From: Aeromicrobium stalagmiti
GTDB lineage: Bacteria > Actinomycetota > Actinomycetes > Propionibacteriales > Nocardioidaceae
Length of the DNA stretch: 64,000 bases
Direction: 5' to 3'
NCBI RefSeq assembly: GCF_013283745.1
Contig: NZ_JABSTZ010000001.1
Location: 1,258,406 to 1,322,405, forward strand
Part shown: positions 1 through 64,000 of the stretch, in pieces
How positions within the stretch are numbered: the first letter of the stretch is position 1
How the letters are laid out: each line of letters opens with the position of its first letter
The notes under the pieces: generated by a model
Told to the model about the DNA's origin: nothing
What the model saw: only the letters and a program-made list of their open reading frames with translations
The model's database searches: none
Program-made: the position numbers and the translations under genes

Positions 1-2
1 AG

Positions 3-1136
3 GGCATGACCTCGCGCGACCTCACCGAGAACGTCGAGCAGCTGCAGATCAAGGCCTCGCTCGAGCTCATGCGTGACCGTGGCATCGCGACCCTGGCCCG
101 TCTCGGCCGCCTCGCCTCTGAGCACGCCGAGCTCGTCATGGCCGGCCGCAGCCACAACGTGGCGGCCCAGGCGACGACCCTGGGCAAGCGCTTCGCGACC
201 GTCGCCGACGAGCTGTTCGTCGCGATCGACCGGCTCGACGACCTCATCGCGCGCTACCCGCTGCGCGGCATCAAGGGCCCGGTCGGCACGGCGCAGGACC
301 AGCTCGACCTGCTGGGCGGTGACGAGGCCAAGCTCGTCGAGCTCGAGCAGCGCGTGGCCCGCCACCTCGGCTTCGACAAGGTGCTCACCAGCGTCGGTCA
401 GGTCTATCCCCGCTCGCTCGACTACGACGTCGTGACCGCGCTGGTGCAGCTGTCCGCCGCGCCGTCAAACCTCGCGACCACGATCCGGCTGATGGCCGGC
501 AACGAGATCGTCACGGAGGGCTTCAAGCCCGGCCAGGTCGGCTCCAGCGCGATGCCGCACAAGATGAACACCCGCTCGTGCGAGCGCGTCAACGGCCTCG
601 CGGTGATCCTGCGCGGCTACTCCTCGATGGTCGGCGAGCTGGCCGGCGACCAGTGGAACGAGGGCGACGTGTCGTGCTCGGTCGTCCGCCGCGTCGCGCT
701 GCCCGACGCGTTCTATGCCGCCGACGGACTGTTCGAGACGTTCCTGACCGTCCTCGACGAGTTCGGCACGTTCCCGGCCGTCATCCAGCGCGAGCTCGAC
801 CGCTACCTCCCGTTCCTGTCGACGACCAAGGTGCTGATGGCCGCGGTCCGTCAGGGCAAGGGACGCGAGACGGCGTACGACGCGGTCAAGCAGCACGCCG
901 TCGCCGTGGCGCTCGAGATGCGCGAGAAGGGTGCCGCCGAGAACGACCTGTTCGCCCGGCTGGCTGCCGACGAGCGGCTCGGTCTGTCCGAGGCCGACCT
1001 CGCGAGCCTCGTCGCCTCGCCGATCGACTTCACCGGCGCGGCCGTCAGCCAGGTCCACGCCGTCGTCGCCCGGGTCGAGCAGGTCGTCGCGGACCACCCG
1101 CACGCCGCGGCCTACAGCCCCGGATCGATTCTCTGA
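3..1136 (+). CDS. purB: Adenylosuccinate lyase, 5'-truncated by window edge
   Basis: Cleaves SAICAR to AICAR and adenylosuccinate to AMP in cytoplasmic purine synthesis. The reading frame is open from the first complete codon, and the visible 377 residues lack about 90-100 N-terminal residues of the usual ~470, so the true start lies upstream. The sequence GMTSRDLTENVEQ at the very start matches an internal family block. The fumarase/aspartase superfamily signature GSSAMPHKMN lies near residues 181-190 and carries the mobile catalytic-serine loop. The C-terminus is intact. purC follows 0.46 kb downstream on the same strand. Identification is very secure; only the start is missing. Confidence 0.95.
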   Translation, partial: GMTSRDLTENVEQLQIKASLELMRDRGIATLARLGRLASEHAELVMAGRSHNVAAQATTLGKRFATVADELFVAIDRLDDLIARYPLRGIKGPVGTAQDQLDLLGGDEAKLVELEQRVARHLGFDKVLTSVGQVYPRSLDYDVVTALVQLSAAPSNLATTIRLMAGNEIVTEGFKPGQVGSSAMPHKMNTRSCERVNGLAVILRGYSSMVGELAGDQWNEGDVSCSVVRRVALPDAFYAADGLFETFLTVLDEFGTFPAVIQRELDRYLPFLSTTKVLMAAVRQGKGRETAYDAVKQHAVAVALEMREKGAAENDLFARLAADERLGLSEADLASLVASPIDFTGAAVSQVHAVVARVEQVVADHPHAAAYSPGSIL

Positions 1137-1200
1137 CCTGACGCCGCCGAGGCGCGAGACCTGATCGGCGGGGGCCTGCTTTCGGCCCTACGCTCGGGCC

Positions 1201-1587
1201 ATGGGCATCTCGTACATCCCGTTCGGCCTCGTCGCGGTCGGCGGCTGGCTCGTGTGGTGGGGGCTGCGGCGGAGACGCCAGCGGACCGACCTGCCGCAGG
1301 ACTGGCGACGGGTGGTCGGCACGGTCCTCGACGTCGGCGACGGCGAGACGACCGCGCCGCGCATCGAGTACCGCACCCCGGACGGCCGACGGCTGCGCGT
1401 CCCCGGGCCGATGACCGTGCCCTTCACGGTCGGCCAGGAGGTCGCGGTGCTGATCGACCCGACGAACCCGCGACGTGCTCGCCTCGACGTGACCGAGCGC
1501 GAGGCCGCCCTCGTCGTCAAGCTCCTGCTCGTGACCGGCGGCATCCTGCTCGTGCTCGGGGCGGTCTTCGCCGTGGTCCTGGTGTGA
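1201..1587 (+). CDS. Small DUF3592-like membrane protein
   Basis: A 128-residue protein with an N-terminal membrane helix (about residues 3-22), a basic RRRRQR stretch, a soluble beta-rich middle (residues 35-95, including a YRTPDGR segment) and a C-terminal membrane helix (about 105-127). This helix / small beta domain / helix layout is typical of DUF3592-type proteins, whose function is unknown. The hexamer TACGCT at 1189-1194 sits 6 bases before the ATG and no Shine-Dalgarno is visible, so the mRNA is probably leaderless. It lies between purB and purC but nothing links it functionally to purine synthesis. Confidence 0.75.
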   Translation: MGISYIPFGLVAVGGWLVWWGLRRRRQRTDLPQDWRRVVGTVLDVGDGETTAPRIEYRTPDGRRLRVPGPMTVPFTVGQEVAVLIDPTNPRRARLDVTEREAALVVKLLLVTGGILLVLGAVFAVVLV

Positions 1588-1588
1588 C

Positions 1589-1594
1589 TAGGCT
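1589..1594 (+). promoter_or_regulatory. Putative -10 element of purC (leaderless)
   Basis: TAGGCT ends 6 bases before the purC GTG, so transcription would start at or next to the start codon. No -35 is convincing. Confidence 0.45.
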
Positions 1595-1600
1595 GAGCGC

Positions 1601-2464
1601 GTGCCACTCGACATCCCCGGAGCCACCCACCTGCACTCGGGCAAGGTCCGCGACCTGTACGAGGTGGAGTCGGGTCACCTGCTCATGGTCGCCTCCGACC
1701 GGATCTCGGCGTTCGACTTCATCCTGACGCCGGGCATCCCCGACAAGGGCGAGATCCTCACGCGCATGTCGCTGTGGTGGTTCGACCAGCTGGCCGACCT
1801 GATCCCGAACCACGTCGTCTCGACGACCGTGCCCGAGCGCGTCCGCGGACGTGCGCTGATCGTCGAGAAGCTCGACATGTTCCCGGTCGAGTGCGTCGCT
1901 CGCGGCTACCTGACCGGCTCGGGGCTCCTCGACTACGAGGCGACCGGCGAGGTCTGCGGTGTCCCGCTCCCGTCCGGGCTGGTCGACGGCTCCCGCCTGC
2001 CGGAGCCGATCTTCACCCCGGCCACCAAGGCCGACCTCGGCGAGCACGACGAGAACGTGTCGTTCGAGCAGATCACCGAGACGATCGGCCTCGAGAGCGC
2101 GACGGCCCTCAAAGACCTGACGCTGGCGATCTACGCCCGCGCCGAGCAGGTCGCTCGCGAGCGCGGCATCATCCTGGCCGACACCAAGCTGGAGTTCGGT
2201 GCACGCCCCGACGGCACGATCGTCCTGGGCGACGAGGTCCTGACGCCCGACTCGTCCCGCTTCTGGCCGGCTGACTCGTGGCAGCCGGGCCGTGCGCAGC
2301 CGTCGTACGACAAGCAGTTCGTGCGCAACTGGCTCATCTCGCCCGAGAGCGGCTGGGACCGTGCGGGCGACCAGCAGCCACCGACCCTGCCGGCCGAGAT
2401 CGTCGACAGGACCCGGGCCCGCTACGTGCAGGCGTACGAGCAGCTCACCGGCCAGACCTTCTGA
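1601..2464 (+). CDS. purC: Phosphoribosylaminoimidazole-succinocarboxamide synthase
   Basis: SAICAR synthase: ATP-dependent condensation of CAIR with aspartate. At 287 residues it is normal for the single-domain type. Visible family blocks are the N-terminal SGKVRDLYE nucleotide-loop segment (near residue 10), [13 protein letters not shown] (near 97-109) and DTKLEFG (near 193-199). The GTG at 1601 is chosen because it begins directly before the conserved N-terminus and follows a TAGGCT hexamer by 6 bases with no ribosome binding site. It is convergent with the kinase gene, separated by a hairpin. It belongs with purB upstream and acts just before PurB in the pathway. Confidence 0.96.
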
Positions 2465-2481
2465 CCCGGTTCGTCCGGGTC
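2463..2481. terminator. Short bidirectional hairpin between purC and kinase gene
   Basis: A 7-bp perfect stem (GACCCGG/CCGGGTC) with a 5-base loop fills the gap between two convergent genes. There is no T-tract, so it is only a candidate terminator. Confidence 0.4.
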
Positions 2482-3398
2482 TAGGGCCACCACAGCACTG
2501 CTGCTGCGGCACCGGCGAACGCGACGACCGCGAGCGCGAGCACGACGGCGACGGGCACGTCGCGGCGCAGTCGGCGGAAGCCGCGGAGCTTGGTGCCGTC
2601 GACGACCTGGTCGAGAGCGTCGGCGAGCTCGACCGCCGTCGCGGGACGATCAGCGGGCTGGAACGCCAAGGCCCGGCCGAGCACCCGGTCGATGCTCCTG
2701 GGCAGGCTGCGAGAGCGAGCGACCGGATCCGGGCGGGTCGTGGGGGTGCGCGAGAGCAGCTCGGTGAGGTTGCCGCCCTCGAACGGCGGGGTGCCGGCAA
2801 GGAGCTCGTAGGTGAGCGCGCCGAGGGAGTAGACGTCGGCACGGGCATCGACCGGCCGGCCCCGAGCCTGCTCGGGCGACATGTAGGCCGGGGTGCCGGT
2901 CGTGACGGTGATGCCGCTGGCCTCGGCGAGCTGCTTGGCGCTGCCCAGGTCGGAGATCAGCGCGTGGTCGGCGCCGTCGTCGTCGGTGCGGACGAGGACG
3001 TTGCTCGGCTTGATGTCTCGGTGCAGCACGCCGGCGTCGTGCAGCACCTGGACGGCGCGAGCCGCCTGCGAGGCGAGCCGCAGCGCGGCGTCGGTCGGCA
3101 GCCGTGGGTGGACGCGCTCGGCGAGCGTCCCGCCGTGGATGAAGTCCATGACGAAGTAGGGGCGGCCCTCGTGGGTGCCGACGTCGTGCACTCGGATGAC
3201 GCGAGGGTCGTCGATCCGGCGCAGGAGGCGGGCCTCGGCGAGGAAGCGTTCGCGGACGTCGGCGTGGTTGGCCCAGTTCTCGGCGAGCACCTTGACGGCG
3301 ACGGTGATCTCGAGCTCGGTGTCCCACCCACGCCAGACCGTGGCGAAGGCGCCGAACCCGTGGACCTCGTCGAGGCGGTAGCGTGCGATCTGGGTCAT
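2481..3398 (-). CDS. Membrane-anchored serine/threonine protein kinase
   Basis: A eukaryotic-type (Hanks) kinase of 305 residues with a single C-terminal membrane helix (about 282-302). Visible motifs are the glycine loop GFGAFATV (14-21), ATP-binding K36 in VAVKVL, catalytic HRDIKPSN (126-133) and a metal-binding DLG (150-152) in place of DFG, a substitution common in bacterial members. A GTPAYMSPE activation segment near 170-178 follows. There is almost no sequence after the helix, so it lacks the PASTA or other sensor domain of PknB. The start at 3398 is preferred over the more upstream GTG because conserved kinase sequence begins there and AATACT (3406-3411) lies 7 bases upstream. It is divergent from a sigma factor gene. 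Confidence 0.9.
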   Translation of the reverse strand: MTQIARYRLDEVHGFGAFATVWRGWDTELEITVAVKVLAENWANHADVRERFLAEARLLRRIDDPRVIRVHDVGTHEGRPYFVMDFIHGGTLAERVHPRLPTDAALRLASQAARAVQVLHDAGVLHRDIKPSNVLVRTDDDGADHALISDLGSAKQLAEASGITVTTGTPAYMSPEQARGRPVDARADVYSLGALTYELLAGTPPFEGGNLTELLSRTPTTRPDPVARSRSLPRSIDRVLGRALAFQPADRPATAVELADALDQVVDGTKLRGFRRLRRDVPVAVVLALAVVAFAGAAAAVLWWP

Positions 3399-3443
3399 CA
3401 GCCCCAGTATTGTCGATGGCCGACGACTCATGCGGGAGGCTCA

Positions 3444-4001
3444 GTGGACGGGGATCGCGATCTCGACGATCTCGTGACCCGGGCGCGCGACGGTGACGAG
3501 CGGGCGATGGAGGAGCTGCTGGGTCGGCTGCGGCCCCGCGTGCTGCGCCGGTGCGCCCGCTTCCTGCCCTACAACCAGGACGCCGAGGAGGCCACGCAGG
3601 AGGCGATGCTGACGATCGCGACCAAGCTCGGCGACTTCGCGGGTCGGGGCTCGTTCGTCGGGTGGGTCACGATCATCGCGTCCAACGCGGCCCGCCAGAC
3701 CTACCGGTCGATGAAGCGCCAGTTCGACGAGCGCTCGCACGGCGAGCTGCCGGACCGCCCCGACGCGCGCACGACGAGCGTCATAGCCGGCAGCCGGATC
3801 GACCTGCTCGACGCGATCGAGGCGCTGGGGATCCGTCATCCCGAGGCGGTCGAGGCGTTCGTGCTGCGCGACCTCGGCTCGCTGCCGTACGACGAGATCG
3901 CCGAGCTGACGGGGGCGCCGCTCGGCACGGTCAAGGCGCGCATCCACACCGCTCGCGGCTTCGTGCGCGAGACCTGGGGCGTCGATGACGGCAACTTCTG
4001 A
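3444..4001 (+). CDS. RNA polymerase sigma-70 family (ECF-type) sigma factor
   Basis: A 185-residue protein with region 2 in the N-terminal half (RRCARFLPYNQDAEEATQEA, then GSFVGWVTIIASN) and region 4 at the C-terminus (LPYDEIAELTGAPLGTVKAR, a typical helix-turn-helix). It would direct RNA polymerase to a specific promoter set. The GTG at 3444 has GGGAGG 4 bases upstream, a real but tight ribosome binding site. No anti-sigma factor gene is adjacent. The neighbours are a divergent membrane kinase and a downstream secreted protein, so signal input through the kinase is possible but is inference. The open frame extends far upstream only because it is antisense to the kinase. Confidence 0.88.
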   Translation: MDGDRDLDDLVTRARDGDERAMEELLGRLRPRVLRRCARFLPYNQDAEEATQEAMLTIATKLGDFAGRGSFVGWVTIIASNAARQTYRSMKRQFDERSHGELPDRPDARTTSVIAGSRIDLLDAIEALGIRHPEAVEAFVLRDLGSLPYDEIAELTGAPLGTVKARIHTARGFVRETWGVDDGNF

Positions 4002-4058
4002 GCCGTTGCGCGCATCTCCTGCGGCGAGGCCTCCACGGGCCGACGTCTGGAGGAGAGC

Positions 4059-4733
4059 ATGAAGCAGCAGCTGGCCGCGGTGATCGTCACCGTCGCGCTG
4101 TGCGGCGGGGCCGGCACCGGGTACGCCGTGCGCGAGACGCGCGCCGAGACCGAGAAGCCGGTGGCGAAGCCGTCGCCCGCGGCCACGACCACCCAGGCGA
4201 CCAAGGAGCCTGCCAAGACCACCCAGGCCCCGCAGCAGCCGGTGCGCACGACGCCCGCTCCGCCTCCGGCGCCGTCGCTGCTGTCGCTGAGCTCGCTGCA
4301 GATCGGCACCGGGTCGATCGGGCCGGTCAAGGTGGGCATGACCAGCGAGGCGGCGGCCGACACGGGCTACTTCGAGACCGAGGTCGAGGCCTGTGGCGGG
4401 GCGTTGCAGTGGAAGACCGACTACGCCGCCGTGATCGACGTCGCGGTCGCCGGTGGCATCGTCACGTCGATGGGCGTCCGGGCCCCGGGTCCGCGCACGG
4501 TGTCGGGGCTCGGCGTCGGGTCGACGTTCGCGACCGTCCGGGGCGTCGTGGGTGCGGAGTCCGTGGCCGAGCCGGCCGGGGCCGGCCAGTCGGGCCTCTT
4601 CGTGACCGACGGTGCGGGGTGGATCGGGTTCCTGTTCGACGCCGCTCCCGAGGCCGTCACCGACGAGACGCCCGTGACCTACATCGAGGTCACCAGCGGG
4701 GCCCGTCCCGACCTCGTGCGCAACGGCTGCTGA
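4059..4733 (+). CDS. Secreted hypothetical protein with Pro/Thr-rich linker
   Basis: A 224-residue protein that I do not recognise. It has an N-terminal signal-like hydrophobic segment (about residues 5-24), a low-complexity Lys/Thr/Pro/Ala-rich linker (about 30-75) and a C-terminal globular domain (about 82-224). That domain has two cysteines, one in VEACGG and one as the last residue. The segment GPVKVGMTSEAAADTGY resembles the small repeated unit of secreted actinobacterial proteins where a weak-binding beta domain begins with GPVRVGMT. GGAGGA lies upstream as ribosome binding site. It follows the sigma factor by 57 bases and may be its target or share its transcript. Its last codons are duplicated in the downstream repeat region. 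Confidence 0.7.
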   Translation: MKQQLAAVIVTVALCGGAGTGYAVRETRAETEKPVAKPSPAATTTQATKEPAKTTQAPQQPVRTTPAPPPAPSLLSLSSLQIGTGSIGPVKVGMTSEAAADTGYFETEVEACGGALQWKTDYAAVIDVAVAGGIVTSMGVRAPGPRTVSGLGVGSTFATVRGVVGAESVAEPAGAGQSGLFVTDGAGWIGFLFDAAPEAVTDETPVTYIEVTSGARPDLVRNGC

Positions 4734-4923
4734 GCCCGGCTCAGCCCCGGTGGAGGTGGAACCTCAACCCCACCGTGCGGTGCAGATCCACCTTCCGCAC
4801 CGGGCGGTGGATCTGCAACCTCATCAGTGCCGATGAGGTTGCAGGCCAACCCGGCGCCGCCGGACGAGGTGGAGGATCCACCTCCCGGACGGGCGTGCGC
4901 AACGGCTGCTGAGCCCGACTCAG
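4715..4923. repeat. Palindrome-dense intergenic repeat flanked by 30-bp direct repeat
   Basis: The last codons of the secreted protein gene plus following bases (4715-4744) recur at 4894-4923 with one mismatch in 30. The 150 bases between are packed with inverted repeats: GCAGATCCACC/GGTGGATCTGC (11 bp), TGCAACCTCATC/GATGAGGTTGCA (12 bp), AGGTGGA/TCCACCT (7 bp, 3-base loop) and GAGGT/ACCTC. No ORF is credible here. The layout looks like a REP-type element inserted with, or copied together with, the gene end. It could also terminate transcription. Confidence 0.7.
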
Positions 4924-4936
4924 ATACCGAAGGTAT
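4924..4936. promoter_or_regulatory. Operator-like inverted repeat upstream of acyl-CoA ligase
   Basis: ATACC-GAA-GGTAT is a perfect 5-bp inverted repeat 32 bases before the ligase start, at promoter distance. It is a candidate repressor site; the regulator is unknown. Confidence 0.35.
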
Positions 4937-4968
4937 TGTGAGAGTCCCGTCACACCTGAGGAGAAGCC

Positions 4969-6525
4969 GTGGCCAATCTCGCCGCCCTGCTGGAGAACTC
5001 TGCCGAGAAGTACGCCGATCGCACCGCGATCGTGTTCGGCGACACCCGACTGTCGTACGCGCAGGTCAACGGTGCCGCCAACCAGGTCGCCAACCTGCTG
5101 GTCGAGCGTGGCATCCAGCCCGGTGACAAGGTCGCCCTGTCGTCGCCCAACCTGCCCTACTTCTCGATCATCTACTACGGCATCCTCAAGGCGGGTGGCA
5201 CCGTCGTCCCGCTCAACGTGCTGCTGCGCCCACGTGAGGTGGCCTACCACCTTGCCGACTCCGACGCAAAGGCCTACTTCGCGTTCGAGGGCACGCCTGA
5301 CCTGCCGATCGGCGACAACGCGTGGGAGGGCTTCCAGGCCACCGACACGTGCACCGAGTTCTTCCTGATCCGCATGGACGCCAAGTGGCCCGAGCCGATC
5401 TCCCCGCCGGAGTACTACGCGCCGCTGGTGGCGAAGCAGCCGCCGACGTTCGAGACCGTCGAGCGCGACGACGACGACACCGCGGTGATCCTCTACACGT
5501 CCGGCACGACCGGCCAGCCCAAGGGCGCCGAGCTGCGGCACCGCAACATGCGCGACAACGCGCTGGCCGGCACCGACCTGTTCGGCGCCGACGAGACCAA
5601 CCCCGACACCTACCTGTGCGTGCTGCCGCTGTTCCACTCCTTCGGGCAGACCTGCATCCAGAACGGTGCCTTCGCGTTCGGCGGCACCGTCGTGATGCTG
5701 CCGCGCTTCGAGGCCAAGGCCGCGCTCGACCTGATGCTCGCCAACGAGGTCTCCTACTTCGCAGGCGTCCCGACGATGTACTGGGGCCTGCTCGCGGCGC
5801 TCGACGACACGGTCGACGTCAAGACCCTGGCGGCCAACCTGCGCGTCGCCGCTGCGGGTGGGGCGGCGCTGCCGGGCGAGATCCACAAGCAGTTCAAGGA
5901 GCGCTTCGGCGTGACGATCCTGGAGGGCTACGGCCTGTCGGAGACGTCGCCGGTGGCGTCGTTCTCGGTCTACGGCGAGGAGCCGCGCGTCGGCTCGATC
6001 GGCAAGCCGATCCCCGGCGTCGAGATGAAGCTCATCAATGACGACTGGTCCGACATCGAGCCCGGCCCCGACGCGGTCGGCGAGATCGCGATCAAGGGTC
6101 ACAACGTCATGAAGGGCTACTACGACCGCCCCGAGGCCACGGCCGAGGCGATCAAGGACGGCTGGTTCCGCTCCGGCGACCTGGCCAAGAAGGACGACGA
6201 CGGCTTCTACTTCATCGTCGACCGGTCCAAGGACATGATCATCCGCGGTGGCTACAACGTCTATCCGCGTGAGCTCGAGGAGGTGCTGATGGAGCACCCC
6301 GCGGTCTCGCTGGTGGCGGTCATCGGCGTCCCCAACGACCAGCACGGCGAGGAGATCAAGGCCGTCGTGGTCAAGAACAAGGACTTCGACGACGTCTCGG
6401 AGGCCGACCTGGTGGCCTGGGGCAAGGAGCAGTTCGCTGCCTACAAGTACCCCCGCGTCGTGCAGTTCCTCGACGAGCTGCCCATGACGTCCACGGGCAA
6501 GATCCTCAAGCGCGAGCTGTCCTAG
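4969..6525 (+). CDS. fadD: Long-chain fatty-acid-CoA ligase (ANL superfamily)
   Basis: Activates a carboxylic acid to its acyl-CoA through an acyl-AMP. The 518 residues are full length for the family. The P-loop-like AMP-binding motif [13 protein letters not shown] lies near 167-179, [10 protein letters not shown] near 319-328, and [16 protein letters not shown] near 395-410. The C-terminal hinge [20 protein letters not shown] is followed by the catalytic lysine motif TGKILKRE at the end. The GTG start follows GAGGAGAAG. It stands alone between a repeat region and a strong terminator. The acyl-chain specificity cannot be read from the sequence. Confidence 0.9.
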
Positions 6526-6533
6526 TCGTGCTG

Positions 6534-6565
6534 CTGGCGCCTCTCCCCTCGGGGAGGGGCGCCAG
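6534..6565 (+). terminator. Strong intrinsic-type hairpin after acyl-CoA ligase
   Basis: A 15-bp near-perfect stem (CTGGCGCCTCTCCCC with its complement, one G-T pair) begins 9 bases after the stop codon. A short T-containing stretch follows. It separates the ligase from purS. Confidence 0.75.
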
Positions 6566-6701
6566 TGTCGTTGTCCCAGGGCGGTCTTGTTGCGGTCGGG
6601 CTCTGCGCCGTCGGCAGGCAGGGGTCGCCCGGGCAGGTGGTCTGTTCGGCCAGGCTCGTGCCGCCGATACACTGGCACCACCGACCACTCAAGGAGCGTC
6701 C

Positions 6702-6950
6702 GTGGCCCGCGTCATCGTCGATGTCATGCCCAAACCCGAGATCCTCGACCCCCAGGGCAAGGCCGTCCACGGCGCCCTCCCGCGGCTCGGCTTCACCGCC
6801 GTCAGCGACGTCCGTCAGGGCAAGCGCTTCGAGCTCGAGGTGGCGGAGGCCGACGAGGCCACCCTCGCCGAGATCCACCAGATGGCCGAGACGCTGCTCT
6901 CGAACCCCGTGATCGAGGACTACGCCGTCCGGGTCGAGGCCGCCGAGTGA
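6702..6950 (+). CDS. purS: Phosphoribosylformylglycinamidine synthase subunit PurS
   Basis: A small (82-residue) bridging subunit of the three-part FGAM synthase, which couples PurQ glutaminase to PurL. It begins with the family pattern [18 protein letters not shown], where a beta strand is followed by the conserved PxxxDPQG, and includes the LGF segment. The GTG at 6702 is chosen over longer in-frame starts because it is preceded by AAGGAG (6691-6696) and gives the normal PurS length. It overlaps purQ by 4 bases (GTGA), indicating translational coupling. Confidence 0.95.
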
Positions 6951-7618
6951 AGGTCGGCGTCGTCACCTTCCCGGGATCGCTCGACGACACCGACGCGCAG
7001 CGCGCCGTCCGGCTCGCCGGTGGCGAGGCCGTGGCCCTCTGGCACGGTGACCACGACCTGCAGGGCGTCGACGCCGTCATCCTGCCGGGGGGCTTCTCCT
7101 ACGGCGACTACCTGCGCTGCGGTGCGATCGCCCGCTTCGCGCCGGTCATGACCGAGGTCGTCGCGGCGGCGCAGGGCGGCATGCCCGTGCTGGGCATCTG
7201 CAACGGGTTCCAGATCCTGTGCGAGTCGCACCTGCTGCCGGGTGCGTTGATCCGCAACGACCATCGCACGTTCATCTGCCGCGACCAGACCCTGCGCGTC
7301 GAGAACGCATCGACGGCCTGGACGTCCGACCTCTCGGCCGGCCAGGAGATCGTCGTCCCGCTCAAGAACGGTGAGGGGGGCTTCGTCGCCGACGAGGACA
7401 CCCTCGACCGCCTCGAGGGTGAGGGCCAGGTCGTCTTCCGCTACGTCGACGTCAACCCCAACGGCTCGCTGCGCGACATCGCCGGCATCACCAACGAGCG
7501 CGGCAATGTCGTGGGGCTCATGCCGCACCCCGAGCACGCCGTCGAGGACCTCACGGGCTCCGGCACCGACGGTCTCGCGCTGTTCACGTCGGGCCTGGCT
7601 GCACTCGCCTCACGCTGA
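6947..7618 (+). CDS. purQ: Phosphoribosylformylglycinamidine synthase subunit PurQ
   Basis: Class I glutamine amidotransferase subunit that delivers ammonia to PurL. 223 residues. The nucleophile cysteine is in VLGICNGFQ (near residue 86), the oxyanion region is [12 protein letters not shown] (near 45-56), and the His-x-Glu pair is in MPHPEHAVE near the C-terminus (about 196-204). The start is the GTG that overlaps the purS stop. The partner purL lies 20 kb further on, a separation also known from Mycobacterium. Confidence 0.96.
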
Positions 7619-7651
7619 CGGACGGTTCGCGGCGCAGTCCGAGGGGCACCG

Positions 7652-8929
7652 CTACATCGGCAGGGGAACGGACTCGCGACGCGTCTGACGCTTGGCCGAC
7701 GACCCGACCACCCACGACAGCACCGCGGCAACGGCGCACAGTCCGGCGCCGCCGAACCACGCGAGCGAGTAGCTGCCGGTCTGGTCACGGATGACCCCGG
7801 CGGCGAAGGCCGCGGCGGCGGCGCCGATCTGGTGGGACGCGAAGACCCAGCCGAAGACGATCGTGCCGTCGTCGCCGAAGATCTCGCGACACAGCGCGAC
7901 GGTCGGGGGCACCGTGGCGACCCAGTCGAGCCCGTAGATGACGACGAACGCCACGATGCTGGGCTTGACGCTCGACGCCAGCAGCGTCGGCAGCAGCACG
8001 AGCCCGACGCCGCGGAACGCGTAGTAGCCGGCCAGCAGCAGGCGCGGGTCGTAGCGGTCGGTGAACCAGCCGGAGGCGATCGTGCCGACGATGTCGAAGA
8101 CGCCGACGACGGCGAGCAGGCCGGCCGCGGTCGTCTGGTCCATGCCGTGGTCGTGGGCCGATGGAATGAAGTGGATGCCGACGAGGCCGTTGGTCGTCGC
8201 TCCGCAGATCGCGAACGCGGCCGCGAGCGCCCAGAACGCCGGCACGTGGGTGGCGCGCCGCAGGCCGTCGATCGCGCGGCGGGCCGAGCCGCCGGTCTCG
8301 CGGACGGGTGCCTCCCAGTCGTCGTCGGCGCCGTACGGCGTGAGGCCGCGGTCCTCCGGGAAGTCGCCGATGAAGCGGATGACGAGCGGCACCACGAGCA
8401 GTGCGGCCCCGGCGATCACGAGCGAGGCGGTGCGCCAGCCGACCGACTCGGCCAGGGCCGCGACGATCGGGAGGAAGACGAGCTGGCCGGTCGCGCCACC
8501 GGCGGTCAGGATGCCCATGACAAGTCCGCGGCGCTCGACGAACCACCGGTTGGCGATCGTCGCCGCGAACACCATCGCCATCGACCCGGTGCCGAGGCCG
8601 ATCAGCACGCCCCAGGTGATGAGCAGCTGGAACGACTCGGTCATGAAAACGGTGAGCCCGCTGCCGAGCGACACCATGAGCAGGGCAACGGTCGTCACGC
8701 GCCTGATCCCGAAGGTGTCCATCAGGGCGGCGGCGAACGGGGCGGTGAGGCCGTAGAGCAGCAGGTTGATGCTGACCGCCAGGGACATGACGCTGGTCGA
8801 CCAGCCGAACTCGTCGTGCAGCGGCACCATCAGGGCGCCGGGTGCGGCCCGGAAGCCGGCCGCACCGACGAGCGCGACGAACGCCGTGACGGCGACGAAC
8901 CACGCGGGGTGGATCCGGGTGCGGGTCAT
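7652..8929 (-). CDS. Major facilitator superfamily transporter
   Basis: About 12 predicted membrane helices over 425 residues, with the central cytoplasmic loop near residues 195-220 rich in charge (DDDWEAPVRETGGSARR). The layout and segments such as ANRWFVERRGLVMGILTAGGATGQ after helix 4 resemble the monocarboxylate/oxalate-formate antiporter branch of MFS. The substrate is unknown. The start is placed at the ATG at 8929 (MTRTRIHPAWF) because the upstream in-frame extension is hydrophilic and cysteine-containing, unlike MFS N-termini. It is divergent from an HxlR regulator 89 bases away, which probably controls it. Confidence 0.85.
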   Translation of the reverse strand: MTRTRIHPAWFVAVTAFVALVGAAGFRAAPGALMVPLHDEFGWSTSVMSLAVSINLLLYGLTAPFAAALMDTFGIRRVTTVALLMVSLGSGLTVFMTESFQLLITWGVLIGLGTGSMAMVFAATIANRWFVERRGLVMGILTAGGATGQLVFLPIVAALAESVGWRTASLVIAGAALLVVPLVIRFIGDFPEDRGLTPYGADDDWEAPVRETGGSARRAIDGLRRATHVPAFWALAAAFAICGATTNGLVGIHFIPSAHDHGMDQTTAAGLLAVVGVFDIVGTIASGWFTDRYDPRLLLAGYYAFRGVGLVLLPTLLASSVKPSIVAFVVIYGLDWVATVPPTVALCREIFGDDGTIVFGWVFASHQIGAAAAAFAAGVIRDQTGSYSLAWFGGAGLCAVAAVLSWVVGSSAKRQTRRESVPLPM

Positions 8930-9018
8930 GATCTGACTTTCTTGAAAAGAGCGGCAGGCTCGACCATACTGGCACTGGCTTTCCTGGAGCAAGCACGATC
9001 TCGAGACACAAGAGGTGC
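8930..9018. promoter_or_regulatory. Divergent promoter region, MFS transporter / HxlR regulator
   Basis: This 89-base AT-richer gap holds CATACT (8966-8971), a possible -10 for the regulator. Two related elements, CTTTCTTGAAAAG and CTTTCCTGGAGCAAG, are spaced about 35 bases apart and are candidate regulator half-sites. Limits are approximate. Confidence 0.4.
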
Positions 9019-9513
9019 ATGATGCCGTTGCGATCGGACTGGTCCGAGGAGCTCTGCCCCGTCCGCCGGGGCCTCGACGTGCTGGGCGACCCGTGGATCA
9101 TGCTGATCATGCGCGAGGTGCTGCACGGCCGGACCCGGTTCGAGCAGATCCGCGACAGCATCGGCATCTCGGACGCCGTGCTCAGCCGCCGGCTCCGTCT
9201 GCTGGTGGAGGAGGCGCTGCTCCGCAAGGTCGACTATCGCGACGAGCGCCGCACCCGCAGCGAGTACGTCGCGACCGAGGCCGGGGCGGACCTGCTGCCG
9301 ATCATGCATGCCGTCTCGATCTGGGCCGAGAAGCACACCCCGATGCCGGTCGGTGGCTCGCACATGGCCGTGATCCACGAGGTGTGCGGCCAGGAGACGA
9401 CGTCCGCCGACACCTGCAGCGAGTGCGGCGAGCCGCTGCGACCGTCCGACGTCAGCTGGGACAAGCCCTGGAAGTCCACCCGGGAGCGTCTCGTCGGGCC
9501 CACCCCCGCCTGA
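9019..9513 (+). CDS. HxlR family transcriptional regulator
   Basis: A 164-residue winged-helix protein. The N-terminus carries the HxlR hallmark CPVRRGLDVLGDPWIMLIMREV (CP near residues 13-14, helix-turn-helix near 25-75, RFEQIRDSIGISDAVLSRRLRLL). The beta wing DYRDERRTRSEYVATEAG follows. The C-terminal extension has a CSECGEPL pair of cysteines beyond the standard ~110-residue domain, perhaps a metal or redox site. AGAGGTG is the ribosome binding site; the adjacent ATG codons at 9019 and 9022 are both possible starts. It probably represses or activates the divergent MFS gene. Confidence 0.88.
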   Translation: MMPLRSDWSEELCPVRRGLDVLGDPWIMLIMREVLHGRTRFEQIRDSIGISDAVLSRRLRLLVEEALLRKVDYRDERRTRSEYVATEAGADLLPIMHAVSIWAEKHTPMPVGGSHMAVIHEVCGQETTSADTCSECGEPLRPSDVSWDKPWKSTRERLVGPTPA

Positions 9514-9542
9514 GGCGGTGTGGGGCTGGAAGAATCCGGGAC

Positions 9543-9761
9543 ATGGATCTCCCCGTGGCTGTCGCCGTCCTGCTGATCGTGGCCGGGCTCTGGAACCTCG
9601 TCATCTGGCCGCAGTTCCTGCGCCGCGTCGTCAAGGACCCCCGTGCTCGCGACGAGGCGGGCAGGGCGACGACGTTCCTGACGGTCCACCTCGTCCTCGT
9701 GACGATCTCCATGGTGCTCGGCATCGCCGTCGGCGTCGTGGGAATCGCTGCGCTCGTCTGA
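9543..9761 (+). CDS. SCO4848-type two-helix membrane protein
   Basis: A 72-residue protein with two membrane helices (about residues 4-20 and 45-70) separated by a charged loop. The pattern WNLVIWPQFLRR...TTFLTVHLVL followed by a Gly/Val-rich helix matches the SCO4848-like family of small actinobacterial membrane proteins of unknown function. It starts at the ATG at 9543; longer in-frame extensions upstream overlap the HxlR gene and look non-coding. The next gene begins 14 bases downstream. Confidence 0.75.
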   Translation: MDLPVAVAVLLIVAGLWNLVIWPQFLRRVVKDPRARDEAGRATTFLTVHLVLVTISMVLGIAVGVVGIAALV

Positions 9762-9775
9762 GCGTTGACCCCATC

Positions 9776-10057
9776 ATGACGAACAAGGTCGTGCACAACA
9801 CCGACGAGCAGCGCTACGAGATCCTCGTCGACGGGATCCTCGCCGGCTTCACCGAGGCCAAGGAGGGTGACGGCGACGTCGTCGTCTTCCCGCACACGGT
9901 GGTCTTCGAGCAGTTCGAGGGGCAGGGGCTGGCGTCCCAGCTCGTCGCGGGTGCTCTCGACGACATCCGGGTGCGTGGCAAGAAGATCAAGGCCGTCTGC
10001 CCGTACGTCGCCCGCTTCGTCGAGAAGCACCAGGACTACGCCGACCTGCTGGCCTGA
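9776..10057 (+). CDS. Small GNAT-family acetyltransferase (YjdJ-like)
   Basis: At 93 residues this is the short GCN5-related acetyltransferase type seen in YjdJ. The fold is recognisable from the acetyl-CoA loop in VVFEQFEGQGLASQLVAGALDDIR (near residues 42-65) and the terminal KIKAVCPYVARFVEKHQDYADL, where a conserved cysteine and the KHxxYxDL ending are diagnostic. The substrate is unknown. The ATG at 9776 is chosen because the family N-terminus (V-H-N) begins right there. Confidence 0.85.
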   Translation: MTNKVVHNTDEQRYEILVDGILAGFTEAKEGDGDVVVFPHTVVFEQFEGQGLASQLVAGALDDIRVRGKKIKAVCPYVARFVEKHQDYADLLA

Positions 10058-10104
10058 GAGGCCCGTCACACCGGTCGGAATCGTTGATCCCGCCAACCGA
10101 CTGC

Positions 10105-10211
10105 TAGTATGTGAACACGTGAACGCGCAATTCTGCGCTGTTCCGGCCCGACGAAGTAGCGCTGCCGATCCGGTGGCGCGAAATATTTGCGGGCACCGTC
10201 CCGAAACGTCT
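10105..10211 (+). promoter_or_regulatory. Promoter and possible 5' leader of DEAD-box helicase gene
   Basis: TAGTAT (10105-10110) is a good -10 hexamer. The next ~100 bases are AT-richer than surrounding genes and contain the hairpin GCGCA-ATTC-TGCGC (10124-10137). If translation starts at 10212, this is an unusually long leader for this genome. An in-frame GTG at 10119 offers a leaderless alternative. Confidence 0.5.
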
Positions 10212-11639
10212 GTGAGTTCCTTGAATCAGCCTGCCGGCAGCCCTGTGCTGCCCACCTTCTCCACCCTTTCCCTTCCCCAGTCGCTCGTCTCGACGCTCGC
10301 GCGTCAGGACATCGTCAACCCCAGCCCGGTGCAGCTGGCGGTCATCCCCGACGCCCTCGCCGGCAAGAACGTGCTGGGCCGTGCCCGCACGGGTTCCGGC
10401 AAGACCCTGGCCTTCGGCCTCCCGGTCCTCGTCCGCCTGGCCGGTCGCACCAGCCGTCCCAAGGCCCCGCGCGGCCTGATCCTGCTGCCCACCCGCGAGC
10501 TGGCCACCCAGGTCCGCACCGCGATGGAGCCGCTCGCCCAGAAGATGGGCCTGCGCCTCACGACCGTCTACGGCGGCGTGCCGATCAACAAGCAGATCAA
10601 CACGCTCAAGAACGGCGTCGACATCGTCATCGCCACCCCGGGTCGTCTGACCGACCTGCTCGACCGTCGCTGCATGACGCTCGACGACATCGAGATCACG
10701 GTCCTCGACGAGGCCGACCACCTGTGCGACCTCGGCTTCTACAAGCCGATCGACGCGATCCTCGGTCGCACCAACGAGCGCAGCCAGCGGCTCCTGCTGT
10801 CGGCCACGCTCGACGGCGACGTCAACAAGCTCGTCAAGCGTCACCTGCCGCAGCACGTGCTGCACGAGCTCGACTCCGGCGAGAGCGCGGTCGAGACGAT
10901 GGAGCACCACGTCCTGGTCAGCGCCGCGACCGAGAAGTCCAAGGCCGCGTTCGACCTGCTCCGCGCAAATCCGCGCAGCATCGTCTTCACCCGCACGCGC
11001 CGCGGAGCCATGCGCCTGGCGAAGCAGCTCACGCAGAACGGCATCGAGGCCGTCGACATGCACGGTGACCTGTCGCAGCGTCACCGCGAGCGCAACCTCG
11101 AGGCGTTCAGCAGCGGCAAGGCCAGCGTCATCGTCGCCACCGACGTCGCCGCCCGCGGCATCCACGTCGACGGCATCGGCCTGGTCGTGCACTACGACGC
11201 GCCCGCCGAGCACAAGGCCTACCAGCACCGCTCGGGCCGGACGGCGCGCGCCGGTGAGTCCGGAGCCGTCGTCACGATGACGACGCCCGAGGCTCTCCGC
11301 GACGTCATCCAGCTGCAGAACAAGGCTGGCGTCACGGCTCGCCACCACGACGCGCGCACCGCGCCGTCGCCGATGACGGTCGACGCCCTGTCGGGTGCCG
11401 GCACCGAGGCCCCGCACGCATCGACCGTCCGTCAGGGCGCCCGCTCCGGCGGCAACGGTGGCGGTGGCCGCGGTGGCTCCGGTGGCGGCGGCAACCGTGG
11501 TGGAGGTCGCCCGCAGGGTGGCTTCCGCGGCAACGGCGGCGGACGCCCGCAGGGCTCCGGCGGCAACCGGGGCGGTGGCGGCGGACGCCGTCGCAGCGGC
11601 GGAAGCGGCGGCTCGACCCGCGTCTACTCCTCCTCTTAG
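10212..11639 (+). CDS. DEAD/DEAH-box ATP-dependent RNA helicase with RGG-like tail
   Basis: Unwinds RNA using ATP, probably in RNA decay, ribosome assembly or cold adaptation. 475 residues from this start: Q-motif (SPVQ, about 38-41), Walker A ARTGSGKT (58-65), PTRELA, TPGRLTDLL, DEAD box VLDEADHL, SAT motif LLSATLDG, and the second RecA domain with VIVATDVAARGIHVDG and HRSGRTARAG. The last ~65 residues are almost entirely Gly, Arg, Asn and Ser, an RNA-binding low-complexity tail. The start is uncertain: GTG 10212 gives a normal family N-terminus, while GTG 10119 would add 31 atypical residues. Confidence 0.92.
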   Translation: MSSLNQPAGSPVLPTFSTLSLPQSLVSTLARQDIVNPSPVQLAVIPDALAGKNVLGRARTGSGKTLAFGLPVLVRLAGRTSRPKAPRGLILLPTRELATQVRTAMEPLAQKMGLRLTTVYGGVPINKQINTLKNGVDIVIATPGRLTDLLDRRCMTLDDIEITVLDEADHLCDLGFYKPIDAILGRTNERSQRLLLSATLDGDVNKLVKRHLPQHVLHELDSGESAVETMEHHVLVSAATEKSKAAFDLLRANPRSIVFTRTRRGAMRLAKQLTQNGIEAVDMHGDLSQRHRERNLEAFSSGKASVIVATDVAARGIHVDGIGLVVHYDAPAEHKAYQHRSGRTARAGESGAVVTMTTPEALRDVIQLQNKAGVTARHHDARTAPSPMTVDALSGAGTEAPHASTVRQGARSGGNGGGGRGGSGGGGNRGGGRPQGGFRGNGGGRPQGSGGNRGGGGGRRRSGGSGGSTRVYSSS

Positions 11640-11656
11640 GACCCGCACGATCCACG

Positions 11657-11695
11657 ACGGCGCCACTCCCGGTCACGCACCGGAGCTGGCGCCGT
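11657..11695 (+). terminator. Hairpin terminator after helicase gene
   Basis: An outer 9-bp stem ACGGCGCCA/TGGCGCCGT continues into an inner stem CTCCGGT/ACCGGAG with one bulged base, then TTCGTCGTC. It starts 17 bases after the helicase stop and may serve both this gene and the convergent one. Confidence 0.7.
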
Positions 11696-11702
11696 TCGTC
11701 GT

Positions 11703-12131
11703 CTAGGCCCCGGGAGGCGGCGGAGGCGGTGCTCCGACCGGAGGCGGCGGTGCCTGACGGACCTGCCCTGGGGGCAGCGCGGCGTCCGCGGCGGCGACGT
11801 CCTTGTGGAACCGGCGGTGGATGTAGAGCTTGTCGCCGAGCGACAGGCACTTCCACCACAGACCGCTCGCCGGTCCGATGCGCGTCGCGCGCGGCAGCTC
11901 GCGCAGCACCGATCGGGGCGTCCCCATCGTCCATCGGCCCGTGTCGAGCACCAGGATGCGGTGCTGGGTGACGATGACGGCCTCGAACCGGTTCCAGAAC
12001 ACCCAGAGATAGGTGAGAAGCCCCCACCACCCGCTGATGCGCTGGCCGACCATGACCGCCTCGACGGTCTCGCCGGGGTGCAGGAACTGCTGGGAGTTCT
12101 CGACGAGCTTGGGACGAATTGCGACAGCCAT
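11703..12131 (-). CDS. PH-domain-like protein with proline-rich C-terminus
   Basis: A 142-residue protein. Residues ~10-105 look like a bacterial pleckstrin-homology domain: LHPGETVEAVMVGQRI, a short hydrophobic GLLTYLWVFW stretch, then the beta-strand series FEAVIVTQHRILVLDTGRW, the hallmark in which a protein decides whether values are read as defaults of membrane association. The last ~20 residues are Pro-rich (PPPPVGAPPPPPPG). The molecular role is unknown. The start at 12131 is preferred over an upstream extension because TAGCGT lies 7 bases upstream (leaderless pattern); an ATG at 12137 is the alternative. Confidence 0.65.
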   Translation of the reverse strand: MAVAIRPKLVENSQQFLHPGETVEAVMVGQRISGWWGLLTYLWVFWNRFEAVIVTQHRILVLDTGRWTMGTPRSVLRELPRATRIGPASGLWWKCLSLGDKLYIHRRFHKDVAAADAALPPGQVRQAPPPPVGAPPPPPPGA

Positions 12132-12227
12132 GCACATCACGCTAGTGCACGACCTCGTCGGCCGGGCGCGTCGTCCACGCGTGGCCGGGCGTACGTGGCG
12201 TGCAGCCCATGCGGGATGCTGGTGCGC

Positions 12228-13445
12228 ATGCTCGTGAAGGATCGTCTGCCGCGGATCGGCCTGCTGGGCCCGGCGTTCATCGCCGCGGTGGCCTACGTCG
12301 ACCCGGGCAACGTCGCGACCAACGTGACGGCCGGGTCCGAGTTCGGCTACACGCTGGTGTGGGTCGTGGTGATGGCCAACGTCATGGCAGTCCTGGTGCA
12401 GTACCTCTCGGCCAAGCTCGGCATGGTCACCGGCACGTCGCTGGCCGGTCACATGGGGCAGAAGCTCCCCCGGGGCCCGCGCATCGCCTACTGGCTGCAG
12501 GCCGAGGGCATCGCGGTGGCGACGGACCTCGCCGAGGTGGTCGGCGGTGCGATCGCCCTCAACCTGCTCTTCGACCTGCCCCTGATGGTCGGCGCGGTCA
12601 TCACGGCGGCGGTGGCGATGCTCATCCTGCGCATCGGCGACCTGCGGGGCCAGAGCGCCCTCGAGCGGGTCATCATGGGCTTCCTGCTGCTGATCGCGGT
12701 CGGCTTCATGGCCGGCCTGTTCATCGACCCGCCGTCCGCCGGGCCACTCGCACAGGGTCTGATCCCCACCTTCGAGGGGTCCGAGAGCGTGCTGCTGGCC
12801 TCGGGCATCATCGGGGCCACGGTCATGCCCCACGTCATCTATCTCCACTCGAGCCTCACCACGTCACGGCTCGGGTCACGCGGTGACGGTCACACGGTCC
12901 GGCAGCTGCTGGCCGCGACCCGCACGGACGTGGTGCTGGCGCTGATCCTCGCCGGCGTGCTCAACCTCTCGCTGCTGGTCGTGGCCGCGACGAGCCTGGA
13001 GGGTCTGCCCGGCACCGACACGCTCGAGGGCGTCCACGAGGTCGTGACCTCCGAGCTCGGCGCCGGTGTCGCCCTGTTGTTCGCGGTCGCGCTGCTCGGC
13101 TCGGGCCTTGCGTCGACGTCGGTCGGCAGCGCCGCGGGCGCCGAGGTGATGCAGGGGCTGCTCGGCGTACGCCTCCCGATCCTGCTCCGCCGCGTCGTCA
13201 CGTTGATCCCGGCGCTCGTCGTCCTCGGGCTCGGAGCCGAGCCCAGCCGGGCACTGGTGGTGTCGCAGGTGGTCCTGTCGATCGGCATCCCCTTCGCGCT
13301 GGTCCCGCTGGTCGTCCTGACCTCGCGCCCCGACGTCATGGGCGAGCACGTCAACCGGCGCGGCACCACGGTGGCCGCCTGGGTCGTCGCGGCGATCGTC
13401 GTCGTGCTCAACGTCTCGCTGCTCTGGCTGACCTTCACGGGTTGA
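12228..13445 (+). CDS. mntH: NRAMP-family divalent metal ion transporter
   Basis: Proton-coupled Mn2+/Fe2+ importer with about 11 membrane helices over 405 residues. The metal site is explicit: DPGN (in VAYVDPGNVATN, helix 1) and MPH (in TVMPHVIYLHSS, helix 6). The start at 12228 is favoured by a GATGCT hexamer 7 bases upstream; an ATG at 12216 would add four residues. No MntR or DtxR gene is adjacent. A cation/proton antiporter gene follows after 28 bases, with its own leaderless-type promoter. Confidence 0.93.
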   Translation: MLVKDRLPRIGLLGPAFIAAVAYVDPGNVATNVTAGSEFGYTLVWVVVMANVMAVLVQYLSAKLGMVTGTSLAGHMGQKLPRGPRIAYWLQAEGIAVATDLAEVVGGAIALNLLFDLPLMVGAVITAAVAMLILRIGDLRGQSALERVIMGFLLLIAVGFMAGLFIDPPSAGPLAQGLIPTFEGSESVLLASGIIGATVMPHVIYLHSSLTTSRLGSRGDGHTVRQLLAATRTDVVLALILAGVLNLSLLVVAATSLEGLPGTDTLEGVHEVVTSELGAGVALLFAVALLGSGLASTSVGSAAGAEVMQGLLGVRLPILLRRVVTLIPALVVLGLGAEPSRALVVSQVVLSIGIPFALVPLVVLTSRPDVMGEHVNRRGTTVAAWVVAAIVVVLNVSLLWLTFTG

Positions 13446-13473
13446 GCCACCACGCATCGGGTAGTCAGGACAG

Positions 13474-14799
13474 GTGGATCACCTGTTCGGCGCCGACGCC
13501 GTCTACCTGCTGACGGGGCTGGCGCTCCTCCTCGCGGTGATCCTGCCGTACGCGCTGCGGACCGCGGCCCTCTCGGCCCCGGTCGTGCTGCTCGGGTTCG
13601 GTGTCCTCGTGGGTCTCCTGCCGCTGCCGGACGCCGTGCGCCTGACGCCCACGGACGACCGCGCGGTGATCGAGCACCTCACGGAGTTCACGGTGATCAT
13701 CTCGCTGATGGGCGTGGGGCTCGCGCTCGACCGTCCGCTCAGCCTGCGGTCGTGGGCATCGTGGCGGCGGTGGGGGACGACGTGGCGCCTGCTCGCCATC
13801 GCGATGCCGCTGTCGATCGCGGCGACGGCCTGGCTGGGGTGGTGGGTGCTGGGCCTGGCGCCGGCCTCGGCGATCCTGCTCGGCGCTGCACTCGCCCCGA
13901 CCGACCCGGTGCTCGCGTCGGACGTCCAGGTCGAGGGCCCCACGACCGACGCGGAGGACGAGGCCGAGATCGACGAGGGCGACGAGGTGCGGTTCGCGCT
14001 GACGTCGGAGGCAGGTCTCAACGACGCGCTGGCCTTCCCGTTCGTGCACCTGGCGATCCTGGTCGTCGGCGCGAGCTCGGTCGCCGACTACGGGGTGACG
14101 TGGTTCGCGTGGGACGTCATCGGCATGACGGTGGTCGGCGCTGGCACCGGCATCCTCGTCGGCTGGGGGCTCGCGCGCGGCGCCTTCCACTCACGGAGGC
14201 CGTCGGTCCGGACCGCCGAGACGGGTGAGCCGCTGCTGGCGATCGCCGCGGTGCTGCTCTCGTACGGCGCGGCCGAGGTCGTCCATGGCTACGGCTTCCT
14301 CGCGGTGTTCGCCTGTGCCATGACGCTGCGCTCGATGGAGCGGAGCGCGGACTACCACGCGCTGATGCACCAGGTCATCGAGCGGCTCGAGCGGCTGCTG
14401 ACGCTCGTGGTCCTGCTGCTGCTCGGCGTCGCGATCTCCGGGGGGCTGCTCGACTCGCTCAGCTGGCGCGGCGCGGCGCTCGGGCTCGTGCTGCTGCTGG
14501 TCGTCCGTCCGGTGACGGCGTGGATCGCGCTGCGCATCGGCAGTCGTCCGCGTGACCGCGTCGGTGACGTGCACCTGGGGCCGCGCGAGCGGCTCGCGAC
14601 CGCCTTCTTCGGCATCCGCGGCATCGGCTCGATCTTCTACCTGGCCTACGCGACCGGGCAGGAGACGTTCGTCGGGGCCGACACCATCTGGTCGACGGTC
14701 GGGTTCGTGATCGCCGTGTCGGTCGTGCTCCACGGCGTCACGGCGACCCCCGTGATGCGGTGGCTCGACCGTCACCGGGAGTCCGCCGCAGGAGGATGA
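13474..14799 (+). CDS. CPA1-type Na+(K+)/H+ antiporter
   Basis: A 441-residue protein with about 12 membrane helices. GAALAPTDPVLASDVQ (near residues 138-153) is the TDP motif of CPA1 antiporters, and EAGLNDALAFPFV (near 178-190) carries the ND ion-binding motif in place of the double Asp. A short acidic cytoplasmic loop (DAEDEAEIDEGDE) lies between them. It exchanges protons for Na+ or K+ in pH or salt homeostasis. The family normally carries a larger C-terminal regulatory domain, which is absent here. The GTG start follows TAGTCA by 6 bases. Confidence 0.88.
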   Translation: MDHLFGADAVYLLTGLALLLAVILPYALRTAALSAPVVLLGFGVLVGLLPLPDAVRLTPTDDRAVIEHLTEFTVIISLMGVGLALDRPLSLRSWASWRRWGTTWRLLAIAMPLSIAATAWLGWWVLGLAPASAILLGAALAPTDPVLASDVQVEGPTTDAEDEAEIDEGDEVRFALTSEAGLNDALAFPFVHLAILVVGASSVADYGVTWFAWDVIGMTVVGAGTGILVGWGLARGAFHSRRPSVRTAETGEPLLAIAAVLLSYGAAEVVHGYGFLAVFACAMTLRSMERSADYHALMHQVIERLERLLTLVVLLLLGVAISGGLLDSLSWRGAALGLVLLLVVRPVTAWIALRIGSRPRDRVGDVHLGPRERLATAFFGIRGIGSIFYLAYATGQETFVGADTIWSTVGFVIAVSVVLHGVTATPVMRWLDRHRESAAGG

Positions 14800-14836
14800 C
14801 GCGGCGGGCCCGACCCGCCTCTGGGACACTCGACGG

Positions 14837-15904
14837 GTGGCACTCCCGATCGTCGGGCTCCCTCGCAAGCTCGGGGCGGCCCGCACCAACCTGTCCGACA
14901 AGATCCAGCGCAAGCCGATCGCCGACCTGCGGCGGATGCCGCGCGACATCGTCGACCGGCGGGCGTCGTTCACGCTCTACCGCTACAACGCGGTGCCGGG
15001 CATCCCGGTGCGCGGTCGTCCCGTCCTGCTGGTGCCGCCTCTCGCGGCCCCGGCGATCGCGTTCGACCTGCGGCGCGGGTGCAGCCTGATCGAGTACTTC
15101 GTCCAGCAGGGTCGGCCGGTCTATCTCGCCGACTACGGGCCCGTGAACTTCGCCCACCGCGGCCTGGGCATCGAGCACTGGGTGGACTCGGTCGTCCCGT
15201 CAGCGGTCGAGGCCACGGCCGAGCACGCCGGGGTCGACGCGGTCCACCTGGCGGGTTGGAGCCTGGGCGGCATCTTCACGATGTTCACCGCCGCGGCCCA
15301 CCCCGAGCTGCCGCTGGCCTCTGCCACCGCCGTCGCGAGCCCGTTCGACCTGCGGCAGGTGCCGCTGTTCGCCCTGGCCCGTCCCCTCGACCGCGTCGCC
15401 GGCCCGCTGGTCGGACCGGCCTATCGCGCGATGGGCGGCATCCCGGCGCCGTTGACCCGCCTGGGCTTCCAGGTCTCGAGCCTCGACAAGTACCTCACCA
15501 AGCCCGTCGCGATGCTGACCCACGCCGACGACCGCGACTTCCTCGCGCAGCTCGAGGCGGTCGACGAGTTCATGGGCCAGATGTACGCCTACCCGGGCCG
15601 GACGTTCGGGCAGCTCTACCACGTCGTCATGCGCACCAACGAGTTCGCGACCGGCACGATGGAGCTCGCCGGACGGGTCGTCGAGCTCGCCAAGATCGAC
15701 GTCCCGGTCCTGGTCGTCGCCGGGCTGGGCGACACGCTGGCGCCCACTGCGGCCGTCCAGCACCTGCTCGACCTCGTGACGGGATCGCCCGACGCGCAGC
15801 TCGTGCAGGCGCCCGGAGGCCACCTCGGGGTGCTGACCGGTCGTGCCGCGCGACGCACGACCTGGCCGGCCATGGAGAATTTCTTCGCCAAGCACGATGA
15901 TTGA
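14837..15904 (+). CDS. PHA-synthase-like alpha/beta hydrolase
   Basis: A 355-residue alpha/beta-hydrolase-fold protein. The nucleophile elbow is GWSLGG (near residues 139-144), with a strongly hydrophobic FTMFTAAA after it. It resembles the class III PHA synthase / PhaC-like hydrolases found in actinobacteria, including the RGRPVLLVPPLAAPAIAFDLRRG oxyanion strand and a late conserved aspartate in VVAGLGDTLAPT and histidine in PGGHLGVLTG. However, the nucleophile is serine, where true PHA synthases have cysteine, so an esterase or thioesterase is more likely. GTG start, with GACACT 6 bases upstream. The glycosylase gene begins 3 bases after its stop, suggesting an operon. Confidence 0.82.
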   Translation: MALPIVGLPRKLGAARTNLSDKIQRKPIADLRRMPRDIVDRRASFTLYRYNAVPGIPVRGRPVLLVPPLAAPAIAFDLRRGCSLIEYFVQQGRPVYLADYGPVNFAHRGLGIEHWVDSVVPSAVEATAEHAGVDAVHLAGWSLGGIFTMFTAAAHPELPLASATAVASPFDLRQVPLFALARPLDRVAGPLVGPAYRAMGGIPAPLTRLGFQVSSLDKYLTKPVAMLTHADDRDFLAQLEAVDEFMGQMYAYPGRTFGQLYHVVMRTNEFATGTMELAGRVVELAKIDVPVLVVAGLGDTLAPTAAVQHLLDLVTGSPDAQLVQAPGGHLGVLTGRAARRTTWPAMENFFAKHDD

Positions 15905-15907
15905 CCC

Positions 15908-16768
15908 ATGCCCGAGCTGCCCGAGGTCAATGCGCTGGTCGAGCTCCTCGACCGCGAGCTGACCGGGGCGGTCGTGGCGGGAGTCGAGCTCGCGTCGTTC
16001 TCGGTCCTGAAGACCTACGCCCCGCCGGTCTCGGCGCTCCAGGGCCTCGAGGTCACGGGAGTGACCCGGCACGGCAAGTTCATCGACATCGACGTCAGCG
16101 GCATCCACGTGGTGGTGCACCTGGCCAAGGCCGGGTGGCTGCGGTGGTCGGACCGGCTCCCCGAGACCCGGCTCAAGCTCGGTGCCAGCGCGATCGCGGC
16201 CCGGGTGCGGCTCGACCGCGGCGACGGGCCCAGCGTCGGCTTCGACGTGACCGAGGCCGGCACGCGCAAGGGCCTGGCGATGTACGTCGTCAACGACCCC
16301 AGCGAGGTCCCGGGCATCGCGGCGCTCGGGCCGGACCCGCTCGCGGAGGGCTTCGAGCTGCGTCCGCTGCTCGACCGCCGCATGCAGGTCAAGCGCCTGC
16401 TGCGCGACCAGAAGATCATCGCCGGGGTCGGCAACGCCTACAGCGACGAGATCCTGCACGCGGCACGGCTGTCGCCGTTCGCGATCGCCGAGTCGCTCAA
16501 GGACGACGAGGTCGACCGGCTCGAGGCCGCGGTCCAGGACGTCCTGCGTGAGGCTGTCGAGGAGGCCCGCGGCAAGCCTGCGGAGGACCTCAAGGACGAC
16601 AAGCGGACCCGCATGCGGGTCCACGGTCGGGCCGGCGAGGCGTGCCCGGTCTGCGGCGACACGGTGCTCGAGGTGACGTACGCCCAGTCGTCGCTGCAGT
16701 ACTGCCCGACGTGCCAGACCGGCGGCAAGCCGCTGAAGGACCGGACGACGAGCAAGTTCCTCAAGTAG
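15908..16768 (+). CDS. Fpg/Nei family DNA glycosylase
   Basis: Excises oxidised bases and cleaves the abasic site in base excision repair. 286 residues. The N-terminus is PELPEV (catalytic Pro2 and Glu3 after Met removal), with K57 in RHGKFIDID as the conserved beta-hairpin lysine. The helix-two-turn-helix includes QKIIAGVGNAYSDEIL. The C-terminal zinc finger is complete, C246, C249, C266 and C269, ending QTGGKPLKDR. That ending replaces the usual QxxGR arginine region of MutM with a lysine-rich variant, so it may be a Nei-like or actinobacterial subfamily rather than true MutM. It is translationally close to the upstream hydrolase. Confidence 0.9.
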   Translation: MPELPEVNALVELLDRELTGAVVAGVELASFSVLKTYAPPVSALQGLEVTGVTRHGKFIDIDVSGIHVVVHLAKAGWLRWSDRLPETRLKLGASAIAARVRLDRGDGPSVGFDVTEAGTRKGLAMYVVNDPSEVPGIAALGPDPLAEGFELRPLLDRRMQVKRLLRDQKIIAGVGNAYSDEILHAARLSPFAIAESLKDDEVDRLEAAVQDVLREAVEEARGKPAEDLKDDKRTRMRVHGRAGEACPVCGDTVLEVTYAQSSLQYCPTCQTGGKPLKDRTTSKFLK

Positions 16769-16801
16769 GTCCCGCTGGGCTGGTCCGAGACCGTGGTGGT
16801 G

Positions 16802-17629
16802 TCAGCCGGCGGCCACGAGCCCGACGGCCAGGGCGGCGAAGACGAGACCGACGCCCTGCCAGCGGTGGATCTTCTCGCGCAGCACGACGGCGGCCAGCAG
16901 CACCGTGCTGGCGGGGTAGAGCGACGAGATCACCGAGACGACCGAGAGCAGGCCGTGGTGCGTGGCATAGAGGAACGCGCCCTGCGCCAGCGCGCCCAGC
17001 GGCCCCATGACGACCGCACCCCAGGCGGCTCGGTCGCGGGGCACCCACGCCTGACGTAGCAGCAGCGCCGTGATGATGACGCTGAGGATCGAGGTCAGCT
17101 GCGACAGCGCGAGAGGCAGCAGCCCCGCATCGTCGCCGATCTGGCCGAGGAAGACGAACAGCAGCCCGAACCCCAGGCCCGCCAGTACGCCGTCGACGAC
17201 GCCACCGCGATGCGCAGGGTTGTCGTCGACCACCCGGGAGATCAGGGCGATGGCCGGGAAGGCGAGCACCAGGCCGATCAGCGTGGTCTCGGACGGCCGG
17301 TCGCCGGTGACGAGGCCGACCGCGACCGGGATGAGCGCGGTCCCGATCGCCGAGATCGGTGCGACGACCCCCATCCGGGCGCTGGAGAGGCCTCGGTAGA
17401 GGAACGCGGCACCGAATCCACCGCCGAGTCCGGCGAGCGCCCCGAACACCAGGTCGCGCCCGGTCGGGGACCCGCCGACCACGATCGCGGCGAGCAGGCT
17501 GAACGCCGTGGAGGACGACTGACCGACGACCGCGATCTGCCACGCGGACGCCCGTCTGGCGAAGATCCCGCCCAAGAAGTCGGACACGCCGTAGGCCAAC
17601 GCCGAGACGAGAGACAGGACGATGGCCAC
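16802..17629 (-). CDS. EamA/DMT-family transporter
   Basis: A 275-residue protein with about ten membrane helices arranged as two repeats of the drug/metabolite transporter fold (N-terminal SALAYGVSDFLGGIFARR; second half from about residue 140). It exports a small molecule of unknown identity. The start is set at GTG 17629, giving VAIVLSLVSALAYG, because TAGGCT (17637-17642 reversed) lies 7 bases upstream. ATG codons at 17650 and 17668 would add polar residues and place the hexamer inside the gene. It is divergent from the acyltransferase gene 63 bases away and convergent with the glycosylase gene. Confidence 0.85.
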   Translation of the reverse strand: MAIVLSLVSALAYGVSDFLGGIFARRASAWQIAVVGQSSSTAFSLLAAIVVGGSPTGRDLVFGALAGLGGGFGAAFLYRGLSSARMGVVAPISAIGTALIPVAVGLVTGDRPSETTLIGLVLAFPAIALISRVVDDNPAHRGGVVDGVLAGLGFGLLFVFLGQIGDDAGLLPLALSQLTSILSVIITALLLRQAWVPRDRAAWGAVVMGPLGALAQGAFLYATHHGLLSVVSVISSLYPASTVLLAAVVLREKIHRWQGVGLVFAALAVGLVAAG

Positions 17630-17680
17630 GGGATGCAGCCTAGGGCGCATGTCGCCGGGCGATGTCATGGGACCGGCACG

Positions 17681-17686
17681 TAAAAT
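17681..17686 (+). promoter_or_regulatory. Putative -10 of acyltransferase gene
   Basis: TAAAAT is unusually AT-rich for this genome and sits exactly 6 bases before the GTG start, giving a leaderless transcript. Confidence 0.5.
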
Positions 17687-17692
17687 GGCGCG

Positions 17693-19798
17693 GTGGCACA
17701 GCACCGGTCGAACCGACGCATGATCGGTGGCCACGTCCTCCGGGCAGACATCCAGGCACTGCGCGCGCTCGCGGTGGCGTCGGTCGTGGTCTACCACCTC
17801 TGGCCCGACTTCCTCCCGGGCGGCTTCGTCGGCGTCGACGTCTTCTTCGTCATCAGCGGCTTCCTCATCACCGACCACCTGGCGCGCGAGGTGGACCGCA
17901 CCGGTGCGATCGGGCTCCGTCGCTTCTGGGCGGCCCGCGCGCGGCGGCTCCTGCCGGCGTCGTTGCTGGTGCTGCTCGTCACCGCCGTCACCGTGCTGGT
18001 GGCGGTGCCGCGGAGCCTGCAGGAGCGATTCTTCTCCGAGATCATCGCGTCAGCGCTCTACGTCCAGAACTGGAAGCTCGCCGGCGACTCGGTCGACTAT
18101 CTCGGCGCCGACAACCTGCCGTCGGCGTCCCAGCACTTCTGGAGCCTCTCGGTCGAGGAGCAGTTCTACGTCGGGCTGCCGGTGGTGATCATGGTCGCCA
18201 TCCTCGTGGCGCGCACGTTCGTCCTCGACAAGTACCGCGCGATCTTCGGCGTCCTCGTGGTCGTCACCGCCGCGTCGTTCGTCTACTCGCTCCACCTGAG
18301 CTCGGCGAGCCCGGGCACCGCCTACTTCTCGACGCTCACGCGGGCGTGGGAGTTCGGCCTCGGCGGCGTCGCGGCGTTCGCGCCCCCGCTGCTCGTGACG
18401 CTGACCCGCCGCGGACGCCTGGTGGTCGGCATCGCGACGGCCGTGGCCACGGTCACGATCCTCACCTCGATGTTCGTCATCGACGGCAGCACCGAGTTCC
18501 CCGGATGGGCCGCGGTGCTCCCCGTCGTCGGCACGGCCGTCATCCTGCGCTGGGGTGCCCCGACGTTCATGACGGGGGTCGGCCAGCTGGCACCGGTCGC
18601 GGTGCTCGGTCGCATCTCCTACTCGCTCTACCTGTGGCACTGGCCGCTGATCGTCATGGTCCCGATCATCACGCTCCACCCGCTCACGGGCGTCGAGAAG
18701 ATCCTCATCCTCGTCGGTGCACTGGTGCTCTCGTGGCTGTCGACGACCTGCTTCGAGGAGCCCGTCCGCTTCTGGTCGATCCCGCGGCTGCGCTCGTCGC
18801 ACGTGCTGGGCGGCGTCCTGGTCGCGATGATCCCCGTGCTCGTCGTCGCCTACTCCGGGCGGGCCTACGTCGAGGGCGAGCGCCAGGACGAGATCCGGGC
18901 GGCGGCCGCGGTCCTCGACGAGCTGCCGCCGTGCCTGGGCGCCGCGGCGATCGATGCCGACGCCACCGGCTGCGGTGATCCCGAGCTCGAGCCGCTCACG
19001 GTCGTCGACCCGGCCATGGCCGCCGAGGACGATCCGAGCTTCAACGACTGCTGGGCCACCCATGGCGTCGAGAAGCTCAACATCTGCACGTTCGGGCCCA
19101 AGAGCGGCTTCGACCTGCACCTGTTCGCCGTCGGTGACTCGCACACCGCGGCGCTGCTCGAGGCCTACAAGTACATCGCCAAGAAGAACAACTGGCGCAT
19201 CGACGTCGCCGGTCACGCCGGCTGCTACTGGACGACGGCCACGATCGACCTCGACGGTGACGTGCAGGAGTCGAGCTGCCGCGCCTGGCAGGCCAACCTG
19301 GCCGACCACCTGCGCACCACCACCGACACCTACGACGCCGTCCTGGCGACCCATGCGACGAGCCTCGGCATCACCGACAGGCCCGAGGGGCTCGACCGTG
19401 ACGAGACGATCGTGAAGGGCCTGGTCGACGCCTGGCAGCAGACCGACGCGCCGGTCGTGGCGATCGTCGACAACCCGCGCAGCACCGACAACAACGCGCA
19501 GTGCGTCGAGCGCTACGGCGTCAGCGACCCGCAGCGGTGCGGCACGACCCGGGCCTACGGGCTGCGCCGCTTCGACGGCAACGCGGAGGCGGTCGCCATG
19601 AGCGACCGGGCGACCCTCCTCGACATGACCGACTACTACTGCACCGACACCCGGTGCCCGTCGGTCATCGGAGGCGTCTCGGTCTATCGCGACCAGACCC
19701 ACCTGACCAGCACCTACGTCCGCACCCTCGCTCCGTTCCTCGACGCGCGGGTCGAGGCCGCGCTCCGTGACCTGAAGGTGCTGCCCACCTCGCCCTGA
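17693..19798 (+). CDS. Acyltransferase-3 / SGNH fusion, O-acetyltransferase (OafA-like)
   Basis: A 701-residue protein. The N-terminal ~380 residues form a ten-helix acyltransferase-3 membrane domain: the first helix has RADIQALRALAV, followed by VVVYHLWPDFLPGGFVGVDVFFVISGFLI with the conserved R...H and GGFVGVD/FFVISG motifs. The C-terminal ~300 residues are a periplasmic SGNH hydrolase-like domain, with block I in LFAVGDSHTAALL and the late DQTHLT (Asp and His). It probably transfers acetyl groups from cytoplasmic acyl-CoA to cell-surface glycans or peptidoglycan. It begins with GTG after a clear -10. No glycan synthesis genes are adjacent. Confidence 0.9.
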   Translation: MAQHRSNRRMIGGHVLRADIQALRALAVASVVVYHLWPDFLPGGFVGVDVFFVISGFLITDHLAREVDRTGAIGLRRFWAARARRLLPASLLVLLVTAVTVLVAVPRSLQERFFSEIIASALYVQNWKLAGDSVDYLGADNLPSASQHFWSLSVEEQFYVGLPVVIMVAILVARTFVLDKYRAIFGVLVVVTAASFVYSLHLSSASPGTAYFSTLTRAWEFGLGGVAAFAPPLLVTLTRRGRLVVGIATAVATVTILTSMFVIDGSTEFPGWAAVLPVVGTAVILRWGAPTFMTGVGQLAPVAVLGRISYSLYLWHWPLIVMVPIITLHPLTGVEKILILVGALVLSWLSTTCFEEPVRFWSIPRLRSSHVLGGVLVAMIPVLVVAYSGRAYVEGERQDEIRAAAAVLDELPPCLGAAAIDADATGCGDPELEPLTVVDPAMAAEDDPSFNDCWATHGVEKLNICTFGPKSGFDLHLFAVGDSHTAALLEAYKYIAKKNNWRIDVAGHAGCYWTTATIDLDGDVQESSCRAWQANLADHLRTTTDTYDAVLATHATSLGITDRPEGLDRDETIVKGLVDAWQQTDAPVVAIVDNPRSTDNNAQCVERYGVSDPQRCGTTRAYGLRRFDGNAEAVAMSDRATLLDMTDYYCTDTRCPSVIGGVSVYRDQTHLTSTYVRTLAPFLDARVEAALRDLKVLPTSP

Positions 19799-19857
19799 CC
19801 GTCGACCGTGCCTGATCGGTGCGCCCGAGAGGAGTCGGTGGTCCGTACGATGAAGAC

Positions 19858-20490
19858 ATGATGTTCAGACGGGTCCGCGGCATGGGGTCACAGGCCAACG
19901 CCGCAGCGGGTGGGTTCGCGTCGCGGGTCGACGGACAGTCGACCGAGGTCGCGGCGAGGGCCGCCCAGATGATCTCCGTGGCGGTGCGGCTGATGCGCAT
20001 CCCGACCGCGGTCGTCGGGTCGCTGCCCGTCCCGTTCGTGCTGATGACGCTGGTGCTGGGGGTCCTGGCCGACGGCGCCGTGGCGTTCGTCATCCTGGCC
20101 TTCGGGATCGTCATGCTGGCCGTGTCGGTCGCCTTCTGGGCGCGGCGGGCACGGGTCCTCGCCGCCGTCCGGGAGCCTGATCAGCTGGCGACCGAGCTCG
20201 CGATCATGATCAGCCTCACCGACAAGGTCGAGGAGACCCGCGGGGCGCTGTCGCAGATCGCCGGTGGCGAGGGGTGGCGCCTGCTCACCCGGCTCCGGGG
20301 GGTCTGGAAGGGCGCCACGATGACTGGCCGCTGGATCGAGGGCGTCGGAGACCTGCCGCGGGCGAAGTACTTCGGCCCGCCCAAGATCGGCACGAGCGTC
20401 ACGCTCACGGTGGCGGCGCTCTGGCTGGTGCCGATCTCGATCGTCGTCGCGCTGTTCTCGCTCGTCGGCACGATCGCCGGCTCGATCTAG
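19858..20490 (+). CDS. Hypothetical membrane protein
   Basis: A 210-residue protein of no family that I recognise. It has an amphipathic N-terminus (FRRVRGMGSQANAAAGG), a pair of membrane helices (about residues 55-100), a cytosolic alpha-helical middle containing RARVLAAVREPDQLATELAIMI, and one C-terminal helix (about 178-205). The start at ATG 19858 follows TACGAT by 6 bases; ATG at 19861 follows immediately. Its end overlaps by 4 bases with the end of the convergent 20487-22868 gene. Confidence 0.65.
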   Translation: MMFRRVRGMGSQANAAAGGFASRVDGQSTEVAARAAQMISVAVRLMRIPTAVVGSLPVPFVLMTLVLGVLADGAVAFVILAFGIVMLAVSVAFWARRARVLAAVREPDQLATELAIMISLTDKVEETRGALSQIAGGEGWRLLTRLRGVWKGATMTGRWIEGVGDLPRAKYFGPPKIGTSVTLTVAALWLVPISIVVALFSLVGTIAGSI

Positions 20491-22868
20491 GGAGCCAGCT
20501 CGGTCAGTGACGCCCGGGCGGCGTCGTCGAGGTCCGTGGCGCGGCGCCCTGCGTCGAGTGCGAACTGGGCCACCCGGCCGGCGAAGCGCGGATGGCCCTC
20601 CGCGGCGAGCCGGTGAGCCAGCTCCGACAACGCGGCGAAGTCGTAGGCGACGACTGCGCGGGCGAACGCCTGCCACACCGCCGGCGTGCCCGTCGGGTCG
20701 ACGACGTCGTCGACTGCGGCGAGCAGACGTGGCCCGATCCGGGGCCCGTCGATCAGCACGGCCACGCCGAGGGCGTCCACCTCGATCGTGAGCAGGCCGT
20801 GCTGGTGCGCCTCGTCGGCGAGGTCCTCGAGGATCTCGAGCGCCCGCTCGGGATCTGCCAGTGCGTCGTGGGCCAGGGCCTGCGCCAGGCGCCGGTCGAG
20901 GTCGTTCTGCCGTCGCTGGTGCACCGGATGCGCCTCGGACGAGGCGAGCAGCGCCGATGCCTCCTCGTGGCGCCCGAGGACGGCGAGCACGTGGGCCGCG
21001 ACGGCCTCGACCCAGCCGCGGAACCGCAGGGCGTCGCTCTCGGCGGACCGGGTCAGGAAGAGCTGGGCATTGGCCAGCGCCATGTCGGGGCGGCCGCGCA
21101 TCAGGGCCAGGAGGCCGGCCATGAGGAGCCCGAGTCGTCCGCCCAGCCCGTAGCGGACGCAGTGGGCCTGATAGCGGTCGAGGAGGTCCTGGCCGTCGTC
21201 GAGCTGCATGGCCGACAGGTGCGCCATGAACAGGATCTCGCGGACGGGGTCGATGAGGGCAGCGCTCGCGTCGATCTCGGGAGACTCCAGCATCGCCACG
21301 GCGATGCGTCCTGAGTGCACGGCCTCGGCGAGCCGGCCGGCATGGCGCAGCAAGGCGGCGAGCACGGCATGGGCCAGCGCCTCGTTGACGGGGGAGAGGT
21401 CGCCCGACAGGGTCCGCGAGCGCACCGTCCTGATCATCTCGGGGCTCGTCTCGGAGAAGGCGTCCGTGTAGAGCTCGGCGAGCTCGACCACGATCGTCCG
21501 GCGGCGCCGGGTCGGTGCGTCGTGGTGCGGCCCGACGGCGCGCTCCCGCAGCAGCTGTCGCTCCTCCTCGGTCACGATCCGGGTCGCCCAGCGCATCAGG
21601 TGCAGCAGCTCGTCCTCGGGCACCTGCGCGGGGTCCAGGGTGGCGAGCAGGGCGCGAAGACCGTCCAGGTCGCCCACCTGGATGAGGGCGTGGGCGCGCT
21701 CCTGCTGCGTCGTCAGCGGGTCCGCCGTCGTCCGGCCGGGCGCCGTGAACTCCACCGTGCGGCGGTACAGACCCCGTCGATTGGCCTCGCGCGCTGCCAG
21801 TCGCGCCAGCCGGGGACCCACGCTCACGCCGCTCGCCGAGCACCAACGGACCGTCCGGATCACGCTCTCGGGCCGGTGGATCGAGATCTCCAGCCGGTCG
21901 GCGTACGCGTGCCACAGCTCTGACATGCGGGCGGCTGACATCGCGGCCACCACAGCCTCGGCCTCCAGGGCGTCGAGCATCGTGAGGACGCCGTCACGTC
22001 GGCGCAGGGCGCCGTGGCGCACGGCGAACGCGATGACGGCAGGGTCGAGGCAGGCGGAGGCCTCCGTCGCGTCGACCTCGCCGATGAGCGCGACCAGGTC
22101 GACGAGCGTCACCGTCTCGGGACGCCCTCCGAGTCGCTCGGCCGAGAGCGGCCGCCGCCGGTGCGGCAGTGCCAGCCGGAAGGCCTCGAGGCGCTCGGGG
22201 TCGACCATGACCACCCCCTCGGCGCGGACGAGTGCACCGGCCTCGTCGAGCAGGTCACCGATGTCGCAGAGGCTGCCGTAGGACCCTTGGGAGCGTTCCT
22301 CCACGAAGCCGACGAGCACGTCGTGCGGGATCGCGCCGAGTCGCGCCCGGAGCAGACGCTCGATCGTCGTCCGGTCGAGGGGATCGAGGTCGACCCGCTC
22401 GGACATCGCCGCGAGGCGCGGGACGGCCGCCACGGCCTCAGGTGTCACGGCGAGCACGATCAACAGGTCGCGGGCGACGGCAAGGTCGGCCAGGACGTCG
22501 ATGCTCTCCTCGTCGGCGAATCCCGCATCGCCCAGCAGCAGGACGGGGCATGGCCCCTCCTGGGCGCGGACGAGCTCGGCGAGCGTCGAGGCGACCTGCT
22601 CGGGTGGCGTCGACGGATCGCCCCCGAGCGCCGCGAGCAGGCGAGCGACGGTGCGACCGGCCCGCTCGCCGTCGTCGTGACGGCAGGCGTGCTGCCACAC
22701 CACGCCGTCGGCGGTCTCCGCCACGGCACGGCCGAGGCGGTGCCGGTTCGACCCCGGGGCACCGACGATCAGCAGCACGCCGCGCCGCTCGAGCAGCGCA
22801 CGGGCCGCGTCGACGACATCGTCGGAGAAGGCGGGGGGCCACCGACGAGCGGCCTGGTGTGCATTCAC
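20487..22868 (-). CDS. HTH-less LuxR/MalT-like (STAND) ATPase-related protein, paralogue 1
   Basis: A 793-residue protein. The N-terminal ~220 residues have the layout of the ATPase domain of large LuxR-family regulators, followed by helical TPR-like repeats (about 300-780). The P-loop position reads VGAPGSNRHRLG (35-46), so the lysine and Ser/Thr of Walker A are replaced by Arg and His. The Walker B region is VLLLGDAGFADEES (near 110-123), again without the usual DD or DE pair. The family normally ends with a LuxR helix-turn-helix; here the protein stops straight after the helical region (DLDDAARASLTELAP). It is a paralogue of the next gene upstream, sharing blocks such as VDPTGTPAVWQ and the AGRRATDL ending. 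A regulatory or scaffold role is inferred; substrate and partner are unknown. Confidence 0.75.
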   Translation of the reverse strand: MNAHQAARRWPPAFSDDVVDAARALLERRGVLLIVGAPGSNRHRLGRAVAETADGVVWQHACRHDDGERAGRTVARLLAALGGDPSTPPEQVASTLAELVRAQEGPCPVLLLGDAGFADEESIDVLADLAVARDLLIVLAVTPEAVAAVPRLAAMSERVDLDPLDRTTIERLLRARLGAIPHDVLVGFVEERSQGSYGSLCDIGDLLDEAGALVRAEGVVMVDPERLEAFRLALPHRRRPLSAERLGGRPETVTLVDLVALIGEVDATEASACLDPAVIAFAVRHGALRRRDGVLTMLDALEAEAVVAAMSAARMSELWHAYADRLEISIHRPESVIRTVRWCSASGVSVGPRLARLAAREANRRGLYRRTVEFTAPGRTTADPLTTQQERAHALIQVGDLDGLRALLATLDPAQVPEDELLHLMRWATRIVTEEERQLLRERAVGPHHDAPTRRRRTIVVELAELYTDAFSETSPEMIRTVRSRTLSGDLSPVNEALAHAVLAALLRHAGRLAEAVHSGRIAVAMLESPEIDASAALIDPVREILFMAHLSAMQLDDGQDLLDRYQAHCVRYGLGGRLGLLMAGLLALMRGRPDMALANAQLFLTRSAESDALRFRGWVEAVAAHVLAVLGRHEEASALLASSEAHPVHQRRQNDLDRRLAQALAHDALADPERALEILEDLADEAHQHGLLTIEVDALGVAVLIDGPRIGPRLLAAVDDVVDPTGTPAVWQAFARAVVAYDFAALSELAHRLAAEGHPRFAGRVAQFALDAGRRATDLDDAARASLTELAP

Positions 22869-22943
22869 GGCGAGCCCCGTTCCCGTCTCATCAGCCCCGG
22901 CCAGAAGGCTAGGGCAGATGTTGGGTCCCCGTCACCCACCTGC

Positions 22944-25361
22944 TCAGGTCCGGTCGACGTGGCGGTGCGACATGGGATCGGCCAGCTGCTGGAGGTGGGA
23001 CCGGGTGTCAGCATCGAGATCGGTCTTGCGGCGAGCCATGTCGAGCACGTACTGCGCGACCTCGGCAGCGAACAGGTGGGCACCACGCTCGTGCAGGTCG
23101 TCGGCAAGCTTTGCCAGGGCTGGGATGTCGTAGTCACGCGCTGCCCACGCGAAGCGCTGCCAGATCGCCGGAGTGCCCGACGGGTCGACGAGCCCGTCGA
23201 CGGCCTGCAGCAGCATGGGCAGGTGGGGCGGGCCTCCGATCTGCACGCTGAGGACCGCAGCGTCGATCTCGGAGAGGCGCAGACCGCGCTCGCGGGCCTC
23301 GTCCATCACCCCGGCGAGGATGACCAGGGCCTCCTCGGGCTCGGCGAGCGCGTCGTGGGCGCACGCCTGCGTGATCCGCCGCTCGAGGTCGTGCTGGACC
23401 CGGTCCGCCGGGTGGCTCGTCGAGATCTCGAGCATCTCGCGGGCCTCGTCCGGGCGCTCGACCTGGACGAGGATCTGGGCGAGCATGCCTTCGACCCATC
23501 CGCGGATCTGGTGCGGGTCGTGACGTCGAAGCCCCGCCAGGCAGAGGCGGGCGTTGACCAGGGCCTGCTGGACGTCGCCGCGGAAGAGCTCGAGCAGCCC
23601 CCGCAGCGCCGTGGTCATCCGTCCGCTGCCGGCGTGGCCGAAGATGCCCGAGGAGTAGGCCTGGATCGCTTGCTCGGCACCGGCCAGGTCGACGGCCGAG
23701 ATCAGGGCGAGGATCTGGCACTCGCGAGTGACGTCGAGGTGGAAGGCACTGACGGTCTCGGGGCACTGGAGCAGGATCTGCAGGGCGAACTCGGCCGACT
23801 CGACCGCCTGCACGGGGTGTCCTGAGTGCCTCTGCACCAGCGACAGCGCGGTGAAGGCCGCCGCCTGGTTGTGAGGCGAGAGCCGGCCGGAGAACGTGAG
23901 GGTGCGCAGCTGGTGGGTCAGCTCGTCCCCGCCCTCGAAGAACGCTCGCTCGAGCAGGCCGGCCAGCGTGTTCACGGCCGCGCGTCGCCGCGCCTCCTCG
24001 GGGTCTGTCGCCGCGATCGCCTGGTCCACCAGCCGTGCCCGGACCGGGCCGGAGGCGAGGCGAGAGGTCCATCGCAGATAGGGGAGCAGCTCGTCCTCGG
24101 TGAGCTCGCTCGGCTCCAGCGACGCGAACATCTCGCTCAGGGCGGTGGTGTCGCCAAGCTCGACCAGCGCGAAGGCGCGTTCGATGGGCTCGACGACGAT
24201 CCCCGACTCGTTGTGGTCGGGATGCGTGTAGACCAGGGTGCGGCGGTGACGCCCGGACAGGTTGGCCTCACGGGCCGCGCGCCCGGCCAGCTCGACCGGG
24301 AGGAGGCGTCCGGCGGTGCGCCACCAGTCGGCTGCGTGCAGGGCGACCCCCGGACGCTCGAGCGACGACGTCAGCACGCCGGCGAACCGGTCGAAGAGCT
24401 CGATCTGTCGCTCACGCGGCATGGTGCGCTGGACGAACGTCGACTCGGCCCGGGACGTGAACGCCAGTCCGGCCCCGAGCGTGCGCAGCGTGCCGTGACG
24501 CAGGGCGCCGTCGATCGTGTCGTCGTCGAGGTGGCGCCGCGCCTCCTCGAGGTCGAGCTCACCCAGCAGCGCGGTCAGGTGGATGACGTCGCTGACCGCG
24601 TCGCCGCCTCCCAGTCGTTCCACCACGGGGGGTGCCCAGAGGCCGGCCAGCCGGTCGGCCGTGGCGGCGGAGCCGGCAGGGTTCACGACGAGGACGCCCT
24701 CGACGGGAACGATCATCCCGGAGTCGAACGCGGCGTCGCTGACCTCGCGGATGACGCCGTAGGAGCCCTCGGTGCGCTCGACGAGCAGCTCGACGACGGT
24801 CGGGTGTGGTGCTGCTCCGAATCGCAGCCGGAGCAGCTCGCTGATGGTGGGACGGTCCAGCGGCGGGATGTCGATGACCTCGGCGACCGACAGCAGTCGC
24901 TGCTGCTCGGAGACGGTCTCGGGCGTGAGCGTGGCGATCAGGCGGATGTCGCCCGTGGCGGAGAGACGGATCAGCACCTCGATGCTCTCGGGATCACACA
25001 GGTCGGCGTTGGCGATGATGAGCACCGGCGCGACCTCGACGAGGCCGCGCAGGATCTGTCGGACTTCGGCCTCGGCCGTGTGGACCGTGTCGGTGTGGTC
25101 GAGGTGGAGGCCGGTCAGCAGCTGCTGCACGGCGAAGAAGCGCAGGTCGTCCTCGCCGAGACGTGCGACGTGCCGGGTCCACACGGGGCCCTCCGGCACT
25201 CCGGCGACGTCGGCAGCGAGGCGGTTGCGGCTCCCGCCGAGCGGGCCCACGATGACCAGCACCGACCGGCGCTCGAGGAGCTGTCGGGCCTGGGAGATGA
25301 ACGCGGCCGAAAACGGAGCCGGCCATGGGCCAGCCGGCTTCGCGTTCCTCGGTTCCGACAT
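22944..25361 (-). CDS. HTH-less LuxR/MalT-like (STAND) ATPase-related protein, paralogue 2
   Basis: An 805-residue paralogue of the adjacent downstream gene, with the same order: N-terminal FSAAFISQARQLLERRS, degenerate P-loop VGPLGGSRNRLA (38-49), Walker B region VLIIANADLCDPES, then helical repeats and a matching end (VDPSGTPAIWQ, MARRKTDLDADTRSHLQQL). It too lacks a C-terminal helix-turn-helix. Key ATPase residues are missing in both copies, and in different ways (GSNRH against GSRNR), which suggests independent drift after loss of ATP hydrolysis or a changed nucleotide site. The start has a 30-base leader with AGAAGAGCGG. It is divergent from the decapeptide-repeat gene. The 75 bases between the two paralogues hold a TAGCCT-type -10, so the second may also be transcribed alone. 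Confidence 0.75.
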   Translation of the reverse strand: MSEPRNAKPAGPWPAPFSAAFISQARQLLERRSVLVIVGPLGGSRNRLAADVAGVPEGPVWTRHVARLGEDDLRFFAVQQLLTGLHLDHTDTVHTAEAEVRQILRGLVEVAPVLIIANADLCDPESIEVLIRLSATGDIRLIATLTPETVSEQQRLLSVAEVIDIPPLDRPTISELLRLRFGAAPHPTVVELLVERTEGSYGVIREVSDAAFDSGMIVPVEGVLVVNPAGSAATADRLAGLWAPPVVERLGGGDAVSDVIHLTALLGELDLEEARRHLDDDTIDGALRHGTLRTLGAGLAFTSRAESTFVQRTMPRERQIELFDRFAGVLTSSLERPGVALHAADWWRTAGRLLPVELAGRAAREANLSGRHRRTLVYTHPDHNESGIVVEPIERAFALVELGDTTALSEMFASLEPSELTEDELLPYLRWTSRLASGPVRARLVDQAIAATDPEEARRRAAVNTLAGLLERAFFEGGDELTHQLRTLTFSGRLSPHNQAAAFTALSLVQRHSGHPVQAVESAEFALQILLQCPETVSAFHLDVTRECQILALISAVDLAGAEQAIQAYSSGIFGHAGSGRMTTALRGLLELFRGDVQQALVNARLCLAGLRRHDPHQIRGWVEGMLAQILVQVERPDEAREMLEISTSHPADRVQHDLERRITQACAHDALAEPEEALVILAGVMDEARERGLRLSEIDAAVLSVQIGGPPHLPMLLQAVDGLVDPSGTPAIWQRFAWAARDYDIPALAKLADDLHERGAHLFAAEVAQYVLDMARRKTDLDADTRSHLQQLADPMSHRHVDRT

Positions 25362-25416
25362 CGTTCCGCTCTTCTCGTCCGGCCCCTGGACGCCTCAAAC
25401 GATAGACCCGACGGTC

Positions 25417-25428
25417 ATGTCGCGACAT
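25417..25428. promoter_or_regulatory. Perfect 12-bp palindrome in divergent promoter region
   Basis: ATGTCGCGACAT lies in the 118-base gap between the second STAND-like gene and the decapeptide-repeat gene. It is a candidate operator shared by both promoters. Confidence 0.45.
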
Positions 25429-25443
25429 TCGGCCCGCCAGATC

Positions 25444-25473
25444 GTGACATCGGGAGTGTCAAGGTCCTACGCT
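25444..25473 (+). promoter_or_regulatory. Promoter of decapeptide-repeat gene
   Basis: GTGACA (25444-25449, five of six bases of TTGACA) is followed after 18 bases by TACGCT (25468-25473), 6 bases before the ATG. An inverted repeat TGACA-N7-TGTCA (25445-25461) overlaps the -35, a possible repressor site. Confidence 0.55.
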
Positions 25474-25479
25474 TCCGGC

Positions 25480-26208
25480 ATGGATCTTCGCGGAGTCGCC
25501 CTGTTGCCCCTGCGAGTCACGGTGGCTGCCACCCAGGCGACCCTGGGTCTGGGCCAGCTGGCCTCGCCCAACGGTCCGATCCTGCGCGAGGGCGGCTACG
25601 CGACCCGCTTCGCACAGCTGTTCGCCGAGGGTGGACTGCTCGATCAGCTGGCCAGGATCCTCGCGGACGAGCGGGGGCCCATCGGGCTGGCCAACACCTT
25701 TGCCGACCTCACGTCGGACGACCGGCCGATCGGCAAGGCGCTGGCCCGCGACGGCCTGCTGGACCGCATGGCCGACGAGGACGGCCCCTTCGTCCGGCTG
25801 CTCGAGGCCGGAGGACCGCTCGACCGGGCACTGTCCGAGGACGGTCCGCTCTACCGATTCCTCGCGCCGGGCGGCCCGCTCGACCGGTTGCTCGCCGAGG
25901 AGGGCGCGCTCGACCGGGTGCTGGCCGAGGACGGGCTCCTCGAGCAGCTGCTGGCTGACGACGGCATCCTGGAGAAGCTCCTCGCGCCGGGCGGCACCCT
26001 CGACCAGCTGATCTCGCTGGGGGCGACGTTCGACGCGATCGTGCCCCGCCTCGAGGCCCTCGGGCACGCGATCCCCACCCTCAACAGCGCGGTCACGGTG
26101 CTCAGCGGTGCGGTGGAGCCGCTCGGTGCCCTGGCCGGACGTCTTCCGGGTGGACGGCGCCGACCCGCGGTCGAGCCGTTCGTCACTGCCGCGCCCGACG
26201 TGGACTGA
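25480..26208 (+). CDS. Protein built of tandem 10-residue repeats, unknown function
   Basis: A 242-residue protein. From residue 31 to 190 the sequence runs in an exact 10-residue register. The best copies are residues 91-180, nine consecutive units of the form [D/G]-G-x-L-[D/E]-x-L-L-A-[E/P], for example DGPLYRFLAP, GGPLDRLLAE and DGLLEQLLAD. Each unit has an acidic/glycine turn then a short amphipathic helix. N-terminal residues 1-30 are hydrophobic (VALLPLRVTVAATQATLGLGQL), and the C-terminus has another amphipathic stretch (LNSAVTVLSGAVEPLGALAG) and a basic RRRP. It may pack as a helical solenoid or bind a membrane or storage surface. I do not recognise the family. It has a leaderless promoter, and a 54-aa gene follows 3 bases after its stop. 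Confidence 0.7.
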   Translation: MDLRGVALLPLRVTVAATQATLGLGQLASPNGPILREGGYATRFAQLFAEGGLLDQLARILADERGPIGLANTFADLTSDDRPIGKALARDGLLDRMADEDGPFVRLLEAGGPLDRALSEDGPLYRFLAPGGPLDRLLAEEGALDRVLAEDGLLEQLLADDGILEKLLAPGGTLDQLISLGATFDAIVPRLEALGHAIPTLNSAVTVLSGAVEPLGALAGRLPGGRRRPAVEPFVTAAPDVD

Positions 26209-26211
26209 GCC

Positions 26212-26376
26212 ATGATCGACGTCCCGCAGACCCGCAGCAACCGTTTCTCGCGGCTGCCGGCTCGCGTGCGGCTCGAGGACACCGTCACCTCCTGCGACAC
26301 CGAGCCGGTGCCCGACCCCGAGGGCGGCCGCGACACCGACCGTGACTTCCTGATCCGCTACGGCTTCGGCCTCTGA
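26212..26376 (+). CDS. Small hypothetical protein (54 aa)
   Basis: This ATG-initiated frame begins 3 bases after the stop of the decapeptide-repeat gene, so it is probably translated with it. The predicted 54-residue protein is polar and acidic: basic near the start (TRSNRFSRLPARVR) and Asp/Glu-rich afterwards, with one Cys and the ending RDFLIRYGFGL. Codon third positions are strongly G/C, in keeping with coding. No known family is visible. Confidence 0.55.
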   Translation: MIDVPQTRSNRFSRLPARVRLEDTVTSCDTEPVPDPEGGRDTDRDFLIRYGFGL

Positions 26377-26413
26377 GGGGAATGGTCGGGGCGACTCGTC
26401 CGTTGCCTCTCGT

Positions 26414-27493
26414 GTGACTGCTCTCTTCGCACCCCTGACCCTGCGCGGCGTCACCGCCCGCAACCGCATCTGGCTCGCACCGATGTGCCAGTACAGCGCC
26501 TTCGACCGCGACGGCATGCCCACCGACTGGCACCTGGTCAACCTCGGCCAGCACGCGACCGGCGGTTTCGGTCTCGTCATGACCGAGGCGGCCGCCGTGG
26601 TGCCGGAGGGGCGGATCAGCCCGGAGGACGTCGGCATCTGGTCCGACGAGCACATCGCTCCGTGGCGGCGGATCGCCGACTTCGTCCGCGGCCAAGGTGC
26701 GGTGCCGGCCATGCAGCTCGCCCACGCCGGCCGCAGGGCATCGACCTACGGCCTGAGCGGGGCCGCGGGCACGGTGCCGGCGACCGACGGCGGGTGGGAG
26801 CCACGGGGGCCGTCGGCCGTCGCGTTCGAGGGCTACGTGGTGCCGGCCGAGCTCGACGTCGACGAGATCACAGCGATCCCCCGGGCGTTCGCCGAGGCGG
26901 CGGCCCGGGCCGAGCAGGCCGGGTTCGACGTCGTCGAGATCCACGCTGCGCACGGCTACCTGCTCCACCAGTTCCTCTCGCCCCTGGCCAACCAGCGCAC
27001 GGACGGCTATGGCGGCTCGTTCGAGGCCCGGACCCGCCTGGTCGTGGAGGTCGCCGACGCCATCCGTGCCGTCTGGCCCGACGACAAGCCGCTCTTCGTC
27101 CGGCTGTCGGCGACCGACTGGGCCGACGGCGGGTGGGACGTCGAGCAGTCCGCGCGCCTCGGCGCGATCCTCAAGGACCACGGTGTCGACCTCGTCGACG
27201 TGTCGTCCGGCGGGCTGGTCGCTCACCAGAAGATCACGGTGGGACCGGGCTACCAGGTGCCGTTCGCCGCCGAGGTGCGTCGCGACAGCGGGCTGCCGAC
27301 CGTCGCGGTCGGACTCATCACCGAGCCCGCGCAGGCCCAGCAGGTGCTGGCCGACGGGTCGGCCGACGCCGTGATGCTCGCCCGGGTCGCGATCCGTGAG
27401 CCGGCGTGGCCCCTGCGGGCGGCCCACGAGCTCGGTGTGGCGCCGCAGGATGCGCCCTACCCGCCGCAGCACGCCCGCGGAGCCTGGCGCTAG
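26414..27493 (+). CDS. NADH:flavin oxidoreductase (old yellow enzyme, YqjM-like)
   Basis: An FMN-dependent ene-reductase TIM barrel of 359 residues. Visible family sites are APMCQYSA (Cys near residue 25, as in YqjM-type enzymes), QLAHAGRRAS (substrate-binding His pair region near 98-107), EIHAAHGYLLHQFLSP (FMN-binding strand with the invariant His-Gly near 176-191), RTDGYGGS, and the FMN phosphate loop VALGL-type region VAVGLITEP. It reduces activated C=C bonds; the physiological substrate is unknown. GTG start with no obvious ribosome binding site. A long inverted repeat follows immediately after its stop. Confidence 0.92.
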   Translation: MTALFAPLTLRGVTARNRIWLAPMCQYSAFDRDGMPTDWHLVNLGQHATGGFGLVMTEAAAVVPEGRISPEDVGIWSDEHIAPWRRIADFVRGQGAVPAMQLAHAGRRASTYGLSGAAGTVPATDGGWEPRGPSAVAFEGYVVPAELDVDEITAIPRAFAEAAARAEQAGFDVVEIHAAHGYLLHQFLSPLANQRTDGYGGSFEARTRLVVEVADAIRAVWPDDKPLFVRLSATDWADGGWDVEQSARLGAILKDHGVDLVDVSSGGLVAHQKITVGPGYQVPFAAEVRRDSGLPTVAVGLITEPAQAQQVLADGSADAVMLARVAIREPAWPLRAAHELGVAPQDAPYPPQHARGAWR

Positions 27494-27558
27494 ACCGCGA
27501 GTGGCGCAGGATGAAGGAAATGAGACGGCGAGTCGTCCACATCTGCGCCACTCGCGGT
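27494..27558. repeat. 15-bp perfect inverted repeat between oxidoreductase gene and purL
   Basis: Arms ACCGCGAGTGGCGCA and its complement (27494-27508 and 27544-27558) are separated by 35 bases. The left arm starts right after the TAG stop. A large hairpin of this size could terminate transcription or be a REP-like intergenic element; there is no T-tract. Confidence 0.65.
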
Positions 27559-27594
27559 TCGATGTGCGCCGGTCGGCGGGCTCGCAGGGACCGA

Positions 27595-27600
27595 TAGGAT
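27595..27600 (+). promoter_or_regulatory. Putative -10 of purL (leaderless)
   Basis: TAGGAT lies 7 bases before the GTG start of purL. No ribosome binding site is visible. Confidence 0.5.
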
Positions 27601-27607
27601 TCGGTAC

Positions 27608-29878
27608 GTGACTGCAGCCCGCCAGCTCGACACCGTTGCCCACGCCTCCAGCACCCCCGACCAGGGGCAGCCCTGGGCCGAGCTGGGACTCCGCGAGGAG
27701 GAGTACGCGAGCATCCGCGAGATCCTCGGCCGTCGCCCCACGGGCGCCGAGCTGGCGATGTACTCGGTCATGTGGAGCGAGCACTGCTCCTACAAGTCGA
27801 GCAAGGTCCACCTGAAGAAGTTCGGCGACCTGCCGCAGGAGACACCGCTCGGCAAGACCCTCGCCGGCATCGGCGAGAACGCCGGCGTCATCGACATCGG
27901 CCAGGGCTACGCCGTGACGTTCAAGGTCGAGTCGCACAACCACCCGTCCTACGTCGAGCCCTACCAGGGCGCGGCGACCGGCGTGGGCGGCATCGTCCGC
28001 GACATCCTCGCGATGGGCGCCCGTCCGGTGGCGGTCATGGACCCGCTGCGCTTCGGCCCCCTCGACGCCGATGACACGCGTCGCGTCCTGCCCGGCATCG
28101 TGGCCGGCGTCGGTGGCTACGGCAACTGCCTCGGCCTGCCCAACGTCGGTGGCGAGGTCGTCTTCGACGAGACCTATGTCGGCAACCCGCTGGTCAACGC
28201 CCTGTGCGTCGGTGTGCTGCGACACGAGGACCTCCACCTCGCCTTCGCGTCGGGCGTCGGCAACAAGGTCGTCCTGTACGGCGCTCGCACCGGCGGCGAC
28301 GGCATCGGCGGTGTGTCCGTGCTCGCGTCCGAGACGTTCGAGTCGACCGGCCCGTCGAAGCGTCCCGCCGTCCAGGTCGGCGACCCGTTCATGGAGAAGC
28401 TGCTCATCGAGTGCACCCTCGAGCTGTTCGCGGCCAAGGTCGTCAACGGCATCCAGGACCTCGGCGGCGCGGGCCTGTCGTGCGCGACCTCCGAGCTCGC
28501 CTCGGCCGGCAGCGGCGGCATGCACGTCGAGCTCGACACGGTCCCGCTGCGTGACTCGACCCTCTCGCCCGAGGAGATCCTCATGAGCGAGTCGCAGGAG
28601 CGCATGATGGCGGTCGTCGAGCCCGAGCACCTCGAGGCCTTCATGGCGATCTGCGAGAAGTGGGACGTCGAGGCCGTCGTGGTCGGCGAGGTCACCGACG
28701 GCGACCGCCTGATCATCGACTGGCACGGCGAGACCGTCGTCGACGTCCCGCCCCGCTCGGTCGCGCACGACGGCCCGACCTACAACCGGCCCTTCGCCCG
28801 TCCGGCCTGGCAGGACGAGCTGCAGGCCGACGGCGCCGGCCGGCTGGCACGCCCTGCCACGGGCGACGAGCTGCGTGACCAGCTCGTGGCGGTCGTGTCG
28901 TCTCCCAACATGGCCGACAAGTCGTGGGTCACCGACCAGTACGACCGCTACGTGCAGGGCAACACCGTGCTGGCCCAGCCCGAGGACGCGGGCGTCATCC
29001 GCATCGACGAGGACACCCACCTCGGCGTCGCGGTCTCGACCGACTGCAACGGTCGCTTCGCCAAGCTCGATCCCTACGTCGGAGCGCAGCTCGCCCTCGT
29101 GGAGTCCTACCGCAACGTCGCCGTCACCGGCGCGCTGCCGCTCGCGGTGACCGACTGCCTCAACTTCGGCTCGCCGGAGAACCCCGACGTCATGTGGCAG
29201 TTCGAGCAGGCGACGCACGGCCTCAAGGACGCCTGCGCGGTGCTCGGCATCCCGGTCACCGGCGGCAACGTGTCGTTCTACAACCAGACCGGCGAGACCC
29301 CGATCCTCCCGACGCCCGTCGTCGGCGTCCTCGGCGTCATCGACGACGTCCGCCAGCGCATCACCCAGGGCTTCGTGGCCGAGGGCAGCCACGTGCTGGT
29401 GCTGGGCGAGACGCGCGACGAGCTCTCGGGGTCGACCTGGGCCGATGTCGTCCACGGGCACCTCGGCGGCCTCCCGCCGGTCGTCGACCTCGCCGCCGAG
29501 CAGGCCCTCGCGGGGCTCATGGTCGAGGCCGCGCAGACCGGGATCCTCGAGTCGGCGCACGACCTCTCCGACGGCGGGCTCGCCGTCGCGCTGGCCGAGG
29601 CGGCGTTCCGTCACGGCGTCGGTGTCACGGTCGACCTGGACGATCCGTTCCTCGAGCTGTTCAGCGAGTCGTCGGCCCGGGCGATGGTCGTCGTGGCCGA
29701 GGATCGCCACGAGGAGCTCGTCGCCCTGGCGCAGAAGCACGGGGTCGAGCTGGCGTCGGTCGGTCGTACGGGCGGAGCCGACCTGGTCGTCGAGGGCCAG
29801 CTCAGCGTCGCGGTCGCCGATCTCAAGGCCGCCTGGCAGGCCACCCTGCCGGCGGTGCTCGGTGCGCACCTGGCCTGA
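27608..29878 (+). CDS. purL: Phosphoribosylformylglycinamidine synthase subunit PurL
   Basis: The synthetase subunit of FGAM synthase, which uses ammonia from PurQ with PurS as bridge. At 756 residues it is the small (bacterial type II) PurL. Family blocks visible are the N-terminal [46 protein letters not shown] (substrate- and Mg-binding near 101-127), [14 protein letters not shown] and the late [22 protein letters not shown]. The GTG start follows a TAGGAT hexamer by 7 bases. It is 20 kb from purSQ and 9 kb from purF, with unrelated genes between. Confidence 0.97.
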
Positions 29879-29898
29879 GCCGGCCCGGCGGTGGCTTG

Positions 29899-32781
29899 CT
29901 ACTTGCGGGTGCCGGTGACCGTCAGCTGGTGCGTCATGTCGGCGGTCGAGGTGCCGCTGAGGCGGACGTCGACGGCGATGCGGTTCTTGCCGTCGCGCAG
30001 CAGCGACAACGGGATCTCGAACGTCCACGCCTCGCCGACCGCTGCTGACGTCGACACGGCCGAGTCGGCCGGGACGACGCCTGCGGTGACCCGCCTGCGC
30101 TTGACCTCCTCGCCGTTGACCATCACCACGGCCCCGTCGTCGGCGCGGGTGCTGACGATGATCCTGGAGTAGGCCGAGACGTCGTCGATGTCGAGCGATC
30201 GCCGGAAGTAGGCACGCTCGACTCCGGCGGGCCGGGCCAGCGACGTCTGCAGCCCCGGTGCCCCGAAGCCGAGGGGAGCCTGGCCGTAGGTCCAGCCGGC
30301 GTCGTCGGTGCTGGTCTTCCAGTCGGAGGCGGGGGACGGTGACTGGAACCAGTAGGCCCAGTAGGCACTTGAGCCGATCAGCGTGGTCGTGCCCGCCGAC
30401 GTGGCCGCAGCGGTGACGGCTGAGGTCGAGGCCGAGCGGTTGCCCACGCCGTCGGTGGCGCGGACGAAGAAGCGGTCACCGGCCGCGGAGTCGCTCACCG
30501 TGACCGACGTGGCACCCGGGTCGGCGATCTCGACGACCTTGCCGTCTCGGAGGATCTCGTAGGAGACGCCGCTGGTGGCCGACGCCGTCCACGACACCGT
30601 CGCGGTGGAGCCGGACACCGACGCACGCGGGCCGGTGGGGGCGGCGGGCGGGGTGTGCGGGCGCATCGCGAAGCGGACGAAGCCCTGCGTGACCTGGGCG
30701 GAGCCGTCGCGGCCCACGACGCTCTGGTAGTCGCCGCCTGCCCACAGGGTGCCGTCGCTGGCCGACAGCAGGGCCCACGGCCCCTCGCCGTTGCGCATCT
30801 TCGACGTCGGCGCGAACTGCGGGTAGTAGGCGCCGGTCGCTGCGTTCCACGCGCCGAGGTAGCCGATGCGGTCGACCTGGGTGTAGCCCGAGGCGCGCGG
30901 CGAGTCGTAGCGCGAGGTGCCGCTGTAGTTCCAGTTGTTGCAGTGGCAGGAGCCGTAGACGACGCCGCCCTGGGCCGCCGTCGCCTGCAGGTCGCCACCG
31001 CTGAGCGTGATGTTCTTGGCCGACAGGCCCAGGCTCGACGAGGTGTAGGAGAAGAAGCTGTGCTGGCTGCCACCGAGCCAGACCCGGCTGCCGACCCGCT
31101 TGACGGTCTGCTGGTACCGGTTGCGCGGGGCGGACGTACTGGACTTCACCGACCACGACTGGAAGGTCGCCGGTGTCGACGTCTTGATCGCTGCGGCTCC
31201 CGGCTTGGACACCGCCGACCTGCCGTCGTCGCCGACGTAGCCCTGCTGGAACTGGCCGGCGGCGTAGACCCGGGAGCCGTCGTCGGAGACGTCGAGCGAC
31301 AGGACGCTCGAGCTCAGGGACCGCTTGCCGTTGGACTGGACGATGCCCGAGCCCAGGTTGGGTCGCCACCCGGTGCTCGGTGCCCCGGTGGCGGCGCTGA
31401 CACGCAGGATGTTGCGAAAGGAGTAGCTCTTGCTGCTCTTGCCGCCCTTGTAGCTGGTGAAGCCGCCGCCGACGTAGAGGTGGGAGCCCGAGACGTCGAG
31501 GGCGCGCACCCAGCGCTTGGCGCCCTTGGTGCCCTGGCCGATCGTGGCCTTGAAGCCGGAGTAGCGCGCGCCGGTCGTCGCGCTGACGACGACCAGGCCG
31601 GTGGCAGCCTTGCCGTCGAGGGTGGAGAACTCGCCGCCGACGGCGAGCCGCCCGTTGGGCAGCGCTGCGAGTGCCTTGACCTGGTTGTTGAGTCGCGGCC
31701 GGAACGACGAGATCCACTGGCCGCTCGTCGCGTCGAACGCAGCGAGATAGGGCTGGCTCGCCGACGCGCTCCCGTCGGAGCGGCGAACCGTGGTGAAGTT
31801 GCCGCCGACATAGACACGGTTGCCGATCTGGGCGAACGCCGAGACCTCGGTGGCGTAGTAGAGCGAGCCGCCCTTGCCGAGACCGGTGACGCCCCACGGC
31901 TGGGGGAGCGCGCCCGACTCGGGGATCGCCGGTGCGGCCTGGGCGGGGGTGCCGCTCGCCGGCACGGCCGGGTAGGTCATCGAGGACGTCAGGGTCCGGG
32001 GACGCAGCCAGACCCGGGTGAACGGTGAGGCGTACTGACCGCCCGCGACGGTCGAGTAGAGATAGCTCGAGTCGCTCGTCGATCCCGCGGGGCCGTTCTT
32101 GCCGTAGAGGAAGCCGCGGACGTAGTTGTTGGTCGACGTGTTCGCCGTCCAGGTGCGCTGGGAGTCCGAGCCGATCGTCAGGTCGCGGGTGTACTGGGAC
32201 TTGGCGGTGGTGGTGCCGTTGACCGAGTAGGACGAGACCGGGATGCCGGGGTCGGCGGCAAGCGCCCACGTCCAGCGGTCGCGGGACTTCAGCCGGATCC
32301 GCACCTCCTGGTAGGCCGTGCCCGCCTGGTTGGTGGCCCGTTGGAGCCGGATGCCGTCGGCGAGGCCGTCGACCCGGCCGCCACCCAGCAGGGCGTCGAT
32401 CGTCCGACCGGGCAGCTGCTTGGCGTAGAAGGCTGACGGCCCCGAGACGGGGGAGGCGACCGACGTCGTGCTGCCCCGGCCGTCGCCGCCCTCGACCCAG
32501 CCGTGGCGACCCCGTGCGACCAGCACCCAGCCGCCGCCGTCGGTGGCCTGGTCGCAGTAGAAGCGGGTCGGCGCCTGCAGCTGGGGGGTCACGAGCCAGT
32601 ACTGCCCGCTGCCGCCGTCGGGATCGTTCTTCTTGACCTCCCAGCACGAGGCGGCCGCGCGCTCGGGCGAGCTGCCGTCGTGGACGACGGCGGCCTCGGC
32701 GGGGGAGCCGGCGACGGCCACGAGGGTCACCGATGCGACTGCGGCCGCCACGAGGCTGGCGATGCGGGCACGACGAGTCAT
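29899..32781 (-). CDS. Large secreted fibrinogen-like / beta-propeller / Fn3 protein
   Basis: A 960-residue secreted protein. Signal peptide residues 1-~30 (VAVAGSPAEAA). About 35-290 is a fibrinogen-C-terminal-like domain: SCWEVKK, then RFYCDQATDGGGWVLVARG, the hallmark YCD...GGGW pattern. About 320-700 is a beta-propeller of repeated VYVGGNFTTVRRSDGSA and VGGEFSTLDGKAATG units (delta-60/DUF5122-type). About 715-800 is a fibronectin type III domain (PPAAPTGPRASVSG...), and 810-960 is a jelly-roll-like C-terminal domain with WTFEIPLSLL. It is presumably extracellular and may bind glycans or surfaces. The start is placed at the signal-peptide ATG; the open frame runs on upstream but that part is antisense to the next gene. 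Confidence 0.85.
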   Translation of the reverse strand: MTRRARIASLVAAAVASVTLVAVAGSPAEAAVVHDGSSPERAAASCWEVKKNDPDGGSGQYWLVTPQLQAPTRFYCDQATDGGGWVLVARGRHGWVEGGDGRGSTTSVASPVSGPSAFYAKQLPGRTIDALLGGGRVDGLADGIRLQRATNQAGTAYQEVRIRLKSRDRWTWALAADPGIPVSSYSVNGTTTAKSQYTRDLTIGSDSQRTWTANTSTNNYVRGFLYGKNGPAGSTSDSSYLYSTVAGGQYASPFTRVWLRPRTLTSSMTYPAVPASGTPAQAAPAIPESGALPQPWGVTGLGKGGSLYYATEVSAFAQIGNRVYVGGNFTTVRRSDGSASASQPYLAAFDATSGQWISSFRPRLNNQVKALAALPNGRLAVGGEFSTLDGKAATGLVVVSATTGARYSGFKATIGQGTKGAKRWVRALDVSGSHLYVGGGFTSYKGGKSSKSYSFRNILRVSAATGAPSTGWRPNLGSGIVQSNGKRSLSSSVLSLDVSDDGSRVYAAGQFQQGYVGDDGRSAVSKPGAAAIKTSTPATFQSWSVKSSTSAPRNRYQQTVKRVGSRVWLGGSQHSFFSYTSSSLGLSAKNITLSGGDLQATAAQGGVVYGSCHCNNWNYSGTSRYDSPRASGYTQVDRIGYLGAWNAATGAYYPQFAPTSKMRNGEGPWALLSASDGTLWAGGDYQSVVGRDGSAQVTQGFVRFAMRPHTPPAAPTGPRASVSGSTATVSWTASATSGVSYEILRDGKVVEIADPGATSVTVSDSAAGDRFFVRATDGVGNRSASTSAVTAAATSAGTTTLIGSSAYWAYWFQSPSPASDWKTSTDDAGWTYGQAPLGFGAPGLQTSLARPAGVERAYFRRSLDIDDVSAYSRIIVSTRADDGAVVMVNGEEVKRRRVTAGVVPADSAVSTSAAVGEAWTFEIPLSLLRDGKNRIAVDVRLSGTSTADMTHQLTVTGTRK

Positions 32782-32877
32782 GGGGGTCTCTCTGCGATGG
32801 GGGTGCAGGGATGAAGAGGATCCGGTGGAGACGGTATGACGCGAAAGGGCGATCGAATCCGTGACTAGGCTGGGCGC

Positions 32878-33228
32878 ATGGCCCGCCACACCCCGCTGAC
32901 GCACGAGGAGTTCGCCGCGATCTGCGCGCGCCTCGACGCCGGCGATCCGTCCCGCCAGGACCTGAAGGCGGCTACCAAGCACCTCGCGGCCCTGCTGGTG
33001 CACCGCGCACCGGGAGCCAGCGTCGAGGTGCGCATCCCGCCGTTCGCCGCGGTCCAGTGCATCGCCGGCGCGCGCCACACCCGCGGCACGCCGCCCGCGG
33101 TCGTGGAGATGGACCCCCTCACCTGGATCGCGCTCGGGCGGGGGCGTCTCGCCTGGTCCGACGCCACGATCCGGGCCTCGGGGGAGCGGTCCGACCTGTC
33201 GCACCTCCTGCCGCTCGACGTCATCTGA
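32878..33228 (+). CDS. Sterol-carrier-like small protein (conserved beside purF in actinobacteria)
   Basis: A 116-residue protein with the SCP2-like pattern: the conserved RIPPFAAVQCIAG strand followed by PAVVEMDPLTWIALGRGRL. This family is found close to purF in Mycobacterium and relatives, although here it is 6 kb away. The function is unknown; lipid or hydrophobic ligand binding is implied by the fold. The ATG at 32878 lies 6 bases after TAGGCT, so the transcript is probably leaderless. Confidence 0.8.
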   Translation: MARHTPLTHEEFAAICARLDAGDPSRQDLKAATKHLAALLVHRAPGASVEVRIPPFAAVQCIAGARHTRGTPPAVVEMDPLTWIALGRGRLAWSDATIRASGERSDLSHLLPLDVI

Positions 33229-33320
33229 ACGTCACGAGATCGGTAGCAAAAAACCCGTGACCGCAGGGGGACCTGCCGCTACGATCGTCGCGGAGGGACC
33301 GATCTCAGCGAGGGTGACGC

Positions 33321-33734
33321 GTGACGTTGGAACAACAGGACCTCGCCAGGCAGTGGGCACACCACCTGAGCGGGCTCGATCCCACACGCCGTGCCGCCGT
33401 GCTCCAGGCGCTGCAGCACTCCTCCGACACCGGCTGGCCCGCCTCCGAGCAGTCCGTGCGGCTGCTGGTCGCCTATGCCGACGGCGAGATCACGGCGCGT
33501 GACTACGCGGCCGGCATCCTGGCGTCGATGGGCCTGTCGTTCGACGACCGGGTCGCGCTCGACGTGAGGCCGCCGGCCCGGTCGTCGTACGTCGCGGGTG
33601 CCGTCGACGCCCCCATGCCGCCGGCGCCCCACGAGCCGGTCGAACCTGCACCGGTGCGCCGGGAGGATGCCGTGCACGCCTACGTCACGGGCCAGATCCC
33701 GGTGGGCGAGTTCCTGCGCATCGCCCGCAGCTGA
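33321..33734 (+). CDS. Hypothetical protein with two VbhA-antitoxin-like motifs
   Basis: A 137-residue protein. Two short similar segments stand out: LLVAYADGEITARDYAAGIL (near residues 48-67) and VHAYVTGQIPVGEFLRIAR (near 118-136). Both have the YxxGxIxxxE/DY pattern of the N-terminal anti-Fic motif of VbhA-type antitoxins. Between them is a Pro-rich linker (about 85-112). The resemblance is short and may be coincidental, and no Fic toxin gene is present nearby. A TACGAT -10 candidate (33277-33284 region) gives a leader of about 40 bases. Confidence 0.55.
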   Translation: MTLEQQDLARQWAHHLSGLDPTRRAAVLQALQHSSDTGWPASEQSVRLLVAYADGEITARDYAAGILASMGLSFDDRVALDVRPPARSSYVAGAVDAPMPPAPHEPVEPAPVRREDAVHAYVTGQIPVGEFLRIARS

Positions 33735-33761
33735 GCGTCCCGGAGGGCGAGGCAGCCGCGG

Positions 33762-34487
33762 TCAGCGCCGGGCCGCGAGCGCCCGCTCGGGGTGGTTGGT
33801 CGTCACCATCCACACGTCGGGATCGTTCATCCAGCGTGCGAGCTCGTCGGGCCGGTCGACGGTCCACACGAGCAGCGGCAGCCCGCGGCGTCTCGCGTAC
33901 GCCCTGAGCGACCACCGGGCGACCGCCTTGTGGGAGACCACGACGTTGGCGCGGCTCCACCAGACTCGGGTCCGGGGAAAGGCCGACTCGGCCCGCGCGA
34001 GCAGGCGCCCGAGGCGGCTGCCGTGCGAGGAGCGGGGGCTCGACGACAGCCCGACGAGCAGGCCGGGCGCGTGGAGCCGCGACCAGGCGACGAGGCGCCG
34101 GACCGACGCGTCCTCGGCCGTCGTGATGACGACGTCGGCGACGCCGAGGACGCCGAGGATGCGGCTGACGAGCTCGACCTCCCGGCCCGCGACCTTGAGG
34201 TCGACGTGCGCCTTGACCCGTCCGCGCACGAGGGCGAGGACGTCGTCGAGCGTCACCAGCACGACCCCCGTGAACTCGTCGAGCCGGTGCCCGGCGATCG
34301 ACCGGCTGGCGCCGTCGTCGGTGAGCTGGTCGTCGTGGAAGACGACCGCGGTCCCGTCGGCGGTCAGCCGGACGTCGAACTCGACGTAGTCGCAGCCCAG
34401 CGCGATCGCGTCCTCGAACGCCGCGAGGGTGTTCTGCGCCGTGTGGTCGTCACCGGCGCCGCCGCGGTGCGCCGAGACCAGCGCCAT
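33762..34487 (-). CDS. Glycerophosphodiester phosphodiesterase
   Basis: A GDPD TIM barrel of 241 residues, hydrolysing glycerophosphodiesters to glycerol-3-phosphate and an alcohol. The catalytic and metal-binding signatures are SAHRGGAGDDHTAQNTLAAF (His near residue 7, Glu replaced by Gln in the usual xPENT region) and YVEFDVRLTADGTAVVFHDDQL (Glu-x-Asp near 36-38 and His near 50). The usual PENT reads AQNT here; the Glu change deserves attention since that residue normally coordinates the metal. It starts 3 bases after the stop of the upstream DUF1906 gene, so the two form an operon. Confidence 0.85.
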   Translation of the reverse strand: MALVSAHRGGAGDDHTAQNTLAAFEDAIALGCDYVEFDVRLTADGTAVVFHDDQLTDDGASRSIAGHRLDEFTGVVLVTLDDVLALVRGRVKAHVDLKVAGREVELVSRILGVLGVADVVITTAEDASVRRLVAWSRLHAPGLLVGLSSSPRSSHGSRLGRLLARAESAFPRTRVWWSRANVVVSHKAVARWSLRAYARRRGLPLLVWTVDRPDELARWMNDPDVWMVTTNHPERALAARR

Positions 34488-34490
34488 CGC

Positions 34491-35831
34491 TCAGGCGGTC
34501 TTGCCGCGCTGCAGCTGGCCCCACACCGTCGACTCGGTCGTCGTGTAGCCCGAGAGGCCCCGAGCCTTGCGGTAGGCCTCGACCGCCTTGACGGTGTTGT
34601 TGTCGTAGACGCCCGTCATGCGGGGTCGCAGGCCGGCCGCGATGAGCGAACGCTGCAGCCGCCAGACCGACTGCCCCACCGAGCCGTACTTCAGCACGCG
34701 GGGGTTGGTGCCGTGGGCCAGCAGGGCGGTCCACGTCGGGCGGGTGGTGCGGCCGGCAGCGGACCAGCCGCGCTTGGCCCGGAACGCGTCGATCGCCTTG
34801 GCGGTGCCGGTGCCGAAGGTCGAGTCAATCGTCTTCATGAAGCCTTGCGTCTTGAGCAGGCACTCCAGTGCGGCGACCTCGGGGCCGGTGCTGCCGACCT
34901 TGAGAGCGGGGTAGGAGGTGAACGTCATCCGTGTGCCGCAGGGCAGGGACTGCTTCACGGCGACCGAGCCGCGGCCGACGTCGAGGAAGTTCTTGTCGAT
35001 GTTGAGCGTCTTTCCGCCGTACGTCACGTTGATGCCGTTGTGGTACTGGTGGATCCGCTGGTGGTTCTTCCAGCCGTCGTCGGACAGGTAGGGCCCGCCG
35101 TCGGTGTCGGCGACCTTGTTGACCCAGGCGATCCACATCTGGTCGGGCAGGGTGAAGCCCGCACGCTTCGAGGCGCGAGCCTCGTCGATCGCGGCGATCG
35201 CCGCGGACCCGCTGGAGTAGACCCCGGACTTGTAGCCCTGGTCGTGGAGGTACTCGGTCCAGGCGTCGGCGAACTGCAGGACGATCGTGTCGCACGCCGA
35301 CGTGCGGGCGTACCACTCGATGTCGAGGTAGGAGTAGCTCCCCTTGCCGAAGCCGTACTTCGTGAGGGCGGCGATCGTCTCCTTGGCCTCGTCACGGGCC
35401 TGGCTGCGCGCCTTGCTGACGACGGACGACATGTGCTTCTTCTGCACGCGGCTGTTGGGGTTGTTCTTGAAGCAGGGGGCCTGCCGGCCGACGTGGATCG
35501 GCATGAAGCGCCATCCGCGCGACGCGTTCTTGGCGACCCAGGCCTTGCTGAGGTTGGGCTGGTAGGCGTCGCCGCAGTAGCGCGAGTTGCCCGAGACGTA
35601 GATGCCGATCGCGCTGAACGGCGACCGCAGGTTCCACGTGTCCATGACGCCCTGGGACGGCGCGACACAGGCGTCGAAGCCGTGGCCCGTGAAGCTGCCG
35701 GGAGCCTGTGGCTCGGCGGCGGAGGCGGGGACGGACAGGAGGACGGACGCGGCCAGGCCGGTCAGGAGACCGGTGATCGTGAGCCGCGAGGGGGAAGACG
35801 GTTTGATGGGGGGGCCGGGCACCAGGCGCAT
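34491..35831 (-). CDS. Secreted DUF1906 (Rv2525c-like) protein with two peptidoglycan-binding domains
   Basis: A 446-residue protein. An N-terminal signal sequence (about residues 16-38) is followed by a DUF1906/glycoside-hydrolase-like TIM barrel (about 48-295): GHGFDACVAPSQGVMDTW, FSAIGIYVSG, SYLDIEWYA (an acidic D-x-E pair in the active-site position) and HQYHNGINVTYGGKTLNIDKNF. Two peptidoglycan-binding domain 1 repeats follow (about 305-370 and 375-445). It is probably exported and cell-wall attached; enzymatic activity in this family is unproven. TACCCT lies 7 bases before the ATG, a leaderless pattern. Confidence 0.88.
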   Translation of the reverse strand: MRLVPGPPIKPSSPSRLTITGLLTGLAASVLLSVPASAAEPQAPGSFTGHGFDACVAPSQGVMDTWNLRSPFSAIGIYVSGNSRYCGDAYQPNLSKAWVAKNASRGWRFMPIHVGRQAPCFKNNPNSRVQKKHMSSVVSKARSQARDEAKETIAALTKYGFGKGSYSYLDIEWYARTSACDTIVLQFADAWTEYLHDQGYKSGVYSSGSAAIAAIDEARASKRAGFTLPDQMWIAWVNKVADTDGGPYLSDDGWKNHQRIHQYHNGINVTYGGKTLNIDKNFLDVGRGSVAVKQSLPCGTRMTFTSYPALKVGSTGPEVAALECLLKTQGFMKTIDSTFGTGTAKAIDAFRAKRGWSAAGRTTRPTWTALLAHGTNPRVLKYGSVGQSVWRLQRSLIAAGLRPRMTGVYDNNTVKAVEAYRKARGLSGYTTTESTVWGQLQRGKTA

Positions 35832-35923
35832 GGTGACGAGGGTACGTGCTGGGTGAGAGGTCTGTCACGAAACGCGTGTTGCTGGAGTGACGAGGTGGAC
35901 GAGCGCCGCTAGGCTTGTCGCAT

Positions 35924-35961
35924 CGCGGCCCCGGTCCCTCCCCTGGATGATCGGGGCCGCG
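35924..35961. terminator. 10-bp GC-rich hairpin in intergenic region
   Basis: CGCGGCCCCG and its complement are separated by 18 bases. It lies downstream of the minus-strand acyl-CoA ligase and upstream of the DUF1906 gene, consistent with terminating the ligase transcript. There is no T-tract. Confidence 0.55.
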
Positions 35962-35988
35962 TTACGTCGTCGTCCGGGCGCCCGCGGA

Positions 35989-37554
<1,566 letters not shown>

Positions 37555-37641
37555 GGGGTCCCCTCGGTGGCTGTGACGTGGATCACGCCACCCTAGGGGG
37601 TCCGGTCAACCGCCGTCATCGGCCGTTGACCGCCGCAACCG

Positions 37642-38091
37642 TCACGACTCGAGGGTCTCCGCGAGGCGCTCGAGCGTCTTGCGCATGCCGGACTTGGCCT
37701 TCGGCGCCATCTTGCTGCGCTTGAGGAAGAACTTCTGCTTGTCCTTCGACACGTCCCAGGTCTCCTTGACGAGCGTGCCGTCGGCGACGGGCTCGAGCTC
37801 GTAGCGCCAGATGCGTCCGCCGACGAGGCCCTTGGCGCCCGTCGTCCGCCACGCGATGCGCCGGTCCTGCTCGAACTCCACGACCTCGTTGGACGTCGTG
37901 TAGCCGACCCCCATGTGCATCGACATGCCGAACTTCGTGCCGAGGCTCAGCGGCCGTGAGGGCTGCTTGGTGCCCCGGACCGTCCCCGATCCGTCGAACT
38001 CGGCGTGCTTGGCGGCGTCCGAGAGCAGGGCGAAGATGTCCGCTGCCGGGGCCTTGATCGTGCGCTCGACGGTGATCGTGTCCGATGTCAT
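37642..38091 (-). CDS. SRPBCC (START/Bet v1-like) family protein
   Basis: A 149-residue helix-grip protein. It starts with the standard TVERTIKAPAADIFALLSDAAKHAEFDGSG and has the central YTTSNEVVEFEQDRRIAWRTT strand pair of polyketide-cyclase/dehydrase-like SRPBCC proteins. This fold binds hydrophobic ligands. No catalytic residues are evident. It may share a transcript with the ligase downstream, which would fit a lipid role, but this is inferred from position only. Confidence 0.82.
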   Translation of the reverse strand: MTSDTITVERTIKAPAADIFALLSDAAKHAEFDGSGTVRGTKQPSRPLSLGTKFGMSMHMGVGYTTSNEVVEFEQDRRIAWRTTGAKGLVGGRIWRYELEPVADGTLVKETWDVSKDKQKFFLKRSKMAPKAKSGMRKTLERLAETLES

Positions 38092-38155
38092 GGGTCCATC
38101 TGATCGGTCCGCCGATCTGCCCGCAACCCCAAGTGGTCGTCGCTAGGCTGCGGCC

Positions 38156-38959
38156 ATGACGCTGGTGGACGAGCAGACCGTCGAGGACTATCGCCGGGAC
38201 GGGGTGGTCTGCGTCCGCGGGCTGCTCGACCCCGACGAGGTGGAGTGGGCGCGCGAGGCCGTCGCGGACGTGCTCGAGGCCCCCGGGCCCCTCGCGCAGG
38301 TGGCGAGCGGGGCGGACGATCCCGGCTTCTTCATCGAGGACTTCCGCCGGTGGCGCGACCTCCCCGCGATCGGCGACCTGGCGCTGCACTCCCGGGCCGG
38401 ACAGGTCGCCGCCGAGCTGATGCGCTCGCCGACCGTGCGGCTCTTCCACGACCACGTGCTCGTCAAGGAGGGCGGGACGACCCAGCGGACGCCGTGGCAC
38501 CAGGACCAGCCCTACTACAACGTCGACGGCCGGGGCGTCAGCGCCTGGATCCCCGTCGATCCCGTGCCGGAGGGCGGCTGCCTCGAGCTGGTCGCCGCGA
38601 CGCACCGGGGTCCGTGGCTGATGCCGCGCACGTTCCTCGACGGCGAGGCCAGGTGGTTCCCGGAGGGCTCGCTGCAGGAGCTGCCCGACATCGAGGCCGA
38701 TCGGGCCGCTTACGACATCCGGCGCTTCGAGATGGAGCCGGGCGACGCGATCTTCTTCGACTTCCTGACGGTGCACGGAGCGCCCGGCTTCCCGTTCGCC
38801 GGCCGGCGCCGCGTCCTGTCGCTCCGCTACCTCTCCGCCGAGGCCCGCCACGCGCCCCGGCACTGGCGCACCTCGCCACCGTTCGACGGGCTCGTCGACG
38901 AGCTCGACGACGGCGCGTCGATGGACCATCCCCTCTTCCCGGTCGTCTGGCCGGCCTGA
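38156..38959 (+). CDS. Phytanoyl-CoA dioxygenase family protein
   Basis: An Fe(II)/2-oxoglutarate-dependent oxygenase of 267 residues. The iron triad is visible: His and Asp in TPWHQDQPYYN (HxD near residues 117-119) and the distal His in FLTVHGAPG (near 203). The 2-oxoglutarate-binding Arg is probably in RRRVLSLRYL. Substrates of the family range from phytanoyl-CoA to small natural products; none can be chosen here. The start lies 6 bases after TAGGCT (38144-38149), suggesting a leaderless mRNA. purF follows on the same strand but with its own promoter. Confidence 0.88.
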   Translation: MTLVDEQTVEDYRRDGVVCVRGLLDPDEVEWAREAVADVLEAPGPLAQVASGADDPGFFIEDFRRWRDLPAIGDLALHSRAGQVAAELMRSPTVRLFHDHVLVKEGGTTQRTPWHQDQPYYNVDGRGVSAWIPVDPVPEGGCLELVAATHRGPWLMPRTFLDGEARWFPEGSLQELPDIEADRAAYDIRRFEMEPGDAIFFDFLTVHGAPGFPFAGRRRVLSLRYLSAEARHAPRHWRTSPPFDGLVDELDDGASMDHPLFPVVWPA

Positions 38960-38974
38960 CGTCACACCGAAAGA

Positions 38975-39005
38975 TTGGGACCTGGCAGGGACCGGCCCCT
39001 ACACT
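38975..39005 (+). promoter_or_regulatory. Promoter of purF (leaderless)
   Basis: TTGGGA (38975-38980) and TACACT (39000-39005) are 19 bases apart. The -10 ends 6 bases before GTG 39012, so transcription should start at the start codon. Confidence 0.6.
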
Positions 39006-39011
39006 TGTGAC

Positions 39012-40505
39012 GTGCCCCGCGGAGATGGACGCCTCACCCATGACCTTGATCCTCAGGACGCCGGACCCCAGGACGCCTGTGGCGTCTTCGGTGTCTGGGC
39101 GCCCGGCGAGGAAGTCGCCAAGCTGACCTACTTCGGTCTCTATGCGCTGCAGCACCGCGGCCAGGAGTCCGCAGGCATCGCGGTCAGCAACGGCCGACAG
39201 ATCCTCGTCTACAAGGACATGGGGCTCGTCTCCCAGGTCTTCGACGAGGCGACGCTCGAGTCGCTGAAGGGCGAGGTCGCGATCGGCCACGCGCGCTACT
39301 CGACCACCGGCTCCAGCGTCTGGCACAACGCCCAGCCGACGTTCCGCCCGACGGCGGCCGGCTCCGTCGCCCTCGGTCACAACGGCAACCTCACCAACAC
39401 CGCCGAGCTGATCGACCTGCTCCGCGCCCGCGACGCCGAGTCCGGCCGCGACTCCGGCAAGGGCGAGACCGCGACGTCCGACACCTCGGTGATGGCCTCG
39501 CTGCTCGCGTCCTACCCCGACCGCTCGGTCGAGGAGGCCGCCCTCGAGGTGCTGCCGCTGCTGCGCGGCGCCTTCTCGCTCGTGTTCATGGACGAGGGCA
39601 CGCTCTACGCCGCTCGCGACCCCCAGGGCATCCGCCCCCTCGTGCTGGGTCGCCTCGAGCGCGGCTGGGTCGTCGCCAGCGAGACCGCCGCCCTCGACAT
39701 CGTCGGCGCCTCCTTCATCCGCGAGATCCAGCCCGGCGAGTTCGTCGCGATCGACGAGAACGGTCTGCGGTCCGAGCGCTTCGCCAAGGCCGAGCCCAAG
39801 GGCTGCATCTTCGAGTACGTCTACCTCGCCCGTCCCGACACGACGATCTCCGACCAGCGCGTGTTCTCGGTGCGCGCCGAGATCGGTCGCCGGCTCGCCC
39901 GGGAGTTCCCCGTCGACGCCGACCTGGTCATCCCGGTGCCGGAGTCGGGCACGCCGGCCGCGATCGGCTATGCCGAGGAGTCGGGCATCCCGTTCGGTCA
40001 CGGCCTGGTCAAGAACTCCTACGTCGGCCGCACGTTCATCCAGCCGTCGCAGACGCTGCGCCAGCTCGGCATCCGGCTCAAGCTCAACCCGCTGCGCGAC
40101 GTCATCGCGGGCAAGCGGCTCGTCGTCGTCGACGACTCGATCGTCCGCGGCAACACTCAGCGCGCCCTCGTGCGGATGCTGCGCGAGTTCGGCGCCGCCG
40201 AGGTCCACGTGCGCATCTCGTCGCCGCCGGTCAAGTGGCCCTGCTTCTACGGCATCGACTTCGCCTCGCGCGCCGAGCTCATCGCCAACGGCATCTCGGT
40301 CGACGAGATCTGCCGGTCGATCGGCGCCGACTCGCTGGCGTACGTCACGCTCGACCAGCTCGTCGAGGCGACCAACATCCCCAAGGACAACCTGTGCCGG
40401 GCGTGCTTCGACGGCATCTATCCCGTCGCGCTCCCGGAGGACGACCTGATCGGCAAGCACCTCCTCGAGGTCCAGGACCAGCTCCCGCTCGAGGTCATCC
40501 AGTGA
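39012..40505 (+). CDS. purF: Amidophosphoribosyltransferase
   Basis: Commits PRPP to purine synthesis by making phosphoribosylamine. 497 residues. The catalytic cysteine is in DACGVFGV (near residue 23) after a propeptide of 22 residues, as expected for the type that is cleaved to expose Cys. The PRPP loop is VVVDDSIVRGNTQ (near 372-384). Cysteines in KGCIFEY, PCFYGIDF and NLCRACFDG are the ligands of the structural [4Fe-4S] cluster of this subtype. It overlaps purM by 4 bases (GTGA). Confidence 0.97.
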   Translation: MPRGDGRLTHDLDPQDAGPQDACGVFGVWAPGEEVAKLTYFGLYALQHRGQESAGIAVSNGRQILVYKDMGLVSQVFDEATLESLKGEVAIGHARYSTTGSSVWHNAQPTFRPTAAGSVALGHNGNLTNTAELIDLLRARDAESGRDSGKGETATSDTSVMASLLASYPDRSVEEAALEVLPLLRGAFSLVFMDEGTLYAARDPQGIRPLVLGRLERGWVVASETAALDIVGASFIREIQPGEFVAIDENGLRSERFAKAEPKGCIFEYVYLARPDTTISDQRVFSVRAEIGRRLAREFPVDADLVIPVPESGTPAAIGYAEESGIPFGHGLVKNSYVGRTFIQPSQTLRQLGIRLKLNPLRDVIAGKRLVVVDDSIVRGNTQRALVRMLREFGAAEVHVRISSPPVKWPCFYGIDFASRAELIANGISVDEICRSIGADSLAYVTLDQLVEATNIPKDNLCRACFDGIYPVALPEDDLIGKHLLEVQDQLPLEVIQ

Positions 40506-41569
40506 CCGGCACCCCGACGTCCTACGCCTCGGCCGGCGTCTCCATCGAGGAGGGCGACCGCGCGGTCGAGCTCATGAAGGAGTGGGTCGAGAAGGCCCGT
40601 CGTCCCGAGGTCGTCGGTGGCATCGGCGGCTTCGCCGGGCTCTTCGACGCCACCGCGCTCAAGGCCTACGACCGTCCGCTGCTGGCGACGTCCGCCGACG
40701 GTGTCGGCACCAAGGTGCAGATCGCCCAGCGCATGGACAAGCACGACACGATCGGCTTCGACCTGGTCGGCATGCTGGTCGACGACCTCGTGGTGTGCGG
40801 CGCGGAGCCGCTGTTCATGACCGACTACATCGCGACCGGCAAGGTCGTCCCCGAGCGCATCGCCGACATCGTCAAGGGCATCGCCCAGGCGTGCGCCGAG
40901 TCGGGCACGGCCCTGCTGGGTGGCGAGACCGCCGAGCACCCGGGCCTGCTGGGCGTCGACGAGTACGACATCGCCGGCTCCACGACCGGCGTCGTCGAGG
41001 CCGATGCGCTGCTGGGCGCCGAGCTCGTCCGCCCCGGTGACGTCGTCATCGCGATGGCGTCGAGTGGTCTGCACTCCAACGGCTACTCGCTGGTGCGCCA
41101 CGTGTTCTTCACGCAGGCGGGCTGGGAGCTCGACCGGCACGTCCCCGAGCTCGGCACGACGCTGGGCGAGGAGCTGCTGACCCCGACGCGGCTCTACACG
41201 CTGCCGTGCCTGGCCCTGGCCAAGGCCGTCGAGGTCCACGCGATGTCGCACATCACCGGCGGCGGGCTCGCAGCCAACCTGGCCCGGGTCGTTCCCCCGA
41301 CCGTGTCGGTGCGCGTCGACCGCTCGTCGTGGACGCCGCAGCCCGTCTTCGGTCTCGTCGGATCGCTCGGTGGAGTCTCCCAGGCCGATCTCGACCTGGC
41401 GCTCAACATGGGCGTCGGCATGGTCGCCCTCGTGGCGCCCGACGCGGCCGACGGGGCTCTGCGCCTGCTCGCCGAGCACGGCATCGACGCCTGGATCGCG
41501 GGCGACGTCGCCGAGGCCGGCGTGCACGGCGAGGGCGGAACAGTCACCCTCACCGGCTCCCAGGGCTGA
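40502..41569 (+). CDS. purM: Phosphoribosylformylglycinamidine cyclo-ligase
   Basis: AIR synthetase: ATP-dependent ring closure of FGAM. 355 residues, normal length. Conserved blocks are YASAGVSIEEGDRAVE at the N-terminus, TSADGVGTKVQIA (near 59-71), LLGGETAEHPG and HITGGGLAANLARVVP. The start is the GTG overlapping the purF stop, indicating coupled translation. A DUF3073 gene follows, as in Mycobacterium and Streptomyces. Confidence 0.97.
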   Translation: MTGTPTSYASAGVSIEEGDRAVELMKEWVEKARRPEVVGGIGGFAGLFDATALKAYDRPLLATSADGVGTKVQIAQRMDKHDTIGFDLVGMLVDDLVVCGAEPLFMTDYIATGKVVPERIADIVKGIAQACAESGTALLGGETAEHPGLLGVDEYDIAGSTTGVVEADALLGAELVRPGDVVIAMASSGLHSNGYSLVRHVFFTQAGWELDRHVPELGTTLGEELLTPTRLYTLPCLALAKAVEVHAMSHITGGGLAANLARVVPPTVSVRVDRSSWTPQPVFGLVGSLGGVSQADLDLALNMGVGMVALVAPDAADGALRLLAEHGIDAWIAGDVAEAGVHGEGGTVTLTGSQG

Positions 41570-41683
41570 ACCTGTTCGAGAATCTCGGGCCCATTGGGGG
41601 GTCGATGACACTTTTGTTGTCACCTTTGGGTACGATTGTCAGCACGACAAACTGACTATTTCTCTGCGAGGGGGTCGAGCCTT

Positions 41684-41854
41684 ATGGGCCGCGGCCGTGC
41701 GAAAGCCAAACAGACCAAAGTTGCGCGCGACTTGAAGTACCGGACTCCGGACACAGACTTCAACACCCTGCAGCGTGAGCTCCATGGTGAGTCGGGCGAC
41801 CCGATTCCGGAGCAGTACCGCGACCTCGAACGAGAAGACCCGGCGGCCAGCTGA
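41684..41854 (+). CDS. DUF3073 small basic protein
   Basis: A 56-residue protein of the actinobacterial DUF3073 family: GRGRAKAKQTKVARDLKYR followed by the DFNTLQRELHG segment. Its position after purM is conserved in Mycobacterium (Rv0810c) and Streptomyces (SCO4088), but the function is unknown. A longer in-frame start upstream exists, yet the family begins at MGRGRAK, so 41684 is chosen. A TACGAT -10 candidate (41631-41636) and an upstream TGACA-N7-TGTCA repeat (41606-41622) lie in the 114-base gap, which otherwise holds nothing coding. Confidence 0.93.
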   Translation: MGRGRAKAKQTKVARDLKYRTPDTDFNTLQRELHGESGDPIPEQYRDLEREDPAAS

Positions 41855-41958
41855 GGCTGGTCACGACGCACGACTGGCGCGAGCCGGTCGACGTCGATCA
41901 CATCGTCGCGATCCGTCGTGACGCTGCACGCCGCGCGATCGGTGGCGCACTGCACCAG

Positions 41959-42450
41959 GTGCTCGAGGTGCTGGCCTACGCCCTCGACGAGGCCGCCTGC
42001 GGAACGACGCGCGCCATCGACGTGATCGTGCACTCCGACGGATCGGTGTCGGTGGCGGATGACGGTCGGGGCACCGACACGCGGCAGGACGACCGCGGGG
42101 TGTGGAGGGTCAAGCCGGTCATGGCGACAGCCGACCTCAGGTTCTTCGACGTCCCGGGCGCGCCGGTGCTCACGGACGGTCTGCCCCGCGCCGGCATGTC
42201 GGTCGTCACGGCGCTCAGCGAGTGGCTCGTCCACACCAACGTCCGCCACGACACGGCGTGGTCGGCGCGCTACGAGTGGGGCCTGCCGGCCGGACCTCCT
42301 GAGTCGGTCGAGGCGGGCCGAACGACCGGCACCACCGTGCGGTTCATGCCCGACACGGGCCTGCTCGGTGGGCCGCTCGACGTGGCGGCCCTGGGCGCGG
42401 CGATCGCGGCGGTGCGTTCGCCCGCCGCGATCCACCTCGCTGGTGCCTGA
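41959..42450 (+). CDS. GyrB-like GHKL ATPase domain protein, degenerate
   Basis: A 163-residue protein resembling only the N-terminal ATPase domain of DNA gyrase B: the DNA-gyrase pattern IDVIVHSDGSVSVADDGRG (G1 box) and GTTVRFMPDTGLL (T-P-D motif, as in gyrase TTVTFWPD) are clear. The N-box, normally EVVDNSVDEA, reads EVLAYALDEA, so the Mg/ATP-binding Asn is a Tyr. No transducer or TOPRIM domain follows. Gyrase-like sequence also continues in frame upstream of this GTG (VDVDHIVAIRRDAARR, about 41890-41940) without a standard start, so the true start is probably near 41857 with a non-canonical codon such as CTG. It lies between DUF3073 and valine dehydrogenase, ending 3 bases from the latter. 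Confidence 0.7.
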   Translation: MLEVLAYALDEAACGTTRAIDVIVHSDGSVSVADDGRGTDTRQDDRGVWRVKPVMATADLRFFDVPGAPVLTDGLPRAGMSVVTALSEWLVHTNVRHDTAWSARYEWGLPAGPPESVEAGRTTGTTVRFMPDTGLLGGPLDVAALGAAIAAVRSPAAIHLAGA

Positions 42451-42452
42451 GG

Positions 42453-43574
42453 TCAGCCCTTCGGCAGGTAGACCTGACGCAGGCGTCCGACCTCGCGCAT
42501 GCGCTGCTCGGCCACGCGGTCAGCGGCGATCGACGGCGGGACGCCGTCGGCCTTGGCCCGCTCCAGCACGCTCAGCGTCGTGTCGAAGATCTTGGTCGCC
42601 CGCATCTTGGCCCGGTCGAAGTCGAAGCCCTCGAGCTCGTCGGCGACCTGGATGACCCCGCCGGCGTTGACGCAGTAGTCGGGGGCGTAGGTGATGCCGC
42701 GCTCCTCGAGACGCTTCTCGATGCCGTCGTGGGCCAGCTGGTTGTTGGCCGCACCGCACACGACGGTGGCGGTGAGGGCCTCGATCGACTCGTCGTCGAG
42801 CGCGCCGCCGAGGGCGCAGGGTGCGTAGATGTCGAGCGGCTCGCGGATGAGCGTGTCGGTGTCGGCGACCGCGGTGATCGACGGGTAGGTCTCACGCAGC
42901 GCCGTCACGGCCGGCTCGTAGGGGTCGGTGACGACGACGTGGGCGCCCTCGTCGACGAGGTGACCGACCAGGTGCCTGCCGACCTTGCCGACGCCGGCGA
43001 CGCCGATCCGCTTGCCGGCCAAGGACGTGTCGCCCCACAGGTGCTGGGCCGAGGCGCGCATCCCCTGGTAGACGCCGAAGGCGGTGAGCACGGACGAGTC
43101 GCCGGCGCCGCCGTGCTCGACGGTCCGGCCGGTGACGAACTCGCACTCGCGGGCGATGAGATCCATGTCGGGCGAGAACGTGCCGACGTCGCACGCCGTG
43201 AAGTAGCGGCCGTTGAGCGACTGGACGAACCGTCCGTAGGCGCGCAGCAGCGCCTCGGTCTTGAGGGTCGTGGGATCGCCGATGATGACGGCCTTGCCGC
43301 CGCCGAGGTCGAGGCCGGCCAGCGCGTTCTTGTAGGCCATGCCCTGCGACAGGTTGAGGACGTCGGTGAGCGCGTCGGCCTCCGAGGCGTACGGGTAGAA
43401 GCGGGTGCCGCCGAGGGCGGGGCCGAGGGCCGTCGAGTAGATGGCGATGATCGCCTTGAGGCCGGTGGCCTCGTCGTGGCAGAAGACGACCTGCTCGTGC
43501 CGGCTGCCGAAGGGCGACGGCGCGTGGGGCGAGGGGGGTGTCGTCGGGACGGGCGGGGTGCTGCGATCGGTCAC
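42453..43574 (-). CDS. vdh: Leucine/valine (branched-chain) dehydrogenase
   Basis: NAD+-dependent oxidative deamination of a branched-chain amino acid, a Glu/Leu/Phe/Val dehydrogenase family member of 373 residues from this start. The substrate-binding block [12 protein letters not shown] and the catalytic [20 protein letters not shown] (Lys near residues 83 and 95 region) are followed by the NAD-binding [16 protein letters not shown] and NNQLA. A longer start (ATG 43625) adds a Ser/Thr/Pro-rich leader unlike the family; I prefer GTG 43574. In Streptomyces valine dehydrogenase occupies the same place after purM and DUF3073. It supplies branched-chain precursors for fatty acids. It is convergent with the GyrB-like gene. 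Confidence 0.92.
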
Positions 43575-43680
43575 GGTAGTGCTCTCTGTCGTGGATGGCG
43601 GGGGAGCGGTGGTGGGCTCCTCCATCGGATGAGCCGCGGGGTGGTGCGGCTCACACCTGACTCTACTCGTGACGGCGGGT

Positions 43681-44454
43681 TCAGGCTGCCGGTGTGCGCA
43701 CGCTCGTCGTCGTCCCGTCCTTCCAGACGACGAGGCCGGTCCGGTCGGGGCGGGTCTGCAGCCAGCCGGCCGCGTCCGGTCCGTGGGCGAACGCGGCGGT
43801 CGCGTCGATGTCGGCCCAGGTCAACGATCCCGTGACGACCGTGACCGACGCGACGCCCCGGGGCACGAGCCCCGTGCGCCCGTCGAGGATGTGCTGACCG
43901 CGGTGCGCGGTGCCCGACGTCGCCACCGCGCCGTCGACGATCGGCAGGACGGCCAGCACCCGCTCCGGCGCTCGCGGGTCCTCGATGCCGATCCGCCAGC
44001 CGGTCGAGCCGACGACCCGGGTGCGGCAGACCATGTCGCCCCCGGCCGACAGGCAGGTGTCGGTCGCTTCGAGATGATCCAGCAGGGCTGCAGCGCGCTC
44101 GATCGCCCAACCCTTCACGACGCCGCTGGGGTCGAGGGTCCGCGATCCGTCGGGGCTCGGGATCTGGACGTCGAACGCCCCGTCGCTCGCGACGCGGGCC
44201 TGCTCGGCGATGGCCAGCACCTCGACCAGCTCGGGAGGAGCATGCTCGAGGCGCAGGGATCCGTCGCGGACGCGGGAGACCGCCGAGTCGGCCCTGTAGG
44301 TGCTGAACATCCGGTCGACGTCCCGCAGCGACGCCACGACGTCGTGCCATGCCGCGAGTCCCTCGGGCGATCGGGCGTGCCGGCCTCGCAGGGCGAGGGT
44401 GACCGGCAGGCCCATGATCTGCTCGACGTGCCGGGTGGTGCCGGTCTCGCTCAC
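43681..44454 (-). CDS. apbE: FAD:protein FMN transferase (ApbE family)
   Basis: Attaches FMN covalently to Ser or Thr of a target protein outside the cytoplasm. 257 residues. Visible motifs are [13 protein letters not shown] (near 49-61), [29 protein letters not shown] (near 106-124), CLSAGGDM (near 134-141, metal/FAD site) and [11 protein letters not shown]. It lacks a lipoprotein signal, so export or anchoring is unclear; ApbE can also act inside. It follows the FMN-binding protein gene by 10 bases, and that protein carries an ApbE target motif. Confidence 0.92.
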
Positions 44455-44464
44455 AGGTCGGCGA

Positions 44465-44899
44465 TCACAGGTCGGCCTCGTCGATCGCCTCCTGCAGCGA
44501 CTGGAGGTAGCCCTGGCTGGTGACCGTCGCGCCGCTCACCATGTCGATGCTCGCGCTCTGGGCCTGCAGCGTCTCCTCGACGAGGATCGGCAGGGCGTAG
44601 GAGTTGATCTCCTGGTCCTTCGGGTTCTGTGTCGGGTAGACCGGCACGTCCACCGCGGTGATCTTGCCGCCGGCGACGGTCAGGGCGACCTGCACCGGGC
44701 CCCAGCGGGTGTCGACCGACGGACCCGTGACGGTCGAGCTCTCGCTCGTGGTCGTCTCGTCGCTGCTGCCGCTCGACCCCTGCCTGGCAGGTGTCGCGAC
44801 GATGCTCGTGTCGGCGGGGCCGGAGGTGGAGGTGTGGTAGCCGAGCAGCAGGACCAGGACGGTCAGGGTGCTCAGGGACCACAGGACGATGCGTCTCAT
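44465..44899 (-). CDS. Exported FMN-binding domain protein
   Basis: A 144-residue protein with an N-terminal membrane helix or signal (about residues 3-22), a Ser/Thr-rich linker and an FMN-binding domain (about 65-140). The final SGATVTSQGY is the classical S/T-GA-T flavinylation motif, where Thr receives FMN from ApbE. The start at 44899 is the ATG of a membrane-targeting N-terminus; a longer frame upstream overlaps the reductase gene. The gene sits between reductase and apbE, so this is the likely electron acceptor of the reductase and the substrate of ApbE. Confidence 0.9.
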   Translation of the reverse strand: MRRIVLWSLSTLTVLVLLLGYHTSTSGPADTSIVATPARQGSSGSSDETTTSESSTVTGPSVDTRWGPVQVALTVAGGKITAVDVPVYPTQNPKDQEINSYALPILVEETLQAQSASIDMVSGATVTSQGYLQSLQEAIDEADL

Positions 44900-44903
44900 G
44901 GGA

Positions 44904-46304
44904 TCACCAGCTGAAGCTTTCGAGATGGATCTGGTCGGCGGGAGTGCCCGCGTCGACCAGAGTCTGGACGACCTGGGCGGTCCAGGCTGACGGGCCGCAC
45001 ACGTAGACGTCACGGGCGGCGATGTCGGGCACCCAGTGGGTGAGCGACCGGACGTCGCTGGCGGTGCCGGCATGGGAGCCGAGCCACGACTCGGGGGACC
45101 GGCGTGGTCCGGGCAGCCAGAGCAGCTGCAGGCCTCGCTGGGTCGCGAGGTCGGCGAGCTCGACCTCCATCAGGGGGCGGACGCGGAACCGCTGCAGCAG
45201 GACGGCCTCGCCAGGGGCGTAGTCGAGGCCCTCGGCCAGGGCGCGCAGCGGCGTGACGCCCACCCCGGCCCCGATGAACGCGACGCGGTCGCGGGTCCGG
45301 GCGCGGTCGCTGAGCCGTCCGAACGGCCCCTCGAAGACGACCCGGGTGCCGGGCTCGAGGTCGCGCAGTCGCGCGCTCTGGTCGCCCAGCGCCTTGACGG
45401 TGATGCGCAGGGTGTCGCCGTCGGGGGCTGCCGAGAGCGAGTAGGGGTTGCCTCGGGTGCGGCCGGCGCCGTTGAGGAACCGCCACACGAAGAACTGGCC
45501 CGCCTCGGCGCGAAGGGCGTGAAGGCGTCTACCGCCGAGGTGCACCGAGACGACGTCGTCCTCGACGACGACCGCCGTCACCCGCAGCTGGTGGCGCAGG
45601 TTGCGCCACAGCGGCAGCCCCATGCGGAACACGACAACGGCACCGGCCGCGACGCCCCAGGCCGTCCACCAGAAGACGGTGCGGGCGGTCGAGGTCAGCA
45701 GATCCTGGCCCGTCCACAGCTGGTGGGGCAGGGCGAGGCCGACGCCGAGATAGGCGTAGAGGTGCAGCAGGTGCCACGACTCGTAGCGCAGGCGGGCACG
45801 TGCTGCACGGATGCTGGTCATGACGACCATCACGAGGCAGACCGTTCCGGCGACGGCCAGGAGCATGCCGGGGTCGTCGATCGTCGTGCGCCAGGCCTCG
45901 GCGAGCAGGTGGGGCAGTGATCCGCCGGCGTAGCCCCAGAGGATCAGGACGATGTGCACGACCATCAGGTTGAACGAGGTGAACCCCGTCAGGCGGTGCA
46001 GGTGGGCGAGGCGATCTTGGCCGAATGCTCGCTCGAGCACCGGGAGCCGCGACATCAGCACCACCTGCGCGAGCAGCAGCACCGAGGACGTCAGCCCCGT
46101 GAGGCGGCCGACGGAAAGCAGGCCGCTCTGCCAGCCGGTGAGGTCCTGGAAGCCGCGACCGGTGGCCCACCAGTAGGCGACGAGCAGCAGGCTCAGCCAC
46201 AGGGCCGAGCCCGCGGCGAGGCGCACCGCGGCGTCGACGCGGGCACGCCGCCCCCGCGGTGCGTGGGGACGTGCCGCCACCGGCGCGGTGACGGCGGCGG
46301 TCAC
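44904..46304 (-). CDS. Ferric-reductase-like membrane oxidoreductase (FAD/NAD domain)
   Basis: A 466-residue protein. The N-terminal ~245 residues have about six membrane helices including histidine pairs typical of heme-binding ferric reductase domains (LHRLTGFTSFNLMVVH, YESWHLLHLYAYLGVG). The C-terminal half is a ferredoxin-NADP+ reductase-like module: FFVWRFL, NPYSLSAAPDGD (FAD-binding RxYS-type), FIGAGVGVTPLRA (NAD(P)H pocket) and VYVCGPSAWT (C-G-P). It would move electrons from NAD(P)H through FAD and heme across the membrane. It overlaps the upstream gene by 4 bases and precedes the FMN-binding protein by 4, so it is clearly in an operon. Confidence 0.9.
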   Translation of the reverse strand: MTAAVTAPVAARPHAPRGRRARVDAAVRLAAGSALWLSLLLVAYWWATGRGFQDLTGWQSGLLSVGRLTGLTSSVLLLAQVVLMSRLPVLERAFGQDRLAHLHRLTGFTSFNLMVVHIVLILWGYAGGSLPHLLAEAWRTTIDDPGMLLAVAGTVCLVMVVMTSIRAARARLRYESWHLLHLYAYLGVGLALPHQLWTGQDLLTSTARTVFWWTAWGVAAGAVVVFRMGLPLWRNLRHQLRVTAVVVEDDVVSVHLGGRRLHALRAEAGQFFVWRFLNGAGRTRGNPYSLSAAPDGDTLRITVKALGDQSARLRDLEPGTRVVFEGPFGRLSDRARTRDRVAFIGAGVGVTPLRALAEGLDYAPGEAVLLQRFRVRPLMEVELADLATQRGLQLLWLPGPRRSPESWLGSHAGTASDVRSLTHWVPDIAARDVYVCGPSAWTAQVVQTLVDAGTPADQIHLESFSW

Positions 46305-46831
46305 GTGTCGTCGCCGCTGGTGCCGGTGCCGCTGCCGTCCGTGCTGCCGCCGGTTCCGTCGGGTGCGGAGCCGGGACCGAGTCGCTGTCCGTCCTGCATG
46401 CCACCGGGTCCGTGGCGGCCGTCGCCATCACCATCGGGGCGGCCCATGCCGTCGGCGCCGTAGCCGCCGGGCAGCTGCTGGCCGACCGGTCGCACGCCCG
46501 GGTCGTCGGAGCCTGCGGTGGCACGGCCGATGCCGAAGCCGGCGAGCCCGCCGACGACGACGAGGGCGACGGCGCCGGCGGCCACGACCTCACGCGTGCG
46601 TCCTCGACCCTGAGTCGGGGTGGCAGTGGTCGTCTCTGCCGTGGGCGCAGCGCCGGCCGCGGGTGCAGCCTCGAGCTCCTGCGTCTCGCCGTCGGCTGAC
46701 GTATCGGGGGCTGGGGGCGCTGCCTGCCAGGCAGGGGCCGTCCGATCGGCAGGTGCCTGGCCGTCGGGGTCCTGGCCGTCTGGGGTCTGCTCTTCGGGGG
46801 TCTGGTCGGCGGGCGTCTTGTCGTCGCTCAC
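46301..46831 (-). CDS. Single-TM low-complexity protein, first gene of flavin operon
   Basis: A 176-residue protein. An acidic, Pro/Thr/Gln-rich cytoplasmic N-terminus (repeats of the DQTPEEQTPDGQDPDGQ type) is followed by one membrane helix (about residues 80-102) and a Gly/Asp-rich extracellular tail. I do not recognise a family. The GTG start is preceded by GAAGGAG. Because it overlaps the reductase gene, it is likely to be a partner or organiser of the electron-transfer complex, but this is inference. The low complexity makes homology tests weak. Confidence 0.7.
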   Translation of the reverse strand: MSDDKTPADQTPEEQTPDGQDPDGQAPADRTAPAWQAAPPAPDTSADGETQELEAAPAAGAAPTAETTTATPTQGRGRTREVVAAGAVALVVVGGLAGFGIGRATAGSDDPGVRPVGQQLPGGYGADGMGRPDGDGDGRHGPGGMQDGQRLGPGSAPDGTGGSTDGSGTGTSGDDT

Positions 46832-46954
46832 GGGATGCTCCTTCTCGCGGTGGTGCCACCATCGTGAGCTCGCATCCTGAACGCGTGCGGGGCATCGTCT
46901 GTGACGAACCTGTGAGACAGGCTCCCCGACAAAACATGAGGCTTTCCTCGGGTT

Positions 46955-46960
46955 TATGCT
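46955..46960 (+). promoter_or_regulatory. Putative -10 of malic enzyme gene
   Basis: TATGCT ends 6 bases before the GTG start. Leaderless arrangement; no ribosome binding site. Confidence 0.5.
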
Positions 46961-46966
46961 GGGGGA

Positions 46967-48424
<1,458 letters not shown>

Positions 48425-48657
48425 GACCAGGCGCGCCCCGAGGATGAGGCGCACGACGACGTAGGTCACGACCGCGAAGACGGCGGACAGCACGAGCAGC
48501 AGCACGGCGTCGCTGTCGCGGCCCTCGCCCTTGACGACGTGGGCGACGACGATCAGGCCGAGCACTCCGTGGATCGCGACGGCGAAGAATGCGATGGCGC
48601 CGACCCGTCGCTGCACCCGGCGCAGGGCGACGAGCTGCTCGGCGGGGCTGGGGCTCG

Positions 48658-49122
48658 TCATGGGGTCACGCTCTCGTGGGCGGCATCGATGATGCGGTGG
48701 AGGATGGCGTTGGTCGCGACGAGGTCGTCCTCGGACATGCCGAGCCGCGAGAGCATCGTGGGCGGGACGGCCAGGGCTCGGCGTCGGAGTGTCCGCCCGT
48801 CGGCGGTGACGCTGACGGCGAGGCTGCGCTCGTCCGCGGCCGAGCGGGCGCGGCTGACGAGGCCGGCGGCCTCGAGCCGCTTGAGCAGCGGCGAGAGCGT
48901 GCCGGGGTCGAGGTGCACCAGCGTGCTGAGCTCCTTGACGGACATGCCCGTCGTGCCAGACGGGTCGTCGTGCTGCCAGAGGGCGAGCATCACCAGATAC
49001 TGCGGGTGGGTCAGGCCGAGGGGGTCGAGGACCGCCTTGTAGGCGCTGACCACCTCACGCGACGCCACGGCGAGCGCGAAACACACCTGCTCCTCGAGGG
49101 CCAGCGGATCACGATCGGTCAC
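48658..49122 (-). CDS. MarR family transcriptional regulator
   Basis: A 154-residue winged-helix regulator. It has the OhrR-like ordering: EEQVCFALAVASREVVSAYKAVL at the N-terminus with a single Cys (near residue 13) in the place where OhrR has its peroxide-sensing cysteine, then LTHPQYLVMLALW, ELSTLVHLDPGTLSPLLKRLEAAGLVSR and DERSLAVSVTADG. Organic hydroperoxide sensing is therefore possible, though no ohr gene is adjacent. The GTG start lies 6 bases after TACACT, which itself lies in a triple operator. It is coupled to the membrane protein gene. Confidence 0.9.
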   Translation of the reverse strand: MTDRDPLALEEQVCFALAVASREVVSAYKAVLDPLGLTHPQYLVMLALWQHDDPSGTTGMSVKELSTLVHLDPGTLSPLLKRLEAAGLVSRARSAADERSLAVSVTADGRTLRRRALAVPPTMLSRLGMSEDDLVATNAILHRIIDAAHESVTP

Positions 49123-49128
49123 ACGATG

Positions 49129-49156
49129 AGTGTACCAATCATTGGTGCACCAATCA
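49129..49156 (-). promoter_or_regulatory. MarR autoregulatory promoter/operator
   Basis: Three half-sites ACCAAT / ATTGGT / CACCAAT overlap: ACCAAT-C-ATTGGT (49134-49146) and the perfect 14-bp palindrome ATTGGTGCACCAAT (49141-49154). The -10 TACACT (49129-49134 reversed) abuts the first half-site, so the regulator would block its own promoter. Confidence 0.75.
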
Positions 49157-49167
49157 TGAGTCGTGCG

Positions 49168-50277
49168 TCACGCGGGCGGGAGGTCGACCAGACCCGCGAG
49201 GCGGCCACGGTGCTGCTCGGGAGTGCCGAGAGCACTCAGGTCCACGAGTGCCCGCTTGAGGTAGAGGTGGGCCGGGTGCTCCCACGTCATCCCGATGCCG
49301 CCGAGCATCTGGATGCACTCCTCCGCTGCGCGCACCGCGACCTCCGAGCAGAGGGACTGCGCGACCGACGCCATGACGTCCGGGTCGGCGCCCGTCGCGC
49401 CGGCCTGTGCGGCGACGGTGGCCGAGTCGACGTCGATCCACAGGTGGGCGAGGCGGTGCTTGAGCGCCTGGAAGCTGCCGAGCACGCGACCGAACTGGCG
49501 GCGTTGCTGCACGTGGGCCACGGTGGTCGCGAGGCACCACGAGGCCAGGCCGACCTGCTCGGCGGCCAGGGCGACGCAGGCGCGGTCGAGAGCCGAGGCC
49601 AGCGCGGCGGACGCGACCTCACCGCCGGCCACGATCGTCACCGGGCTGGCGTCGAAGGTGAGGTCGGTGAGCGGCCGGGTCGTGTCGAGCGACGTGACGT
49701 CGTCGAGCTTGACGCCGGCGGTGGTCGGCGAGAGGGTCGCGATCGCGATCTCGCCCGCCAGCAGCACCGGGACGACGAGCACGTCGGCCCGGGTCGCCCC
49801 GGCGACGGATCGCACGCTGCCGTGGAGCAGGTCGTCGGTGAGCGTGAGACCCGGGGTCGGCCGGAACGGTCCGTCAGGAGCGGTGTCCCACGGGACGACG
49901 AGGCACGCGACGGCGTCGGGTCGGGGGTCGCCGACGTCGGCGAGCAGCGGACCGCACAGCACGGTGCTGGTCAGGAAGTCCGACGGGGCGCACGCGCGAC
50001 CCAGCTCCGTCGCCACGGCGGCTGCGTCGAGCAGGGTGCCGCCCAGGCCTCCCTGGTCGTCGGGAACGAGCAGACCGGCCAGGCCGATCTCGTGGTTCAG
50101 GGCGTCGTCGACTCGCTGGTGGAGAGCGGGGAGCCCGTCCTCGCGGACGAGCAAGGTCGCCGGCGCGCGGTCGGCGAGCATCCGTCGCACGGCTTCGGCC
50201 AGCGCCGTGGACTCTGCGGCCGAGGACTCGGCTGACGAGGACTGTGCTGACGTGGACTGTGCTGGGCTCGTCGTCAT
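49168..50277 (-). CDS. Acyl-CoA dehydrogenase, probable non-catalytic partner subunit
   Basis: A 369-residue acyl-CoA dehydrogenase family protein. After a Ser/Ala-rich N-terminus it has the family's helical and beta domains, with RRQFGRVLGSFQALKHRLAHLWIDV (FAD-binding helix, near 258-282) and the ending IQMLGGIGMTWEHPAHLYLKR. The catalytic-glutamate position is not evident, and the N-terminal half is divergent, which fits the beta subunit of heteromeric actinobacterial FadE pairs. It overlaps the other subunit gene by 4 bases. Preferred start 50277; the longer frame upstream is antisense-like. Confidence 0.82.
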   Translation of the reverse strand: MTTSPAQSTSAQSSSAESSAAESTALAEAVRRMLADRAPATLLVREDGLPALHQRVDDALNHEIGLAGLLVPDDQGGLGGTLLDAAAVATELGRACAPSDFLTSTVLCGPLLADVGDPRPDAVACLVVPWDTAPDGPFRPTPGLTLTDDLLHGSVRSVAGATRADVLVVPVLLAGEIAIATLSPTTAGVKLDDVTSLDTTRPLTDLTFDASPVTIVAGGEVASAALASALDRACVALAAEQVGLASWCLATTVAHVQQRRQFGRVLGSFQALKHRLAHLWIDVDSATVAAQAGATGADPDVMASVAQSLCSEVAVRAAEECIQMLGGIGMTWEHPAHLYLKRALVDLSALGTPEQHRGRLAGLVDLPPA

Positions 50278-51455
50278 CGTGCGGTCTCGTTCCACGGTGC
50301 TCCCTTGTCGGGCCGGTGCTCGGCGGGCAGTCCGAGCACCCGCTCGGCGATGAGGTTGAGCAGCACCTCGCTGGTGCCGCCCTCGATCGAGTTGCCCTTG
50401 GCCCGCAGGTAGCGGTAGCCGGGGCCCCGACCCGTGAACGAGACGCGCTCGGGGCGTCGCATCGTCCAGTCGTCGTAGCGCATGCCCTCGGACCCCAGCA
50501 GCTCCACCTCGAGGGACGTGAGCTGCTGGGCGATCCGGGCGAACGTGACCTTGGCCGCGGAGTCGCCGGGGCCGGGTGCCACGTCGGCGGCCCGGCGTCG
50601 TACGCGGTCGGACGCGAGCCGTGCCACCTCGGCGTCGACCCACAGTCGCAGCAGGCGGTCGTGGAGGACCGGCCTGCGGCGGTCGGGGTGGCGGCGCCAC
50701 GTGTCGGCGACGACGCCGATCATGCCGCTCTCGCGCCGGCTCTCGCCGCCGCCGATGGCGACCCGCTCGTTGTTCAGCGTCGCGGTGGCGACCTCCCAGC
50801 CCTGGCCGACGGCACCGAGCCGCAGCTCGTCCGGGATCCGCACCCCGGTCAGGAAGACCTCGTTGAACTCGGCCTCGCCGGTGATCTGGCGCAGGGGCCG
50901 CACCTCGACCCCGGGGTCGTCCATGGGGCAGATGAAGTAGGTCAGCCCCGCATGCTTGAACGCGCCCGGGTCGGTGCGGGCGACCAGGATCGCGAACGCG
51001 GCGTTCTGGGCGCCCGACGTCCACACCTTCTGGCCGTCGACGACCCAGGTGTCACCGTCGAGCACCGCCGTCGTCGCGACGTTGGCGAGGTCGGAGCCAG
51101 CTCCGGGCTCGCTGAAGAGCTGGCACCAGATTTCCTCGCCGGTCCACAGGGGACGCAGGAAGCGGTCGACCTGGTCGGTCGTGCCGTAGCGGAGCAGGGT
51201 GGGTGCGGCCATGCCGAGGCCGATGCTGTTGGCCGCCGGGTCGTTGTCGGGGGCGCCGGCGGCGTGCAGCGCGCGGTCGACGGTCGCCTGGTCAGCGACG
51301 GTGAGGCCGAGCCCGCCGCGTCCGACCGGCTTGGCCACCCACGCGAGCCCGGCGTCGTACTGCGCGCGGAGGAAGGCCGGTCGGGGCGTGGACGCCGGCC
51401 GATGGGCGGCCACGAGGCGCGCGACGAGGCCCTCGAGGTCGGCGGCGGAGGTCAC
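50274..51455 (-). CDS. Acyl-CoA dehydrogenase, probable catalytic partner subunit
   Basis: A 393-residue acyl-CoA dehydrogenase. FAD and substrate motifs are WCQLFSEPGAGSDLANVATTA (near 119-139), WVVDGQKVWTSGAQ, and RYLRAKGNSIEGGTSEVLLNLIAERVLG at the C-terminus (the GT-S-EV motif that contacts FAD). With the adjacent, overlapping gene it resembles the FadE26-27 or FadE28-29 type of alpha2beta2 dehydrogenases that act on steroid side chains and other bulky acyl-CoAs. Start GTG 51455 overlaps the stop of the upstream ADH gene; a longer upstream frame is not needed. Confidence 0.88.
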   Translation of the reverse strand: MTSAADLEGLVARLVAAHRPASTPRPAFLRAQYDAGLAWVAKPVGRGGLGLTVADQATVDRALHAAGAPDNDPAANSIGLGMAAPTLLRYGTTDQVDRFLRPLWTGEEIWCQLFSEPGAGSDLANVATTAVLDGDTWVVDGQKVWTSGAQNAAFAILVARTDPGAFKHAGLTYFICPMDDPGVEVRPLRQITGEAEFNEVFLTGVRIPDELRLGAVGQGWEVATATLNNERVAIGGGESRRESGMIGVVADTWRRHPDRRRPVLHDRLLRLWVDAEVARLASDRVRRRAADVAPGPGDSAAKVTFARIAQQLTSLEVELLGSEGMRYDDWTMRRPERVSFTGRGPGYRYLRAKGNSIEGGTSEVLLNLIAERVLGLPAEHRPDKGAPWNETAR

Positions 51456-52435
51456 GCGACCATCACCACGCGCCCCGTCGTCACCCCGTCGGCGAGCCGC
51501 TGGAGACCCGCCGGGACGTCGCCGAGCCCGATCCGCTCGCTGACGATCGGCACGGCGGCGCCGTTGTTGGCCAGGGCGGTCAGCTCGTCGTGGCAGCGGC
51601 GGACGAGATCGGGGTTGCGCTGGTTGTAGAGGCCCCAGTGGAGCCCGACGATCGAGTAGTTCTTGATGAGGGCGTGGTTGAGCGGAGCGGACTGGATCTC
51701 GCCGCCGGCGAAGCCGATCACCACGATGCGTCCCTCGAAGGCGATGCACTTGGTCGAGCGCTGGTAGGTCTCACCGCCGACCGGGTCGTAGACGATGTCG
51801 GCGCCGCGGCCCCCCGTCACCTCCTTGACGACCTCGACGAAGTCCTGCTCGTGACGGTTGACCACGACGTCGGCGCCCAGCGCACGGGCGACCTCGGCCT
51901 TGCCGGCGTTGCTGACGACGCCGATCACGGTGGCTCCGGCTGCCTTGCCGAGCTGCACGGCCGAGCTGCCCACACCCCCGGCAGCGGCGTGGACGAGCAG
52001 GACGTCGCCGGCCGCGATCTGGGTGCGACGGTGCAGGGCGAACCAGCTGGTCTGATAGCCGACGAACAGCGAGGCGGCCTGGGCGTCGTCGAGGCCGGCG
52101 GGGGCCGGGAACGTCGTCGCAGCCTCCATGAGGGCGACCTCCGCGAACGCTCCTGCAGGAGCGACCGGTGGTCCGATGACCCGGTCGCCGACGGCGAGCC
52201 CGGTGACCTCGGTGCCCAGCTCGACGATCTCGCCGCAGAGCTCGACGCCCGGGGTGAAGGGCAGCTCGGGACGGACCTGGTAGAGGCCGCGGCACATCAG
52301 GACGTCCGGGAAGTTGGCCGCTGCGGCCCGCACCGCGACCTTCACCTGGTGGGGCCCGGGGCTCGGGTCCGCCACGTCGGCGAGGCGCAGGACGTCCTTC
52401 GGCTCACCCAGCTCGACGACCTGCCAGGCCTTCAT
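51452..52435 (-). CDS. NADPH:quinone oxidoreductase-like zinc-independent alcohol dehydrogenase
   Basis: A 327-residue MDR superfamily oxidoreductase (quinone reductase type). It has the N-terminal GroES-like [18 protein letters not shown], the nucleotide-binding loop [20 protein letters not shown] (near 144-163) and [11 protein letters not shown]. The structural and catalytic zinc cysteines of true alcohol dehydrogenases are absent. It probably reduces an alpha,beta-unsaturated or quinone-like intermediate. It is translationally coupled to genes on both sides (ATGA and GTGA overlaps). Confidence 0.88.
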
Positions 52436-53634
52436 CGCGCCACCTCGAAGAGGCCGGCCGCGCCCATGCCGCCGCCGACGCACATCGAGACGACCGCGAA
52501 CTGCTCGCCGCGGCGACGGGCCTCGAGCAGCGCGTGGCCCACCGCCCGGGACCCGGTCATGCCGTAGGGGTGGCCGATCGCGATCGCGCCACCGTTGATG
52601 TTCATGCGCTCCGGGTCGATGCCGAGGACGTCGCGGCAGTGCACGGCCTGCGAGGCGAAGGCCTCGTTGAGCTCCCAGACACCGATGTCGCCGACCTTCA
52701 GGCCGTGCAGGTCCAGCAGCCGGGGGATCGCGGTGACCGGCCCGATGCCCATCTCGTCGGGCTCGCACCCGGTCACCGTCATGCCGACGTAGAAGCCGAG
52801 CGGAGCGATGCCGAGCGACGCTGCGTAGTCGCTGTCCATGAGGACGTTGGCCGAGGCCCCATCGCTCAGCTGTGAGGCGTTGCCGGCCGTGACGGTGGGG
52901 TGGGCCGTGACGTCGCCGGGCGAGAGCACGGTGCGGAGCGCCGCGAGCCCCTCGGCAGTCGTCCCGGGGCGGACGCCCTCGTCGGCCGAGACGGTCTGCA
53001 CGACCTCGTGCGTCTCGCCGGTCGCCTTGTCGAGCACGCGGGTCGTGACGGTGATCGGGGAGATCTCGTCGTCGAAGATCCCGGCGGCCTGCGCGGCGGC
53101 GGCGCGCTGCACCGACTGCAGACCCATCTCGTCCTGTCGCTCGCGGCTCACGTCGTAGCGGGCCGCGACGTTCTCGGCCGTGTGCAGCATTGGGGCGTAC
53201 AGGCCGGGGTGGTTCTGCTCGAGCCAGGCGTCCGTGGCGCGGTAGGCGTTCATGTGCTCGTTCTGGACCAGCGAGATCGACTCCACGCCGCCACCGACGG
53301 CGACCCGCATCCCGTCGTGCAGGATCTGCTTGGCCGCCGTGGCGACCGCCATGAGGCCCGACGAGCACTGCCGGTCGATCGTCTGTCCGGGCACCGTCAC
53401 GGGCAGGCCGGCGCGCAGGGCCGCCTGTCGGGCGACGTTGAAGCCGCTCGACCCCTGCTGCGCTGCGGCACCCAGCACGACGTCCTCGACGAGTGCCGGG
53501 TCGAGGTCGACCTTGGCGAGCGCCGCGGCGATCGCGTGGCCGGCGAGCTCGGGGCTGGAGGTGTCGTTGAACGCCCCTCGGTAGGCCTTGCCGATGGGGG
53601 TGCGGGCGGTGGCAACGATCGCGGCTCGGGGCAC
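52432..53634 (-). CDS. Acetyl-CoA C-acyltransferase (thiolase)
   Basis: The final thiolytic step of beta-oxidation: 3-ketoacyl-CoA to acetyl-CoA plus shortened acyl-CoA. 400 residues, full length. The acylated cysteine is in [10 protein letters not shown] (near residue 90), the catalytic histidine is in [14 protein letters not shown] (near 352-358), and the second cysteine is in [12 protein letters not shown] (near 387). It is the first gene of the minus-strand operon (thiolase, ADH, two acyl-CoA dehydrogenases) and is preceded by GAAGGAG. The operator-like motif upstream is shared with the promoter of the enoyl-CoA hydratase. Confidence 0.94.
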
Positions 53635-53679
53635 GACGACTCCTTCAGGAACGGGCGGGAAGATTTTCCGGCAACCTAC

Positions 53680-53701
53680 TTGAACATGAACCCGGATTCA
53701 A
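53680..53701. promoter_or_regulatory. Operator-like motif in divergent thiolase / ligase promoter
   Basis: TTGAA-N12-TTCAA contains TGAACATGAACCCGGATTCA. The same ordering TGAAC-x-TGAAC-YCRG-ATTCA recurs at 60459-60478. It lies 46 bases from the thiolase start and about 75 from the ligase start. Confidence 0.65.
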
Positions 53702-53774
53702 CTACGGTCCTCAACGTGAGGCCCGTCACGTGAGACAGGTCACACCACACTCCGAGGGAAGAGAGCGACTGCAG

Positions 53775-55283
53775 ATGGTGAATGTGGCGGCGAACGTCTG
53801 GTCCAACGGGCAGGACGACCCCGATCGGGTCGCTCTGCGCTCGCCGAGGGGAGACCTCTCGTACGGCCGCCTCCGCGAGCTGAGCAGCCGGGTGGGCGGC
53901 GCGGTGAAGGCCGCAGGCCTGCAGCCGCTCGACCGCGTCGTGTTCATCGCCCCGAGCATCGTGGAGTTCCCGGTCGTCTACTTCGGCCTGCACGCCGCCG
54001 GCGTCAGCGTCATCACGATGAACACGATGGCGACCGCGCCGGAGATCGGCTACGTGCTCGACGACTCCGGTGCGACGCTCGTCATCGCCTGGCACGAGAG
54101 CGCCGAGGCCGCACGCGCTGCCGCCGCCGAGCGCGACCTTGCGTTCTGGGTCGTCGACGAGGGGGCCGTCTTCGACGCCGATCCGCTCGACGTCGCCCAC
54201 GACCACGCGCCGGACGACACCGCGATCATCCTCTACACGTCCGGCACGACGGGTCGGCCGAAGGGCGTCGAGCTCACTGCGACCAACCTCGTCGACACCA
54301 CGTCGTCGTTCCTCCCGGTGCTCTCGCTGACGGCCGACGACCGGTTCGGCACCGCGCTGCCGCTCTTCCACGTCTATGGCCAGGCCGTCGTCATGAACAC
54401 CGTGCTCGTCACCGGCGCGTCGCTCTCGGTGCTCTCGCCGTTCGAGCCGACCGCGATGCTCGAGATGCTCCGCCGCGACGAGCTCACCGCCATGGCCGGC
54501 GTGCCGACGATGTGGAACGCGATGCTCCACGCCGCCGCCGACTACGGTCCGCAGGACTTCGTCCACCTGCGCCTCGCGACGTCGGGCGGGGCGTCCCTGC
54601 CCGTGGAGGTCATGCGAGCCTTCAACGAGCGCTTCGACTGCGCGATCCTCGAGGGCTACGGCCTCACCGAGTCGACCGGCGCTGCCACGTTCAACGACAT
54701 CAACCGCGAGCAGAAGACCGGCACGGTCGGCCCCGCGCTGCCCGGCAGCCAGATCGAGGTGCGCGACGTGCTCGGCGCCGTCGTCGCCCCCGGGGTCGTC
54801 GGTGAGGTGTTCATCAAGGGCCCCACGATCATGAAGGGCTACCGCAACCGTCCCGACGCGACGGCGGAGGACCTGCGGGACGGCTGGCTCAAGACCGGAG
54901 ACCTCGGCACGCTCGACGAGGACGGCTACCTGAGCATCGTCGACCGGGCGAAGGACCTGATCATCCGCGGCGGCTACAACGTCTATCCGCGCGAGGTCGA
55001 GGAGATCCTCTACGAGCACCCGGACATCGTCGAGGTGGCCGTCGTGGGGGTGCCCGACGAGCACTTCGGCGAGGAGGTCGCCGCCGTCATCGCGCTGCGC
55101 GCGGGCTCGTCGCTCACCGGCGAGGAGCTGCGGGCCTGGGCCAAGGTGCAGCTGTCGGCCTACAAGGTGCCGCGGCTCTACCAGTTCGTCGAGGCGCTGC
55201 CCAAGGGGGCGACCGGCAAGATCCTCAAGCGGGAGATCGACCGCGACGCCATCCGTGCCGCCGCGATGGGAGCAACCGCATGA
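53775..55283 (+). CDS. Acyl-CoA synthetase (long-chain or hydroxy-acid type)
   Basis: A 502-residue ANL superfamily enzyme giving acyl-CoA from a free acid. Motifs: YTSGTTGRPKGVE (near 154-166), [45 protein letters not shown] and TGKILKRE. The start at ATG 53775 is preferred over GTG 53730 because AGGGAAGAG precedes it and family sequence begins there. It opens a plus-strand operon and overlaps the SDR gene by 4 bases. As the only ligase here, it probably activates the pathway substrate. Confidence 0.9.
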   Translation: MVNVAANVWSNGQDDPDRVALRSPRGDLSYGRLRELSSRVGGAVKAAGLQPLDRVVFIAPSIVEFPVVYFGLHAAGVSVITMNTMATAPEIGYVLDDSGATLVIAWHESAEAARAAAAERDLAFWVVDEGAVFDADPLDVAHDHAPDDTAIILYTSGTTGRPKGVELTATNLVDTTSSFLPVLSLTADDRFGTALPLFHVYGQAVVMNTVLVTGASLSVLSPFEPTAMLEMLRRDELTAMAGVPTMWNAMLHAAADYGPQDFVHLRLATSGGASLPVEVMRAFNERFDCAILEGYGLTESTGAATFNDINREQKTGTVGPALPGSQIEVRDVLGAVVAPGVVGEVFIKGPTIMKGYRNRPDATAEDLRDGWLKTGDLGTLDEDGYLSIVDRAKDLIIRGGYNVYPREVEEILYEHPDIVEVAVVGVPDEHFGEEVAAVIALRAGSSLTGEELRAWAKVQLSAYKVPRLYQFVEALPKGATGKILKREIDRDAIRAAAMGATA

Positions 55284-56089
55284 TCATCGAAGGATCCGTC
55301 GCCGTCGTCACCGGCGCGTCCGGTGGCATCGGGTCGGCACTCGCGCAGCGACTGCTCGAGCACGGCGGCCGTGTCGTGGTCACCGACCTCGACGCCGACC
55401 GCGTCGCCGCGACCGTCGCCTCGCTGGAGCCCGCCGGTCAGGGTCGGGTCGCCGGTCTCGCCGGTGACTGCTCGGTCGAGGCCGACGTGCAGGCCGTCAT
55501 CGACCTCGCCGAGGACCGCTTCGGTCCGGTCGACCTCTATGCGGCCAATGCCGGCGTGGGGCTCGGCCAGGGTCTGGAGTCGTCCGAGAGCGACTGGGAG
55601 ACGTCGATCGACGTCAACGTGCTGGCCCACGTGCGAGCGGCCCGGCTGCTGACGCCGGGCTGGTTGGAGCGCGGCCGAGGCTACTTCCTGAGCACGGCGT
55701 CGGCGGCCGGCCTGCTGACCCAGATCGGCTCACCGACCTACTCGGTGACCAAGCACGCCGCCGTCGCGTTCGCCGAGTGGATGTCGGTGACGTACGGATC
55801 GCGCGGCATCGCGGTGAGCTGCCTGTGCCCCATGGGCGTCAACACCGACATGCTCAACGGCGGCGCGGAGTCTGACGACGAGACCGCTCGGATGGGGGCC
55901 AAGGCGGTGACGGAGGCCGGAGGCGTCCTCGAGCCCCTCGACGTGGCCGACATCGTCATCACGGCGATCGGCACCGAGCAGTTCCTGATCCTCCCGCACG
56001 AGGAGGTCCTCGAGTTCTACCGCCGCAAGGGCTCTGACTACGACCGGTGGCTGGCCGGCATGCGTCGCTACCAGGACACCCTCGCGTGA
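55280..56089 (+). CDS. Short-chain dehydrogenase/reductase
   Basis: A classical SDR of 269 residues: cofactor loop TGASGGIGSA (near 12-21), NAG (near 89-91), catalytic Ser and YxxxK in SPTYSVTKHAA (Tyr near 154). Oxidises or reduces a hydroxy group on an intermediate. It overlaps both neighbouring genes by 4 bases (ATGA, GTGA), so it is co-translated with the ligase and the HAD gene. Confidence 0.9.
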   Translation: MIIEGSVAVVTGASGGIGSALAQRLLEHGGRVVVTDLDADRVAATVASLEPAGQGRVAGLAGDCSVEADVQAVIDLAEDRFGPVDLYAANAGVGLGQGLESSESDWETSIDVNVLAHVRAARLLTPGWLERGRGYFLSTASAAGLLTQIGSPTYSVTKHAAVAFAEWMSVTYGSRGIAVSCLCPMGVNTDMLNGGAESDDETARMGAKAVTEAGGVLEPLDVADIVITAIGTEQFLILPHEEVLEFYRRKGSDYDRWLAGMRRYQDTLA

Positions 56090-56748
56090 CCGCGGTGTCG
56101 ACGAAGGCGTCGTACGGGGCCGTCCTGTTCGACTTCGGCGGAGTGCTGACGTCCAGCGTGTTCGAGGCGTTCGGCGAGTTCGGTCGGGTCGAGTGCGGCG
56201 ACCGCGACCTCCCGCTCAGGCTGCTGGGTGGTGACCCGGAGTCGAAACGGCTGCTGACCGAGCACGAGGAGGGCCGCCTCGACCACGACGGCTTCGAGGC
56301 GGGCTTCGCGGCCCGGCTGCGGGAGCACGGCGCCCAGGTCGAGACCGACGGCCTGGTGGCGAAGATGCAGTCGCGACTCGTCCGGGACGAGGAGATGGTG
56401 ACGCTCGTCGCCTCCCTGCGTGCCTCGGGCGTGCCGGTCGGGCTGCTGTCGAACTCGCTGGGCCGTGACTGCTACGCCGGCTTCGACCTCCCCTCGATGT
56501 TCGACGCCGTGACCATCTCCGGCCAGGAGGGCGTGCGCAAGCCCTCGCGCCGGCTCTACGAGATCGGGTGCGAGCGCCTCGGCGTCGCACCGACCGAGGT
56601 CGTCATGGTCGACGACCTCGCCCAGAACATCGTCGCCGCCGAACGTCTCGGGATGGCCGGCGTCGTGCACCGCAAGGCATCGGACACCGCCCGGGAGCTG
56701 GACCAGCTCCTGGGACGGGCGTCCGGAGGAGCTGTCGCCCTGCAGTGA
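56086..56748 (+). CDS. HAD-family hydrolase (ACAD10/sEH-N-like)
   Basis: A HAD-IA phosphatase-like protein of 220 residues. Motif I AVLFDFGGVLTS (nucleophile Asp, near residues 12-23), motif II VGLLSNSLG (near 125-133), the Lys of motif III in GVRKPSRRLYE and motif IV VVMVDDLAQNIVAAERLGM. The cap sequence TEHEEGRLDHDGFEAGFAARL is like the HAD domain at the N-terminus of human ACAD10 and of soluble epoxide hydrolase. GTG start overlapping the SDR stop. In this locus, a phosphatase acting on a phosphorylated acyl intermediate is a reasonable inference. Confidence 0.88.
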   Translation: MTAVSTKASYGAVLFDFGGVLTSSVFEAFGEFGRVECGDRDLPLRLLGGDPESKRLLTEHEEGRLDHDGFEAGFAARLREHGAQVETDGLVAKMQSRLVRDEEMVTLVASLRASGVPVGLLSNSLGRDCYAGFDLPSMFDAVTISGQEGVRKPSRRLYEIGCERLGVAPTEVVMVDDLAQNIVAAERLGMAGVVHRKASDTARELDQLLGRASGGAVALQ

Positions 56749-56846
56749 TCCATCGGGGGAACGAGCACCACCCTCGGCAAGGCCACCCGGCTGCGCCGCA
56801 CCACCTGTCGCCCCACCGCGGGACGACGACAGTTTCAGGAGGACCC
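56749..56846 (+). promoter_or_regulatory. Gap before the ABC importer genes
   Basis: 98 bases without a gene. No clear -10 is seen, but CAGGAGGA directly before the next ATG is the strongest ribosome binding site in this operon. Confidence 0.3.
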
Positions 56847-57824
56847 ATGAATGTTCGACGAATCGGCGGCGTGCTCGCAGCTGCGCTGGCCCTGACGGTC
56901 ACCGCAGCGTGTGGCAGCAGCGACTCGGGCGGATCAGGCGGCGGCGGTGGCGACGACACGTACACGATCGGCATCGTGAAGTTCGCCTCGAGCGACCAGA
57001 CGTCAGAGCAGGCCATCGCCGGTTTCCGGGCGTACGCCGAGAAGCAGGGGTGGGAGACCAGCGCCGTCGACCCGCAGGGCGCCGTCGACAAGGCGAACGG
57101 CTCGATGCAGGACTACGTCCAGAAGAAGGTCGACCTCATCGTCACCGCCGTCTTCGACAGCAGCACGCTGACCGCGGGCGCCCAGGCGGCCAAGGCGGCC
57201 GGCATCCCGGTCGTGTCGATCTCGGGCGGCACGGCCGACGGCATCACGGCCAACCTCGACGCGGGCGTCTCCAACGGTGAGCCGGTGGCCAAGCAGCTCG
57301 TCGAGGACCTCGGTGGCAAGGGTGACCTGCTCGTCCTCGGCTACAAGAGCGGCCTGCCGTGCATCGGCCGTGAGCAGGCGCTCGACTCGGCGCTGAAGTC
57401 GACGTCGATCAAGACGACCCGCAACGAGGTCCCGATCCCGGGTCAGGTCGAGGCCAGCACGCAGTTCGCCCAGGCCTGGCTCGCCAAGCACCCGAAGGGC
57501 AGCGGTCCGCTGGCCGTCTGGGGCTGCTTCGACGATCCGGCCCTCGGCACGGTGGCTGCGCTCAAGTCCGCGGGTCGCGACGACGTGAAGGTCTATGGCA
57601 TCAACGGGCAGCCGGGCGCGATCAGCGCGATCAAGGACGGCGACATGCGGGCGACGGTGTTCCTGCTGGCCACCGAGGCCGGCGAGAACTTCGCCAAGCT
57701 CGTGCCCGACTTCGTCAAGGGCGGGGTCGACGCGAAGCCGCAGGAGGTCGCGCTGACGAACGTGCTCGTCACGACGGACACGATCGACGACTTCCTGACC
57801 GAGTACCCGGACTCGACCAAGTAG
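56847..57824 (+). CDS. ABC importer substrate-binding lipoprotein (ribose/sugar type)
   Basis: A 325-residue periplasmic-binding-protein-like lipoprotein of the RbsB/XylF class. The lipobox is VTAACGSS with Cys22; a Gly/Ser-rich linker follows. The mature region starts YTIGIVKFASSDQTSEQAIAGF and shows the two-lobe pattern, with DPQGAVDKANG and late VKVYGINGQPGAISAI. The ligand is not predictable; sugars are usual, but this gene sits in an acyl-CoA catabolic operon, so a different ligand is possible. Strong ribosome binding site CAGGAGGA upstream of ATG 56847. Confidence 0.9.
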   Translation: MNVRRIGGVLAAALALTVTAACGSSDSGGSGGGGGDDTYTIGIVKFASSDQTSEQAIAGFRAYAEKQGWETSAVDPQGAVDKANGSMQDYVQKKVDLIVTAVFDSSTLTAGAQAAKAAGIPVVSISGGTADGITANLDAGVSNGEPVAKQLVEDLGGKGDLLVLGYKSGLPCIGREQALDSALKSTSIKTTRNEVPIPGQVEASTQFAQAWLAKHPKGSGPLAVWGCFDDPALGTVAALKSAGRDDVKVYGINGQPGAISAIKDGDMRATVFLLATEAGENFAKLVPDFVKGGVDAKPQEVALTNVLVTTDTIDDFLTEYPDSTK

Positions 57825-57879
57825 CACCTGACCACGTCCTCCAGGGCCGAGCGGCCCTGGACCCCGAGGAGGAGTTTGC

Positions 57880-59451
57880 ATGACCGAAGCGACAGCCTTC
57901 GACGATCTCGCGGTCGCCCCGGTGCCCGAGCCGACCTGCCTGGAGATGACTGGTGTCTCCAAGCAGTTCGGCGGGCACCAGGCCCTGGAGGACGTGTCCA
58001 TCTCGCTGAGCCCCGGCCGGGTGCTGGCTCTGTGCGGCGCCAACGGCGCCGGCAAGTCGACGCTCGTGCGGATCCTGGCCGGGGCGGAGTCCGCCGACGC
58101 GGGCACCATCCGCGTCCACGGGTCCGAGGTCGCGATCAGTGCGCCCCAGGACGCCACCCGGCTGGGGCTCAGCTTCATCCACCAGGAGCTCAACCTGGTC
58201 CCCAAGTTCACGGCGCTGCAGAACATGGCCATGGGGGCCGACCGCGGCGGCCGGGCCGGCGTCCTGGACCTGCGTGCACTGCGCCGCAAGGCGCAGCAGG
58301 TGCAGGACCGCATCGGCTACCGGGTGCCGCTCGACGCCAGGGTCGAGGACCTCGCGGTGTCCGACCGATGGATGGTGTCCCTGGGACGGTCGCTCATGCG
58401 TGACGCGACGATCGTCGCGATGGACGAGCCGACGGCCTCGTTCACCAAGGAGGAGGCCGAGCGCCTCTACGGCATCATCGACGAGCTCACCGCCGACGGC
58501 GTCGGCATCCTCTACATCTCCCACCGGCTCGAGGAGGTCCTGCAGGTCGCCGACGACGTGACCGTGCTGCGCAACGGCCGCCTGGTCGGCAGCTTCGGTG
58601 CCTCAGAGCTCGACGTGGCCTCCTTGACCCACCACATCGTCGGACGCGACGTCGAGGGCGTCACCCACCGGGTGACCGCGGTCGACCCCACCCAGGGCCC
58701 CGAGCTGCTGACGGTCGAGGGCCTGACCCGCGAGCCCCGGGTGCGCGACGTGAGCCTGACGCTCCACCGCGGCGAGATCCTCGGCGTCGCGGGTCTGGTC
58801 GGCGCCGGCCGGACCGAGCTGGCGCGCCTGCTGATCGGTGCGGATCCGGTCGGGTCGGGCTCGATGACCCTGGACGGCAAGCCCTATCACCCACGGTCTC
58901 CGTACGACGCGATCAAGGCCGGCGTCGCGCTGGTGCCCGAGGAGCGGCGCTCGCAGGGCCTGATCCTGCGCAACTCCGTCAGCGCCAACCTGGGCATGGC
59001 ATCGCTGCGTGACCCGGCCGGGAAGGTCGGCACCTACAGCCCGCGTCGGGCGGTGCGGATCGCCCGCGAGGCCGTCTCGCGGTTCGGCATCAAGACCAGC
59101 TCGGTCCACGAGGCCGTCGGCGAGCTGAGCGGTGGCAACCAGCAGAAGATCGTCGTCGGCAAGTACGTGCTCGCCGGGCCCCAGCTGCTGATCCTCGACG
59201 AGCCCACCGTCGGCGTCGACGTGGGGGCGCGCAGCGAGATCTACGACATCATCCGCGGCCTCGCGGCAGGGGGGACGTCGATCCTCATGATCTCCAGCGA
59301 CTTCGAGGAGCTGGCCATCTGCGACCGGGTCCTCGTGATGCGCGAAGGAACCGTCACCGCCTCGGTGCCCGCCAGCCGGGCGACCAAGGACCATCTCACC
59401 GCGCTCTGCTTCGGCACCGACTCCGCCTCTCACGAACAGGACCCGTCATGA
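57880..59451 (+). CDS. ABC importer ATP-binding protein, two ABC domains (RbsA-like)
   Basis: A 523-residue fused double ATPase. The first nucleotide-binding domain has Walker A GANGAGKSTLVRIL (near residues 51-64) and Walker B TIVAMDEPTASF (near 178-189) with a degenerate signature VSDRWMV. The second has the usual RbsA-type degenerate Walker A GLVGAGRTELARLL and an intact signature LSGGNQQKIVVGK with LLILDEPTVGVDVG. It powers import with the adjacent permease, whose gene overlaps by 4 bases. Confidence 0.93.
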   Translation: MTEATAFDDLAVAPVPEPTCLEMTGVSKQFGGHQALEDVSISLSPGRVLALCGANGAGKSTLVRILAGAESADAGTIRVHGSEVAISAPQDATRLGLSFIHQELNLVPKFTALQNMAMGADRGGRAGVLDLRALRRKAQQVQDRIGYRVPLDARVEDLAVSDRWMVSLGRSLMRDATIVAMDEPTASFTKEEAERLYGIIDELTADGVGILYISHRLEEVLQVADDVTVLRNGRLVGSFGASELDVASLTHHIVGRDVEGVTHRVTAVDPTQGPELLTVEGLTREPRVRDVSLTLHRGEILGVAGLVGAGRTELARLLIGADPVGSGSMTLDGKPYHPRSPYDAIKAGVALVPEERRSQGLILRNSVSANLGMASLRDPAGKVGTYSPRRAVRIAREAVSRFGIKTSSVHEAVGELSGGNQQKIVVGKYVLAGPQLLILDEPTVGVDVGARSEIYDIIRGLAAGGTSILMISSDFEELAICDRVLVMREGTVTASVPASRATKDHLTALCFGTDSASHEQDPS

Positions 59452-60452
59452 CCACCACCTTCGTCGACCACGCCGCCGTCACGGCCACGCGTCCAGCGAG
59501 CGCCCGTGTCTGGAGGTGGTTCGGTCGCTACGGCGCGCTGCTGGTGCTCGCGATCCTCGTCGTCGGCACGAGCATCCTCGAGCCGACGACCTTCGCGACG
59601 TACGACAACTTCATCAACATCCTCAACCAGAGCGCCCTGTCGGCGATCATCGCGATGGGTCTCACCTTCGCGCTGGTCACCGGCGAGTTCGACCTCAGCA
59701 TCGGCAACGTCGCGAGCCTCTCCGGGGTCGTGTGCCTCAGCACGATGGTCGACAAGGACATCAGCATCCCGGTGGCGCTGCTCCTTGCCGTCCTGATCGG
59801 CGCGGTCGTCGGCCTGCTCAACGGCCTCGTGGTGACGCTCATGAACGTCAACGCCCTGGTGGCGACCCTCGGGATCGGCACGGTCGCCGTCGGCGTCAAC
59901 TACGCCGTGGCGGGCGGGACGCCGGTCGGCCTGCCCGATCCGGGCAGCTTCATCCAGCTGACGCTCGGACGCTTCCTCGGCATCCCGTATCCGGTCTACA
60001 TGATGCTCGGCCTGGCGGCGATCCTGTGGTTCGTCCTCAACCGGACGGTGCTCGGCCAGTCGATGCAGGCCGTGGGTGGCAACCCCGTCGCGGCTCAGCT
60101 CTCGGGCATCCGGGTCGACCGCGTCCGCGTCTTCGCGTTCGTCATCTGCGGCATCTGCGCCGCGCTGACCGGCATCCTGCTGGCGTCCCGGACGGGCAGC
60201 GCGGCCGTCTCGGGCGGCGACTCCTACCTGCTCGCGGCCTTTGCCGCGGCGTTCTTCGGGTCGGCGGTCCTGCGTGACGGGGAGTTCCACGTCCTGGGCA
60301 CCCTCGTCGGGGTCATCACGGTCTCGGTCGGGTTCAACGCGATCGCGCTGATCGGGCTGGAGACCTACTGGCAGTACCTGTTCCAGGGACTGCTCCTCAT
60401 CCTCGGCGTGGGTGTGGGTTCGTTGGCCCGTCGTCGTGCGGCAGCGGCGTGA
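59448..60452 (+). CDS. ABC importer permease (RbsC/AraH-type)
   Basis: A 334-residue membrane protein with about ten helices. The sequence MGLTFALVTGEFDLSIGNVASLSGVV is the conserved periplasmic-loop region of ribose/xylose-type permeases (TGGIDLS-like EFDLS), followed by GxNALVATLGIGTVAVG and the cytoplasmic coupling motif AQLSGIRVDRVRVFAFVICGI. It forms the channel with two copies. Coupled to the upstream ATPase; the next gene has its own operator. Confidence 0.92.
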   Translation: MTTTFVDHAAVTATRPASARVWRWFGRYGALLVLAILVVGTSILEPTTFATYDNFINILNQSALSAIIAMGLTFALVTGEFDLSIGNVASLSGVVCLSTMVDKDISIPVALLLAVLIGAVVGLLNGLVVTLMNVNALVATLGIGTVAVGVNYAVAGGTPVGLPDPGSFIQLTLGRFLGIPYPVYMMLGLAAILWFVLNRTVLGQSMQAVGGNPVAAQLSGIRVDRVRVFAFVICGICAALTGILLASRTGSAAVSGGDSYLLAAFAAAFFGSAVLRDGEFHVLGTLVGVITVSVGFNAIALIGLETYWQYLFQGLLLILGVGVGSLARRRAAAA

Positions 60453-60454
60453 TT

Positions 60455-60486
60455 TATATGAACTTGAACTCAGATTCATATATGGT
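60455..60486 (+). promoter_or_regulatory. Operator and -10 of enoyl-CoA hydratase operon
   Basis: Perfect 8-bp inverted repeat TATATGAA-N12-TTCATATA (60455-60482), sharing the TGAAC-x-TGAAC core with the site at 53680. TATGGT (60481-60486) overlaps its right arm and ends 9 bases before the ATG, so bound regulator would cover the -10. Confidence 0.7.
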
Positions 60487-60495
60487 GATCGCATC

Positions 60496-61296
60496 ATGAC
60501 CGTCCTGACCGAGCAGCTCGTGCTGACCGAGCGCCGTGGAGCCGTGCTCCTCGTGACGTTCAACCGGCCGGAGCGGCTCAACGCCTGGACCGACGCGCTC
60601 GAGGACCAGTACTTCGACGCGCTGGTCGCTGCTGAGGCTGACCCCGAGGTCCGGGCGATCGTCGTCACCGGGGCCGGGCGCGGGTTCTGCGCCGGGGCCG
60701 ACATGGACGACCTCGCGGGGGCGCCGGACGCCTCCGACGCCGAGATCGACCGCAGCCGCCCGCGCCACCTGCCGCTCACGATCCGCAAGCCCGTCGTCGC
60801 GGCGGTCAACGGGGCCGCGGCCGGCCTCGGTTTCGTCGAGGCGCTCTACTGCGACGTCCGGTTCGCCTCGCCCGACGCGGTCTTCCTGACGGCATTCGTG
60901 CGTCGCGGCCTGGTGGCCGAGTACGGCGCCTCGTGGCTGCTGCCCCGCATCGTGGGTCGCAGCCGTGCGCTCGACCTGCTGCTGTCGGGTCGCCGCGTCG
61001 GTGGCGAGGAGGCGTACCGCATCGGTCTCGTCGACCACCTCGTGCCGGCCGACGACCTCGTCGAGGCGGCGCTGGCCTATGCCGCAGACCTCGCGAGCAG
61101 CTGTTCGCCCTGGTCGATGGCCACGATCAAGGAGCAGGTCGCCCTCGACGGCGAGCGCGACTTCTCCGCCTCCGTCGGCGACGCCGACGCCCTCATGCGC
61201 GCGTCGTTCCACGGCGCCGACATCGCCGAAGGTGTGGCCAGCTTCACCGAACGACGCACCCCAGTTTTCGCACCGCTATCCCACAAGGAGATCTGA
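60496..61296 (+). CDS. Enoyl-CoA hydratase/isomerase family protein
   Basis: A crotonase-superfamily protein of 266 residues. The oxyanion-hole regions are GAGRGFCAGADMDDL (near 57-71) and AAVNGAAAGLGFVEALYCDVRFAS (near 104-127). In place of the catalytic Glu pair it shows VRRGLVAEYGASWLLPRIVG, with one Glu (near 140), so it may be an isomerase or hydratase of unusual specificity. The start at ATG 60496 is favoured by the operator and -10 directly upstream; an earlier in-frame start would run through the operator. The next gene begins inside its stop codon. Confidence 0.9.
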   Translation: MTVLTEQLVLTERRGAVLLVTFNRPERLNAWTDALEDQYFDALVAAEADPEVRAIVVTGAGRGFCAGADMDDLAGAPDASDAEIDRSRPRHLPLTIRKPVVAAVNGAAAGLGFVEALYCDVRFASPDAVFLTAFVRRGLVAEYGASWLLPRIVGRSRALDLLLSGRRVGGEEAYRIGLVDHLVPADDLVEAALAYAADLASSCSPWSMATIKEQVALDGERDFSASVGDADALMRASFHGADIAEGVASFTERRTPVFAPLSHKEI

Positions 61297-62531
61297 TGGA
61301 GTTCGCACCCAGCCCGAGGGCCCTTGAGTACCAGGAGAAGCTCCTGGACTTCATGGACCAGTACATCTACCCCGCCGAGTCCATCTACGCCGCGCAGATG
61401 GCGGAGTCCGGAGACGCGAACTTCCACCCGCCGATCCTCGAGGAGCTCAAGACCGAGGCCAAGAAGCGTGGCCTCTGGAACCTCTTCCACCCGCACGAGG
61501 ACGAGGCCTGGGGCTCGCCGGGCCTGAGCAACCTCGACTACGCGCCGCTCGCCGAGATCATGGGCCGCAGCCCCTACATCGCTCCCGAGGCGATGAACTG
61601 CAACGCCCCCGACACCGGCAACATGGAGGTGCTGCAGCTCTTCGGCACCGACGAGCACAAGGAGAAGTGGCTCAAGCCGCTGCTCGCCGGCGAGATCAAC
61701 TCGGCGTTCTGCATGACCGAGCCGGAGGTCGCGAGCTCGGACGCCACCAACGTCCAGCTGCGCATGGATGCCGACGGCGACGAGTACGTCCTCAACGGTC
61801 GCAAGTGGTTCGCCTCCAACGCCCTGCACGCCAACTGCAAGGTGCTCATCGTCATGGGCAAGACCAACGTCGAGGCGGCCACGCACCGCCAGCAGTCGAT
61901 GATGGTCGTCCCGATCGACACCCCCGGCGTCACGATCGTCCGCGGTCTGCCGGTCTTCGGCTACATGGACCGCGAGGGCCACGCCGAGATCCTGTTCGAG
62001 GACGTCCGCGTGCCCAAGACCGCGCTGCTCGCGGAGGAGGGTGACGGCTTCATGATCAGCCAGGCCCGCCTCGGACCCGGTCGCATCCACCACTGCATGC
62101 GCTCGATCGGCATGGCCGAGCGCGCGCTCGACCTGATGATCGGCCGCGCCCAGAACCGGGTCACGTTCGGCGAGCCGGTCGCCAACCGCTCCAACATCCA
62201 GGACTGGATCGCCGAGGCGCGCATCGAGATCGAGATGATCCGTCTGCTGACCTTCAAGACCGCCTGGCTCATGGACACCGTCGGCAACCAGAAGGCGCGC
62301 ATCGAGATCGCGGCGATCAAGGTCGCCGCCCCCCAGGTCGCGCTGAAGATCATCGACCGGGCGATCCAGGTGCACGGAGGCGGCGGCATCACCGACGACT
62401 TCCCGCTCGCCAGCTTCTACGCCCACCAGCGCACCCTGCGGCTGGCCGACGGTCCGGACGAGGTGCACAAGCGCACGATCGCCCAGGTCGAGCTGCGTCG
62501 CATCTCGCCTGAGTGGAACAAGAAGAAGTGA
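61296..62531 (+). CDS. Acyl-CoA dehydrogenase (ACAD10/11-like)
   Basis: A 411-residue acyl-CoA dehydrogenase of the ACAD10/11-related branch. Motifs: AFCMTEPEVASSDATNVQLRM (near 143-163), NGRKWFASNALHANCKVLIVMGK, RIHHCMRSIGMAERALDLMIGRA, and IQVHGGGGITDDFPLASFYAHQRTLRLADGPDEVH at the C-terminus. The latter G-x-GITDD pattern is characteristic of this branch. AAGGAG (61285-61290) precedes ATG 61296, which overlaps the hydratase stop by one base. It is followed by an SDR and an APH-like kinase, the usual ACAD10/11 partner. Confidence 0.92.
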   Translation: MEFAPSPRALEYQEKLLDFMDQYIYPAESIYAAQMAESGDANFHPPILEELKTEAKKRGLWNLFHPHEDEAWGSPGLSNLDYAPLAEIMGRSPYIAPEAMNCNAPDTGNMEVLQLFGTDEHKEKWLKPLLAGEINSAFCMTEPEVASSDATNVQLRMDADGDEYVLNGRKWFASNALHANCKVLIVMGKTNVEAATHRQQSMMVVPIDTPGVTIVRGLPVFGYMDREGHAEILFEDVRVPKTALLAEEGDGFMISQARLGPGRIHHCMRSIGMAERALDLMIGRAQNRVTFGEPVANRSNIQDWIAEARIEIEMIRLLTFKTAWLMDTVGNQKARIEIAAIKVAAPQVALKIIDRAIQVHGGGGITDDFPLASFYAHQRTLRLADGPDEVHKRTIAQVELRRISPEWNKKK

Positions 62532-63316
62532 CCGAGGGACGTCTGGCGGGCCGCACCGCGATCGTCACGGGCGCGTCGCGCGGCATCGGCCTGGCCGCGG
62601 CCGCGGCGCTGCACGACGCGGGTGCCAACGTCGTGCTGACGTCCCGCACCGAGGAGGCGGCCGTCGCGGCCGCCGCCTCGGTGGGCGAGCGGGCGCTCGG
62701 CATCCAGGCGCACGCGACCGACGAGGCCGCCGCACGTGCCTGTGTCGAGCGGACGCTCGAGACGTTCGGCAGCATCGACGTGCTGGTCAACAACGCCGGC
62801 ACCAACCCGGCGTTCGGCCCCGTGCTGTCACAGGACCACGGCCGGTTCGCCAAGACCATGGACGTCAACCTCTGGGCGCCGATCCTGTGGTCGCAGCTCG
62901 CGGTCGAGGCATGGATGGGCGAGCACGGCGGATCGATCGTCAACACCGCCTCGATCGGTGGGTTGTCGGTCGGTCCCGACCTCGGCATCTACCACGTGTC
63001 GAAGGCGGCGCTGATCCACCTCACCAAGCAGCTGGCGATCGAGCTCGGCCCGGACATCCGGGTCAACGCGGTCGCCCCCGGTGTCGTGCGCACCCGTCTC
63101 GCCGAGGCCCTGTGGAAGGAGCACGAGGGCACGGTTGCCGGCCGGACCCCGCTCGGCCGCATCGGTGAGCCGGAGGACGTCGGCACGGCGATCACGTTCC
63201 TCGCCTCGAGCGACTCGTCCTGGATCACGGGGGAGACGCTCGTGATCGACGGCGGACAGATGATCGGCGCCGGCGCCGCGGCGGACGCGCTGGCGGCGAG
63301 CGCAGGAGTCGGCTGA
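62528..63316 (+). CDS. Short-chain dehydrogenase/reductase
   Basis: A 262-residue classical SDR: TGASRGIGLA (near 14-23), NNAGTNPAFGP (near 88-98), catalytic YHVSKAA (Tyr near 157) and the VNAVAPGVVRTRLAE loop. NAD(H)-dependent; likely a 3-hydroxyacyl-CoA or related dehydrogenase of the pathway. The GTG overlaps the stop of the acyl-CoA dehydrogenase gene by 4 bases (GTGA); a slightly longer in-frame start upstream lies inside that gene. The kinase gene begins 3 bases after its stop. Confidence 0.91.
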   Translation: MTEGRLAGRTAIVTGASRGIGLAAAAALHDAGANVVLTSRTEEAAVAAAASVGERALGIQAHATDEAAARACVERTLETFGSIDVLVNNAGTNPAFGPVLSQDHGRFAKTMDVNLWAPILWSQLAVEAWMGEHGGSIVNTASIGGLSVGPDLGIYHVSKAALIHLTKQLAIELGPDIRVNAVAPGVVRTRLAEALWKEHEGTVAGRTPLGRIGEPEDVGTAITFLASSDSSWITGETLVIDGGQMIGAGAAADALAASAGVG

Positions 63317-63319
63317 CCC

Positions 63320-64000
63320 ATGGGTGCAGCCGGGATCGCGAACGACGTGGCGGTCGACCTCGACGTCCTCGGTGCGCTGCTGCGCGCTGACGGCGTCGAG
63401 GCGGTCGCGCCCTTCTCCGCCGTGCGGGTCGGCCGGGGCCAGTCCAACCTGACCTACCTCGTCGAGGATGCGCAGGGCACGCGGTGGATCGTCCGTCGAC
63501 CGCCGCGGGGCCACCTGCTGGACTCCGCGCACGACGTGCAGCGGGAGTACAGGATCCTCTCGGCCCTGCAGGGCACGGGCGTCCCGGTGCCTGCCGTGAT
63601 CGGCGAGTACGTCGACGAATGTCTCGCCGAGACCCCCGTCGTGGTCATGGAGCACGTCGACGGCCTCGTCGTCGATCGGCCCGAGATCGCCGAGGACACC
63701 GGTGTCGAGCTGCGGTCCGCACTCGGTCCGTCGCTGGCTCGGACCCTCGCCACGGTCCACGAGGTCGACCTGGCCGGCGTCGGCCTGCTCGACCTCGCGA
63801 GCCACCAGCCGTACGCCGCACGCCAGCTCAAGCGCTGGTCGCGGCAGTGGGAGGCCAGCCGCACTCGCGACCTGCCGGCGCTCGACCGTCTGACCGAGCT
63901 GCTGCGGCGCACGATGCCCGAGCAGCGGGAGCTCACCCTCGTGCACGGCGACTTCCACATCCGGAACGTCATCGCCGATCCCGCGACGGGCGACCTGCGT
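63320..64000 (+). CDS. Phosphotransferase family (APH-like) kinase, 3'-truncated by window edge
   Basis: The frame is open from ATG 63320 to the last base (227 codons), so the gene runs off the window. The protein is an aminoglycoside-phosphotransferase-fold kinase of the ACAD10/11-associated type: the N-lobe has RVGRGQSNLTYLVED (glycine-loop equivalent, near residues 35-49) and a lysine-equivalent RWIVRRPP; the catalytic loop LVHGDFHIRNVI (near 212-223) contains the Asp and Asn. The missing part should carry the metal-binding Asp of the I-D-W/F-E motif. It probably phosphorylates a hydroxyacyl-CoA rather than an antibiotic. Confidence 0.88.
   Translation, partial: MGAAGIANDVAVDLDVLGALLRADGVEAVAPFSAVRVGRGQSNLTYLVEDAQGTRWIVRRPPRGHLLDSAHDVQREYRILSALQGTGVPVPAVIGEYVDECLAETPVVVMEHVDGLVVDRPEIAEDTGVELRSALGPSLARTLATVHEVDLAGVGLLDLASHQPYAARQLKRWSRQWEASRTRDLPALDRLTELLRRTMPEQRELTLVHGDFHIRNVIADPATGDLR

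Follow-up and report, generated by a model that had tools for sequence, protein, structure and literature searches.

The window, the whole stretch of 64,000 nucleotides from Aeromicrobium stalagmiti analyzed here, encodes a protein with a tandem repeat of ten residues (decads), the parts of which are listed in Table 1. The gene has a third-position GC content of 0.885, compared with 0.90-0.93 in three neighbouring genes, and an antisense ORF also spans the region. It is under purifying selection: whole-gene comparisons with six Aeromicrobium orthologs gave dN of 0.09-0.12 versus dS of 0.59-1.0, corresponding to dN/dS values of about 0.1-0.2.

Table 1. Coordinates of the decad-repeat gene, the parts of its product, and the adjoining ORF.
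Feature	Position in window	Strand	Basis
Decad-repeat protein gene, 242 aa	25480..26208	+	ORF from ATG, coding composition, dN/dS, orthologs
Segment at the N-terminus, aa 1-29, with a predicted helix at 9-28, one conserved proline, and few charged residues	25480..25566	+	Alignments A1, A2, A6
Variable linker, aa 30-80, isolated decad at aa 51-60	25567..25719	+	Alignment A6 and decad scoring
Ten decads, aa 81-180, DRPIGKALAR to GGTLDQLISL	25720..26019	+	Decad scoring, aa 91-150 model, length rule
C-terminal module, aa 181-242, with VxPLxxLAxRxP motif, basic tail, and a long predicted helix	26020..26205	+	Alignments A5, A6
Conserved 54-aa ORF directly downstream of the decad gene	26212..26376	+	Comparison of loci

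The N-terminus of the protein is apolar with small polar residues (alignment A1), and the helix predicted there is drawn only by a low-confidence full-length model. The long helix of the C-terminal module is likewise a low-confidence prediction. A large part of the linker is missing from the mycobacterial relatives described below. An initial reading of the DNA from its letters and ORFs (the sequence-only reading) had described the repeat as flanked by hydrophobic ends; these are only moderately hydrophobic, and the protein has no transmembrane segment, the maximum 19-residue hydropathy being 1.41.

In the window and in several other Aeromicrobium loci, the neighbours of the decad gene are the 54-residue ORF, a gene for an OYE-type oxidoreductase or a ferredoxin-reductase-like protein, and purL. 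The product of the small ORF contains the pattern RLEDTxTxxxTxPVPDPxGxRDxxRDFLIRYG and is matched by neither Pfam nor NCBIfam at E≤1. Because it adjoins the OYE or ferredoxin-reductase-like gene in other loci, it is probably functionally unrelated to the decad gene. Upstream, on the minus strand, lie two tandem paralogs of about 800 residues (20487-22868 and 22944-25361) with 36% identity over 448 aligned residues (L001); by eye they have a P-loop-like start, no Pfam match was obtained at 1e-3, and several Aeromicrobium loci likewise have one or two copies upstream of the decad gene. A further large protein is encoded on the minus strand at 29899-32730, and its start, CDQATDGGGWVLVARG, may resemble a fibrinogen-related domain.

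The ten-residue repeat and its length rule

The ten-residue repeat is real. At a lag of ten, the window protein has 53 identities, whereas 2000 shuffles gave a mean of 22.8 (sd 4.2) and a maximum of 38; the highest shuffle value for any lag from 2 to 30 was 44. Within the core, the fraction of identical residues is 0.46 at lag 10 and only 0.07, 0.12, and 0.11 at lags 7, 9, and 11, respectively, which agrees with the distinction from heptads and 11-mers drawn in the sequence-only reading. Individual units were scored with a decad profile consisting of rows from relatives of the mycobacterial family (f7) only, the row make-up of which was checked. With this profile, the ten units starting at residues 81, 91, 101, and so on to 171 reach p values from 7.5e-4 down to 1.1e-5, and the isolated unit at 51-60 reaches 2.6e-4, whereas those at 31, 41, 61, 71, 181, and 191 are unremarkable (p 0.039-0.94). 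The strict array therefore comprises ten units over residues 81-180 rather than sixteen over 31-190; from the longer array that had originally been proposed, these ten units and the lone one at 51-60 are retained and the remainder is lost, and the nine units that had been singled out as similar were recovered at 91-180. Among relatives, the decads follow the consensus [DG]-G-[PL]-L-[DE]-R-L-[LT]-A-[EP], and their logo is close to identical between 371 decads from Nocardioidaceae and 218 from f7, both groups being pure. A clear superperiod of decads, such as three per turn, was not found among 8 representatives.

Length changes of the core follow the same unit. Core length was taken from the entry motif DxPxG to the conserved proline of the C-terminal module, with one anchor pair throughout. 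From 149 loci, 15 were excluded beforehand, namely a second locus of the window gene itself (L083), weak or non-family loci (L084, L085, L099-L101, L103), and short or decayed ones (L142-L149). The 134 remaining loci were read, 11 had no anchor match, and the 123 others yielded 75 distinct cores. Lengths of 97, 107, 117, 127, 137, 147, 157, or 207 residues were found for 73 of these, drawn from two bacterial orders, and the remaining two were one residue below a step; since the 75 cores are related and low redundancy leaves 8 representatives, the rule rests on fewer than 75 independent events. Eight of the 11 loci missed by the anchors could be measured with looser ones, and all eight (five distinct cores) obey the ten-residue rule; in the other three (L051, L102, L141) one anchor is absent. 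When looser anchors were applied to 55 distinct cores, 33 of 35 and 18 of 20 fell into the register of their own group. Other anchor variants gave 38 distinct cores, with 26 loci lacking an anchor, or 76 distinct cores with mixed values, the latter because one expression matched two different prolines. Insertions and deletions in the core thus occur almost only as whole decads across two orders, and the number of decads in measured members ranges from 9 to 20.

Distribution of the family and its conserved ends

The window protein has no match in Pfam or NCBIfam at E≤1, and 12 aligned members gave only weak matches to these collections (E 0.004-0.1). The candidates among them (RHA1_ro05818_N, DASH_Dad2, BAT, pantothenate kinase, and others) were rejected; for seven of the 12 members, the Pfam candidates covered short stretches and stayed under the curated cut-offs. 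Judged by sequence comparison, the protein is assigned to an undescribed family of Nocardioidaceae and Mycobacteriaceae. With the protein as query, 52 of 197 genomes of the same bacterial family contained relatives at E≤0.01, three of which depend on weak matches (E 0.002-0.006). A profile built from Nocardioidaceae rows only (A2) matched 49 of 394 genomes of the class at E≤0.001, including six weak cases from families f17 and f21 (E 9.5e-6 to 8.1e-4). Within Aeromicrobium, the distribution is patchy, with matches in 25 genomes (in G153 at no better than 0.002) and none in at least 20 others.

The family is nearly universal in one genus of f7 (g44), which is read as Mycobacterium because the PhoP protein of one of its genomes (G369) matches the M. 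tuberculosis PhoP chain 3r0j with 512.8 bits. Here, 145 of 148 genomes have a match, as do all 136 genomes with at least 90% completeness and at most 5% contamination, two of these with decayed pieces only. In the order to which this genus belongs, 32 of 200 genomes match, distributed over 7 of 60 genera; a named member is a 352-residue protein of Tsukamurella tyrosinosolvens. The two exceptions within g44 are reduced genomes with contigs of about 3.27 Mb, in which the gene is represented by broken pieces (L144-L149) and looks decayed: six pieces were found at E≤1, the two weakest at chance level, and two contain stop codons. No phoP with more than 75% identity lies within these short loci.

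The link between the two orders is provided by the repeat and by the ends. The decads agree in register and consensus, the ten units of the window protein scoring under the f7-only profile, and A2 in turn matches f7 members through the C-terminal module, e.g., over profile positions 4-251 or 86-251, the matches extending to positions 249-251 of 254. A further profile (A5) mixes rows of both lineages, which makes a search for the shared C-terminus circular, and A2 was relied on instead. In the alignment of the C-terminal module, f7 rows are 31-41% identical to the window protein. Both ends of the protein are conserved between the two orders as aligned in A6, with P10, A16, L22, P189, V212, P214, R221, and P223 being invariant or near-invariant. 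The C-terminal profile also gave weak matches (E 3.8e-7 to 4.1e-4) to G758 and G892, which are genomes of other classes, and to a second gene of G369. Alone among these, the locus in G758 (L099) encodes a similar C-terminal ending, SVEPLSRLADKLPGSSRR, and it has no decads.

Similar repeats outside the family were also considered. A Sulfitobacter plasmid protein (L103:2092-5268, P0003) shares the ten-residue period and the DG-L pattern in decads of the type GDDGLVGGLL, but it is a Gly-rich protein of 1058 residues that lacks both conserved ends and is encoded two places from a TolC-family gene; its repeat probably arose independently. With a cut-off of E≤0.1, five of the 12 aligned members match phrog_22415, a phage family whose function is not known; the strongest of these matches (2.1e-6) covers the repeats of L082, and the only PHROG match of the window protein is phrog_32330 (0.048). 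A phage origin gained no support from viral sequences: 27 pattern hits for A2 in viral contigs yielded no confirmed relative, and none of three members tried was matched by a phage record.

Genomic surroundings and the Rv0756c site

No neighbour is common to the loci of all lineages, and the context differs from lineage to lineage. In 10 of 13 Nocardioidaceae genomes examined outside Aeromicrobium, the decad gene adjoins a gene for a class I methyltransferase. Of 45 g44 genomes with an intact-looking decad gene at the examined locus, 41 have it divergent from phoP with 60-156 bases between the aligned ends, the loci being mostly the best-scoring ones and not a random sample of the 145 matching genomes. 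Four of the 45 (G489, G542, G1097, G465; L071, L104, L109, L110, L112) carry the decad gene without an adjoining phoP, and the gene is therefore separable from PhoPR.

Judged by synteny, the mycobacterial decad gene occupies the place of M. tuberculosis Rv0756c. The relatives at this site resemble the window protein in their decad logo, in the DxPxG motif at the entry, and in the VxPLxxLAxRxP motif, and differ from it in the N-terminal 80 residues and in the number of decads. According to the consulted portions of PMC4038636, Rv0756c and phoP share a PhoP ChIP peak, and the expression of Rv0756c is hardly altered by a phoP mutation (ratio -1.24, H37Rv vs. phoP mutant). An excerpt of PMC9637126 reports an IS6110 copy inside Rv0756c in one isolate, so that disruption of the gene may be tolerated. 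In the parts consulted of PMC3552959 and PMC8912993 the gene is only listed, and across the same portions of all four papers it is mentioned just incidentally or as a table entry. Among the papers listed by literature searches, none dealt with the function of the family or with a bacterial helical decad family.

Predicted structure and interpretation

The full-length AlphaFold2 model is poor (pLDDT 42.3, pTM 0.23; alignment of seven close sequences) but still draws a short helix per decad and a long C-terminal helix. For a fragment of six decads (residues 91-150, 60 residues), a confident model was obtained (pLDDT 87.9, pTM only 0.57), which may be favoured towards regularity by its alignment: of the 15 rows, all fragments from the window or from Aeromicrobium, MAFFT had placed 8 two or four decads off the native register. 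The predicted helices span fragment residues 3-7, 13-18, 23-28, 33-38, 43-49, and 53-59, i.e., 5-7 residues per decad plus a loop. The turn followed by a short amphipathic helix that the sequence-only reading had envisaged is thus reproduced in the fragment, with helices at about decad positions 3-8; the regular structure that had been sought by prediction appeared with confidence at this scale and not in the whole chain. Four consensus helices of eight residues are amphipathic, with moments of 0.47-0.63. Helices this short are unlikely to be stable alone, and those of the decads would therefore need packing; on the basis of the model, the decads probably stack into a solenoid.

No PDB chain was found for the fragment with Foldseek at E≤10, although the short query weakens such a miss, and BFVD returned only three poor Foldseek matches (E 4.0-9.8). 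Matches in a search of PDB sequences were at chance level (E 0.58-1.6). The supposition that the repeat belongs to no known family has thus held within Pfam, NCBIfam, PDB sequences, and Foldseek against the PDB, and the profile search that had been proposed as a check led to no described family but to a wide undescribed one. Among known repeat architectures, the alpha-solenoids of the TPR, HEAT, and Armadillo types consist of tandem helical units that stack into a rod, as expected for the decad protein, but each of their units has two or three helices in about 30-45 residues. A two-helix alpha-solenoid of this kind was rejected, given a unit of ten residues with a single short helix and the missing Pfam (E≤1) and Foldseek-PDB matches. 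RTX calcium-binding repeats, which are nonapeptides (GGxGxDxLx) forming a beta-roll, resemble the decads by eye in the spacing of GG and D/L; they were dismissed on the low lag-9 identity, the helical model, and the lack of a Pfam match.

The evidence is best accounted for by a cytoplasmic short-helix solenoid rod that would serve as a spacer or adaptor, probably at the inner membrane, and this explanation is put forward tentatively. The protein would be a non-secreted modular rod. Every decad would contribute a single short helix (P/L-L-D-R-L-L) that ends in a Gly-Gly or Asp-Gly turn. Neighbouring helices would stack via Leu 4, 7, and 8, leaving Asp 5 and Arg 6 surface-exposed, and the number of decads would set the length of the solenoid. 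The helices at the two termini, both conserved and the C-terminal one bearing a basic tail, would be the functional ends, one of them most likely located on the inner face of the membrane, and the protein would hold two partners at a set distance.

The main rival to a rod is a coat on a lipid surface, comparable to phasins and perilipin-type proteins, in which a membrane or lipid droplet would be covered by the N-terminal helix, the decads, and the C-terminal helix alike, the amphipathic helices being broken by Pro and Gly. The amphipathic moments, the apolar N-terminus with its small polar residues, and the whole-chain model without a confident fold are in line with such a coat. However, residues 81-180 carry a net charge of -11 in the window protein (-11, -8, and -10 across three members), a charge that makes a role like that of 11-mers on an anionic membrane less likely, the unit is strictly ten residues, and the window protein matches none of the curated families; a lipid coat is accordingly rated as unlikely. 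The continuous 11-mer lipid-binding helix itself, which along with phasin-type helices shares amphipathicity and an apolar N-terminus with the decad protein, was rejected on the period of ten, the Gly/Pro breaks, and the acidic repeat region, with low lag-11 identity and fragment-model helices broken every ten residues. Less probable still is a self-assembling filament or oligomer scaffold, in which rods would join laterally or end to end via their Leu faces and the number of decads would tune assembly. The decads are alike and their number shifts by whole units, as in a structural polymer, but it is the two ends and not the unit number that are kept between lineages, which suggests end-specific partners.

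It also appears quite improbable that the protein has a role specific to its neighbours, as an accessory of PhoPR in mycobacteria and of the methyltransferase in Nocardioides-like bacteria. The frequent adjacency to both genes speaks for such a role; against it stand the four g44 genomes without an adjoining phoP, the location of the Aeromicrobium gene beside other genes, and the small expression ratio of Rv0756c despite the shared ChIP peak. A disordered spacer, or one of low complexity, that adopts no fixed fold, or alternatively an artefact arising from GC-rich sequence, might explain the low full-chain pLDDT and the antisense ORF over the region, but is highly improbable in view of the low dN/dS, the confident fragment model, the match in every well-completed genome of one genus (two of them decayed), and the agreement of nearly all cores with the length rule. 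Mere chance or GC bias was rejected on the excess of lag-10 identities over shuffles together with dN/dS and the length rule.

The protein may represent a new class of tandem-repeat folds, with one short helix per ten residues, near-universal in mycobacteria, and usually encoded beside PhoPR, a proposal that is advanced with caution. A unit of about 30 residues is usually considered necessary for a helical solenoid; to our knowledge, no other all-helical solenoid with a ten-residue unit has been described, and this one would be the smallest such unit. A ten-residue unit that changes its copy number as a whole would provide a new design module for repeat proteins, and a near-universal mycobacterial protein of unassigned function becomes directly testable in species that are harmless.
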